Source of the DNA: Ricordea florida
Taxonomy: Eukaryota; Cnidaria; Anthozoa; Corallimorpharia; Ricordeidae
Direction: 5' to 3'
Length of the DNA stretch: 64,000 nt
Assembly: GCA_949710005.1 (NCBI GenBank)
Contig: OX453273.1
Location: forward strand, 36,941,538-37,005,537
The stretch's first letter is position 1. The number at the start of each line of letters is the position of its first letter. A model generated the notes under the pieces. The model had not been told where the DNA came from and searched no databases. It was given only the letters and a program-made list of their open reading frames with translations. Shown here in pieces: positions 1 through 64,000 of the stretch. The position numbers and the translations under genes are program-made.

Positions 1-97
1 TACGTCTTCTGCAATATCATACCAAGCTGTAGATGCTTCATAGAAATGAGTCAGAAAGGCTATAAAAATATGCAGCATTGTAACTGTTAGAGATGTA

Positions 98-2768
98 GTG
101 ATTCTTCATGGAACAAGTGCCAGAAAATTTCATAGCAGATTTTATCTGATGTTTGTGAATTCAAATATGGAGCAAACATCAATTCATCATCATGGATATA
201 GAAACAAAGAAGATAACAGCACTGGGAAAACCAAGAGTTTATCAGAAGCCCCATTTAATGGCATGAACCCAGGAAATTTTGTCAGTGTATCAACTTATTG
301 TATCAGTGGAAAAATTGTTACTCTACTTCCTGATGCCCATCAGGTAATTGTGAAAACATGGGGTTCAAGTTCCTCCTTCCAGTGCCTTCTCAGAAAGCAA
401 GGAGTTAAAACAGAAAAATTCACTCTATCAGAGCTGCGAAGATTAAAAATGATTGGGGCAGTTGATCAGGATGTGAAAGTTTGCTCTTTCATCGATATAG
501 ATTACTTTGTCCAGGTCCTTCAGAAATATGATCAACTAAACAACACTGAAAATGCTGCCAAAATTCAATTATTGCCACCCATTGACATTAGTGAAGCAGC
601 AAATAATGGAGATCAGGAAACATCAGCATCATCTAAAGAAACGAATGGTCAATCGCAGCCAGCATTCTCTCTTTCATTTACAGTTTTTGAGTTTCATGAA
701 GGAATGCAAGATCTTGTCTGTTTGTCTGAGGTTAAGAATGTCTTTGACAGTCATTATCGGAGGCCGGAACTTTTTTACCCTTTTTTAGAAAGTTTAAAAA
801 TATCAAAGGAAGTCATTGCAGTAGAAAACAGGCAGGCTCCTTTTGGTTGTGAATCAGATAAGGAAATGCAAAGATTGTTTATCACAAGAAAAGATGTTGA
901 GAGAATCGTGTGGTTTACGTCAGCTTTTCTTGATGTGGTTCTGCCTGAGATCACATGGAGTAGCACAGAGAAAGAGCCAAGTAATTTGGACACCCATGAA
1001 GAGGCCAATAAGCATACTAGGAAAATAAGCAAATCCTTGTCACCTTCCACTTCTTCTGATGAAGGTGATTTTGCTAATACTTATACACAGGCAGGATTTT
1101 TGGACCATTGTAATGACAGAGCAAAATCAGAGAAAGAAACTTCTGCATGCAATAGTTGTTTGTTTCAGGGGGAATCACAATCTTCTACCTCTAACTCATC
1201 CCAATTGTGTAATAGGAACACTTCATCATCATCATCTTTGTTATCATCATCATCATCGTTGTCGTCATTATCACTATCACCACTGATGTCAGTGCCAGTG
1301 ATTCGAACTTGCCAGGTGGATGGTAAGGTTGTTGTTTGCATCCCTGATCTTCATAAAATTGTCATTGAGCTGTATGGACAAAGCGTGCAAGTTGGGTATT
1401 ACATGCAAAGACTTGGCATTAACAGACACCGGTTTGAGAGTGTTCACCTAAAATGCCTAAAAGCCCACAATATCCTGAGCTCAAAAGCTACTGTCTGCAC
1501 CTACATTACAAAGAAGGATGCTGAAAGGCTGTTGAAAATGTATGATGAATGCAATGCTCAAAGCAAGTTGCACACTGTAAAGTGGAGTAAACCTATTTTT
1601 CTGGAAGAAGCTGTCCAGGCGACATCCACTGACCAAATTTCAGCCACAGAGGAAGAGAATCCCTTCCAGGAAACTGATCAAGATGAAATAAAGATTCTTA
1701 CATTCATAAATAACAAAAAAGTCTTTGTGTCCATGCCAGATGTTCACAGAGTTGTTCAGTTTTTAAATGGACAAAGTGTGCAGTTGCAGTACAATCTTGA
1801 CAAGCTTGGCATTGTCAAACACAAATTCTCTTACTCCCAGGTTTATAGATTGAAGGCCCTCGGCGGTCTCAAAAGAACCAGCATTTGTACGTTCATATCC
1901 AAAACCGATGTTGACAAACTGTTACAGTATTATGCTACATCAGAGACCAGGTCAAAGTTGGGACTCATTCAATGGGTGCCACCAATAGCATTGAATGATT
2001 CAAAACAAACTTTGATGCCAGTGAATACTGAGAACACCTGTGGCATCCTCACACCAGATGCCCTTCATTGTGAGTCTGGCAGAAGTGGTGATAATGCTGT
2101 CACCACCCCAGAGGATTACTCTTTATCCGACCTTTATAAAGCTTTTTTGGGTGATGATGTTGACACCATCAGTGGGTCCACCAACAACAAAGATCACCTG
2201 TCATTATCGTCATTGTGTAGCGCTGGAGACTCAAGTGAAGAGGCATCTAGTAACGATTGGGACAATGTGCTGCAATGTCCTGTAACAACGAATGATGTAA
2301 CTAGTGGCATTGTAACATGTGCCAGCATTGTCACCACAGTTGCACAGCCCAGCATTGATATTAAGGAGCGAGAATTGGTAATACCCCCAAGTCAGTACCT
2401 GCCAGTAAATTCACTGCAATCTGAAGTCTGTACAACTGAACTGGAAGTGGCCAATTGTACTGCTCAGGTATTTGGCATTGACCGCATCAGCTGTGGCATG
2501 CAATTGTACAGTTCCAATCCAAACAAGGAGGCTACATGCACTAGTCTGATGTGGTCACACCCACATTATCAACCTGTGTCAAGGCACAGTACCACAAGCA
2601 GCACTGCACAACTCTGTTGTAAACCACACATGAACACACATGGTACCATCACAAGTGTTCCATGGCAGACAACAAGTACTATACATGGCTGTCATTACCA
2701 TTCGCATGGCAGTGGTCAGCAACATATTGGAAGGAGTTATTTTTTGAATCCAGTTGCAACAAGGCGTG
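98..2768 (+). CDS. First large exon: four DHD-type repeats
   Basis: Counting from the Met at 98, the DHD-like repeats lie near residues 61-160, 194-287, 402-500 and 531-630. Each runs from a strand like 'GKVVVCIPDLHK' to a '(S/T)xxDxxxLL' helix. Repeats 1, 3 and 4 end in a 'PPI' or 'KPI' motif. Repeat 2 is the most diverged and ends 'PEITW'. A Ser-rich tract encoded by TCA repeats (residues about 375-392) separates repeats 2 and 3. After repeat 4 come about 260 residues of low-complexity Ser/Thr/His-rich sequence. The open frame runs on to 2797, but GTAAGA at 2769 is a good donor and the next exon continues in phase. Confidence 0.75.
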
Positions 2769-5700
2769 GTAAGATAATATTGTATTTTATGACTTGAGCA
2801 AAATACAGAGTGTATTTTATTCAAACATTCATTAACATTATTAATTATGGATTAGACACCTGTACACACATAAGCATCATTATTACAAATTCTCAAAAAG
2901 AAAGAAAGGAGCCAGCAAGATGATTAAAGCATCATGCTTCATGCTGCATGAATCTTCCAGGGCTTCAATTTCACGTACAAATCTGCAAATCGAGAGGTAC
3001 CCTTTAAAAATTTTGAGGAATTTCTTTGATACATTACTTATAAGTATTTTCAGGTTGTCACTGACAGTATGAAAAACAGTAGCACCTCTAGTACACTGAC
3101 TCTGAAAGTGAACTAACCATGTAGGATGTCAACATACTAGGCACTGGATCTGGGTATGTGTGTTTCAAGTCCTTGTTTATGCCCTGGCCTACGAGGCATA
3201 TCTTTATAATTTATGATGTTGGTTGTGGAAACATAGGATAGGTACATGTTTTATAATTATCTGCAATGCGAGTTTATATGCACTGCAACTATTAACATCT
3301 GTCTTACCATGTGCTGGCTAAAACAGATGAATGTTGCTTGGGCTGCAAAAGACCTTACAATAACTCAGATAGCGATGTTACCTCCTCCCAATCACAGACG
3401 AAACAGTATAAAGGTGAGATACTTATTATTAGCTAAAATTAATAAAAATGGTGTTCTATGAGAAATTCAAATTAAATAGAACCAAATGGTTGGACTGAAT
3501 GATAGTACTAGCAGTTTTGCTGTTCTTTAGATACCATACAGTAAATCCTCTTTGGAAAACAGTCCTAAGAAAATATGTGCACTAATTGGTTAGAATTCAT
3601 GTTTCTATAACTCATTATAGGTCACCACTAAATTTTCTCCGATTCTTATTGGTTTAAATTGATTATGTGACGCAATAGTGTTCATCCGTGAAGACACACT
3701 ATCAGCGCATAGTGCCCTTCTGAGGAAAATACCTGGATGGATAGTACCTGTCCATGAAAATGTGAATTTTTTGACAGTTATACCATAATTTTTAGGCAAT
3801 GTACGTTGCGAATTATTGAAATTTCAGGCTGTTTTTATGGATAAATATTTGATTGATCTGCATTTAGTGGGTTTTGACTGTTTTTCAACTGGCACACGGA
3901 AGAAAATTTAGTGGCGAACAATAAAGACAATTTAGAGTGTTTATGTCTCTGAACTATCGGTCCGATAGTTGCTCCTGGGAAATCTGATGTTCTTAAAACT
4001 AGCATATTTTCCCTCGAAGCTTCGCTTCTTGGGCAAATATTTGTTTTAAGAACATAAAATTTCCGTGGGGCAGCTATCAGCCGATAGTTCCTCAACAGAA
4101 ACACTCTGTTGTTTGAATAGAAACACAGAACTAGCACGAGCTGTTGACATAATGGTGACCCGACCAGAGAGATTTGTTATTTGTTGTTCTCCCAAACTTC
4201 CACTGGTGTTTCTTTAACTCCGTAGATTATTGTACATGTTTTCTATGTCTTAAATGTAGCTGGGTGGCTTATTCAAGGTACCAAGTCCATAATAACATTT
4301 GGGTGGCAAGTTCAATAGTGGGCTGGCTCATTGATTTAGCTGATTGCAGGATGTACAGTGTTTGGGTATTTTTTGTTTTGAAATTTTCTCACCCTCCTTT
4401 TACTGCTACACGAATCCTGAGCTCTAAGAATTAATACAATTTTTGAAATAAACCCACAGAAGAACTGGCTAATAGTCCATCGACAGTCTTGTAACATATG
4501 ATTTTATGTAAATTGTTCCAAATCAATGGTAGGATAACATCACGCACTGAACTGCTTAGATGTGAGTAAATCATAGTACTTAATTTCACCATAGAATATT
4601 GCATGATATTGTTAGCTTAATACATTTCTTCTTCTAGAGAGAAGTCGCTTATTAGAGGGGTCAGCTAATTTGAGGGGGTTTGCTCAATAGAGGATTTGTG
4701 GTAAATGCAAGGCTGCCATCAACTTTCTTATCCTTAGAGAGTTGTTATTTCCCCCTCCCCACCCCTCTTGATGATAGACTCATGGTTACCCTCAAGTATT
4801 CTCATATCAGAATAATTAACAATTATTCGCCTCAGGCTCGGTGATTATCGGTGAATATTCACCGATAATCACTGAGCCTGAGGCAAATAATTGTTTTAGT
4901 ATAAATACAAAGGTGATCATTTCAAAAAAGAAAAGAATTTTACAACACGAAAAAGTTTTATTTCATCAAAAGCGCGCCAAAGGCTGGCAGCCATTTTGTT
5001 CGTCGAGGTGATTATCGGCTAATAATCCGAGATAGCGAACCAATCAGAGCGCGCGATTTTGTATAATCACTAACATAATAATACTAACAGCAATTTGGCA
5101 GTGGTTACAGAGGACTTTGATCATGATTAGAAATGATGAGATCCATTTTGAGCTATAGACAGGAAGATTTTCCAGATTATGAAGTTAATTTATGGATTGC
5201 TGTTTGTCAGTAACAGCAATTATTATTAATATTATTGGAAGTAATGAGTTTTTCCCATGTACAGCTGATAGTGAAGATATGTTGAAGACACTTGAGCGCA
5301 AAGACATTGAAATGAAGTTTCTTTATGGTAAGTGTCTACATATCCTTGTGGCGATAGAAGTTAAAGTTTTGAGCTAAACATTGAGAGATCGTTTCACCAG
5401 GTAATCTGTGCGTACAGTGAGAAAAACGTAGAGAAAGTTATGTGCCATGTCAACAATCTTTGCTATCCTCAAAAGTTTCTCAAAACTCTTCAACAGTTTT
5501 GTCCTTCTAAAGATGTATTTTTGACATAATTATACTGTACACGAACGCTTTTTATTATATTTTGGTAGCCCACGCATAGTCCCGCCCAATGCGTAACCCC
5601 CCCCCCCCCCCCCCACTCCATGCCTTATCTATTAATTTTGTTGTTGAAAAATTTTTGCCTATGATTATTATTTAAAAGTTTTAATTTTAAAACACAAATA

Positions 5701-8700
5701 GCCCATAACAGCCAATCATCTTGATTCTCACCAGATGCTTATCAAGAAAACGTAAAACGCGAGAGAGAGCTAAGACAAGAAATTCAAAGGGAGTTGGACC
5801 AAGTCAAGGGTGAGTGAAGACTGCCATAGGGCAGACTGGGGACTGACATACGTATCTGAGGTAGAATCATACTTGAAGGTTTGAGGGATGCGGCTCACTT
5901 TGCCGTGAAGTTAAGCGAGGCTTCCATACCCTTTCGCTCTCAAGTTAACTGAAATAAGCAAAGTTAACGAGTCGTTTGGCGACAGCACTTTCATTGCCTA
6001 AATCCAGATTTCGAATTCGAAACCGACACATTAGCTATTTATAGTCGATGTTCTTTTGTTCTGTGTGCAAAAATAGCGACGTTCAGCTAATTTGGCTCTA
6101 GACTAAGGGAGAAAATCGGAGCGGGATGGAGAGTTGTACAGTATTCGCTGTTTTTCATTAGCCATATTTGAGTGCCAAACATTTGGCGGCAGAGAAGAAT
6201 AGTGGAATAAGAATAACGGAAATATTTTTTGTTGGAATAATTAAATAATGCCATTTTGTGGGGCGGAGTAACGGAATGACGACTTTCTTTGGAATAGATT
6301 ACATTGTCCCGAAGAAGTAGATTTTTTTTAAGTTCCCTTTTACTGGAATAATGGAACAACGAAAATTTCCTAGCACGAATAATGAAGTGATATGCACCCG
6401 ATTATTCCTCTTCACGCCCCTAGAAAATGTACAGAAATCCTATCTTTGCTTAATATGATTTGGGCAATGAAAACCCTATAAAGTACTTATCGGGAAGCTC
6501 GACGTTACCTCAGTAACTGACTTAGGGCGCGACTCGACAGAAATAATAATAATAATAATAAATGTATTTAGCACTGACGTACGAATTGGGGACACTGTAA
6601 AGCACAAATGAAATCAAAGCAAATCATATTAAATCAAATCAAATCAAATGTTCGTTTTTGTGGAGAGGGGAAAACTGGAGTATGACGCCGAGGTCGGGAA
6701 TCGAACCCGGGCCACATTGGTGGAAAGCGAGAGCTCTCACCACTGCGCCAAATCCTCTCCCCCAAATGAAAGCTGATCAAATTCCTGATACTCCGTGCCT
6801 CGGTGTACAGCGTTTTGCTAACGGGCGGTAAGTGGCATCTCTTTGGTGAAGATGCTGAAGTCGTTATTATGGACACCATGTTGGACTCGGGTCTACGTCA
6901 CTTATTCCCTGGCCCTTTCATTTGCCTGTTTACTGTTATTCTGCATTTAGCTGAACATTCTCATTTGTTCTTTGCAGCTTCCAATGCAGAACTTTTACAG
7001 AATGTACAGAGGAAAGAGTCTGAAATGAAAATTTTGCACGGTATGCGTAAAATATTTTCATGGGTTTTCCGAAATTTCCAAAGCCACAGCATCAGAGAAG
7101 CGTTTCCCTTACAACGTGATGGTGTGTTGCAAGTGAATTAGTTAATTCTGCGTCTAATTAAAGCTGATCTCCTCGCCTGCAAAGAGAAGACGTTTGGAGT
7201 TGCTCTATGAATTTTACTATTAGGGATCATACAGAGGACGCAAAAATAACCATGAATTTTTTCCCTCCCAGCACTCGACCTTGTTAAGATTTTGTCCCAC
7301 TTTCAGAATTTTAATCATCAAGCGACCAAGAACCTTTTTCTTTTGGGGACCGTTCATTTCTTACGAGGGAAGGTGGGGATTGGGGGGGTCATGTGAAATA
7401 TTTTAGCAATACTTTCCAAATCCGAAATTGACTTCTCTTTCTTTTAATGTGGGGGGGGGGAGGGGGAGTCATGCGAAAAAATTGGCAAGCTGAGGGGGAT
7501 CATACCATTATTAAATGGTACTTTCCGAATCACACCAAACCCCCCCGGTCTTCCCCCCCCCCCACCCTCATGAACGGTTCCTTGGGTGTCTTCGTTTCAC
7601 TTTTAATCTTTTTCCAATACTATAACTAAGGAAACCTGATATACAATAATCTAGAACATATTCTGTTTGTTGTCAGTACCGAGTCTGTCGTTTGAAAGGT
7701 CATTTCTAACGGTCAATCGCAGCACGTGCAATATTTAGTACACTGTGATAGATGTCTTTCAGTTCGGCACTGCCACTGCAGGCAAACTCGCAAAAAGCAG
7801 AATTCGAGTTCTCCCAATAGGAGTCGAACCTACTAACTTCTGGTTACAAGTTCAGACGCTCTAACACTGAGCTATAGGAGACTCGCGGGGGAAGTCAATT
7901 TAGTACATTGTTCCAATAAAAATACCAGGTCTGACATCATCTTTGTCATTACTATCATTATCATATGGTGGCAGCGTGGCCGAGTGGTTAGGGCGCTGGA
8001 CTTGTAATCTGGTCACGATTCCGGGTTCAATTCCCGTCCTGACCACTGCCTGGATATGTAGTACGGTGATCGCGAGTCTCAGATCCTTGACCACGCTTGT
8101 AAATAGCCTACTGGTCCGTCTCCCACCAGTTTGAGAATCTTAGAATCAAAGTTTATGTTCTGTTGTAATTAGTATTAGTAGGCGTGGAGCTAACGCGTGG
8201 AAGTACTGTCAATTTATTACATCCACTTTGAAATCACAGGTGATCCCTGCAATTTGATTGGCCCATAGCAGTGTGATTTTTTCACGAATCGCTCTAAGTC
8301 TCGTCTTGTTTTGTATTACTAATTAGGCCTATTAAATTGTGCAATTTCAAAACTGGATGTAATAAAGTGGTTATTGAACTTCGTGTTGTGCAATTTTGGT
8401 CTAAAATCATACTTGTGATTTAAAATTGAACTCGCGCTGCGCGCTCGTGTGATATTTGAATCACGCGTATGATTTCAGATCAAATTGCACTCCACTCAGT
8501 TCAATTAACATTATAAATCGTAATTTTTTTATTGTATTTTTTTTTTGTCTTTTCTAATAACCACTGCGCAAAACATTAAGTCACGTTATGTCATGATGTT
8601 TTCCAGAATAATTTTAATTTAATGTCTTTCTCATTATTCCTAGATTCATATAAACTCCAGATTGACTTGGAAAGAAATCAAAGAGTGGATTTAGAGCACG

Positions 8701-10780
8701 AGATTGCTGAATTAAAAGGTATGACACTTTGTTTATCTCTCGAAGGAAAGTGTTCATAATTATTGAGTGGACAAGCCTTTTACTGACGATGAACTGAGGA
8801 GGAGAATCGTGGAATTTCTTAGTTTTCCCCATGACAATTGCTTTTCAGTCAACGTTACCCGAGTAAAATGGTATGAAGCAGGAGCCCATTACCAGTAGTG
8901 TTCCTATGTGTTGGATAGCGTCCCCGGCACTGTATCAAATAAGGCTAATTTTAGAGCTTGTATTTCCCGCAAAACTCTCTTCAAGACAAGAAGACTAAGA
9001 AACATCAGGGGAATCTTGAGCACTTTTGCTAAAACTAGCCGAACGTAAATTTTCATGTATTCGCATTTATTTCTTCTTCCTCTACGGATATATTACAAAC
9101 TCGACAATGACCGTCTCCCAGTTGGTTTGATAGCTCAGTTGGTTAGAGCTTTGCACCGGTTTTGCATAGTCATGGGTTCGAATCTCCTTGAAGCCTGAAT
9201 TTTCTCAGGGGCTGGTTGGTCGAAGGCCGATTAGCGCTAAGCCAGGGTTAAATTTTAACCCGGGTTTCTTTTCGTCTTATTAAAAAGTATTTTCTCCGAT
9301 AACTTTGTCTTTTTTTGGAGCATACAATCATCAAATTTTATTCAAAAAGAATTATACTGAACGTGCTTTTTTAGCTCTCCTATCTGCATTTTTTTTTCTC
9401 TTTATTACTAAAGACACACAGAAGTAACTTACAATAATACACACGAAAATATACTTCCAACAATTCGTTACAATTCAAATTTCGCACTAACCCTGGGTTA
9501 CCTTAACCCTGCTTCGAACAACCTGGCCCAGAAAGCTCAAGTTGCTGGGGGCTCACATGAAAAATGCTCCACAAGAAAAAAATGAATATTAAATGAACAT
9601 CATGTTTACATTCGATTTAACAGAGTTTGTCTTCTTCACCTGAGAGTAGTCAAGCCTCTAGTGCCATTCCCCTGGCCAAGCCCCAGAGAATTTTGTTTAA
9701 TTAACAATTATTCGCCGAATCACTGAGCCTGAGGCAAATAATTGTTTTAGTATAAATACACAGGTGATTATTTCAAAAACAGAAAAGAAAAACATTTTAC
9801 AACACGAAACCATTTCATTTCATCAAAAGCGCGCGAACGACTGGCAGCCATTTTTGTTCGTCGAGATGATTATCGGCTGATAATCCGCGATAGCGAACCA
9901 ATCAGAGCGCGCGATTTTGTATAATCACCTGAGTATTTATACTAAAAAGAATTATACTGAATGTGCTTTTTAAGCTCTCGTATCTGCATTTAAATTTCGT
10001 TCTAACCCTGGGTTACCTTAACCCTGCTTCGAACAACCCGGCCCAGGTCTCATCTTCGCAACTGCTGAAGTTGCTCACGTAAGTGCGACGATCTTTCACT
10101 TATTAAACCTTCCTTGCGCAATTCACATATCTAGCCAACTCTGAACTGTGCACCTAACCCTCCCCTCCCCCAACCCAACAAGTTATTGCCCCCGCAGGGT
10201 TCCGGCCCAGAGGCCGGAACCCGAGGAGGCACCCTAATGTTCCCCGCGTAAATAAGAAGTATCGTATGGTCGTAGTGTTAGTATGCGAAAATTTTCTCGA
10301 TTTGACGAAAATAGGCGCGCACGGTGGTCCCGGTTAATTTTCAGCATGTGCGCCTGGCAACGAGTCGTCACGATTTCATTCCAAGCTTTCTTATTTCATT
10401 CCAAGCTATAATGTAAACCCATCCTAAACACGATATGTATGAGGATTTCCATTAACCCAAGAAACAAAGTGTGATAATTGACAAAACACAAACACAACAA
10501 GGAATTTGCACTCTCAAACGAAAACTACATTTCAAAGGTTCATAACAAATACATGGACAACCACATGCAGTCTTCATTCAGTTTTTACAAAGTCGGGGGC
10601 AGATTTAGTGACAACTATGACTAGTAGTAAGTTACACCTTCATTTCACATTCATTTCAAACGTTGATGTGTTAATTCATTTCCGCTTTAGTAAGATGTGT
10701 TTATCTTTCTTGAACCTTCTTTTCCAGGCAGATTTGGGATCATTGTCAAGACTCCTCCGATAAAGCAGGAACGGGTATAA
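98..10780 (+). CDS. Ski/Sno/Dachshund-like corepressor with four DHD repeats and a C-terminal coiled coil (spliced)
   Basis: Proposed exons: 98-2768, 3327-3413, 5265-5327, 5735-5809, 6978-7040, 8644-8718, 10728-10780 (stop TAA). Each junction has an AG acceptor and GT donor and every intron is phase 1, so the frame stays open to a terminal stop, giving about 1028 residues from 98 or 1005 from the Met at 167. The first exon carries four repeats resembling the Ski/Sno/Dac homology domain (DHD), with motifs such as CTYITKKDAERLL. The short exons encode a Cys-rich piece and then charged heptad-like helices, as in the Ski/Sno C-terminal coiled coil. The protein ends RFGIIVKTPPIKQERV, which contains a sumoylation-type IKQE. 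By family, Ski/Sno/Dac proteins are nuclear transcriptional corepressors; that role is inferred here. Four DHD copies is unusual. The true start may lie at 167 or in an upstream exon. The 3.4-5.2 kb intron could hide another exon. Confidence 0.72.
3950..4098. mobile_element. Small palindromic MITE
   Basis: 'GAACTATCGG...GATGTTCTTAAAAC' faces 'GTTTTAAGAACAT...CCGATAGTTCC', making a long imperfect hairpin in intron 2 of the Ski-like gene. Confidence 0.6.
4820..5075. mobile_element. MITE family 1, copy with a 37-bp perfect-type palindrome
   Basis: 4820-4893 is an inverted repeat of two 37-nt arms with no loop (centre GTGAAT/ATTCAC) and one or two mismatches. Then comes the family body: TTTTAGTATAAATAC, GTGATNATTTCAAAAA, 'GGCAGCCATTTTGTTCGTCG' and 'CAATCAGAGCGCGCGATTTT'. 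Related copies are at 9702-9946 and 56785-57079. It lies in intron 2 of the Ski-like gene. Confidence 0.8.
5265..8718 (+). CDS. Duplicated coiled-coil exon pairs of the Ski-like gene
   Basis: There are four exons: 63 nt (5265-5327), 75 nt (5735-5809), 63 nt (6978-7040) and 75 nt (8644-8718). The two 63-nt exons encode similar helices (DMLKTLERKDIEMKFLY and ELLQNVQRKESEMKILH). The two 75-nt exons each encode 25 residues (starting DAYQENVKRERELRQ and DSYKLQIDLERNQRV). The pattern is a tandem duplication of an exon pair. Vertebrate Ski is known for C-terminal tandem repeats of about 25 residues, which supports the family call. Confidence 0.72.
5597..5614. repeat. Poly-C tract (18 nt)
   Basis: Uninterrupted C run in intron 3 of the Ski-like gene. 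Confidence 0.95.
6680..6765 (-). mobile_element. tRNA-like SINE head
   Basis: Minus strand: 'TTTGGCGCAGTGGTGAGAGC' (A-box-like), then 'CCCGGGTTCGATTCCCGAC' (B box). It is in intron 5 of the Ski-like gene's neighbourhood (5.8-7.0 kb). A similar head occurs at 36.9 kb. No sign of an intact tRNA acceptor fold. Confidence 0.55.
7745..7888 (-). mobile_element. tRNA-Thr-like SINE (TGT anticodon region)
   Basis: Minus strand: 'CTATAGCTCAGTGTTAGAGC', anticodon loop with TGT, then 'GTAGGTTCGACTCCTATTGG'. Beyond the head lies 'GGCACTGCCACTGCAGGCAA', one unit resembling the 23-bp minisatellite at 51.7-52.2 kb. Confidence 0.6.
7968..8160 (+). mobile_element. tRNA-derived element with near-intact tRNA fold
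   Basis: 7970-8047 shows an acceptor (GGCAG/CTGCC), A box 'TGGCCGAGTGGTTAGGGC', an anticodon stem-loop with TGT, and B box 'CGGGTTCAATTCCCG'. The downstream body suggests a SINE rather than a working tRNA gene. A tRNA-Thr pseudogene is the alternative. Confidence 0.5.
8366..8565. mobile_element. 200-bp MITE
   Basis: Termini AGTGGTTATT and AATAACCACT are exact inverses, and the middle is an imperfect palindrome around 'CTCGCGCTGCGCGCTCG'. It lies just upstream of exon 6 of the Ski-like gene. Confidence 0.65.
9122..9197 (+). mobile_element. tRNA-like SINE head
   Basis: 'TGATAGCTCAGTTGGTTAG' (A box) and 'CATGGGTTCGAATCTCC' (B box) about 30 nt apart, without a clean acceptor stem. A similar head lies at 22.98-23.05 kb, inverted. 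Confidence 0.5.
9214..9522. mobile_element. MITE family 2 (GTTGTTCGAAG termini)
   Basis: It starts GTTGGTCGAAGGCCGATTAG and ends CTTAACCCTGCTTCGAACAAC, with subterminal AACCCGGGTTT/AACCCTGGGTTA. A further right-end piece lies at 9947-10039, and another copy at 58351-58576. Confidence 0.75.
9702..9946. mobile_element. MITE family 1, second copy
   Basis: It has the same body as 4820-5075, bounded by TTTTAGTATAAATACACAGG (about 9743) and its inverse CCTGAGTATTTATACTAAAA (ending about 9946). The left palindrome is shortened to 'CAATTATTCGCC...CAAATAATTG'. It sits inside MITE family 2 sequence, so it inserted later. Confidence 0.8.
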
Positions 10781-10795
10781 CCTACAAACGACTAC

Positions 10796-10822
10796 ATAAT
10801 AATAATAATAATAATAATAATT
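10796..10822. repeat. (AAT)n microsatellite
   Basis: Nine AAT units directly after the Ski-like stop codon. They begin an interspersed repeat that resumes at 12744, after the 1.7-kb insertion. Confidence 0.9.
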
Positions 10823-11020
10823 TAACATTTATATTGCGCAAAATACATGTGAATATTATCAAATGCGCATTACAAGTAAATTATCGTCATTACTAAGTTA
10901 TCGAAAATAACTAAAAATATTATACTAAACACTAATGTAATATAATAAAAAGCTAATCTAATAAAAATCTAATAAAAAGCTAATCTAAATAATATAATAT
11001 TAAATAGATTTAGGCCAGCC

Positions 11021-12743
11021 TAAAAGCGGAGCTCCTCACACAGACCCTCACACATTGAAAATGTTGTCACTAAAGTTATTAAATACGCCTGATGTACGCA
11101 ACTACTTAAAGAAGATTCGATAGCTCAAATAAATCGTCAAAAAAAAAACATCTAGCTCGCGACTCAACGGAAGAACCATTACCTGGTCAGCAAAATTATA
11201 ATAGTTTTAAAGCAACACCAAAAGCAGCTAGGCAGCTCTTTAACAAAGGAAAAATCTGAGACACTCAGCTTTATGCTTATGTCCCTCCAAAAACGCTTGA
11301 AAACTTGTAGGAAGAAAATTTTTCCTCCAAAACCGCTATGAATATAGAGATTACTTCATGGTTTATAGTGAGGGCGGACGATTTTTCTTCACGAGTTGTG
11401 AAGAATAGAAAACGAACGAGTGAGCGCAGCGAACGAGTGAGTTTACTTTTCTTCACAACGAGTGAAGAAAAATGGTACGGGCGAACTAACCATGAAGTAA
11501 TTTGCTTATTTTTTAGGTACTGAGATTTACTCCTTACAAAATACTACTAACTGATCATGAATCACGCTGGCCTAGAAAAATCAAGATACCACAACAAGGT
11601 GCAAAACGCACTTAGCAGGCTTTATTTTGGAGCATACCGAATAAACATGACAGTCAAGTTAAAAATGCGTTCAAAATTTACTTCTCGAAAATGATACAAA
11701 CATTGCACGAACTGGAAAATTCTACTTTAAACACTGTTGGAAATGTCGCTAGAAGTATAAGAACCAAAGACAGTTAAAAACGTTTTAAAACGACTCATGA
11801 ATGACTCAGGAATGTCTTGTGTACGGGAAATACAATGTAAAATTACCTTTTTGTTTTGATCAGTTTAATGCGGCTCTTGCTTTTTCAAACACCACTTCTT
11901 TTGAGATGCTGAATCCGTAGCTTTTTTATTCAAATAACCGTTGCGAAAGAGAGAACGCAGCGAACTTGGCTCATAATCTTTGTTTTCCTTCTTTCCCACT
12001 GCTACCGGACAAATTCACTCATGAACTGAATTGAGCTCGTTTGAAGGAATTTCTTCTACGGACCTTGATTCGCCTTTCAACGTCAAGAATTCTTTCAGTG
12101 AAGCGACGGGCTGTTCGGATTTGTTATTCGTATTTTTATTTTCTTGATCTTGTATGAAGTCCTCGACTGAAGCTGTATCTACAAACCTAGAATTTCTCAA
12201 AGACGAAGCTGAGGAAGAAGCCGTTATTGCTCACTTTTTGCCGAGTTGATGGCGCCAAAACTGATCCCACCTCTATGAACAGTGAATTGGTCGGACCACT
12301 TTTTTTCACTAGTGAAGAAAATGGTCCAACCAATCAAATTGCTTCTAGTTTTTTACAGACTATTTTTCTCACACAGATTTATAAGGAGTAAATCTCAGTA
12401 CCTATGGAATAAAATCCGTTTCTTCAGCAAAACATTGTAGACTGCTGTAGACTGCTGGCTGTAGGTTGTGTAGCCGCGGCAAGCCGCGAAAAGCGCGCGA
12501 AAAACAAAGCCTCCTTTCGGTTTAAGACCTTCTAAATATCCCAGATGACTATGGCCGCCATGTTGGGGCAACGTCGTTCGTCGTCGTCGTCGTCGTCGCT
12601 AGGCGCACGCGCCCGCGAGCCATGCCGCTAGTCACAATGACCATGAAAACTCAAACGCATGGTTTTCTCAATTTCTATCCTCGCACGGTAGTTATGGGGC
12701 TCCGCTCTGCGGCTCTTCGAGCCGCTGTGGAGCTCCGCTAAAA
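11021..12743. mobile_element. 1.7-kb TIR element with TAAAA flanks, containing nested elements
   Basis: TIRs GCGGAGCTCC (11026-11035) and GGAGCTCCGC (12729-12738) are flanked by TAAAA on both sides, a likely target duplication. The surrounding sequence (AGCTAATCTAA) continues across the insertion. Inside are a palindromic unit (11351-11500) and an 887-bp TIR element (11516-12402). Confidence 0.65.
11516..12402 (-). mobile_element. 887-bp TIR element with a recombinase-like coding remnant
   Basis: 21-bp TIRs GGTACTGAGATTTACTCCTTA and inverse are exact. On the minus strand 12015-12200 reads 'VEDFIQDQENKNTNNKSEQP...EFLTLKGESRSVEEIP', resembling the N-terminal part of Crypton/KIAA1958-type tyrosine recombinase proteins. 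It stops soon after, so the element looks non-autonomous. Confidence 0.5.
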
Positions 12744-15351
12744 AGCTAATCTAAAAAAATGGGTCTTAAGTAAACCTTTAAACCTATGAAAATTGGGCTC
12801 ATTTCGTATTTGTGATGGTAGCCCATTCCACAGTTTAGGTGCCGCAGCTAAAAAAGCACGGTCACCCAATGTCTTTTTAGTTAAAATTCTTGGCGTTTGA
12901 ATGGATATATTAACACATGTTTTGAAAGACCTACATAATATAATGCAAATTAGTGAACTCCAGCGCTGATCCCGGGTTAAAGAATGACCTCAGATCAATT
13001 GTACCTGGGTTAGCGCTAACCCGAATAAAGAGTAACTAAAGCGCTAACGCCGGGTTTAACCAAAACGATACGCATATCTACGTCAAGTCAGGCGTCATAT
13101 ATATCAGATTACATCCTGAGTTTTCGTTGTAAACATCGTCCCTCTACATTTTGTCTCAATGAACCTCTGACCTAACGCATGCGCATTAGGATCTCATTGT
13201 CGATAACGAAGCCCAAATTTCAACTCTGGCGTTCTCTCATACATGTATTATTTAAGGGGGTCATGTCAAGTTCGCTTTCTTTTCTTTCTTTTTCCAAATT
13301 GCAAAAATAAATCTGTTTGATGAACATGATTCAAACAAATAAATAAAAATGGCCATGACATTTCATCAAAAATGAAATAGTAAACATTCATGTGGCATTT
13401 TTGGAACTTTTGAAACTATTTCGCTGATTGCATGGTTCTGCTCCGTTACGAGTGGATATTTGTTGAAATATCTCGTGTCCTTCTTATTGCCATATGACTC
13501 ACCCTAAGACTCGTGAATAAAAGTGATATGCTCCTACATGTAATAATTCATATTTATTAACCTTACTACATGTATAATCCGTTTTGAAGAACACAACATT
13601 GAGTCGCTAAAATCCGCGTTATGTAAACTCGATTGCCTGCGAGCGAACTCTCCTTGAAATGAAACTTTCCCCAAACCCCCATTAACCGAAACAAGAGGCT
13701 TCAAAAGCCTTCACTGGGTTGCCTTTGTGAACCCTTAGTACGCAAACGGCTCAATTTTTTGAAACTGTTTTGTCAATCCATTTTAGTTTGCAGTGTCAGT
13801 TGTGTTCAATAAAAGAAGTGTACAAGGAGTTAATCAAAGGCTCCTATGAACAAACTCATGAATGCATTCGGTGACACATGAGAATTTTAGATTTCAGAAC
13901 TCATTCAAATAATTTAATCAAGAAAGGCCTGTAGGGCTCTGCCATTTCGTGTTCCATTTACCAATTTAAAAAATAGGCAGCCAAGGCCTGCATACAGCTT
14001 CACATTCTATATATAGACAAGGGTATCTTTGAAAAAAAGAAAAGAAAATCGATTCAGTTTAAAAAAAAGAACATAAAAAGAAAGTCAAGAATACCCTCAC
14101 TGGGCCTTGAACTCGGACCACATACCCCACAGTCCGGAGTGCTATCGTCCTGGTTACTGAGGGTATTAAATATGTTATAGATCTTTCGCTCGTACACTCC
14201 CATGAGTGAAGCTGTAAAAATTATATCTCATTTTTCAACGTTCATGAAAGGTAGTCCATCATTCCCGAGGCTTTATCTGGAAACCCATATTTAAAATGGA
14301 GATGCCGTTGTAGAATTGACAAATTTGTGGCAAACATTGACGAACGTGTTTTATTTTAGCGGGAAAGTGAAACGTGACACGACAGCACAAACCCAGCCGT
14401 GAATACTTGGCATCTTCCCTTCCTCTGACCCGTTTTGGAGGTTCAACATTTTATTTGAAAGCGTGAAGTTCACCAGAAATAAATAAGTTCCTTAAATTGG
14501 TGGGTATGTGCCGGTTTCGGTGTTGTCGCAAATAATGATTTTGAAATTCAACGAAGCTGCATACCACCGGACTGTTTTTGCTCCAGTTGATTATATATCG
14601 GGTTTTGTGGTTTTTGTACAGTATAGAGGAACCAACCCTCTACTATGATCCAACGCTATAAATATAAATGAACACTTTATGAGAATGCTTCCCCCGATGT
14701 TTTCGATTTGATCGCTTTTAGAAGTCAAGTTAAGACGAAGTATCGTATTTTGACGTGCGTAACCAGCTTGTTATCTCCGATTCAAAATAATACATGTCAC
14801 AGTGAGCCACACTCTTGCTTTCCAAACTTCACGCGTGGATCGACTAATGAACTCGATGGACGTGGTCTGCTAAGCGTGAACCAATTTTTAAGAATAAGCT
14901 CTACATTTCCAACAGAAAAGATGTGAATCCTTTCACCGAGGGAATCGCTAACACCACAGACCTCAACGTTTAAAGAAGAAAACACTCTCCAGCACGTAAA
15001 CACATCCACGAATAGCAAACAGAGACACTAATAAAGTCATTTAGTGAATAAATCGAGTTAACAGCTCGAAAAGAGAGCAGCTCTGCACAAGAAGAACACT
15101 TAGGCGAATGGAGTCCACATGAAACTTTTCACGCTCTCTTCACCGTCGTGCTTACTTCAATCAGGTTGTTATGGCGATGTTCATGCCGAGCCAATCACAC
15201 AGCGGCGGCGTCTTTGCTAACCCTTGTATAGGCAATATTGCGCAAGAATTGCAATTTCTCACGGAGAAAAAAAATAGCAACCCCATTTTAATACTGGATT
15301 GCCATAGCAACCCAGTAATTAGGGAGTTTGGGTAAGTGCGGCGACAACACC

Positions 15352-15421
15352 AAAGTCGGCGTTTAAGTCGGGGATTCAGTCGGTAGTTAAGTCGGGGATT
15401 CAGTCGGTGGTTAAGTCGGCG
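15352..15421. repeat. Short 24-bp minisatellite
   Basis: 'TTAAGTCGGGGATTCAGTCGG' recurs about three times with one or two changes. It produces an Arg/Leu/Asn repeat in a minus-strand open frame that is unlikely to be a gene. Confidence 0.7.
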
Positions 15422-15718
15422 GAAGGCGGCACTAGAGAAAAACACAATTGCTCAGTTGTAAAAATGGAGACGGCTGTTCGTATTTTTTTATTTGATACAG
15501 TTTTGCCGTTACACATCAAGAAGTTGTCTTGTAAAATATGGCCATTGTTAGTTGTTTTGCAGAGGGTGGCGAATATGTCACCGGCAAACTTGAACGCGAA
15601 AATAGGAAATCCAAGTTCTCAAGTCAAGAATCAGTGAAAGATTCCAGCAATTCTACTTTTTCATAAAACGACGAATTCTGATAGCAGAAAAGAACACAGA
15701 AACCAGGGTCACGCCTTG

Positions 15719-16391
15719 TTTTTTCCGTGAAACAAAGTAAAAAGATGGCACCGTTTTACTACTTTCTTAGCTATCAAGTGAATGTGAAAAAAATCTATCA
15801 AACTTTTTTCAAAGTAGGTGAGTATTTTTCACTTTGTTCTAAAAATCTCACGTTCAAATTGCCGACTATTTTCGTATTTTGCACTTCGTATCTTTGAATA
15901 CGTAAGCGGAAAATGTCTATCTTTCTTTTTTACTTTAAAAATTAAAAGAAGATTGCGTTAACGAGGTAAGCTTAAGTGTTAAACGCTTTATTAAGCCGAC
16001 ATTGCTTTACAGATATTCAGCCATATTGGTAATGGAAAGTGTCTTGGGGGCGTGTCAAACGATCACAGTGTCTATTGGCGCCAAAGTGTGACATCTGTCA
16101 ATCATGTCAAACGTCTTTTTTTTAATTTCAAAGTGCAAAAAAGGTAGCAATTTTGCGCTTTTAATAACATCGCTTCTGCGCAAAAAAGAGAGACAATTTC
16201 CGCTCACGTTTTCTTTTAGAAAAGTGCAAAGTACGAGAATAGTCTGCAATATGAACGTGAGATGATTTTTAGCACAAAGTGAAAAATACTCACCTACTTT
16301 GACACAAATAGGTGTGTTTTTTCACTTTCACTTGATAACTAAGAAAGTAGTAAAAAGATGCCATCCTTTTTACTTTGTTTCATGGAAAAAC
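15719..16391. mobile_element. Inverted-repeat element with about 140-bp arms
   Basis: 15719-15858 and 16251-16391 are long near-perfect inverses sharing GAAACAAAGTAAAAAGATGG, TACTACTTTCTTAG and AAAGTAGGTGAGTATTTTTC. It ends 85 bp from the PRDM A stop, so it probably falls in the 3' UTR or just past it. Confidence 0.8.
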
Positions 16392-16475
16392 CAGAACTAC
16401 CTACCAGTGACTGAGCTGTAGGAGACTGGTGGGTAACAGGCCATTAAACTAGGTCTACGCGAGAACCTTTCTCGG

Positions 16476-16999
16476 CTATGTCAGACAGTCTCGCTGGTGT
16501 CTAGCCAAATGGCTTGCCTGTGAAAACGTCATTCCACAGTTATCGCAGTTAAAAGGTCTCTCTCCAGTATGAGTGCGTATGTGATTATTTAAAGTTGTTG
16601 GTCCTGAGAATGAGCGCGAACAGAAGCCACACTTAAATGGCTTATCGCTCGTATGTGTCTCCACGTGGTTTCGAAGGTCTGAAGGAGTAGCGAATGAGAG
16701 CGTGCAATGTCCGCACTGGTATGGCTTGTGCGGGGTTTTGGGACAAATATGCAATTGAAGCAGCACCCTCTGAGTGAACGTTTTATAACATTGTTTACAG
16801 CGCCACATACTGAACTCATCTGGTACTATCCCGGATGTTGGAGTCTCGAACGGGTGTGAGTACTGTAGGCTCAAGTCTTTTGTAACATGTGACGGGGAGT
16901 ATGAAACATGGGGCGAAGCCATCATTTCCAACCCGCGTCCTGTTTGATGGTATTTAACAGCACTTTCTATTGTAGTAACTTGACGTGGTTCGTGATGCG
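16476..16999 (-). CDS. PRDM A exon 5: four zinc fingers and stop
   Basis: There are four finger units. The first is atypical (C-x2-C-x12-H then Cys two residues on, 'LHIC'). The second and third are classic C2H2 with '[11 protein letters not shown]' and 'HTGERPF' linkers. The fourth ends C2HC ('ARHQRDC'), three residues before the TAG stop. A strong acceptor (pyrimidine tract then TTCAG) sets the exon start. Confidence 0.9.
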
Positions 17000-18000
17000 C
17001 TGAAGAAATCAAAGAAGAATTGGTGAAATCCCATTACTTTTACTGCTGTTAATGTTGTTATGACTAATGCTACTACTCCATCGTTCCGGATCCTCAGCTG
17101 CTACTGCTATTGTTAATAAGCTAAGGAAAATATTACTGCCACGAATACCGCTATTGCCACTGCTGTTACTGGTCATTGTTACTGCAGCTACTACTGACGG
17201 GCAGCTGTTGCTGCGGTTTCTATACTGTCCTGTTACTTCTGCTGCTTAGTGCTCAGGACTGAGGTTGTTGTTCCTTCTATTGTACCTCTAACGCAGTTAC
17301 CGTTTCGACTGCTACTTTTACTACTACGGTCCGCTGTTGCTGCCGCTGAACTATACTGTCCTTTTAAAGGTGCTATGCTACTGCTTCTGCTCAGCTCATG
17401 ATTTCACTTCGGCGGACTGAGACTGTTGCCTCTTTCAATGCACTTCCATTTCTGTTGGTACTGTTGCGACTTGTGTTAATACCACGGCTGCTGTTGTTGC
17501 TACTACTATACTGTTCTTTAAGAGTGGCAACCTACTGCTTCCGCTTAGCTCATAATGCTACCAGAGACTGAGCCTGTTGCTCCCTCTACTGCCCCTGTAG
17601 CGCTGTTGGTCTGTTTCGAATACTACTTCTATTATTACGGCTGCTGTTGCTTCTACTAGTACTACTATATTGTCCTGTTAGCTAGTCAGAGGGCTGTTAC
17701 CTCTTCCAGAGCACTGACTTCTACTGCTGTGGATACTGTTGCGACTAGTGGCATGACTACGGCTGCTGTTGCTGCTACTACTATGCTATCCTGTTAAGAA
17801 TGCTACTCTCCTGCTACACTCATAATATTATGAGTGACTGAGGCTGTTGCTCCTTTTATAGTACTTCTAGACCGCTGAATTGCTGTTGCGACTGTCACTT
17901 CGATTTCACTTCATTTGTTGATGCTGCTGGTGTAAACTCTACCGGCTAGCTCAGTTGGTAGAGCACAGGACAATCGTGTGGGAGGTTGTGGGCTCGGCCC

Positions 18001-18031
<31 letters not shown>

Positions 18032-21000
18032 AAGAAAGTGCTGCCTTTTCAGTGACGTCTATAAATGGTTAGACTTTCTAGTCTTCTCGGATGAGGACGA
18101 TAAACCTTAGGTCCCGTCTCACAACCCCTGTTCGTATAACTTCGTGGGACGTTAAAGAACCCACACACTGTTCGCGAAGAGTGGGGGATGTAGATCCCGG
18201 GATTGTGGTCTGGCCTTTGTGAATTCAAATTCATCTGATGCGCGGGTTGGGTGGGTGGATGAAATCACACATGGACTGATAGCAGCTGCCAGAAGCACCT
18301 TTGCAACCTGACGTCCGATCTCACCCCAGAGTAAGAATTGTAAACCGCCATGAACAAGTAGCGGATATGTGCGGTATAGACCCCATTACCATTATAGTCT
18401 AACTATCACTAACTGACATCAGTCGAGTCAAGTCAAGTCCAGTCACTTGACGTCAGCAGAAGTCATCATCAGAGTGATGTGACTTGACTCTGATGATGAC
18501 TTCTGCTCAGTGTGTCAAAACGTCCGTTAACGTCCTTAACGACAGTTCTTTTCAGGAATACCAACACCCAGACGATTGAACTCAACAAACAACTACCTGC
18601 CTAATAATGTCACTGCTGCTGCACCTGCTAATACTGCTTCAGCTTCTACGACTACTCCCCTGTACATTCATTGTGGTAGTCATTATCCTACTAGCACAGG
18701 TGGCCCAAGTTCCGGATTGCAAAGCGAGTCTTGTATGAAAATGCAACGGTTTTGTTTTCAAGTCGAATGAAGTTAAATCTTTTTTCAATAAAACCGACGT
18801 ACTTTTGTCTCGTTAGCAAAGTACGTTGGAAAAATTATACTTCCTTCAACTTCGTTGTATTTTCATGCAAACCTATTTGGTGCTCGGGTCTCCTCTGGTA
18901 CTACACGGAATTTCAAGACACAGCAACTTACCATGGATAGGGGTTTCAGTTTGAGCTGCGAGGCTTCTGTTTGGTAAAAACTGTTCTCTATTTACAACTG
19001 AAGTTGATCTCGTCTCTGCTGTACTTTCTACATTCTTCCATTCTCTTCGCATCTCGTAATGTCGCGCTGTTTGCCTTGAGTGTAGTGTAGGTTCTTGATT
19101 CGGTAATGTTTGCTTTCCTTTAGTCATGTCCGGTGATACCTTTGGCATGTAGTGTCTGGAGGCGCGCTCAGAGGGACTGCTTGAAGTTTCCCTTGCGTCT
19201 AACGAAATTGAGCGCATTTTAAAACGTCTACTCCCGAGTTTAGTATTATCCGAGTTTAAAGCGGCGTGCAAATGCGGACTAAGGTGTTCGTATTTCGAGC
19301 TGGATGTAAACACAGGTCCAGTTTGCACAGAAGGCGTGAACGGTTGTTTGAAATTCCCTATCCCGTCATTTTCCCATGGTCCTTGAAAACCGTAGTTTTG
19401 GTGCACGTTTCTATTCGAGTGACTGGTACCAAGAGGCTGACTTTGGGAGACCAAACCAGGAAAATTCCAGGAGTGAGCTACAACGCCGCAGACAACAGAA
19501 AAGGTTACTCGAATAACTGTACACAACTAAAAGCTACCAGGCTTTGAAATTCGGCTTTTTATGGGATATGAGGAAAACCTACGCTGGTCTCGTATGTTGT
19601 AATTCTCATTTCTTTAATTCTTTTGTAGTTCAACCCACGAGGTCAAAATATTCATCTGCATTTCGAAATCTTTCAGCGTCCAATGAATTTACACTGAACA
19701 GTTTAGCGACTGCGATGGAGGAAGTATTTGCACCAGAACTGAAGGCTACACACGAACAAGCGACCGAACTCAGTACAAAGATTACAAAATTTTTGAGACT
19801 CTCTGAATAAAGATACACCCCTTTTTCCCTTAAATCTTTATATGCACCATCACAAAGCCTTGGTGATTTTTCAGCTCCCCTCCCTCCCCTCCCTCCCCCT
19901 TCTAACTTTTCAGCATAGTTTTGCATTGGAGGCAACATTAATTGGGGGGGGGGGGGGAACTTCATTGTGCCAGACCATTGATTACTGAGACCTCAAAAAG
20001 CACTTATGGCTAGAAATGCACACCACCCAAAAGGTGTAGTGTCTCAAGTAATTCTGCACCTTGTTGTAGCATATGCATACTTCATGTCCTCATAAAATAA
20101 AATACTTCTAACATTTAGACGATATGCTTAAATTCTGCGTTTCAGAATCATTATATGCATGTATGTATTGAGCATCGTGTCTTAACTCGAAGAATTTTTC
20201 CCAGTAACGAACTTTTTCTAGTCAGTGAGTAGATTTAATGCAACGGAATTTGAACGAAGTCTTATTTGTTTGATTTGAGCTATGAGATGAACAAACAGCT
20301 CCTTTTCCTTCTTAAGTTCCTAACAAATAGGCTACTTAGACATTCTTTGATGCTAAGCTAGTGTAAGATAATGAATATATCTTAAAAACTTATAATTCAC
20401 CGATCCAACGTTTCGATACTTCTAACTAGTGTCTTCTTCAGAGGTGATTAGACAAGGCTATGAAGCTCCTTTTATAGCTACAATGAATGACTTTGCTTGA
20501 TTGCAAAATTATAACCAAGCCAGCCTAGTATCAAACAATGTCTGATTTTCCACCTGGTTGCAATATGCACATTTCTTTTCAATAGGATATATAGTTGTTT
20601 ATCAAGTTTGATCATCCAGGTTTACTCGACTATTAACTACTGAGACTCCTGTGTTCAAATAATGTGCAGTTTTGCTATATCTTTTTTTATAATTTTCAGT
20701 CTTCCCTTACCAGCTTCTCTAAAACTGTCGTAATCCTGCATACCGAGAGGAATCCCAAGAAAGCTTGGATATTTTTCGTCGTACCAAACCAACAGCTCGC
20801 TTCCTTGACCTATTTCCTTAAATGCACGATAGAAGATGTTTCCGCAATACTGAAACGCGAACAAATTCTGTTCACTCATCTGGCGAGCACAACGAATGAA
20901 TCGCATCCAACTTGAGCTTTCTTCATCACTGCCATCAAGATAGTGGCTCAGTGTATTGTCCTTAAAAATCTGGTAAATAAAACAGAATTACCACACACAG

Positions 21001-21447
21001 GGTAAGCAACTGTACAGTCATCAGTTGTCTTAACAGACTACCATTAAATCAGACCATCTGTGTGTTTCCTGTGGCACACAAGTCTTTGTGAGCGAATATA
21101 AGACAAAGTTCACAAAATAACTTTTCGGACCCAGTAATTTACCGAGTCTGTCAAGAAATCGTGGCCCCAGATTTTCCTGAGTTCTCTTTTCCACCTGGTC
21201 GCCGTTTTCTATGACGAATACTTTGAGATAGAGGCGAATAAAAAACGATTTCGAATTCGACTATTCCGGGTTTGAAATACTTCTCATCCTTTTAACTAAC
21301 AAACTGGACCGTAATTGTTTGTGGATCATCTGGATGCAGACAGTTCTAAAAAGAACTGTTATTGCTGATGTTGACTAACGTTTCTACAACCTGAGTAAAA
21401 GTCGTCATCGGAGTCAAGTGACTTACGCGTCGTAAGGTGGTGGCATT

Positions 21448-21499
<52 letters not shown>

Positions 21500-24400
21500 T
21501 GTTTAAACGGGATGATCATTTCAGTTATAAAAACTGCTATCAATATGTGATGTGATTGGACGCTTTAGTCGCCATGTTAATGGCTGTTTATGTGCGGTAA
21601 GGACGTGGTGTTATTGGCTGTAAAGGCTCTGTTGTTAATAATCGTTATTGCTTCATCAGTTGGGACTCCTATCGCCAAGCTTAAGGTTAGTGTGCATACT
21701 TTATTTGTTAGTATGCAAGAGAAAAGGAGGAAATAGAACATAACCCCGCTGATATGATAGGAAATTAGCGCGGAATCTATTTATATCTCGCTCCATGGCT
21801 GCGCGGTTTCCACATGGCGCATTGACATTACAACCACGTGATCGTGATAAGAAGGACATCAGCCATTGGTCAGCTAAAATAGTTTCCGGATCTAAAAATA
21901 GATTCTGTCTCCTTGTCATAGTAAGAGAACCCAGTATTGAAGATACGTTCTCTTACCTCATTTTCTCTTGTCAGTATGCAATTACCACACTGCCACTTAA
22001 ATCCGTGTTTTTTGTTCTTGTTTTTGTTGTTCTCCCAATAGGCCCTTTGCAGCTGGGGTCACGTTACCACATTTTTCCGAGAAAATTTTCATATTATGGG
22101 CTATAACTTAAAGAATGCCAGAAATGGAAAGGGCGCATCGAAAATACCAAAATGGCCAAGTTTGAGGCCCCTGGCATTAAAGAGTAAGTTTATACGACAG
22201 CTTGAGATTTCGGAAAATTTAGAGGATTTGTATGGAAAATGTTGCTGGAGAGCAAGACCTTGGTCTCCAACAACTTTTTCTATGCAAATCCTTCTTATTC
22301 TTTTAAAAATTCAGACTGTCATAAAATCTCATTTCTTCATGATGGGGGCCTCAAACTTGGCCATTTTGATATTTTGGACATGCTTTTCCCCGCATTTCTG
22401 GCATTTGTAAAGTTATAACCCATAATTTTATGAAAAGTATGTCATGTGATGGCCTAGCTGCAAAGGGCCAATTACACCACAACTGAGTCTTGGCGCATTC
22501 AATTTGACTAAATTACCAAGGAATCTAGCAACCCTTTTCTTAAATTCTACCTCCCAGACGTGCGATGTATCCATGTCTGGTGAGAGGTCCTGGGGCTGTA
22601 TAATCTTTCCTTCGTAAGGTCCAATCCATGTTCCTATTGGAATAGTCTCTTTGGCACAGACACCGTAACCCGCCCCAGGAATGCTCGACACGCACAGTTG
22701 AACTTCATCTGGGAATGACTTTATAGCGTTGGTGAGCCGCAGCTTGTTGGAAGCAGCGGTTACCCTCTTCTCCCCAGGAAGCTCGAACTCTTGTTACAAT
22801 GAAAACAAAAAAATTAATTATACCGTAAATAATATAAATATGAATTATGAAATTTCATATATTTGAACTGTGGAAGAAACTTTTTGACACTTGAAAGATC
22901 GTTGCGCAGTTATGTGCACAACTTATGAAGCAGTTGCGAAGATACGCTCTGAAAAAATCCATGCGTAAACGGAATTCAAACCCATGACCTTGCGATACCG
23001 GGACAATACTCTGACCAACTGGATATATTGCGAATTCACAATTATATCCTAGTTGGCTTGAACGGTCAGTTTATTAGAGCATAGAGGAGTTTCATACAAC
23101 AACAACAACAACGACAATATTTATTTTAACCAAAAAAGAAGAAAGAAAGATAAAAGCATACATAAATTTTGAAACTTGTAAATAAGGTCTTAGCCGCCTA
23201 GAACGACCATTTGGCTAAGAAAATCAGGCAGCTATCTATGAAATACAATTAATAAAATTACGGTCATGTGTATTAAATATAAAGCAAAAGTAACCTAAGA
23301 ATAGATATAGATAAATATATACAACAAAGTTACAAACTAATACTACACCAGGGCAAGAAAGAAACAGAAGAAAAAATATTAATAATTCTTACAAAAAACA
23401 ATGATATTTACAACACAAGAATAGTGACAAGCAATAGTAGAGCGTTTTTACAATGTAATATTTAAGAGAAAAACGACGGAAAAAAGGAAAACAACTTGCT
23501 AACTTTGATTACCAAATTGTAAATTCTCTTTGGTCGCGTCATCATTACGTCAACAGCTCGTGCTAGTTCTGTGTTTCTATCGAGTTTTAGTATAAATCTA
23601 CTGGCGTTCTATCACACTGAATGCCGCTCTCTGATTGGCTTCGCTACCCACCATCTATTCTGTGATAGATAGTGAGTAGCGTAGCAGTGTGCCCTTGTTA
23701 CAAAATGACGGCCGCTTCTTCACGTTGTCGAAGTGTCCGTGAAGAAGATTTAGACAGTTTACTGGTCGAGGCTGTTCCAGAAAAGACAAAGTTTTGAACG
23801 ACTATTAGATTTATACTAAAACCATTTAGATTATTCGCTCTCGATTTCTATGCGTGATAGTTGGCTCGTGCTGCGCCCTCGTCAACTATCACGCGATAGA
23901 AATCTCGAGCTCATAATCTAATTGTTTAATAGAAACATGGATTCTAACCAATCCGCGCGCGTATTTCTAAGGACTGTTTTCTAAAGATTAGAGATTTAAT
24001 TTCTTCCCTTAATAAGTTCCAAATTTTTGCACCTTGAAATTTAATACTGAATTCATAAATCATGGGCGGCTGATTTATTATTCTTTTGTATTAAGAGAAA
24101 ATCACATTGAATTTGAGGCCAGCAGGCCAACAGGCTCATTACCACGTCATTATGGAAGTGGTCTATTGCACTGGTATAAATCGCAATGTTTTAGGTTCAA
24201 ATCTGGTTCAAGCTTGGATTTTTACATGGCTCAGTTTTCTTCGCGGTTACTTAAGTTGTGCCGTACGTAACAACAATGGTGTTTCACGTGTTGAAACTTT
24301 AAATAGTGGTTACCAGTAGTAACCACTTGTAAAGTGTGATCACCACGTGTTCAGACAAAAATATAAGGTAATGCACCTATCAATGTTAAGCCGGCGGGGG

Positions 24401-26495
24401 GGGGTGGGAGTCAGGGCATGGGGTAGGGATTTGACATTTTTGAAAAATTGGCCGTCTAATTCCCTGCCCACGGGCAAATCATTCCAGTCAAATGCAACCA
24501 AATTTCCCCACCCCGGGCTGCACATCGCTGTCAAATATCCCAAGGCTGGCAAAGAAAGATTCAAATATTCCCTCCCCCGGGAGAACAAGGTCAGTCAAAT
24601 GCCCTACCCCAGGGCCAACAAAGACAATCAAATCCCCACCCCATGCCCTGACTCCCCCCCCCCCCCCGCCGGCTTAACATTGATAGGTGCATAATAATGG
24701 AGCAAAGGATGGTTATGTAGGGGGTGATACATCTATAGAGGTGTCTCTCAGAGGCCTAACTAAATCACTCTAAGAATCTTGGAACCAGGAGACGCAAGGA
24801 ACTTTATGAGAAAAACGAGGTAGAAAATTAAAAGTTCCTTATTTCTAAGATTTCTAGCGCTTTATAGTTTCTTCTTCAAAAAAACTTAAGGCCGAGAGAT
24901 TTTTCTACTTTTTGGTCAGCCTAATTGGATCCTCACCGTGAATATGAGGTATGCGTGTTTATATATAGACGTCAAAAGTGGGTTTAAAGTAAATAGAAAT
25001 GGAAAAACATAGTTTATATTACATAAAGACAAGAAAATGTGAAGGGGCTAAGAGAACGGTCTCTAACGGGACGGAACGTAGAGGCTACACTTAGTTTTCC
25101 CGCCACTGGCCAGCCATTACACCCAATACGAATCAGAAAATATCATATCGAAATGAAAACATTAACTGCAGAGCGACGGTCTCTTTCGTGGACTGAAGAC
25201 TTGACCTTACACAATTTTAAGCATTTGTGATTCAGCCTGCAAACATTGAAATTGTCGTTCTTTTCGCTAAATCGCAGTTACAGAACAAAATATTTCTTGG
25301 TACAGTTTGCTCAAAAGTTGCGACTCATTCCCTGTCAGAATAAACCAACTTCTAGTCAAACATCGAAAACTGCTCCTTAGCTGTCGTTAATCTCAAAGTC
25401 TTACTACGTCGCTTGATAAATTTAACGTGTTCGTATTTAGATAAAAAAGAGACAGGCCCTACAGGGTTAAATTCTTTGATTGTATTTTACAACGACCTCG
25501 TGCAGTGCTGTCGGGTTCTAAAATTATTCAAAATCATTTTTTTGGTTTACAATATTATGCGCAGACAAAAGTCTACCATCCCCCCCCCCCCCTCCCTCTC
25601 CGATCTGTCATCCACCGTGTTCCAATTAAGGAAGATATGGCCATTTTCCGTATTTATAAAATGCTTATTTTACAAAGACATTTGCGCCACAAACCAGGAT
25701 ACTACGAGTTTGAAGTAGTAATCTTGAACTGAGAAACGAAATGTAATTACTTTGTAAACATCATTGAGGCAAAAGCGGAACTTTTGAGAACAATTGAGGC
25801 ACAAGAGAGTGAACTCAACAATAGCAAACTAACCCGCTTTTTTAACACCGACTCAATGAACAGGTCATGCACTGAATTGTAGTCTTACATCAACAAGAAA
25901 CGGTAATTTTTGGAACAGGAAACATGTAAAAATGGGATTTAATGAAAATCTACAGACACTGGCATTGTTACAAACGCAGAACGCAGGTGAAACTATTTGG
26001 CATTTGATCGCACTGCACAGATTCGTTTACTGATTAAAAAAGGAGGAATTATATTACTTAACACGACTTGTTCAGTTAAAATCTGTTTGTGAAGAGGTTC
26101 GAGCTCAATACTTAGATATAAAGCTGTGTAAATGTCACAGTTATCCTGAATTCAAATCCCCGGAAAAGAAGCGAACCGAGCCAAAAGAAAATGTTCGTTT
26201 GTATATCTTAACTTAAAAGATGTTTTGGTTCTCACGGATAGGCTTGGTGAACTGAAAGGGATGTGAAATCTGATGTAAATAGTTCGTGACCAAAGGCCCT
26301 GCAATCAGTCAAATATATACCTTTTGTGTTCGTCGTACTCCCGGTCTTTTTCAGTTCGGTCACATCCAAAATCTGCACAGCATGACGACCGTACAAGCAG
26401 AAGTTCAGTGTCTGTAGATCGAAGGTGTGACTCCCTTGGACAGCGTATTTTGTTTGTGAAATCTCTCGTGTTGGCCAATATACATCTTTTTCCAT
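16476..26495 (-). CDS. PRDM gene A: PR/SET domain plus four zinc fingers (spliced)
   Basis: Proposed exons in transcript order: 26495-26321, 22789-22551, 20969-20711, 19477-18932, 16999-16476. Phases are 0-1, 1-0, 0-1, 1-1, 1-stop, and the joined frame is open for 580 codons. The PR/SET domain spans about residues 85-222. It shows [38 protein letters not shown] and ELLVWY, all typical of PRDM proteins. A Ser/Thr-rich linker (exon 4, 182 codons) and four zinc fingers (about 474-578) follow. PRDM proteins bind DNA through the fingers, and some methylate histone H3; activity here is inferred. The start at 26495 is provisional because B and C have a phase-0 acceptor at the same point. It converges on the Ski-like gene and diverges from PRDM B. 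The exact PRDM subfamily is not settled. Confidence 0.85.
17040..17930. repeat. Degenerate CTG/CTA-rich tandem repeat, about 125-157 bp period
   Basis: Blocks 'ACTGAGRCTGTTGCTCC' recur at about 17259, 17416, 17566, 17689 (diverged) and 17838, each followed by 'CGGCTGCTGTTGCT' and 'TACTACTATACTGTCCTG'. It fills the start of PRDM A intron 4, just upstream of the zinc-finger exon on the minus strand. Confidence 0.7.
17941..18390 (+). mobile_element. tRNA-derived SINE
   Basis: The head resembles a tRNA with an A box (GGCTAGCTCAGTTGGTAGAG) and a decayed B box. A body follows with 'GGTTAGACTTTCTAGTCTTC', 'TCCCGTCTCACAACCC' and 'GGGACGTTAAAGAACC'. The same head and body occur inverted at 30.45-30.81 kb. 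It is in PRDM A intron 4, opposite to the gene. Confidence 0.75.
18456..18506. repeat. 19-bp perfect inverted repeat with 13-nt loop
   Basis: GCAGAAGTCATCATCAGAG (18456-18474) is the exact reverse complement of 18488-18506. It lies in PRDM A intron 4, after a run of 'AGTCAAGTC' units. Confidence 0.9.
18932..19477 (-). CDS. PRDM A exon 4: disordered linker
   Basis: This open frame is flanked by a good acceptor (CGTTGTAG) and donor (GTAAGT), phase 1 to phase 1, 182 codons. Composition is rich in Ser, Thr, Asn, His and Arg with no recognised domain, as expected for the link between the SET domain and the fingers. In B and C the linker and fingers share a single exon. Confidence 0.72.
19629..19809 (+). 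other. Possible antisense 3' exon inside PRDM A intron 3
   Basis: After TTCTTTAATTCTTTTGTAG the plus strand reads about 60 codons with '[20 protein letters not shown]' and '[20 protein letters not shown]', then TAA within an AATAAAG. A helical C-terminus plus a good acceptor and polyA-like signal suggests a real terminal exon or a processed fragment, but no partner exons were found. Confidence 0.25.
20340..20480 (-). mobile_element. Possible Penelope-like element end
   Basis: Read on the minus strand, it has 'CTGAAGAAGACAC...TATCGAAACGTTGGATC', the same layout as the CTGACGAAGGTC...GACCGAAACG motif at 38.1 kb. It lies in PRDM A intron 3. Only a fragment is seen. Confidence 0.3.
20711..20969 (-). 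CDS. PRDM A exon 3: C-terminal half of the PR/SET domain
   Basis: It begins '[18 protein letters not shown]' directly after a CAG acceptor and contains [30 protein letters not shown] and [11 protein letters not shown]. It ends 'FREAG' at a GTAAGG donor, phase 1. The reading frame continues past the donor into intron, so the unspliced frame is longer than the exon. Confidence 0.9.
21450..21497. repeat. (AAT)n microsatellite
   Basis: About 16 AAT units in PRDM A intron 2. Confidence 0.95.
22041..22469. mobile_element. 429-bp inverted-repeat MITE in PRDM A intron 2
   Basis: Ends GGCCCTTTGCAGCTGGGGTC and (inverse) GGCCCTTTGCAGCTAGGCCA, with subterminal matches to about 90 bp (TTATGGGYTATAACTT, AATGCCAGAAATG). 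Confidence 0.8.
22551..22789 (-). CDS. PRDM A exon 2: N-terminal half of the PR/SET domain
   Basis: The exon encodes SFPDEVQLC, then GIPGAG-like ([12 protein letters not shown]) and GTWIGPYEG motifs, and ends 'HVWE' before a GTAGAA donor. B and C split the SET domain at the same 'WE' position. The zinc-knuckle cysteines found in gene C are absent. A 429-bp inverted-repeat element sits 81 bp downstream in the intron. Confidence 0.88.
22975..23048 (-). mobile_element. tRNA-like SINE head
   Basis: Minus strand: 'CAGTTGGTCAGAGTATTG' and 'GGTCATGGGTTTGAATTCC', the same layout as 9122-9197. It lies in PRDM A intron 1. Confidence 0.5.
23587..23822 (+). mobile_element. MITE carrying a start-codon segment
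   Basis: Flanked by TTTTAGTATAAATCT and its inverse. It contains ACAAAATGACGGCC opening a short frame '[20 protein letters not shown]'. MITE family 1 carries a comparable ACAAAATGGCTGCC on its minus strand and the same TIR start, so the two may derive from one autonomous parent. Confidence 0.55.
23826..23921. repeat. Palindrome with about 38-bp arms
   Basis: 'TTAGATTAT...TGATAGTTG' is mirrored by 'CAACTATCA...ATAATCTAA' around a GC-rich loop 'GCTCGTGCTGCGCCCTCG'. It directly follows the MITE at 23587. Confidence 0.75.
24371..24692. mobile_element. 322-bp MITE with G-tract and C-tract arms
   Basis: About 70-bp inverse arms begin ATGCACCTATCAATGTTAAG, run into CCGGC and a 9-13 nt G (or C) tract, then AGTCAGGGCATGGGGT. 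It lies in PRDM A intron 1. Confidence 0.85.
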
Positions 26496-29400
26496 CTCTG
26501 TTGGTCTTAAAGAGGAGAGGTATTATTCGTCTTGTTCAAGGAGACCAGAGTTCAAAACACTTATATGACACATGCATATGCTTAGCAATTCCTTCACATG
26601 GAGTTTTTGAAAAGGTTTTAAGTTAATTAAAGGCTGCCCATGGACACCCACGAGAGGTAAAATTCGGCATTGTTAGCGTGCTCAGTCTAATAAATACTGC
26701 CTGATGAGTGAGGGACTAACTGACTGAGAAACAACCAAAAAGTAGCTAAAACTTACTGACTAACTGCCAATAAAATATCCAAACAAGTGACCAGCTACAT
26801 TGACCACCAGAACAACTAACTGAATAATTCCCTGGCTTGGCCAACAGGGCACTAAACTCCTTTAATGAATGCTGCTGACCCAGTTATCGCACCAAATAAA
26901 CGGACTAAATGACAAAGTGAATGACATAATTTGTTCTGAATCTTTGAACAATTTCTAGTTTTCCCAGTTATGTTTTAATCACAGGGATAAGGGCGCTCAG
27001 CTGTTTGCTTTACTTTGGTGATAATAAAACCGCCATTGATTTATTTCATTTATAAATATAGCGGAGAATACCAGAGTACCAGTCGACCCCATCGTCTGAA
27101 GAAGACCAGTAGTTAGCGGTCGAAAAGTCGCTATCCACATCCAAGTGACTACCTCGTGAGACAAATCGGAAAAACTACATAACCACTGCATCATCCACGA
27201 TGACTAATAACATATTCCATAACAGCAGCAAAATAGTTAGCCAAGGCAGATAGTAAAAATACATTATCACATTGGAGAAAGAGGTATTACGATGAATTAC
27301 GAGCACACATGTACACTGTCTCATATGTCAAAACTGATGTTTACAGCACAAGTTTTATTTAAGAGGTTCTTCTTACTCGGAAATGACAATGGACCCAACA
27401 AGGACGATGACTATGTAGCTTTTGCTGATGCTAAGACTAAGCCGGCATCAATTCATCCTGATTGGCTTTTGCAAGTAAAGATAACCTTCTTTTCCCTGAT
27501 GTGATTTTTATCATGTGCACTACATCGTACGCATTCACTTTTTAAGACAACCTGAAAACTCAGTAAATATCAGTTACTATAATTAAACATGAACCTCGCA
27601 TCCGATATGTCTTGGAAACATTCTACGAATCATTATCTGGTTTAAGACAAGGTTCAACTTAACTAATAATCAGATTAAAACATCATCATTAAGCTAACTG
27701 TTTTAAAACTACTTTAATAATCGCTCTAAACTCTGCCAGGTAATTAAGTTGTGCGGCACTGATATCGCGCCAACGCGTCTGTGCTTGACAATCATTTGCA
27801 ATGAATACTAAATTACAGAGTTTGTTAGATGTAAACAGGTCTTTATAATTAAACAGGAGTTTTAAAGTGATTTCATAACGAACAAATTGTTTCTTAACAT
27901 AGTCTTGGAACTTGATTTGATTTAGTTCATAGTCGCCAATTTTACATATCCTCCATTTCACCTTGTCTACTCAGCGGAGTAAAAGAAGAAATTACAAAGT
28001 TTGCCGTTACAGTACAGAAACTTTAGTAAAATATCTGAAAGTGAATATGTGTGCACCCTGTTTTTATATCAATCGTTTTACAAACCTACACATATGATTA
28101 TCAAAAGGCTTAGAATTTAAAATGGACCACAGTTGAATGTAAACAATACTAGTTGAAGGTCTATTTATACGCAGTTTTCAACAGTTAGTGGAAGCGAAAC
28201 TGCTCAGTAAAGGGATCAATCAAGGTAACCGTTTTGCCACTCTAGCTGGGAACTACAATAATTAGCCTAAGAGCGAAATTATTGTGTCATTTAAGAATAA
28301 ACGTTTTTCATCGATAACTCCGTGATACTATTTTATCTTGAGATCTCTTCTGATGGTACTTTCCCTCTTAAAACAAAACAACATTTGATTTCTTTATTAG
28401 CCGATTTCACGTCCAACCCACGCGTATATAGTCGCCGTAAGCCGAGATTGCTTTATTCCTGATTCTTCGCATGCTAAAGTACAAAACGGAAAATTCCCGT
28501 TTGCTGTCACACGCTTCACAATAGTGCTAAACAAAGGAGGCTATCGAGCCGCGAATATGGCGACAGGGAACAGGAATATTATGGCAAAGAGGGAACCTTT
28601 TATCATTTTTGTAAAAGATCGCCGCGCCTTATAGCCAGGAATTAACTTCGCCTTGTTGACTCATTCCCGGGTAAAGCAAAAGGGAAATGTTGCTGATAGA
28701 AAACAATAACTGGGTCGATAACGCTTCAAAACAAATTCTGGCAGAATCTAAAATCATGTAAAAGTTATGAAGTTCGTATTTTATGCGAAATGAATAAGGG
28801 CATAGAGAAGAAAAATTCGTCTATGCTTTTAAGCCTGCATGATAGCTGAATAAAGCTTTAACCTGTACTTCAAGAAGAAAAAAAACTCGAACATGGAAAA
28901 AAAAATTTTTTAAAAAAAAACTACCTACCCTCTTAGCCACTTTTTTGTTACAGTTCAGGGATTTTTCGCTCCTTGTCTTGCAACTTGTGCATGGGCGAAC
29001 TCAATAACATTTTGTCCTGAATTGTGCGACATAATTCTGTGGACGTAATGCTCATAATAAGAAAATTAAAAGATTCATCCTTACTTGGCAGAAATCCGCT
29101 CAGACGTCTCTTTGTGTGCCACATTGCCGGCGGGCATTGTAAAACGAAAATTCCGCATGCCATTGGGTTTCCCGTGACCCGGCTCCACGACGTGCGATGA
29201 GTATACTTTTTCTCTGTGGTTTGTTTACCATTTCTTTGTTATTGCGCGTATGCAGGAAATTTTTAGCCCATACATCAAAGACTGTCTATTTCTTCAAGTT
29301 GTGTTTCCCCAACAAACGCAATCTAACCAGCTCTCACCAACATAAAATCAGGAATACATGAATACCACTTCATTTTATTACGTGAACAAGCGTATTAGCT

Positions 29401-30449
29401 GCACTAAATTCGGTCTTGAAATATAATTGATGGAGATATTGTAGAGGTTTCTAGTTTGGAAGTGTTAAGTTTTTGTTTTGGTCTACAGATTAACATGGAA
29501 ACTCACTTCTGAAGTTTTAGGCTTCAGGGGAACAGCTTTCAACTAAATGACGGTAAGTCTTGTAAATCTAGCTACACAAAAAATACGTGTCGCTCTCTAG
29601 GCGACTCTTCGAAACGAAAACAGAGTTTGAAATTTTTCACTCTTTGTTGTGTTTTTGCTGAATGGAAGTCAAATGGTAAAGTAATTGTGGATTATATTTT
29701 TTGTGACAGTGATCTACCTCTGGCCTTGAGCCAGATTAAATTACGGAAAAATCGGGAGAAAAAGTGCGAAGAACAAAATGGTGGAAAATGGCATACTATG
29801 ACTAAACAGGAAAACCTTGACCGCTGATATAACTGAAAACGTATTTGCTTTGCTTTAGTAAACTTTATATGTATGCGGAACTTTGGTTTGAATGAACTGA
29901 GAAAGCAATTTAACCTGCACTATAGGGACAAGCACTCAATAGAATATTCAGCCCTGTGAGTTATCTTATTATCAACTTAACCACTGAGCCGTAAAGAGGA
30001 AAATTTGGCCCGACAAGATCGAAATATGGGTTCCAAATTCTGTACTTTAGTCAAGAAAGCATCCATTTAGGCTTCTCACACAGACTGCAAAACAGATACC
30101 AGAAAATACCACATATATTCATTTTAAAATTATCTCAAAAACAAACTATAAACAATATTGGAAGATGATGCAAGAGAAGCTACCATATAAGGTCATACTT
30201 TGCACCCTTGGAAAGACTGTGAGGGGGCTGGCTTCCAATAAAATAAGCGTTTGATTCCAACTGTTGCATCATATGTGTCTGCATAACATCAATTTGAGAG
30301 CATGCGCAAAACTTCTTTTTTCGGAGTTATATGAGTGCTATGAGCGGCAGTGATTATAAACAGAATTCAACAGCACAAACATGTGCCTACTTCTCACTCT
30401 GAGTGACAGTACAATATGCAGAACATACATACTAGAACATACGTATTTA

Positions 30450-30808
30450 TTTTTCTTGGACAATTCTGTCCAAGGGGGAAAGGTGCAATGAGGTTATCCC
30501 TATGTGAAGCGCCAACCCAAAGGCCAGACCACAAGACCGGAAACTACGTCCCCTACTCTTTACGATAAGTGTGTTGGTTCTTTAACGTCCCACTAAGCTA
30601 TCATAAACAAGGGTTGTGAGATGGGACCTACGGTTTGTCATCCTTATCCGAGAAGACTAGAAAGTCTAACCATATGCAGTTGTCATTACAAGGGCAGCAC
30701 TTTCTCCTCAGTTATTTAGAGATACTGAGTAATGGTCTGGCTGAAGTTTGAACTGAGCGACCTCCCGCACGGCAGTCCGGCGCTCTACCGAACTGAGCTA
30801 ACCAGTAC
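30450..30808 (-). mobile_element. tRNA-derived SINE, second copy
   Basis: The reverse complement gives 'CTGGTTAGCTCAGTTCGGTA' and then the same body blocks as the copy at 17.9 kb, in the same order. It lies between PRDM A and B. Confidence 0.75.
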
Positions 30809-33800
30809 TTTGGCGGTCAACATATACTGACAATGGAAATAAACATAATATGTGCCTCAAAATGATAAGATGTACTCCGGGATCCAAAGCTAAGATGATG
30901 TACTGAAGACAATTGTACCCCTTTCCTTCCCCCCTCAGTTCGAACTTGAAGGAGACGACGGTGAAGAAATTTTAACGCTTTGGCCAAGAAAAGAATAAAA
31001 ACTAGCATAATTTGTTTTGTTCTTTTGCATATTTATTTCTATATTTATATTCGGCCAGATTTCCAATTGCAAGGCTGTACTATTCTCACGCCAAGAGATA
31101 AGTGTACACTTCTCACCTCCTCCCTCTAAGTCCTTAGGAAACGACAAAGGCTCCCATCCCACCCCTCCTTATTACCGGCGAGAATGGCAAGGATTTCATA
31201 AGGGCATCAGTTCTACCCGACTTTCCTTACACTTCCAGTTTTACCAAGTACAGGACACACAAAACTGGAGTCCTTGAGAGAACTGAAAGCTTAATTCAGT
31301 AATAAAATGTAACCTGAACGAAGATATAGACATTAAAAAGGTTTTAGAGAGCGCTCCCTCCTGCCACCATGTTTGGTGAGATACTTTTGCAGGAAGAAAC
31401 ATGTTTTAGAAATAACCAGGAGGCCACTGGATACGCCGTCGTAGGCGCATGTAGTAGAGGAAGGATCCTGGTAATGGGCTCCTGAAATAACCTAACTAAA
31501 GAAAACTGAGTAGTGACAAGTTTTGTGGTGACATACATTGAATTCTCATTCAATATTCATAGATCATGGCCGGGCTCCTGAACTTTTCATCTTGCCATGT
31601 TATGTCTTTAGAAAGACGGATCTAGCGGTTTTCTTTATACATATTTACAAGAACTTTAACTTGACCAAAGTGATTGAGAAGAAAAGCCTTTCCAGGTTTT
31701 CAAAAGAGGAAAAAAGGACAGAAACATTTCTTCAAATCTACAAACTTATTTCTCGAGTATACTGAACAATTCAGTGAAGAAATACGAAACTGAATCATGT
31801 TAACTGCCCGACCACGTGTATTCACTATCTATTAATCATTTGCACATGCGCGAAAAAAATGGCGGGAAAATTCCGTCAATAAGTCGTAGTGTTTTATAAA
31901 ACCCGATGCTGGCCAAGTTCATCAAAGCTTCCTTGTGCAAACATTTTTGTCTTTCAGAAGTGACTACATTCAGCGGTATGCGTTCTTTTGTCTTTCAAAT
32001 TCCCCGCATAAAAAATAAATCCATTAAAACATCCTGTTTTCAAAGTAATTCTGATCCGACATGTTCTAATGCATCAATTGCGGTTTTAAGACAACGCACA
32101 GCAGATAGCAATCGCTTCCATCATGTATCGTGTATACGCGCAACTATAAAAATAGTTTTAAAGCATATCAAGTTTTTACTCTTTGCTAGAATTGGTTTAC
32201 CGCTGAAGAAATTTGAATAAAAGAAAATTCAAGTGAGAACTAAATTAAGATTGGCACATACAGTTTTCATGGAGTTAAAAGCCGATAATGTTCGTTCCAT
32301 GCCACGTGCATTGAATGTAGCTTACAGTAACAGTTCTACAAGAAACAGATGGAGAAATACTGTCTAAAATGGAAGTTAGCAGAACTTTAAGTGCTTAATT
32401 ACAAAAGGCTCCCAAGATCGTAACAATCTAAGCGGTGTTGGATCTCAATCATAGTAACAATCTGCAAGTTCAGCTGGCTTTATAACTTAGGTCTTTGCAT
32501 CATTAAGTCACCTTCATTTCCCAGAAATGTAGGCTCACATTACAAATGCCATCACACAAACTATCTGAAGATCCTCCTACCTTAAATTCTTCTTCGTGTT
32601 GAACATAGAAAGAGATAGAATATTGTGACACGTATATTAGAGTTCGCTTCATTTTTCGCGCCATGGACACAGTGAACCAAATGTAGAACTAAGTAACGGT
32701 GATACGCCCTCTGACAAGTTAAATGTAAACTCCATTAAAGCTATGAAATGCACGATGATGTAGTGTTTCAGGTTTCAAGGTGAAACGTCAGGATTTCAGA
32801 GCAACAATCTCGTTTGATTGATAGCAGTAAAAGGCTCCGAAGACTAACGCGTTGTCGAATAGTTATGATATCCATATACTTAATATTGATCTCCGGCATT
32901 TTTTTTGTAGCCAGCTTTGAGGAATAAAACTTTGCAGTTCCACTACCAACTAACTGTCTCAATATAAAACGAACGCTATTCCCTTTGTTATTAACTGGAA
33001 AAATCTTTCGTAGTTGTGTTGCAATCCTAGCTTACTGATTTGCGCAAAAAAGGACGTAGGTATGAATTTAAACAACTCGTTTTGGAAGCTTTACTCAATT
33101 AAAGAGCCATATGGCCCGCAGAGAAACGGCTAATACAGTCACTAAAAACGTCACATATATCAAAAAGCACGAACTGTGCAAAACTAACACAGATCTTAAA
33201 ATTTCAAACATTTCGAACAAGGTGAAGAACTAACTCCAAAGGCAGAAATTTCTGATTTCGTCAGTGAATATTGAAAGTACAAATTTTATGCAAAATATAG
33301 TACTCATGGTTGCCCATTAGTAAGACCTATTTTTGCGCACCATCCATTAAACTATTTATGATTAAGCATTAAGGGTACTATCGAGTTTCCTTGTAACATG
33401 TGCCTTTACTTTCGTTGCCTTTCTCACTCCTGTGGCTAAAATATCGTTAAAACGCTGAATTTACTCCAAAAATTCTAACACAAAGCAAATATTTACTTGA
33501 CATTACCTTTTGACTGAAAGCAATGTTTACTTTTTCAATTCCTCGTACAAAAATCGTTTCCTTTTTGTTTGCACGCTTTCATTTTGGTGAAATATAAACA
33601 TGGGGTCAAGAGGGGACCAAATACCCCACCCTTTGAAAAAACAACAAAAAAAAAACACGTGCCTTTTCATGTCATGAACCAGGCCTCGGATAGGAAGAAA
33701 ACAAGGGAAAAACGAACATGAATTTGTTTTTCTTCCGTATTATGGTTGAAATTATTTTTCATGTAAGCCTGTTTGTTTTGTGATTAGGAAGAATGAAATA

Positions 33801-36699
33801 CCATGAGAAGTTGACAATATTGGCGGCCAGGTTTCAATTTAATTAAAAAAAAAAGAGAGAAAGAATTCAAAAGAAACTGGTTTTAAATTAGTGCTGCTTT
33901 TTTTTCGTTCGAGTGTACATTGAACAAACTTGAAAAATCAAAAATTAGAAAAAGACACTTTTAAGATCGTAAAATTTTTATTTCTATTTTCACGTCTTTT
34001 CTAGTAGAAAAAGTTGTTTTCATTTTGTAAAAACAGTCCAGTGTTAGGTCATCTATTGCGGTCGTTATCTTAGCATGATGGCGAACCAACGACTAAAAGT
34101 TGATCAAGAGAAGACAGAAAGTCTCAAAATTCTCGTATCCTTCCTTCCAAACCACGATATCGGAAGTTATTTTTCGCTTATTTTACAAGAGTTCTTTCTC
34201 TTACCGCCTTCATTAAATATTAATCATGCCGACCGCGGCTGCTCGTCTGTGCGTGGTTCTTTTCCACTCGCCGCTATGACACAATTAAGAATACTCTATG
34301 TTGTGATGAATCGTTCTTTTGAAATATTTTAAGCACCACGTGCTATGAATGCGGTGTAATTGGCCAAATTGACGGAAATCAAAAAGGCGAACGCGGCATA
34401 AATTAAGTTGACAATTGGAGTTGGATGTACCGACCGTGGTGAAGAAGAAAGATCCTGACTGCAGACGGGATATATTTTTCAACGGTGAGAAAACAGGTTG
34501 TTGTCAATTCTAAGAAACTTCATATGTATGCTTAACTTAACTCTCAACTTCTGTGAGTTTTACCTCTGACCTCGAGCTCGAGGAATAAATCTCAAATCGG
34601 ACGAAGTCAGACTAAAAATACCACCTGCCATCTTTCCTCCCTCCAGAACCATTATGCATCAAAAGTACTCAAGAGTTATACACATTTTAGTGTTTAACGC
34701 CAAACCGGAAATTCTGGATCAAGAATTATGGGTCCTATTGTTTCTTGAAAGATATCTTCGAAGTCACAATTCGCATGAACCTTTTCCGAGCAGCATTTTA
34801 TCATTGAAGGGGTATTTCACAGACTTTTCACCCATGCATCTCATTTTATAACAGCCTGAACAAACGATGTTTAAGGAGCCGTTGACAAGAGCTTTTTGTC
34901 TGTTTAAGTTTTAATTGAGAAGGCGCGTTGTCCTTTTAGGCTAGGCGTGTGCCCTGTTGTTGTACAATGTCAAATCTACGTGGGAGATTAATTCACCATT
35001 ATTCACCTATTGGAAAGCCTCCTCAAAATAAATGATCAACGTTAATGGTCATTTTGACAATGAAATTTCAATTTCGTCTCATCCAAAACTGAAAAGGTCC
35101 TTTACACAAAAACAAAATACAACGCGTGCGCTCAAAGTTATTTTTGTCAACATTGTCCCCTTGCATGTAATGTAGAAAATGTCAAAATTCCATACACGTG
35201 GTGTTACTGAATTCAGACATTGAAAAGCAAGAGAATTGTGGTTCGTTTGTCAGTCACAAAAAAACACCCAAAAGAACAGTTACGTGCAGTCATTCACCTG
35301 AAATGCTGATCTGTTTTCGTTGTTGCCTGTTCAAGATCCATGATCATGTCTGTATAACGCCACTTATAAGCTTGATAAGATTAATTCAAGGACACTGTTA
35401 AACTGGTCTAGTTAGAATCTGAAAGTTTGTAGTGGGCATGGGCCGAAAAGTGAAGGCAAAGCACATACTGTTTGCCTCCGATTGAATATGTTTCTGTTAT
35501 AAATTCAATAATATAGTCTGTCGTGGGAATGCATCAAGCTTGTGACATTGAATTTGAATTCCGGGACCAAGACGAAATTAAATTGCAGGTTGCGTCAATC
35601 AGAGCTAAAATTGTTGGGATTTTCGGTTTGACGGTGTTTTTTAAGGTTTGTTTTTCGGTTTTTGCAATGAAAAACTCCTGTCGGTTTCGGTCCGCGGTTT
35701 TCCATTTTTTAGTACTTGGTTTTCGGTTTTCGGTCTTCGGCAAAAACCAAACTTTTTTCAGATTTGGTCTCCGACAGGTGACTGATTGTTGAAAGTGTCA
35801 ATCGAATCATATTCACATCTAAGTTCTCAAAACTTCAATATGGAATTCTGAATTCTTGATGCTGGTATAGATATAGGATAGCTTTTCCCGATCGCAAAAT
35901 CCCCCCAAAGTCTTGCTTTTTGTGAATATTCCCTGAATATGAAGAAAATATAAACGAACTGAAAGATGTCCCAAATGTGAACTACATATCAGATCGATTA
36001 GGGACCAGAAGAGTTTGGAAATTGGGGTGCGTAAATCTCTAGTTTCGTCTTTGGTTTTCGATTTTATTTAAACTCTGGAGCCGTTTTTTGGTTTTAGGTG
36101 ATTTTTCGAGCGGTTTTCGGTTTCTTATAGACCCCAAGGTCCTCCTCCATTATGTCACATGACTGGCCTTTGCAGTTTACATTTTGACATTGCTCAGGAC
36201 TTCAAGTCTCCTTTCCATGTTTAAAACAGGCCTCTAGTGGGAAATAGAATAAAGGTGCGTGTACTACTTGTTTATTTACAGTATGAGCGAACAAGTGAGT
36301 TGTTTTACTCAGCTGAACGAGAGAATGAAAATAATATATAGTATTTTCCATGCTGCCAGTAGTTTGTCAATTTTATTGGTACGTTTTCTCGAATTAAGGG
36401 CTATGTTTTCACGAAACCCACTCAAGCAGAACTCAAAGAAAAAAATTCATCCCCAAAAATATATGTTTCCTCCTAAGAGCTGCATAAGAGAATAATTTTT
36501 ACTATTGACAACAGATTCTATTCGCCCCTATGGGATAAAAGTCTCACTGTCTCACGGTTGAGTAATAGCCACGCAGCCAATTTAACAGGAGCGACTTAAA
36601 AGGCTACTCTGTATATGTATGTTGACACGAATAGTACCTGACCATATTTAAAAGAAATATACTCATAATTCACTGTATGATGTAACATCCCTGTATGCA

Positions 36700-36957
36700 C
36701 TTATGTCAGGCATGGAAACCACAACAGCGAAGGTCCATTCCGTGGGTGGTCTCTTTGAAATTTCGAGATCGAATTGGAATTTAGAGGTGTTGGTTTTTAT
36801 CGAGGAAGAAAAATCGGAGAACCCGGAGAAAAACCCTCAGAGCAAGGATATAACCAACAACAGACTCAACCTTCATGAGACAGTGGGAATCGAACCCGGG
36901 TCATAGAGATGGTATGGGAGGCGAGTGTTCTCACCACTGCGCCAACCTTGCTCTCCA
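36700..36957 (-). mobile_element. tRNA-derived SINE with 'GGAGAACCCGGAGAAAAACC' body
   Basis: The minus-strand head has 'GGCGCAGTGGTGAGAAC' and 'ACCCGGGTTCGATTCCCAC'. The adjoining body on the plus strand contains GGAGAACCCGGAGAAAAACC. It is related in the head to 6680-6765. Confidence 0.6.
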
Positions 36958-37609
36958 TGTCAACATATGTGGCGAGAACTTTTACGATCAACAGTTTTTC
37001 TCTGATTTTCTAGTTCCTCTCTGCGTTTGGTTCATTTTGTGTTCGTTCAGTTGTAACGCTATTTTTCATCAGCAGTTGAAAACAGGAGCCCATGGCCTCC
37101 TGTTGAAAACTATCTGTTTGTACATGTCTAATACGTTCGTATTTGCCAATCGTTCTGACGTAAATGGAAAGCTTTTGGTGTTGCTGGCACTGGGGTCACT
37201 CTCGAGAGGATATTACAAACATTCATACCATAGTTGAAGTCTTGTTTTTCGTAAATCTGCTTAAAAGTTAGGATCGACTTTAGGGAAATTTCCCTCGCCG
37301 CCTTCCTCCATGTTGGATTACGTTTCACTACCGCTGACCAAAGACATGTTACTCAGCCTTTCATCTCAAAGGTGCCTGATATCATGAAACTAAAGAGATT
37401 AAACTTAAGTTGTCACTCGGTCAGGTTAGACGTAAAACCAAACCATTTGTATTGATGCCTATGATTGATCTGAGTTTCGCTGGCTCTATTGCAGTGTCGG
37501 CTCTTAAAGCAAGAAGTTTAATGTTCCTGTTTTTAAAAAAAAAAATCACACACTGGGCGGAATCAAATGACCAATAAACTACTTATAAGGCGTTTTTATT
37601 TTGCATCAG

Positions 37610-40600
37610 ATGAATTGGATGGGATCCCTGGAATTCCAGCAAATGATTGACAAGTCATCGTCAGCTGACACCCTGACAACTCCACATTCATTCAGAGAGC
37701 GAATTACCCAGCAGGACCTTCGGCATCTATTGTACGACAGAAATCCCGTGCAGGTGGTACACATTGATGAAATGTGTCCTGAAGACAACAGCAGTCGAAC
37801 GGGTAAACCTCTACACCATGTCCAAGTGATAAGTTTTAATCTAAACAGATTTTAAATATATTTACATATATATATAATCCCCTGACGAGTGGGCAACCAC
37901 GAAACAGGCTTGTAGGGATAAACCTGTAGTTTGTTTGTGTGTTCTTTTCTCCTGCAACAACTACTTCGCTCTACGTTCACGTATTGAGCACTGTTTTACG
38001 ATTAATCAACTTTTACACTTTATATATATATATATATATAAAACGTTAGATAAAGCAAGGACGGACAACTTCTGACGATAAAAAAGTTAAAAAGTTAAAA
38101 ATTTAATAGAAAAAACGTTTCGGTCTTAGACCTTCGTTAGTTAGTTTCTTAGACCTTCGTCAGTTTCGGTCTTAGACCTTCGTCAGTAGTACTGTTCAGT
38201 AGCTGTCCAAAGAATGGTCACAATACATGGTTTGATCCACAGATGAAAAACCCAGAACCACACTGTATAGTAAAACAAACCGTACCACAGTACAGTACTG
38301 TTCAGTAGCTTTACAAAGAATGGTCACACTGCATGGTTTAATCCACAGACACAGATGAAAAAGATAGAACCACACTGTATAGTGAAACAAACAGTACAAT
38401 GTAGTACAGTACTGTTCCGTAGCTTTACAAAGAATGGTCACACTGCACGGTTTGATCCACAGATGAAATAGTAAGAACCACACTGCATAATTAAACAAAC
38501 AGTACCACAGTACAGTACTGTTGTGCACCATTGTACAATTGCAAGTCACCAAGTTGCATTTCGGCTAGCAGAACTAGACCCCTTGGTCACTAAAATTAAT
38601 TCATTTTGTTCTTTCCAACAGTGTTCAATGATTACCAGAACAAAGAAATGAAATCTGCGAAGTCAATAACAGAGTCAGAGCTCGAACTCAAAAGAAAGAG
38701 AACGATGACTGCTGTGGAACAGAAAAAGTCAGCGAAAAACCGCTGTCAACGCAGGTACGACATCGAGTCTTTCCCGGATGAAGTTCAGCTGTGTGTATCG
38801 GGAATTCCTGGGGCTGGTTTTGGTGTTTGCGCAAAACGTCATATTCCTGTGGGTACGTGGATTGGTCCATTTGAAGGAAGGCGTGTCTCCCCTGAGCGGG
38901 TGACATCTGACATGGATACGTCATATATGTGGGAGGTGAGAAGCAATGCTTAATGTAGAATCTGGTCTTGAATCGATTCATTATTTCAGTATTAACGGTC
39001 TTGTCATCACCCTGTATAATGCCATTCCCATAAAATGTTTTTTCTTTGGCATCACCAACCACCTCATTCTAATGTTATGGAAATACAAAGGAAAATAATA
39101 CCGCTATAAATTCAACGAAACTTTAAGTGCAATTTATAAGTCATGATATTGTTTTAGAGTTTGAAAACAATAGTTACACGTGTATATTACAGTTAGTGAA
39201 GTTTAATGGAATTGAAACCAGATATAAGTAATATTCTTTGTTTTATACCGAAAAATCAAGTGATCAAGATTGTTTTGAATCATGAAATCTTCTACCCAAA
39301 TATATTAGGCTAGTTATTAATTCGGAGTTGTTTCGCAAGGAAAATTGGCAAACGAAAGGACGCTTGTAACCAGGCCTTCATAATTACCGTTCAGGCTCTT
39401 CCTGGGCTCAGCTTTCCTCGATCATATTTTTACAGACCGATCATCTCACTTTCACAAAAGGAAAAGATATGAATGACAACATTTCATGAGGATGGCTTAA
39501 TCTTTATACTTCTTTTGACAATGTCGATTTTGCAACGGGAAATTCCATCGTGGTATGGTCACCTGTAACAAAGCAAAACTACTGAGTACCAGTCCACACT
39601 AAGAAATTAGAATAAGATCTAAAATTGAAAAACTGAACTTCGCAATGAGAGGAATATTATAGCCTTGGAATATCCGTTTTTATTGCTACTTTATAGTAAT
39701 GACGGCTTTTTCCACCAAATTGTCGCCTGCTCACGCTCGTGTACTTTTCCATCATCAGGAAAACTTGTCTTGCCCTTCGTGCAAAAATGTCTAATGAACT
39801 TTAACCAATTTTTACTCAGATCTTTAGAGACGGTAAACTTCTTTGCTTCCTCGATGGCAGTGATCCGACCACCTCTAGCTGGATGAGATTTATTCGCTGT
39901 GCTCGGTACAAAGGAGAACAGAACCTTTTTGCTTTTCAACACGCTGGAAGCATTTATTATCGCGCGTTCAGGGAGATACGTCGTGGAGCTGAACTACTGG
40001 TATGGTACGACAGTAACTACCAACAACATGTAGGGATACCCGTAGGAGACTGGGAACTTAGCACTGTTCGGTGTTTTTCAGGTAAGAATTCTTATCATCT
40101 TTTCTGTTTTATTACTCGGACTGAGGGGGCTGAAGCATCGAAGATATCGACATTGAAAAGGAGTATTCCGACATTCAAACGAATCTAGGTGAACCATGTT
40201 CACAAAGACAACTCAGAATTAAGAACATCAACGACGTAAGGTTACTGAGTTGATCTAACAACAATTTCTCCTTACTTACCTCTTACTGACCCTAACCCTA
40301 ACCATAGGTAAATCAATAGCTCTAAGTGATGAGATTTACTAATCAGTTCTTGGGTACAGAACAGTGCGAAACCCAGCTTACCTTTATTTTCTCGGGTAAA
40401 TAGAGTCTATTCACGTGACGTCACAGAGGCCATATTGGTGTACAAAAACAACTCTTTTTCCTTCTGCAACAACAACAACAACAACAACAACTTTTATTTC
40501 ACATTTAAGTGGTCTACAATGATTGAAAAATACCTAATCTAAATAAAGAAACAAAAAATGGTGCTTATGCTGTTTTTTAAGGCCAAACCTTAGTGACAGT

Positions 40601-43056
40601 ACTGTATTGTTTTATCCACCAAAGAGCTGCCTTGTTATGTGACAGTGAAAGCACTGTTTAATGACAATATCTGTCTTTAAAAGGCTTCTGGCTTTGTCAA
40701 GAGCCACGATGTTTATCCGCCAAGGAGAATATGGAGACTTAAGCGAACGAGTAAAACATCGAGTTACTGTGTTAAAAGGTTCACTTAAGTTGTAGAAAGG
40801 GGTCCGTTTAATTCCCAACTGAACTGGGGCTGTGCCAATGGAAAATTGAAAGAGCAAAGTAGTTGATAGTGTAAGATTATATGTTGTTACCATATCAAAA
40901 AAAAAGGAAAACAAAATTTATACCAAGGAAAAAATTGAACCACAAAATATACAAAAAAGCTATGCTGACGTTATGGGCGTTCACCCGTCGTCAGAGCGAA
41001 AGGCGACGAAGGGTGACGGGGGCCAATGAAGGGAGGTCAGCTTCCCTTTAATAGGGAACTTAAGCAAACATGACGACGGCGCTGCAGACAACACCAATGA
41101 AAAAATTAAATTGCTTTGCTATTGCACCATGGGGGGAGGGCTTGTTTTATTTTCTTTCCATTTCCTTTCTAAATTACGAAATTTTAAAATTGTTACCGTT
41201 CGCGTTTCCCAGTCCGAATTTTACAAGGACGTTTTGGCGTTGTTCATTGGGAACAACTTGGGAAATGGTCATTTCACGTTGTTGTCTTGCAGAGGACAAA
41301 AATGAAAGCTACCAGACTGTATTTTGCCCGCCCAGTTTCATTGTATTGTTCATCAGCGATTTTGTTTGGTGCCGTCCTAGTTGAAGTCGTCTTCGTGTTT
41401 TTCTCAAGCTCCCTAATACAGTGGTACAACTTATAGCTCGTTTCATAAACTTATTTTTTGTATGTTTCGGCTACTTGAATAGGCCATGATCACGTGCAAA
41501 AAATGCTTTTGGATATTGTTCTAAGATGCGCCCCTTTAAATACAACTAAAAATAGTGTTCACTAGAGCTGCTTTAAACTACCTGTTTATGACGATCTGTA
41601 TTGAATACAAAGACTGTGCATATGACAGTTCATTGAAATTAATATCCATGCAATTATATCAACGTATTTCTCTGTAAATTTCACAATGAAATTTATTACA
41701 ATCGTACAGTATTTAAACATGCTGTGTAACAGGAACGTATATATTGTGAGTTAACAAATTTCTGTACTGTCGACCCCGTTGCTGATTTGAGTCTAACAAA
41801 CCAAATCTTGTACCGAATAATTCTATTCAGTACCGTTGAAGCTTTTGAATTTAAAGAAACGACAGAAGTGCAAACTACTCAACTTGGAATCCTGCTCGCA
41901 GTATGGCGACAAAATGCGACGTCGTGGTTGCAAAACTCAGTCAGATGTACCCGACACAAACTAGCCTGCGAATACAGGCGTCTCTCATGCATCGCTCACC
42001 AACTTGCGCGCTTGCTAAATATTACTCGAGACCACCATGTGCGCCAAGTTTCATCAAATCGGGAACGCTTTCCATACCACTAACACATTTCTTACTTTTT
42101 TTGAAATTCCTTGTATGTTTACGTGCGGGAAACTCTAGGATGCCTCCTCGGTTCTCCGGGCCAAAACCCGAGGAGGCAATAACAGAGGCCTTCTCGTGGC
42201 AGTCAGATTCTTAGTCATGAACATGATGAAGTATGCATAGTCCCTGCTCTGTGGCCATTTTCAGTTTTTTCAGTAACTCGAGTTCACCTCCTTCTATTTT
42301 CTTTTAGGAAGATCAACTGCACGGCATTCTGTTGTAGCAAGTTTATCACGTGACAGCGAATCACCGCTTATCCAAGACGCATCGCCAGAGACTGTTTGTA
42401 GCGATTCCACAGAGCCAGTCAATACGAAAAGAAGAAAATGTTCGTCTAGTACTGTTTGCGGTCTGCTATGTCAAGGTCCTTTTGATTCCGGACTAGGTCA
42501 AAATTATGTTATAATGCCGTCAAGCGGAGCACAGCATCAAGGCAAGGATTGTAGGACACAAGTAAGCGACAGCAACTCTTGTATAAACAGGAAAGCAGAT
42601 TTACCAATAACAAGCTCTGCTAACAGTGCCAGGCCGAACCTCTCACCTGCCGATAGTCCTAGCCATCTTAACTGCTTCGATGAGGTTGCCCCAAAACACA
42701 TTGGAGATTTATTTAAATGCGGTCAATGTAAACAAACATTCACTCAGCGATCCCTACTGAACAATCATCTCTGTCCACATCTACCATCCAGGCCTTACAG
42801 ATGCGGTCACTGCCCAGAATCCTTTGCACAGCCAAAAGAACTGCGCGCACATGCTGTCCTCCATATAAGTGAGAAACCATTTAAATGCGGCTACTGTTTG
42901 CGATCATTCGCAGGGGCCACAACGCTAGATAATCACGTGCGCACGCACACTGGAGAAAAACCATTCTTATGCGAAAAATGTGGAAAGGCCTTTACGCAAG
43001 CCTCCCAGCTCAGTCGACACCAAAGGATATGTCAAGAACATGAAAATCGAAGCTGA
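37610..43056 (+). CDS. PRDM gene B: PR/SET domain plus four zinc fingers (spliced)
   Basis: Proposed exons: 37610-37802, 38622-38935, 39820-40081, 42308-43056. Phases 0-1, 1-0, 0-1, 1-stop give 505 residues. The first exon resembles that of A and C ([18 protein letters not shown]). Exon 2 has a Lys/Arg-rich stretch ([18 protein letters not shown], a likely nuclear signal) and then the first half of SET. Exon 3 has the second half ([36 protein letters not shown]). Exon 4 carries a linker and four fingers (about residues 394-500). The usual GPYEG reads GPFEG here. The ATG directly after the first acceptor may or may not be the true start. Intron 1 carries a hammerhead-bearing retroelement fragment and a satellite. 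Predicted role: DNA-binding chromatin regulator. Confidence 0.85.
37860..38187 (+). mobile_element. Penelope-like element fragment (pseudo-LTR) carrying the hammerhead
   Basis: The stretch runs from a TATATA-rich lead, through the hammerhead, a unique 100-bp part and a (TA)n tract (38020-38040), to repeated 'CGGTCTTAGACCTTCGT' units at about 38118-38187. Hammerheads are known in terminal repeats of Penelope-like retroelements, which is the basis of the call. No reverse transcriptase is visible. It lies wholly within PRDM B intron 1. Confidence 0.5.
37876..37919 (+). ncRNA. Type I hammerhead ribozyme (self-cleaving RNA)
   Basis: Core CTGACGA is at 37882-37888. Stem II is GTGG/CCAC with a GCAA loop (37889-37900), and GAAA is at 37901-37904. 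A minimal stem III, ACA/TGT with loop GGCT, spans 37904-37913. The expected cleavage follows the A at 37914. Stem I pairs ATCCC just before the core with GGGAT (37915-37919). All core positions expected of a hammerhead are present. Minimal stem III is typical of hammerheads in Penelope-like elements and retrozymes. It lies in PRDM B intron 1 on the sense strand. Confidence 0.85.
38188..38520 (+). repeat. Tandem satellite, 106-114 bp unit, about three copies
   Basis: Units begin 'AGTACTGTTCAGTAGCTTT' at 38188, 38294 and 38408, with a partial unit from 38514. Each contains 'AATGGTCACACTGCATGG' and 'AGAACCACACTGTATAG'. It lies in PRDM B intron 1. Related copies are at 43345-43570, 43800-43995 and 52790-53115. 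Confidence 0.85.
38622..38935 (+). CDS. PRDM B exon 2: basic region and N-terminal half of SET
   Basis: It follows a TTCCAACAG acceptor and ends 'YMWE' before GTGAGA. It contains a basic cluster, [17 protein letters not shown] and GTWIGPFEG. No CxxC zinc knuckle is present, unlike gene C at the same place. Confidence 0.88.
39820..40081 (+). CDS. PRDM B exon 3: C-terminal half of SET
   Basis: It begins '[15 protein letters not shown]' after TTTACTCAG, contains [24 protein letters not shown] and ELLVWY, and ends at CAG/GTAAGA in phase 1. It aligns along its length with exon 3 of A and C. Confidence 0.9.
40466..40491. repeat. (CAA)n microsatellite
   Basis: About eight CAA units in PRDM B intron 3, followed by A/T-rich sequence that may be an old LINE tail. 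Confidence 0.9.
42308..43056 (+). CDS. PRDM B exon 4: linker and four zinc fingers
   Basis: The exon opens after a CTTTTAG acceptor (phase 1) with about 135 residues of Ser-rich linker containing a KRRK cluster. Four finger units follow, with linkers such as '[11 protein letters not shown]' and 'HTGEKPF'. Finger 1 has an 'HLCPH' end, giving a possible normal H-x3-H. Finger 4 ends 'SRHQRIC'. The linker and fingers share one exon, unlike gene A. Confidence 0.9.
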
Positions 43057-43206
43057 AACTCATTGATAAAGAAAAAAGAACTTCGTAAAGCTAAAGAATG
43101 CATGACTTTCTTAAATTATATTATTATATATATTTACATTGTTGGATTGTGCACACCTATTGTGCTTGGTCAGAGTTTTTATTGTTAAATCTGTCTGGTT
43201 TTATGA

Positions 43207-43233
43207 TTACTTACTTACTTACTTACTTACTTA
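43207..43233. repeat. (TTAC)n microsatellite
   Basis: About seven TTAC units forming the tail of the minus-strand LINE fragment. Confidence 0.95.
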
Positions 43234-43340
43234 TGCCTAGTGCCCCTCCTGGGGCCACCAACAAGAGTTCTCCAGCTATCTCTGTCCTGGGCTTTCCTTT
43301 CTAGCTGACTCCAGGGCAGCCCCAATCTCTTGATGTCTTG
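43234..43340 (-). mobile_element. LINE 3' end fragment with (GTAA)n tail
   Basis: Minus strand encodes '..LPWSQLERKAQDRDSWRTLVGG..' and ends in a GTAA tract (plus strand TTAC, 43207-43233). It is a shorter relative of the copy at 43563-43755. Confidence 0.7.
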
Positions 43341-43344
43341 ATGT

Positions 43345-43570
43345 CTTGATGAACAGTACTATACTGTGGTACTTTTTGTTTCTCTATACAGTGTGGTTCT
43401 AGCTTTTTCATTTGAGGATCAAACCATGCAGTGTGACCATTCTTTGGAAATCTACTGAACAGTACTTTACTGTGGTACTGTTTGTTTCACTATACTGTGT
43501 GGCTCTAGCTTTTTCATTTGAGGATCAAACCATGCAGTGTGATCATTCTATGGAAAGCTACTGAATAGTT
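43345..43570 (-). repeat. Two satellite units of the 106-114 bp family, inverted
   Basis: The plus strand shows 'ACTATACTGTGTGGCTCTAG', 'GGATCAAACCATGCAGTGTG' and 'TACTGAACAGTACT', the reverse complement of the satellite in PRDM B intron 1. It is sandwiched between two LINE 3' ends. Confidence 0.75.
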
Positions 43571-43755
43571 ACTTACTTATGCCTAGTGCCCCTCCTGGGG
43601 CATAGGCCACCAGCAAGAGTTCTCCAGCAATCTCTATCCTGGGCTTTCCTTTCTAGCTGACTCCAGGTCAGCCACAATCTCTTGATGTCTGCTTCCAAGT
43701 CTCGTCTCCACGAGTTTCTAGGCCGTCCCCTTTTCCTCTTTCCCTGGTCCCTGTT
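43563..43755 (-). mobile_element. LINE ORF2 C-terminal fragment
   Basis: Minus strand encodes 'KRGRPRNSWRRDLEADIKRL', then 'SQLERKAQDRDCWRTLAGGL', and a stop, the familiar C-terminus of many non-LTR reverse transcriptases. Confidence 0.7.
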
Positions 43756-43799
43756 TTGGTTTTATGATTAGCATTCGAAAATTCTGGCCAGGTACTGAA

Positions 43800-43995
43800 A
43801 CAAATCATGCAGTTTAATCATTCCATGAATCGTTCTAGTGGTTCTGCCAGACTTAATATAAAGTCTGTTTCTCACTGTTTCAACTGTGGATCAAACCTGA
43901 CATATAGTGGCACCATTTTTAGAAAAGCTTCTGATGGGTACAGTTCTGTGGTTCTGTTTGTTTTACCCAGTAACGATGTAGTTAAAGCCATGCAG
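43800..43995 (-). repeat. Diverged satellite copies of the same family
   Basis: Recognisable pieces include 'ATCATGCAGTTTAATCATTCC', 'TGTGGATCAAACC' and 'GTGGTTCTGTTTGTTTTACCC'. The copies are more diverged than those at 43.4 kb. Confidence 0.45.
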
Positions 43996-46900
43996 TGAAT
44001 GTGGTCATGCACCACTGAGAATGATGTGAAAATGCTATCCAGATTTCTGGCTAGATCAATGATACTGCACATTTTTTTGGCTGACAACCGGTGGCCAAAT
44101 AAGTACCAAAGAAAATTGCAAGACAATCTTTGCCAAAAGGCCTTGGACCGATTGTTCGCGAATTTTTTTTTTCTTACAGATGTTGGGGATTATACGAAAT
44201 CTTACGCGCACCCCCCACCTCCTCAAGCAATGTTGGTATTATATTATCAAACATAATAACATCGTGTTTTACAGGTTACCCAACACTGAAACTGTGAGGG
44301 GTGGGGGAGGAGGGGGGAGAAGTTAAATGTAGTGTTTGCCATTTGTTCTGAAAGAGAAAAAGCGCCTGTCGGTCAACAACATTTTTGGCAACGATTGTAG
44401 GTCCATGGAGACGCTTCTGGTAAAGAGGCAATGGAGTTAAATATGTCATATATATTACCCGTGAAAAGGCCTTCATTATGAAACTACTTCGCGTCTGAGA
44501 GAATAGCTTGATAGGGCACGTCCAAAATGGACATTTGAGCATTTTTTGGAAAGCCATGAAACAGTTCTTTAATCAGTGGTAATGCTCGGTAAATATCATA
44601 TATATTTCCTTTAATAATCTCGGAATTACAGAAATTCCACTCACTTCTTGGTACTGATCTGAATTTGGCTTCAAATTTAACTGAGTTGTACTGACGGGAT
44701 AAATTAGCATATACATGTACACATGAAATGAGGTGACGGCTCAGTGTACTTTCCGCAATAGCTGAAGCGTCTGGCAGGGGACCAAGATTTGTTTAATTTA
44801 TTTGGGGCGCATCGCATAAAATATCCCGCCTGTGTACGTCGATTGGCCGAAAAAAGGAAAAAATAATGAAGTTCTAAGATTATGGACGGATGTTTCTGCT
44901 CTCAGCGGAAAATCTAACAAACAAAGCTGTTTGTTAAGTTAAGCTACGAAGTTACATCAGCCGGGCTTTTTACCAGTTGGTGATTGCAGAAAGTATAATG
45001 GTGCACTTTGGGACTCAAATTCCGAACTAGTTTGCTTCAAATCTTGTCTTGAGCGTCAGTAGAAGTAGTGTGAGACTTTCCATTCCGCATCAGGCATAGA
45101 ATAACAGAGTCGGCCATTACTGGGACTGAGGGACTTTTCCTCTTTGTTGATACAAGCTAGAGAGCTCACCCTGGCATGACTAAAAATATCTTAATTTAGC
45201 TGCACCAAACCTCAAAATGCATACTGCAGCTGTGTTCTAGCTCGCTGGACCACGGAACGAAACAGGAAAAAAACCAGCGATTGTGAAATTGCAAGCTGAA
45301 TGACTGTTGCGTCATCGAAAGCGGAAAAACCATAAAGCGTTGCAGCGAAAACACAAGAAAGAAAGCATTTGATAAGAAACACCGTTACGGGTATTCTTTC
45401 AGTTTCCAAGAAACATTTCCAATGAAAAGTCTGTTCTCAAATCTCCAGAAATTACTACACAAAGTGTGAGAAAGCAAAGTGCTAAAAATTGTGGCAAATT
45501 TGTCGCAGGTTTCTCAGAATTTGTAAACAGAATTTTATGCCAGTGGTCACGCTCCTGTGACTTTCATTAAACAACCCTTTCAGAGAGCACTTCAGTTGGT
45601 CACATCATAGGGTTGTTACTGCAGTTAATGATGCATATACAAAACTTATTAAGGGCATATCATTAACGCCGCAGCTTCCCTTAAGTTTTATGACGCATTT
45701 CGTTCCAACTCAACTTAACGTTACCACGTAAAAGAGAGAAGTTACTTGGGCAATTGGAACCTATTTTCAAAAGTAAAGTTCCGTATTGCGAGAAATAAAG
45801 CACTGATTACAAAACTCAGTGACGCATATAGGTGAAGCTTCTCGAAACTGAACTGCAGTTACGTCAGTGGCATGCTGTAGCCCCGGAGGATACACCGAGC
45901 TAAACAGTCCAACCTACTTTGTTTCTGTTACATTCCAAGGCTACTTGTTAAATTCCAAGTTTAAGGACCAGATTAAGTTTCAAACATATTTTCGTGGTAA
46001 TACCGACAAAGCTTGAGTCATTTTGGAAACTGAAATTAAATATTTAGAGTGTTAATCGTTTCATTTCTTCGTGAGAGCAGTTTGTTCAATCAGCCGCAAA
46101 CTGAAGGTTCACCCAGGTTTAAAGCTGTTAAAGATCAACACGACCATGAACTAGTTTTAAGTTCTGAACTTGTTGTTTGACTGTAATATTTGTTTTGTCT
46201 TTTGTTAGTCTGTAAATGAATTTAGTAGTCGTTTTTAAAAATAGTCATAAAAAGGTCAAACGTTTTTGTAGGTGGCCTAGACTAAGAACACAAAACGTGC
46301 TGCGGCGTTACAGGGAGGCTTCTTCGTCCTTTTTGTTTCACACATGTGTTTCGTTTCGATCAGCTCCACTGATTGCATTGACCGTATCTTGTGGGCGTGG
46401 GGTAGACTGCAATGCGGAACTCGGCGGAATTCACGTGGCGAGTTTAAGCAACAAACAAAAACAGCTATATTAGCTTCACCGGATGAAAAAAAAAAGACGT
46501 GACGTTGTCTTGGCTACCATATTGGACCACTTACATAATAAACGACATCGTTTCAGTTTTTACCTGAATCAAACCTTTCCTTGAGTTTTTGTGTATTGTT
46601 TATATTATATAACTCCCATGCAGTGGATAAAGTCAGACAATCCCGGGTTAAGTTTATGGAATAGCTGTTTGAAACAAATAGAAAAATAAGCCTCCCCCTG
46701 GAAGACGAGCTCTTTTTCTTCAAGAGCGAAGAGAAGAGAGGAATTTGCGATAGACAATCTCTTTCAATTCAAAGTTTTAAGGTTTATCTCAAGGATAAAA
46801 TACTCTGACGACGGTTTGATTCAAATCAGTCCAAAATTTATTTCATTTGGCAATACAACCAAACATTTCAACACTCTATCCGCAATTTGGTTTTATGGAA

Positions 46901-49900
46901 ATCAAGATTTCTCTGCTTAGAATTGTTGCAGAAAACTAGCGACGAATGAAAAGTCATGAAGGAGATTGAAACTTTCATGGTTAAATTCAATAACGACATG
47001 TTTACTTCACTGGCCGTCGAACTGCCACGCAACTGAACTACGCTGACGGCTTTGAGCTGAGACTACTACTTTTTTGATGCTCAAAATTCAAATGAGAATG
47101 TCCGAAATAAACAGAACGTGAAAAGTGTGAGATTCGAAAGTCAACTGAGATAACCGCTTGTTTCGCTTGTTTCTTAAAAAGACCATCCTACAGTATCCAG
47201 ACACTTAACTGATAAAACTACACAAGGCTGGAATATATTGGGAAACAGCTGGTGGTTAGTCAAGCGTGTATGTAGAAGACATTATACCTCACGATATAAA
47301 TTGACCACACTTTGACAAAGACTTGATGTAAAAATCTTAATGGTCTCGCAACGTGGTGGAACAATAAGCTTGAAACATACGGGAACTGATTTGCTTGCCG
47401 CCCCGTGGCGTTTTAGACTCAACCTGACACCTTTACAGCGCGGTGCATTTTTCAAGTGACGATCAGTGACTTCACTAAGTTCTGAAAATTTTCGTCTTAT
47501 TTATTGACTTCCTCCCAACGCTCTAGTCTCTTAGAAATAAAATATCCCTGTGTAAAAGTTCGTTAATTAATCGCCAGCGTGTTTTTTCCTTCATTGTCTA
47601 CAGGATATTTCTAAAGAGCTTTGTTCTTTCAACCGTAAAAAGTCATTAACAATGCAAGTGGCAGTTTTCAAAACAAGAACAAGAACGCCAGTTTTGACAT
47701 CATAATAGCTGCTATTCATGTGACAGACGGCAGTTGTAGGAAAGGAAAGTGGAGGAAAGGAGCTAGGAACTTGCTGACTCGCTCATATTTTTGGGGGTCT
47801 GATAGTTTAAAGCTACGTTTTGAGAGGAGCTGAACACCTTTGCAAACTGCCTCAACTGGTTTTCTGGAAAGGAAAAATATATTGGTGAACAAGCTTCGGA
47901 ATATTTCGAACAAGGCATAAATAAACATGATGGTAAGTTTAACGTTCCTAAGCAAACTTTTGAGGGGCTTTTCGCTACGAAAAAAAATAAGAAAATTCCT
48001 ATTAAAATAGAGATACTGCCTTTCGTTTTGGCTCAAAACACAAAAATGGCTTCAAAGTTAGCGTAGCAAGTTTTTTCTTCGTATTTCATGCGGTTCTACA
48101 GCACTTCAGAAGTATATTTGATTCAGTACAATTTCCTTGTAGGGCATTGCCTTCATACCGTTGGATTGTTTTAAAAATATTTTGGACTTCCCGAGGAATT
48201 TGGCACCTTTTCCTGTTTCCTGTAACTTGCTTAAGAAGTATTGCTAAAACGGACGTAAGGAAATCTGCATTGATTTGTAATATTAAACAGGGCCGGCGCC
48301 ACTTCGTTGAAAATTTAATTTAAAACAACATGGAAACGAACACGTTTGTTCAAAGCTCAAGGAATTCACGCCTGACCAGTTTTGCCTATTCATCGAACAT
48401 GTGCCGTTAGTCAAGTGTATAATCAACCAGAACGCCGCAATGCCGTGTAAAGTGGACCGTTATCCCACTTAAGCATTTTTGAAACTAAGTCATAAGAAAC
48501 GAAATGACATTCTTAAATAAAAGCAGATACGTATGAGCATACAATTGATGGAGCTAAACGGTTCGCGCTTCATTAAGCGCTCCCCTTCGTACACAAAAAT
48601 TGTGAGTTTAATATATTGCTAATAACAGGTCATAGGTCGAAATGACTTCTAACGTATTTTCCTGCTTCAACCGCCCAAATATCTGTTTTGTCCTTAAATC
48701 AGAGGATGGCATAACGGATGTCTTAAAATATCGTCAGGGTGTGACAACCGATAAAACACATCCTCAACTGAGCAAATATTCTCGTTGCAAGGAGGCAACA
48801 TGAAGTGAAGTATGGCACAGCAATCTCAGTTGAGTTAATTTGAATGTGAATTTTTTTTAGTTTTATTGTTTTGGATTTAAAAATCAAAAAAATCTTATCG
48901 TTAAAAGTATACTTAGATGGGCCTGAAACGAATAGATATGACGTCAGCTTCTTAAGAGCGTGAAAATTGCGTGAACAAATTAAAGTAGCTCGGTTCAATT
49001 CATCTGAGGGATTTTTTTTCTAGCGACCCAGGATGTTATAACTGGTTAAATAACAAAGACCATAAGCTTAGCCCGAATTGATTTAGTCGAAACAATTCAT
49101 AAATCCAAGCATATAGAATGGTATGGAAGAAAAGAAAGGGAAAGAAGAATACAGTGATCAAAAAGAGAAAAAAGAAGCTGGATTAGTTAAAATTAACAAT
49201 TTGACGGGTCACCAGGATACTCTAAAACCATCTGTACATGGCTTGTTAGTCATTTGTAAAATATGATTCTGTCCAGTAAGTAATCTGTCAAGCAATACAG
49301 AAGTTTTCAATATTGTTATTTCGTAAGTTGTGGTGTAATAGTTGTTTCAATCCACTTGTGTGTGTTTCCGCTTATGTATGTACCTGCACTAATATACATA
49401 TGTAGATGTCTAAATTTTTACTTCATCCACCGATCTTGCTAAATTTGCTCGGCCATATTGTTTCGGTGGTTTTGATATTGAACTGAGGAATTGTAAACCT
49501 GATAGTGAGTGCTGTACGATCTCAACAATTTATACAGAGAAAACTCATGAATATCAAAGTTCAAGACTTCATTTTAAACTTGAACTTGAATTGCACTCTA
49601 GAATCCAGTGTCGTTTACAGGAGCTAACATGCTACTTTTGCAATAATTCACTTTATCTTCCACATTTGATCTTCTCTTTTCTTTCTTGTTTTATTTTCTT
49701 TCCTTTTTTTGTTTTTTTTTGCTTGCGTTTCTACAAAGGTCCAAAACCGTTTAGGACCACTGAATTCTTCTTTAGGTACTCGGAACTGTTGCCCTTGAAA
49801 CTTCAACATAGACCAAGACATTCTTCTCTTCGAAAGGCATGTTAAGAAAATGAGGAATTGACACTTCTACGATTGGCTTTAGTTCGCGCCCGCCGCGAAC

Positions 49901-51057
49901 AGTTTATCGGCGGGCCTTCGGAGAAACGAATCTCCTGTGACATTTTTCTCTCATTCCTTCCGAGTATCAGGATATTAGGTTCCCTTGGATTTATATTAAA
50001 GACCAAACACTTTGGGTTTTATCTCTGAACCGTAATATTACTGCACGAGCCCCAATCTATTTTTATATTCCTATTCTGAATTTCTTTTCACGGGGGAGTT
50101 ACAAAAGAAGTTAACTAGGCTTGCAACAAAAAGCACTCTACTTTTTCATACGGTTCTATTTTACTCTTATATCTCAATCTACTGGTGCGCTAGGGTCCAT
50201 CCCGCAGATAGCAAAACATTGGCTCAATCTACTGGTGTGGGGGATGTGAGCCGGAGAACGCTTTCCAAATTTGGCAGATTAGAAAGGAGGGTAATCTACA
50301 GAAAAAAAAAACGCTACCGCAAAGTTCGCCCTTTAGAGCTGATAAACGCGCATTCTTCTCCAGCAAACCAGGTGTATACTCAGTATTATGTGTGTAAAGA
50401 TGAATGTTCCATATCACTGCCTTGGTGATTAATACCTGTTAATACCTAACACTAATAACCCCAACACTTGAAGGTTGCGTAAGAGACACGTCAAAGATAT
50501 GGCTCCAAAAGTACTTTATTAAACCTAGGTTCACCGATAATAGCTTCACTATTAAAACCCACAGAAGAAGGAGAACAAATGATTGCGAGCTTTGTTTGGA
50601 AAGTGAATATTTAGATCTCGATTTTAGTTTTAGTTAAAATGTTAATTTGTTTATTACTGAGTGGGAGAAATCGTTTGACTTTGAAAGCGGTGGGTTGGCC
50701 GGGGTGATTTGGGTGATTTGTTTTGAGAGAGAACTTTTGTTTTAAGTACAAGAGTCTGGCCGAATTCTTTTCTTATAGTTTGGTGTTTATCGTTTATATT
50801 ATCGTTTTTCTTTTTCTCTTCATGCAATATTTTCTTTTCCGCCGCATTTTTTAATACCATTTACAACACATTGGAGGGCCGGAAAATTCCTGGTTGATCA
50901 GTGCATTAAGGGAATGAGTAATATTGAAGGGAATGCGCTCCAATAGCTTAAAGAACATTAGAAAAAAGCAGTGATCAATTGTGCACTAAAGCCTTGTAAA
51001 CCATGGTGGCACAAATTCAGTTTTAAAAGTTATCATTATGTTTGTCTGTTCTGACAG
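43996..51057. other. 7-kb region between PRDM B and C
   Basis: I recognise no gene and no clear repeat. It should contain the PRDM C promoter and at least one 5' exon, which I could not place. Open frames are short and resemble nothing known to me. Confidence 0.5.
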
Positions 51058-51259
51058 ACCTCCCCCGGAGAAGGACCCCATAGGAGGCCAACATCCCATC
51101 AAGAAACAATCAAGCCAAGCCTCTTTGCATTCACGGCAGAAGATCTGTACAATTATCTACACAAAAAGAATCCAGAAAAAGTTGAAACGATAAATTTTGA
51201 AGAGTATAAGGGAAGGAAAAAGGAAAAAGGCAAACCAGACAGCGAGAAGCCGACTTCAT
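51058..51259 (+). CDS. PRDM C exon 1 (first visible coding exon)
   Basis: After a pyrimidine-rich TTCTGACAG acceptor, the frame reads to '[19 protein letters not shown]' and a Lys-rich end before GTAAGT. It matches 'DL...L..RNPVQV' in exon 1 of B and the equivalent in A. I do not recognise the domain. Recurrence in all three genes with the same phase supports it. Confidence 0.7.
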
Positions 51260-53706
51260 GTAAGTCACAATGATGCTTCATTTGGGTTGCTTTTTGTTTA
51301 CGTAGTTGTTTTTGTAGCTTGTTTGTCTTTTTTTTACTAGTTTATATATTGTTTCTATTTACTTGTATTGCTATTTAAGTTTTGCCTTTCCTTGCGGCTT
51401 CACGTATTAACAAAATTGCAAATCAAAAAAGTATCACAAACCATGTGAAAGACTTTTTTCAACACTATGACAGGTAAAGTCAAATCCCAGTTCCCCCAAT
51501 AGGAGTTAAAACTACGATTCTCCCATTACCTGTTCAGAAGATCTACCGCTGAGCTAAAGGAGACTCGCGGGAGCAAGACCATTAAACTAGGTTCATGGGA
51601 TAAACACCCTGCATACTGCTAAGATTTGAATGTCAAAACGAAAGGGCTGTGAAATAATGAAGATGGTAAATTATGTTTAATTGTTTTCTGGCACTGTCAC
51701 AGGCAAACTCTTGGCACTGTCACAGGCAAACTCTTGTCACTGTCACGGTCAAACTCTTGGCACTGTCACAGGCAAACTCTTGGCACTGTCACGGGCAAAT
51801 TCTTGGCACTGTCACAGGCAAACTCTTGGCACTGTCACGGTCAAACTCTTGGCACTGTCACAGGCAAACTCTTGGCACTGTCACAAGCAAACTCTTAGCA
51901 CTGTCACGGTCAAACTCTTGGCACTGTCACAGGCAAACTCTTGGCACTGTCACGGTCAAACTATTGGCACTGTCAAAGGCAAACTCTTGGCCCTGTCATA
52001 GGCAAACTCTTGGCACTGTCACAGGCAAACGCTTGGCACTGTCACAGGCAAACTCTTGGCACTGTCACGGTCAAACTCTTGGCACTGTCACAAGCAAACT
52101 CTTGGCACTGTCACGGTAAAACTCTTGGCACTGTCACAGGCAAACTCTTGGCACTGTCACTGGCAAACTCTTGGCACTGTCACGGTCAAACTCTAGGCAC
52201 CGTCAAAGGCAAACTGGGAAAAAACCTAAACCGTGTTCTCCCAGTAGGCTTGTCGAACCTACGACCTTCCGTTTACTGCTTCACAAACTCCATAGCAAAA
52301 AAGTCAGGAGGAGTGTATTATTTACGATATGGAATTGAGAAAGGAGCTAACAATGTTAATTCTGTTTTGTTTCTATCAGTCTGCAGAATCTGTAACAAGT
52401 TGTACGCAGTCAGCTGCCCAGTTCATCCGTCCTACCTTGCGCAGCCGATGGCGCAAGCCGAGGAGGACTGGTGCAGCTATGCCATCAAGTCGTTTCCAGA
52501 TGTTGTTCAATTGTGCAAGTCAAGTATTCCTGGCGAAAAGTATGGAGTCGCGGCAAAACAGCATATACCCGTGGGAACGTGGATCGGTCCGTATGAGGGC
52601 AAAAGAGTGGCACCAGACGCTCTTGATCCGAACATTGATTCCTCTTACTTATGGGAGGTAGGAATGTGGATTCTACTACTAGCATTACCAAAGACAAAGT
52701 TGCCTGCTGGAAAAACAAATTTTTCATTTAATATTTGAATATCAAAAAAGCACCACATGAAAGAATGTCCCGCTTTTCTGAGAACGGTAACGCTGTATAG
52801 TTTTATACACAGATGAAATAGTTAGAGGCATTTTTGGTGAGCTAGATAAACAGTACCACGGCACAATTCAGTTCAGTAGCTTTCCAGAGAGTGGTCACAC
52901 TGCACTTTGATCTACAAATGAAAAAGCTTAAGTTAGGACAACACTGCAAAGTAAAACAAATAGCACTATAGAAAGGCTTTGTTCAGTAGCTTCTCTGTGG
53001 TTTTATCCAAAGATGGAAAGTTAGCACCACAATGTATAGTTAAATGAACATTACCACAGTACCGCACTGTTCATGTTCATGATCAGCAGCTTCTTAGTAA
53101 GTAAGACAGCTTAGTGCATGGTTTTATCATAGTTGGTAGAGGGGACTATGATAAAAAAATGATAAAACATGAAGCTGAAATATTAGAATCGCGTTGTACT
53201 GTGTCGTACAATAAACAGCATTACAGTGCAATGGGTGGTCCGTATCGGAGAGGTGATACACATCCTGTGACTACGATTTTCACTATGAAAACAAAAAACA
53301 CTCTTAAGTGCAACTGCAGTTTCTTTTACGATAAACTGTCCACCAAGGCATCTAATTTATTCATGTTTTTCTTTGCAGATCTACTCAGATGGCAAACTCT
53401 TGTACTATTTAGACGCTACAGACGAGAACGTGTCAAGCTGGATGAGATTTATTCGCTGTGCTCGCCACAGAAGCGAACAAAACCTGTTTGCCTTCCAGTA
53501 TTGTGGGAACATATATTACCGAGCCTTTAGAGATATCCCGATAGGCACTGAGCTACTGGTGTGGTACGAGGACATGTACCCACAATACTTTGGGATTCCA
53601 ATAGGAATACACGATTTGAACTCTATGGGTGAGTATTTCAACAATGATCAATATATACCTATCCCTAAGTTTCAAATAAATAAATAAACAAGTAATAATG
53701 ATAATA

Positions 53707-53737
<31 letters not shown>

Positions 53738-54932
53738 TTCATTCTTGTTAAACCTTACGAATTACCCGCTTAAAAACAGAATCCTAGATTAAGCCAAAGT
53801 TTTAATTACTATTTACGATCAAAAGGCATTTACTACCAAATGGCAACAGAGGCGTAAAAACTGCTAAAAAATTATTGGATTACGTTTTGAAGTATAGGGC
53901 ACTTGAATAATTGACCTACGATTTCCAGAGCGCCCCGAATGCGCCATGTTTTATGACCGTAACTAATTAAGAAGTACCGGCAAGAAACAACTGGGCAAAC
54001 ACATGACTTCATGAAATTCCAGAGGGCGGCGCGCAGTAAATTTTGATTTTTCTTCGAGCGTTTTTTGTTTTGGAAATTCCCATATCAATTTACTATCTTT
54101 TTATCGCATGATTTTTAGGGAAGGCTTAGTTTATTTGAAACAAACTTTCAACCTCTGGATGACTTTTCTCTTTCTAGGCTCCAGGCCCCACCCTATCATG
54201 GCAGCATCCTTTTCTGACGCAAAACCGATTACCTCCAGTCCCTCACCAACATCCATTGCCGTAAAACAGGCAACACCTGGTGCAAGCCATGGAAAGTCTT
54301 CCAGTGGGTTACCCCGAGCAGATGAATTAAAGTCGTGCAGGCCAAGTGAAGAAGAGACACTAAACAAAAAACAACAACTTAAACAGAAAGTCAAGAGAAA
54401 AGTTGAGGAAAATGAAAACAACCCTATTTCCAAGAAACACAAGTTGCAGCAAATAATGCAAAGATCTGACAGCTCCAAACTACTCTTGCAGAAGTTGGAA
54501 GAAACTCGAAACGAGGATAAAACAGAGCTTCCTTGTGAATGGCCCCGCGTCGCTGAAGGGGAATTTATTCTGTCCAACAGTAAGCCTGGAATATGGTACT
54601 GTAATGAATGCGACCGATCTTTTAACCAGAGGAGCACTTTTCAAATGCACGTCTGTTCCCAAAATTCCAACAAACCCTATCAGTGTGGTAATTGCTCCCA
54701 GCGGTTTTGTTCCCCGAACGAGCTGCGCACGCATGCTGTCGTCCACTCAGGCAAGAAACCTTTTAAGTGTGGGTTTTGTTCGCGATCCTTTGCAGGAGCG
54801 ACTACCCTGAACAACCACGTGCGCACGCATACAGGAGAGAAGCCATTCACGTGCAACAGGTGCTGCAAGTCATTCTCGCAAATATCACAGCTCAGCAGGC
54901 ATAAGAGGGCTCCTTATGAATGCTTTGCTTAA
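51058..54932 (+). CDS. PRDM gene C: zinc knuckle, PR/SET domain and four zinc fingers (spliced, 5' incomplete)
   Basis: Proposed exons: 51058-51259, 52380-52657, 53379-53628, 54178-54932; phases 0-1, 1-0, 0-1, 1-stop, 494 residues for the visible part. There is no ATG ahead of the first exon in frame (a TGA lies in the acceptor region), so an upstream exon must supply the start. Exon 2 begins with a CxxC-x8-CxxH knuckle ([15 protein letters not shown]) like the one before the SET domain in PRDM9/PRDM7/PRDM11. It then has GTWIGPYEG. Exon 3 has [22 protein letters not shown] and [10 protein letters not shown]. Exon 4 has a Lys-rich linker and four fingers (about residues 385-490). The last finger is altered. 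Intron 1 holds a 23-bp minisatellite and intron 2 holds the 110-bp-class satellite. Predicted role as for A and B. Confidence 0.85.
51485..51575 (-). mobile_element. tRNA-like SINE fragment
   Basis: Minus strand: 'CGCGAGTCTCCTTTAGCTCA' and a decayed B box 'TTTTAACTCCTATTGGG'. It has the same family features as 7745-7888. It lies in PRDM C intron 1 upstream of the minisatellite. Confidence 0.5.
51690..52216 (+). repeat. 23-bp minisatellite, about 23 copies
   Basis: The unit reads 'CACTGTCACAGGCAAACTC' plus TTGG, with two common variants (CACAGGC and CACGGTC) that often alternate. It lies in PRDM C intron 1, 164 bp before exon 2. As 23 is not a multiple of three, several frames stay open and produce spurious long open frames of repeated '[12 protein letters not shown]'. 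It is not coding. Confidence 0.95.
52380..52657 (+). CDS. PRDM C exon 2: zinc knuckle and N-terminal half of SET
   Basis: It starts after TTTCTATCAG and ends 'YLWE' before GTAGGA. The CxxC...CxxH knuckle precedes [22 protein letters not shown] and GTWIGPYEG. The upstream open frame reading into it from 51941 is only the minisatellite and is not coding. Confidence 0.88.
52790..53115 (+). repeat. Diverged satellite copies in PRDM C intron 2
   Basis: It contains 'CAGTTCAGTAGCTTTCCAGA', 'GTGGTCACACTGCA', 'AGTAAAACAAATAGCAC' and 'TGTTCAGTAGCTTCTC'. About three degenerate units have the same order of blocks as the PRDM B intron 1 satellite. Confidence 0.6.
53379..53628 (+). CDS. PRDM C exon 3: C-terminal half of SET
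   Basis: It begins '[18 protein letters not shown]' after TTTGCAG and carries [27 protein letters not shown] and ELLVWY. It ends at ATGG/GTGAGT, phase 1. Confidence 0.9.
53693..53738. repeat. (AAT)n microsatellite
   Basis: Imperfect AAT run in PRDM C intron 3. Confidence 0.95.
54178..54932 (+). CDS. PRDM C exon 4: Lys-rich linker and four zinc fingers
   Basis: After a TTTCTAG acceptor comes a Ser/Pro then Lys/Glu-rich linker, including [15 protein letters not shown] and a possible nuclear signal. The fingers begin at about 54600. Fingers 2 and 3 are canonical ([17 protein letters not shown]). Finger 4 reads '[10 protein letters not shown]', so the last ligand is six residues after His instead of three. 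An ATTAAA at about 54987 could serve as a polyadenylation signal. Confidence 0.9.
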
Positions 54933-56784
54933 GAACAATCGACGCTTGTCATATTCAACATGGCCAAAGGACAACAGCATTGATAATGCTGGACATTAAA
55001 CAGCGCATGTGCCATAATTGACAAGGAACGTTCCCGTCAGTGTACAAAACACCAAACAATGAAACATAAAGTTTATGTAGATGTTATGGTTCAATTTTAT
55101 CCTCGGTTAAAATTTTCTTTTTTTTTGTTTCAAACTTATTAACAGACATTACCATACGAAGAAACAAAAGAAAGTAAAGCTTAAATCAAGGAAAAATTGA
55201 ACCATAACAAAGATATTTTAAAGTTATTTTATATTCCTATGCTCAACTGGAGTGCCGAATAGCTGCTTTAATAACAGAAGCAAAGTATTATTTGTCCTAA
55301 TCAAATTAGCAAGTATTTTCTCCTTAGCATGATTATAAAACGATTGCCATTCAACTGAGGAGAAAAACAAAGCTGATCAGTAACATAAGAGTAGTGATTA
55401 ATTATATATATTTAAAATAGTAGGTTAGAATTTTAACACAAGTTAAAGGAAAATGTGTTTTAATGTCTGGCATGACTGTTGAAATCCGTTTTGATTTTAA
55501 GATCAGTTCCGTCCTAAAGCAAAAATTGTGAAGCTTTGGCCGAAATTTCTATTTTTAGGAAAGTGTATTTGCGTTTTACAGGATAGTCATCAATGAAAGC
55601 ATCAAAGTATGAGACTTGCTATTGCAAGGCTAATATGCATGAGCTGTTCCACTGCGTTGGACTTCAACTATTTTCTATGTAAACATAAAATAAAATAATT
55701 AGCTAGTGCGCAGTGCATTGAGGGTGAAACTGGGCCAATAACACATCAATCTGTCAAAACTGGAAAAAAAAACTACCGTTTTTTTTTTCTAAATCTTGCT
55801 TGTATTTTCATTTTTGTAGATAATATTCATCAAAGTTATAAATAATGATTTATACTCAATTTTTTCTTTAACAGAGTTGATATTTTGCCGCTATATATGT
55901 ATATATATATACCTTTATTTAGCATCTTCTACTCGTCTATTTGCTAGTTTTTGTACATATTTTCATTTGATTCAATAAAGATGACTCTTGCAATGCTTCG
56001 GGTTATATTGTGAATTTTGACCCACAGATTAATTGTTTGAAACATCTAATAGGCTATTTTAGGACGCGTGGTGTCGAATAGTAGGACGGATATGCGGTGA
56101 TATATCTCTTCCGCGCGGATTTTTTTGAAGGTGAGCAAATGTTAATTACGAACCCATCATGGGCAATGTATAGCTTCAAAATCTGCTCACTGAAATGTGT
56201 ATTAAGGCTAGTTTTGCACGTGGCTACACTTTCCACTGTCCTTAAAGCTCCAAGCCAAAAGCGATAAACCAACAAGCGATCGATAAATCCCTTAAGTCGT
56301 GCAATGCACCCACTAACTCTAAAACTGAACAGTTCAAGTCACCCGTAATTGTCTTTCGATTTATAACTCCTCGGGTTCTTCTACCTGCCTTCGGCCTCTT
56401 CAGCGACCGCCACTCAATGCAACAACAAACCAAGATTGCAAACAGTCCACTTTAAACGTAAATCCTTCAATTGTTCCATATTTTCCAAATTCCCTTATTC
56501 ATGGGTGTAATTTCTTTCGCAGTGTTAGTGGCATCGCTGGATTTTCGTTTCTAATCCGCTGGTTATGTTTAGCTTTGACTTGTTTTCGAACAATGTAGTT
56601 GGTGAGATAAACCAAAGGTACCGGCCGGTTCCCCAGATCGCTAGAGTTTATTTGACATGACAGCTTGTCAAGCTAAGCTCTCACAGATTAAATAAAACAA
56701 TATTTTAAGCAATCAATGTACGTGTTTGGGTCCATCGCAAACCTAGTCAAAATGTTTAATGTAGGAATAAACTGGCGGAGAGTT

Positions 56785-57079
56785 AATTTATTTAATAATT
56801 ATTCGCCGAAGGCGAAGTGATTATCGGTGAATATACATTCATACGAAGTCGAGGTGAACATTCCTGAGACGAATGTTTTTAGTATAAATACACAGGTGAT
56901 TATTTCAAAAAAAGAAAAGAAAAAGCATTGTACAACAGGAAAAAATTTTCTTTCATCAGACGCGCGCCAACGACTGGCAACCATTTTGTTCGTCAAGGTG
57001 ATTATCGGCTGATAATCCAAGATAGCTAACCAATCAGACCGCGCGATTTTGGATAATCACCTGAGTATTTATACTAAAT
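56785..57079. mobile_element. MITE family 1, third copy
   Basis: Terminal inverted repeats TTTTAGTATAAATACACAGG (56876 on) and CCTGAGTATTTATACTAAA (to 57079) flank the shared body. The left arm has 'ATTATTCGCCGAAGGCGAAG'. Confidence 0.8.
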
Positions 57080-57731
57080 GGAATTAAGGGTTGCATATCA
57101 ATAAATAAAACATTATCCCGCCTTGTATGCCACTTAGAAGTGATAGCTAGTGACATTAAATATCGGTGATATCATTCTTAAATTATTAAAATCGATATCA
57201 TTAATTACGCGGGATGACGTAGTCAGCCAGCGTATAAAATTCGGCAGCGCATTCCTTTCGTCGTCTTGGGAGTCAAAAATTGCCTTGATTTCTTAACTTT
57301 CCCGTATCCCGAGCCCGTCCCGAAAAAATTGTGTGATTTTTATTGGCTGTAACTCCGAATCACGTGCAAGTTAGGTTGGATTGCACCATGGATATCCATG
57401 ATTGCACAATCAGCAAAAAAACATACTGCGTCAGCAATTTTAAACCAACACATCCCGCGTAAACGCCTTCAGGCGTCTTCTTGTTTTACTTAAAAACTGT
57501 TGACCCACGCCTGCTTGTGGTAACCGGTTTGGTCGGTGTGATGTTTCTAGGTCTCAAGCACTTGCATTAGTTGCATGTGGCTCGGTAGTGAACTTACTCA
57601 TGTAAGCTTGAAGACATTCCATTTCCATCGACCTCCACAAAATAGTCCAAAATTCTACCTCTCCTATGTTTTCCCTATCAAACCATTTCCTCAAATCGAG
57701 TCAACCCCCTCCCCCTCTCCCAACGCCCGCT

Positions 57732-57753
57732 CACACACAAACGCACACACACA

Positions 57754-57791
<38 letters not shown>
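57732..57791. repeat. (AC)n microsatellite
   Basis: About 30 AC units with a few interruptions. It gives a spurious His/Thr-repeat frame. Confidence 0.95.
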
Positions 57792-57793
<2 letters not shown>

Positions 57794-58350
57794 AACAGAG
57801 GACAGTTTCTCGAAGGTCCCGTTAACTTAAAGGGCACGAAGCTATATTTACAAGCCACGTTTTATGGAGTATTTGTGTAGTTCTTGATGTACATGCACAC
57901 CAGCCCAACGTGCAAGTTGACTCAGAATTCTCTGCAGTAGTATACTGGTCGGGGCCACACGAATACCGTTGGGGGAGTATCCATTTGCTGTGTTTCTTAC
58001 GCTCCCTCCGCTCATAGATAGTCCCCAAACACTATTTGTGTGACGCCGACTATACTACTTGAGGTCATCATCATAGTCAGTACCACGGATATAAGACCTT
58101 CCTTGTTTGTTTATGGAAAAGCCCGTCATCGTTTAATTCCCAGCAATGTGAAGGAATTCGATCACGTGCGCTTACGTTTGAGGCGTCAGGGATAGATCAC
58201 TTGGGCTTAATTCAAATATGTTTCTCTGCAGAGGCAACTGTTTCGCGCGTTTGCGAAAAAACAGTCTACCTGTTTCGGTAGTATGATCCACCTCGGTTGT
58301 GTTGCAGCAGGGCGGTCGCCCTGTTGGACACATGGTTTCCTCTGGGGCCG

Positions 58351-58576
58351 GTTGTTCGAAGGCCGATTAGCGCTAACCCAGGGTTAAAGTTTAACCCGGG
58401 TTTCTTTTCCTCTTGTTAAAAAGTATTTTCTCCGATCACTTTCTCTATTTTATTCAGAGCATACAATCATCAAATTGTATTTAAAAAGAATTATACTGAA
58501 TGTGCTTTTTAAGCTCTCATATCAGCAATTAAATTTCTCACTAACCCTGGGTTATCTTAACCCTGCTTCGAACAAC
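58351..58576. mobile_element. MITE family 2, compact copy
   Basis: 226 bp from GTTGTTCGAAGGCCGATTAG to CCCTGCTTCGAACAAC, 9-11 bp terminal inverted repeats, with the same internal blocks as 9214-9522 (AAAAAGAATTATACTGAATG). It abuts the polymerase element. Confidence 0.8.
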
Positions 58577-58596
58577 TCGGTGTATATGGCCCGAGC

Positions 58597-61500
58597 ATGG
58601 CTGAGGGGCCAGGGCTCATCAGCAAGGTAATCCAGGGTGTACTGGGCAAGCCTATCTATACCAACCCGGACAAGGGAATATTTTTCATTGAACACATGGT
58701 TTCCCTTGGTGAGTATAGTCCGAGCATGACTGAAGAGTTAGGTCCCATCAGCAAGGCAACCCAGAGTGTACTGGGCAAGCCTATCTGTACCACCCCGGCC
58801 ACGGAAACATTCTCTACTAAACTTCTCCTGTCGGAAATTACCAAACAAGAGCTAATGGTGTTTCGTGAAGTGTTCTTCCCAGAGATGGGACCTGAGACGG
58901 GGCAGCGAGACCTCCAGGCCCCATCCGTGAGGCTATTCAAAACGTTCTGGAGAAACCTATCCCCAGGGTGGAGAGGTGGAGAAGTGGTTAGGCAGACCAT
59001 TGCGCCCCCGACCCTTTGTGTCAACGGCATCCCTACCCCACCCCCGTCCAAGGAGAAGGAGGAGAAGACGGGAACTTCTGAGGTTACTTGATCCCTTCCA
59101 ACCAGAGGCAACTAGGTTGGCAGCGGATTACCAGACCGAGGTCCAAAGCGTATGTAACGTACCTGAATATGATAGGTTACAACGTGTAGATGGGGAGGAA
59201 GAGAGGCGACGCCCCACAAGATGGCGTTTTATCCGAGGTTTGGAGGGGACCTCACACCCCTTTTCATGGAGAATCTGCATGGCAAGATGCACATGTCATT
59301 CCTCATTAAATAAATTCATGGGTATTAGCTGCAAAACATCGAGGACGGTACAATCATTGTGGTATGAACCGTACAGATCACCTTTGTTTGAAAGGCTCTC
59401 GGAGGCCGAGGATTGGTTAAGTGGTCTGGAGGGGAGGCGTCTGGCCTTATAATTAGGTGATATTAAAATGCCAACGACATAGTGGAGGTTTGAAGACCAC
59501 TTTCACGTTGAAGTGAAGGTTATTCTTGACCGTCAGCCATTATTGGGTACAGGTCTTTCGCGGGATTGCCTTCGCAACCTCGTACACAGTTGGGAGATGG
59601 TGGCGTTCAATAACTACAAGGATACCCTGTGTCTCTGGCGTTGTATTGTGGTGCATCAAAGTGCTGGAGTTGATCGAAGCACAAGGAGAGCGCGTGAGCT
59701 AGCCAAAGGTTCCTTAAGGGGGCATTACGGTTGGATTTTGGCGAAAAATGGAAAATTTGTCATTTTTTTTTTCTTTGGCTCTAACAGTTCTTGAAACTAT
59801 CTACTTTTAGAACATATATGCATTTAATTGAAAATTATTTTTGCTCGGCCTAAAAAATGAAGCTTCCGAAAACCTAAGAATTCCCTCATGTGGCAGGCCA
59901 TTTCAATGAGTTAATTACCTTTTCTTTGTTGCTTTAGACAGAAGTAAAGTTTTACTTGAGTTTTTCCAAAAATCATGTTTTTCGTAGTAATTTTGGTGCC
60001 CCCTTAAATTTCTTGTAGAGTATTTAAGCAATTGCCACCAAATTTGGCACAAACACTGTCCTTGTAGTCGCCTACAACCTAATTGAGCAAATTTTCATTT
60101 GCTCAAAAAAAAACTGGTTTTATGAGTTTTTGAGTTAAATTGAAATGTAAATGGTTGCCAAAGTAACGAAAATAATCAAAAGTCGATAATTCTCAATTAA
60201 GTTGCACTTCACCGAGCAAGGATTTACTGTACCAAATATCATATGTTTTTTTGTTAAAATTTATTTCTTAAATTGAGGGGCAGGAATATAGCTGGAAAAT
60301 CGGTAGTCTTTAACAAATGGTTAATAATTAACAAAGAGTTAATAACTGACAGACATAGGCTGTGTTATGTGGTTAGCAATGGTCTTGCCCTTCATTCTGC
60401 CAAGTTTGAGTGTAATTGAATGAATCCTTGGTGACATATGCCTTTTTGAATAAGCTGTCAAACTTTACCCAAAACCAACGTAATGCCCCCTTAAACTCTC
60501 CAAACAACAAACGACATTCCAGACGTCGTTGGATGTACTGGATCACGTTAAAAAATATCTGAATAAGGGAATGCCCTTCTCGAGCTGGCTTGGTGTCCTT
60601 GTCTAGCTATGAGCCGGAGCGGACTGTGCAAGGGTAAGTGATATGACATCGATCTTAGGCGTAGCCTCCCGTCCGAGCTGACGAACATCTTAACCATAGG
60701 TATTTATGAAGGGCATGCGTTCGTCATCAAGGATATCACTAAGTTGGCAAAGACATACGCTTGGGTTCATTCAAGTGTGCTTTACAAAGGCTACCTTCAA
60801 CGACACGCAGGGAGGTGTGCCTAGGGCGACTGAAACGGTGATTGACTGCCCAACTGGAAGGGTCGAAGCGTCGAGTACAGCCTTTGAGAGGGCTTTCTAC
60901 GCAAAAGACGCAGTATCTCCCGCTGGCTCGAACGAATGGCAAGGATTCACATTTATCACGCTAATTAAGGTAATTGGAGGGAGCCCCTGTGGACGGTTAC
61001 CATTCAAAAACAAAAATCGTATATCAACACCACGGTTGTTACTGGCACGGCTGCCCAAAGTGCTATCTTGACCGCGAAACAATCATCTACAGCGACGACT
61101 CGACGCGCGAGGGTGAGAGCAACGGTGGCGCGTACAAGAGCGCTTCGGCGGTAACTTCTTGGTGCAAGTAGTTACCGTGACTAGACCAAGTAGTAACCGC
61201 TTCGGCAAGCTGGCTACCGCGTCATCGAGAAATGGGCTCTCGACGACGCGAGAGTGTGTGTTCCAGTGGTACTCCAAACACACAGTTACTCACACGCTAT
61301 TCTGTATGATTTCGAGGCCTACGGAGACAGCAATCAGCGAAAGCCAAAGGATAGGCTCACGATTGAGAAAGCGAGCCCCACACCTCTGTGAGAAAGACCC
61401 AAAAGAGCTAGTTCGGAAGTTCACGTAGGAGTTGGAACGGCATGGAGGAGACATTCGAAAGAGAGTACGGGAGCATTTTATGCCGAGAGACTTGGAGCTG

Positions 61501-62404
61501 GTTCAAAAATCGAAGCGCCCCAAAATTGATGCGTGGTGCGACCAAGTGCCTGTTCGGGTTCAACTCAGGACGATATGACTTGAACCTGATCAAAGAGCAC
61601 TTCATGAAACGCCTCGTTAGTATAACTGTTAGTGTCAGAGTCGCGAAAACCGCGTTCTTGCTCACGAAAGGTTTCCGTTTCCTTGGTATCCTCAATCACC
61701 TAGGTTCGGGGACAAGTTACGAGAAGTGGACGAAAGCTTACGAAGGTTCGTCAGAGAAGTCGTGGTTCCCCTACGAGTGGTTCGAAAGTCCCGAGATACG
61801 TGGTTACCCTGGGATCCCGGACTACCCAGCATGGTACTCGAAACTGAAGGGTGACTACGTGCTCACGCGGGAGGAATGGAAGGGATGTCAGCGTTTGTTC
61901 AAAGAGAAGGGGATGCGTACCTTGAAGGACTGCTTGCGCTTTTGCAACAACCTCGATGTCGCCCCTGGCCTTGAGACTTTGGAAAGGATTCGAGCCTTCT
62001 ACACCGAGAAAGGGACTGATATCCTGAAGGACGCTGTCAGTATCCTAGGGGTGAGTTTGCATTACTTGCTCCAAGGGTCGGTCGAGCTAGGTGCGGAGTT
62101 GTACAACGCTTGCAAGGAAGCCTATGAGATGTTGAAGGGAACCATCGTCGGGGGACAAAGCTTCGTGTTCACGTGGTATCACGAAGTAGGTGTCACTAAG
62201 ATTAGGTCCCATGAAATAGCAGAAGCGCGCCTATGTAAGCGTATCCTAGGCTATGATGGCAACGCTTTTTATCTTTCGACTATGCTTAGGGACATACCGT
62301 ATGGTAAAGAAAAAATTGTTCGTTACACAAAAAAACCAAGCGGCCGCGGTGCAGTTGACGCGAAGCCTCAAGAGCGGGACCTGGTTCGGTTTAGGCACAC
62401 TTAA
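58597..62404 (+). pseudogene. Decayed protein-primed family B DNA polymerase (Polinton/adintovirus-like element)
   Basis: Open frames at 58597-59091, 58976-59452, 59513-59794, 60706-61071, 60974-61171 and 61442-62404 appear to be pieces of one long polymerase-type protein broken by frameshifts and stops. The clearest evidence is 'HGCYWHGCPKC' (about 61030-61070), typical of polymerase proteins of Polintons and related elements. Next comes an exonuclease-like part with 'GFNSGRYDLNLI' and a stretch with 'YPGIPDYPAWYSKL'. An unrelated 773-bp insertion splits it at 59714-60494. The polymerase catalytic end is missing past 62404. No capsid, integrase or protease genes are visible. It is inactive as it stands. 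Confidence 0.7.
59714..60494. mobile_element. 773-bp TTAA-flanked MITE inside the polymerase pseudogene
   Basis: The element 59718-60490 starts GGGGGCATTACG and ends with its inverse CGTAATGCCCCC, and is flanked by TTAA at 59714-59717 and 60491-60494. TIRs continue imperfectly (TTGG, TTTTGG). TTAA target duplication is characteristic of piggyBac and some Kolobok elements. No transposase frame is seen. Confidence 0.8.
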
Positions 62405-62452
62405 CTTGAGACGTTTAATTCGTGTGACGATCAATGCGTCCACCTTATGTCC

Positions 62453-62659
62453 CGTATTTATACTAGTGGTATACGCCGTCTCAGGCGTCTTAGACGTAGC
62501 CTATTCCAGGCGTTCAGTTGGTAAACGAGGCGCGGTAGTACACGCAGAGCGCTAGCGAGACGGAAATAATGCGACGAAAAATGGAGGGGGCTATTGGGTG
62601 GAACAAGCTACGTCTAAGACGCCTGAGACGTCTTAGACGTTCTCTAGTACGTATAAACA
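62453..62659. mobile_element. Palindromic MITE after the polymerase remnant
   Basis: 'GTATTTATACTAG...GTCTCAGGCGTCTTAGACGTAG' faces 'CTACGTCTAAGACGCCTGAGAC...CTAGTACGTATAAAC'. The arms also contain short direct repeats of GTCTTAGACGT. Confidence 0.7.
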
Positions 62660-63034
62660 CAGGTAGTCCAAGCTCTACAGTCTATGTTGACCTTTGAATG
62701 CAAACGCCAGCGTATGGTAAAATTATATGGCTTTATATGGGGAAAAAATGTCTCTTATTTACGATTTGGTGGAAAACGAGGAGTGCGGAGAGCGGACTGC
62801 GAAGTGTAGAAAATGCGGAGCGCAGTAAAAAAAGAAATGATCTGAAAGGGTAAACCCTTTAAATAGCGTTCAAAAAGTGTTGACGGGCCTGCACGACTCC
62901 TGCTGTTCGTAAATGATCGCGTGTCTTCGGAGTTTAGCTCTGATCAGGATATCTTTTAGGGATCTTCCTTTGCGATAAGATCATAGGGGAGGAGCAAAAT
63001 GCAAATTTCCCCATAAACAAGATCACCTGCCTCT

Positions 63035-64000
63035 ATCCCTTCCGTCATTTACGCCAACATTCGCTCAGTCACTAGGAAGATCGACGAGCTGCAGGCAGTT
63101 GTTTCTATTAATAATCCATATATCGTCTGCCTAACTGAAACCTGGCTGAATTCTAACATACCGAACTGATTTCACTTGTTATCGGAATGATCGACAGTCT
63201 GTTATGGGCGGTGGGGTCTGCGTGTACGTCAGGACTATTCATCCTTGTATTAGGCTACAGGATTTTGAAGACACAGAAATTGATCAATTTGGCTCAATAT
63301 TCGGCCGCATCGTCTTCTGAGAGGCACTTCATCGTTATTGGTTGCTGCTGTATACCATCCTCCAAGCAGTGTTGCTGAGCAGAATTCTATGCTGATAGCC
63401 CATCTACAGAAGAACATTGAGAACGTCCTAGCCAGCTACCCTGAGTGAATGGTGATTATAACTGGTGATTCTAATCCAACATCTACTCGAATTAAATCAT
63501 CTGACTTGACTATGGCAACAGGATTGCGGCAGATTGTAACGGTGCCTACTCGGAATAATTCTATTTTGGACTCGTGCTTTACCAACAAGCCTAAACTGCT
63601 ATCAAAACCAGTGCAGTTACCTAAGATTGGAAGTGGTGATCACAACGCTCTTCTGATTAAACCAGTACTGAATGGTAATCAATCCTCAAATGTGAGTGCT
63701 AAATCTAAAATACTACGTGACACTAGGGTCAGTCGATTACGGGACTTTGGGGCCTGAATAACAACTTATGACTGGTCATCAATTTTAAACATCTCGGAGG
63801 TGCAGGCGAAGTTTGATTTCCTACACAGTTGTCTGATGAAGGCTGTTAACACATTTTTTCCATCCAGGAAAGTTAAAATCTCGGCAACCGACAAACCATG
63901 GATCACCTCAAGTTTGGAACTCTTGATTGCACAGCGTCAAAAATCCCATGCTAAATGGGGAAAGACTTCTGACAACTACAAGCAACTTCGGAATAGAGTC
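63035..64000 (+). mobile_element. Broken non-LTR retrotransposon (LINE), endonuclease region, cut by window edge
   Basis: Fragments in different frames show 'IVCLTETWLNS' near 63120 and 'MVIITGDSNPT...TVPTRNNSILDSCFT' with 'GSGDHNALLI' at 63449-63757. These are typical of the apurinic-like endonuclease of CR1/L2-type LINEs. The coding sequence continues to the right edge ('TDKPWITSSLELLI') in a further frame. Stops and shifts show it is dead. Confidence 0.75.

Follow-up and report, generated by a model that had tools for sequence, protein, structure and literature searches.

The window analysed here, a stretch of 64,000 nucleotides of the Ricordea florida genome, contains part of a gene in which a GT...AG intron of 819 nt (called intron 1 in an earlier sequence-only reading of this DNA) separates two exons that join in frame, with the phase kept across the intron (Table 1). 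The later exons encode the PR/SET domain of a PRDM protein, and the joined 243-aa product has 21 database matches, those with a name being to PRDM6-like or unnamed anthozoan proteins. The exon before the intron aligns weakly with the N-termini of anthozoan PRDM6-like proteins, i.e., with 3 invariant columns in 6 sequences over 64 residues. It is preceded by CAG and is therefore perhaps not the first exon of the gene. The PR/SET domain, together with a homologous, albeit weakly matching, N-terminus across the intron, identifies the host at the sequence level as a PRDM6-like gene. Elsewhere in the window, a long short-repeat array, without stops in any of the three forward reading frames, lies at 51650-52400 upstream of another PRDM-like exon, and three tRNA matches above the Rfam cut-off, one of them above 50 bits, lie within 7809-9196.

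Table 1. Features of the PRDM6-like intron and its insertion, in window coordinates (PLE, Penelope-like element)
Feature	Position	Strand	Remarks
Exon before the intron, PRDM6-like gene	37610..37802	+	Taken from the frame's first ATG; start unproven, may be an inner exon
Intron, PRDM6-like gene	37803..38621	+	Donor GT at 37803, acceptor AG ending at 38621
TA-rich left flank	37850..37876	.	Target
Minimal type I hammerhead motif	37877..37919	+	Stem I 5 bp; stem II 4 bp, GCAA loop; stem III 3 bp, GGCU loop; GUA before the cut
Solo PLE leader copy	37877..38024	+	Runs from the zone where transcription is inferred to start as far as the second common 3′ end site; ~148 bp
Self-complementary stem III strand ACAGGCUUGU	37904..37913	+	10 bp with two G-U in the dimer
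Expected cleavage site	between A37914 and G37915	+	Predicted from hammerhead numbering
(TA)n right flank	38021..38040	.	Overlaps the end of the leader copy
Neighbouring repeat, hammerhead-like CTGACGAAGGTCTAAGACCGAAAC	38040..38187	-	Opposite orientation
Next exon, PRDM6-like gene	38622..38935	+	Start of the PR/SET domain

Core, pairing and recognition of the hammerhead motif

The motif in the intron has the CUGANGA ... GAAA ... UH core of a type I hammerhead, with stems I, II, and III and with its open ends in stem I. The two strands of stem I, AUCCC (37877-37881) and GGGAU (37915-37919), enclose the CUGACGA box (37882-37888), stem II with its loop, GUGG-GCAA-CCAC (37889-37900), GAA (37901-37903), stem III with its loop, ACA-GGCU-UGU (37904-37913), and the A at 37914, after which hammerhead numbering places the cut. 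The sequence-only reading had described a hammerhead with all its core elements on the sense strand of a PRDM-gene intron, 74 nt after the donor; the elements are all present where it had put them, the distance is right, and the placement holds, the gene being PRDM6-like. A search with the 26-base core, allowing up to three mismatches, returned one match in the window (vs. 0.00 expected in shuffles), i.e., the motif has no partner there. A looser pattern, CTGANGA..GAAACA..TGTA, returned 1618 matches (839 + 779) throughout the 538-Mb genome vs. 49 (25 + 24) for the reversed control. Further hammerhead-like cores of the form CTGAAGA...CGAAA, perhaps vestiges of other PLE families, are found in the window at 20411-20441 (minus strand) and 27096-27125 (plus strand).

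Infernal with the Rfam hammerhead models had been suggested as a check of the motif; Rfam reported no hammerhead over the whole window at curated cut-offs, and none up to E = 10 over the 601 nt around the motif. However, this test appears too strict for the variant, because sibling copies of the motif (L046 and L001) and members of a second family (L083 and L084) were also missed, whereas canonical hammerheads of the same genome do get Rfam matches, up to 54 bits. The miss by the covariance model is the reason why the motif was filed as a minimal variant rather than as RF00163, for which there are six matches above the cut-off in this genome (L085 to L090, all canonical type I hammerheads and perhaps retrozymes). 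The window motif shares the type I core and the self-complementary stem III with the canonical hammerheads of coral retrozymes and RF00163, but it has GUA instead of GUC before the cut, a 4-nt loop II instead of the 6-nt loop present in most of them, and a 10-nt instead of an 8-nt stem III strand; the canonical ones are, in addition, found by Rfam. With a continuous stem I of 5-6 bp and GCAA as loop II, the canonical contact between stem I and loop II is not evident, on a reading in 2D only.

The silence of Rfam on the motif would suit a chance match to the hammerhead pattern without ribozyme ancestry. However, the genome-wide enrichment over the reversed control (1618 vs. 49) argues against such a match, as does the pairing of stem I, which was left out of the search pattern (the three closing pairs of stem III were demanded by it). 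Positions 1 to 5 of stem I pair in 101, 100, 96, 91, and 92, respectively, of 103 distinct copies, although these copies are related. A second hammerhead family retrieved with the same pattern offers a stronger argument than pairing among related copies, since it has a different stem II and an unrelated stem I (GTTTAA/TTAAAC) that pairs equally well. The stem I strands of the first and the second family both pair at 5/5 positions in a count by script, whereas mixed strands average 2.3/5, in line with compensatory change. Three canonical representatives also pair 5/5 in stem I, having been found by a model that rewards pairing, and L008 and L090 have 4/5 stem I pairs. The second family (L048, L083, and L084) has the same GAAACAGGCTTGTA, and its stem II is 10 bp long in two of the three copies. 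By comparative sequence analysis, the window motif is thus confirmed as a real and complete minimal type I hammerhead, and its origin by chance can be regarded as practically negligible.

The repeat in the intron and its carrier element

Over 37877-38024, the window copy differs from the leader reference by 2 mismatches and 1 inserted base, one of the mismatches being the C of the CTGACGA subfamily, to which the window copy belongs. Numerous other copies share 97-99% identity with the window copy over about 165 nt. The view that the hammerhead belongs to the PRDM gene is therefore unsupported, the motif being part of a PLE leader copy in a TA run. When the segment 37876-38330 was used as query, 86 matching pieces were obtained from the best 40 of 3741 candidates. 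The leader and the opposite-facing neighbouring repeat are joined identically at at least six other places (query 2 or 3 to 266-268, 94-97% identity). The minus strand of this neighbouring repeat contains three 25-nt repeats of the hammerhead-like CTGACGAAGGTCTAAGACCGAAAC, 23 nt apart. A search of a phage collection gave no match, which is not informative.

The leader unit common to the copies consists of the hammerhead, then the leader, and then (TA)n. On the upstream side, some copies reach into a 3′ UTR and an ORF end; on the downstream side, some continue into the beginning of that ORF. P0001, a database protein of 706 aa, matches an open part of this ORF with 98% identity and a query coverage of 99%, and its search against the genome gave 67 matches from the best 63 of 2005 candidates. 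Four genome copies span residues 1 or 2 to 706 of P0001 free of stops at 99%, with ACG where ATG is expected in the L094 copy. A CUGA lies 79 nt past the stop in all four full or nearly full ORF copies (with a changed loop II in L095), while upstream of the ORF the motif is intact in two of the four (L094 and L096), changed at a stem III base in one (L092), and lacking in one (L098). In L094, a single ORF is preceded by two complete hammerheads, 74 nt apart. The order in L096, i.e., ORF end, 3′ UTR, hammerhead, leader, and ORF start, represents a head-to-tail join, and in L046 two motifs are separated by 2427 bp. The 65 sampled copies include 9 pairs arranged head to head and 8 pairs of neighbours on the same strand, with spacings that vary from 132 to 2427. 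Head-to-head pairs together with the head-to-tail join of L096 constitute the terminal-repeat arrangement of PLEs.

The AlphaFold model of P0001 (mean pLDDT of 84.4 for the best of five models, 77 to 64 for the others) was compared with the PDB using Foldseek. The best match was telomerase TERT (3du5, E = 1.8e-9), with low TM values of 0.31/0.36; the next matches were to other reverse transcriptases and polymerases. By sequence, P0001 gave no RT and no GIY-YIG match in Pfam and no match to PDB sequences; RVT_1 was reached in Pfam by the relative P0072 only, below the cut-off. In the C-terminal part, Y587, Y602, G604, R613, and H617 are invariant in 37 sequences and occupy positions of the GIY-YIG type (Y, YxG, R, H). 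The best fold match of this domain is a weak one to T4 EndoII, a GIY-YIG enzyme (E = 0.22, probability 0.72), with none at E = 0.001. Named relatives of P0001 among the best 120 of 3217 come from Oculina patagonica, Nematostella vectensis, and the fish Entelurus aequoreus. As modelled, the ORF product has the fold expected of a telomerase-related reverse transcriptase, and the TERT-like fold together with terminal repeats in both orientations led us to file the element as a PLE.

A rather different identity for the repeat would be a non-autonomous retrozyme, i.e., hammerhead repeats in short tandem arrays, mobile as small circular RNAs. Corals do have such retrozymes according to the accessible text of PMC7229834, and the six RF00163 matches show that canonical motifs are present in this genome. 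However, the same leader flanks an RT-like ORF, and the 65 sampled copies, unequally spaced as given above, do not form regular short tandems. The short regular tandem repeats without an ORF that define metazoan retrozymes were thus not found among the copies of this element examined, and a retrozyme identity, which is very improbable, was rejected. In the same accessible text, over 6000 type I motifs, most of them minimal, are reported for Acropora millepora, with 1508 canonical ones and the others PLE/Terminon-like.

Copy ends and the inferred transcription start

The ends of the PLE copies were determined for 64 copies from 40 loci in the first part of one contig (C1); presence of the motif was the criterion for choosing these loci, so that whole motifs are favoured. 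Of these copies, 50 begin 0-8 nt before CUGA, including 24 without an inverted partner, 12 begin at least 74 nt upstream, and 2 begin between. The commonest 5′ end lies 7 nt before CUGA (29/64), but the exact start base is blurred: ATATCCC lacking the upstream CC is read in 27 of the sampled copies. In 18 of these 27 copies, this sequence is preceded by a G, mostly within the head-to-head palindrome GGGGATATCCCC, in which arms that end at ATCCC would look alike; 6 are in TA runs and 3 are other cases. A zone is therefore given here rather than an exact base at -7. BLAST at the same loci gave 88 pieces, 53 of which start in -12 to 0 and 19 further upstream, the other starts lying inside the motif (8), near the cut site (2), in the leader (4), and beyond it (2). 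Up to 4 of the 88 starts are near the cut, since two of the 8 pieces starting inside the motif, both in L077, count as cut-site ends genome-wide. The 3′ ends of the 88 pieces fall at +79/80 in 34 cases and at +139 to +141 in 41 cases, and solo copies have two lengths, about 86 and 147 nt.

Counts free of this choice of motif-holding loci were obtained genome-wide. The pattern for an uncut start, six A/T followed by ATCCCCTGAYGAGTGGGCA, occurs 171 times, whereas the pattern for a start at the cut site, six A/T followed by GGGATAAACCTGTAGTTTG, occurs 3 times, including two occurrences in one locus at a distance of 146 nt. The fixed parts of the two patterns fit 48 and 43, respectively, of the 64 sampled copies, suggesting that they have similar reach. 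The rarity of cut-site ends (3 vs. 171) suggests that mostly uncut RNA was inserted. All four ORF copies retain the downstream motif whole in the copied part.

Promoter-like motifs accompany the common 5′ end. Among 26 distinct copies that reach upstream, 21 have a TATAWA starting at -31 relative to the A that precedes CUGA by 7 nt, and in 25 the same A stands in YYANWYY, an initiator match; both motifs occurred at these fixed places in 8 of 20,000 shuffles of one upstream sequence. From the TATA box and the initiator match at the common 5′ end, we infer a start of transcription at this position or a few nt away, probably at or near this A, which would put the ribozyme at the 5′ end of the element RNA. 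Alternatively, the common 5′ ends could mark a stop of the reverse transcriptase, or an inverted join, near the folded ribozyme. They do coincide with the outer edge of stem I, and many of them are in the palindrome GGGGATATCCCC. However, an enzyme reaching that edge would already have passed through the whole motif, a TATA box and an initiator match are found at the usual distance, and the 24 copies without an inverted partner end there too, all of which make a stop or a join rather unlikely as the source of these ends compared with a transcription start.

Possible cleavage, insertion and the probable fate of the intron copy

The observations are best accommodated, with a probability that we put at roughly 85%, if the motif is the hammerhead of a young PLE, the transcription of which starts a few nt before CUGA and the RNA of which is mostly inserted uncut, the copy in the intron being a passenger. 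The terminal repeat of the PLE would provide a TATA/initiator-like promoter with a start a few nt, probably 7, before CUGA, and the hammerhead would occupy about +2 to +45 of the element RNA. The element enzyme would begin reverse transcription at one of two internal leader sites and copy to the RNA 5′ end, so that uncut RNA would yield a solo leader with the whole hammerhead in AT-rich DNA, and the two internal start sites would yield two lengths of solo copies. The window copy would be one such insertion, landed in the PRDM6-like intron. A transcript running through the ORF and the second repeat would have two motifs, which could pair as a double hammerhead and cut at both sites. Such a double cut would release an uncapped, perhaps circular, ORF RNA, which would mostly not be the inserted form.

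In folding predictions, two copies of the window motif reach their lowest energy as a double hammerhead, at -34.1 kcal/mol vs. -13.8 kcal/mol per monomer ensemble, and a double hammerhead is also the dimer minimum for a sibling variant, for the second family, and for one canonical motif, but not for the other canonical motif. The stem III strand ACAGGCUUGU, or a variant of it, is self-complementary in 100 of 103 copies; given the closing pairs, a 4-nt loop would by arithmetic self-pair by chance in about 14% of cases, which makes self-complementarity by itself a weak argument.

It is possible, if somewhat doubtful, that the PLE hammerhead serves as a 5′-terminal switch that removes the cap, with the cut RNA going to a use other than transposition while mostly uncut RNA is reverse transcribed. 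If this is true, whether cleavage and insertion are mutually exclusive can be read from the genome as a count, namely 171 uncut vs. 3 cut 5′ ends in AT-rich DNA. As a sequence-based count, 171:3 agrees with what the accessible text of PMC11167929 reports for PAc, the Poseidon element of Anolis carolinensis, i.e., that ribozyme mutants of PAc still insert, that the PAc ribozyme cut only with protein present, and that uncut RNA was inferred in vitro to be the inserted template. The count does not fit the opposite view, expressed in the available part of PMC6431247, that hammerhead cleavage preprocesses RNA templates. The role of minimal PLE hammerheads is called unknown in the available part of PMC7761336. 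The copy-end count bears on this role in that, over many insertions, the templates would have been mostly uncut, and the motif's location at the inferred 5′ terminus of the element RNA opens the way to a specific test.

Several aspects of the Ricordea element have counterparts in known systems. It resembles the minimal PLE hammerheads of Cervera and De la Pena (2014), as also covered in the accessible text of PMC7229834, in being type I with a tiny stem III and in its location in PLE terminal repeats; those hammerheads lack the canonical tertiary contact, which is not evident in the Ricordea motif either. Unlike those, as far as these sources describe them, the Ricordea motif begins just after the inferred transcription start, with about 151 nt from the cut to the start codon and a second copy 79 nt after the stop. 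With PAc, in the portion of PMC11167929 available, it shares a hammerhead near the junction of terminal repeat and ORF, an AT-rich target, two internal RT start sites (adjacent to each other in PAc), and uncut RNA as the insertion substrate. However, the ORF of PAc starts at stem II, with the cut 26 bp inside the ORF and RT starting inside the ORF, whereas in the Ricordea element the cut and both common 3′ end sites are in the leader before the ORF. The Penelope elements of Adineta vaga, in the available text of PMC3846280, likewise have direct and inverted terminal repeats, head-to-head palindromes, solo repeats, and TATA- and Inr-like motifs in the repeat, but no hammerhead is described for them there. 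Minimal PLE hammerheads in corals and the inverted repeats and palindromes of Penelope are thus already known from the accessible parts of PMC7229834 and PMC3846280. The titles and abstracts found on the arrangement, with the key paper of 2014 outside this set, mention no hammerhead at a PLE transcription start and no count of the 171:3 type, which is no proof of novelty for either.

For the intron itself, the sequence-only reading had suggested that the hammerhead, if active in the pre-mRNA, would cut the intron near its 5′ end and could affect splicing or release a stable intron fragment. A ribozyme active in the PRDM pre-mRNA would cut near the donor and thereby reduce or time splicing. Such activity would be in keeping with the complete core on the sense strand, 74 nt from the donor, with the conserved intronic hammerheads in amniotes cited in the accessible part of PMC7761336, and with a remark in the available text of PMC11167929 that a PLE hammerhead had previously been seen to cleave itself at 3-25 mM Mg. 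However, the motif is part of a recent repeat copy, it has a 3-bp stem III besides a stem I/loop II contact that is not evident, and the Anolis PLE hammerhead was inactive in vitro without the PLE protein, according to the same portion of PMC11167929. The motif is also single, while its stem III strand suits pairing as a double hammerhead, and with no partner in the window little cutting of the intron would be expected.

Folding energies of the monomer point in the same direction, but they are no reliable judge. The hammerhead state lies 3.6, 5.0, 8.7, 5.7, and 5.8 kcal/mol above the ensemble in 43, 65, 121, 238, and 819 nt, respectively, the last value being that in the intron, whereas the corresponding values are less favourable for two canonical motifs of this genome (6.3 and 7.4 kcal/mol). 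Since canonical motifs look worse by this measure, folding energy was dropped as evidence on activity. An active intronic ribozyme is nevertheless improbable, and efficient cutting in the PRDM pre-mRNA seems unlikely. The motif in the intron is most likely a passenger rather than a regulator of the gene. What stands of the sequence-only reading is a minimal type I hammerhead with all its elements, lying in sense orientation within a PRDM6-like intron, whereas its ownership by the gene and its action on the intron are not supported, and for the PRDM gene itself this is an ordinary finding. The same intron also contains, at 38183-38522, three direct repeats about 110 bp apart.
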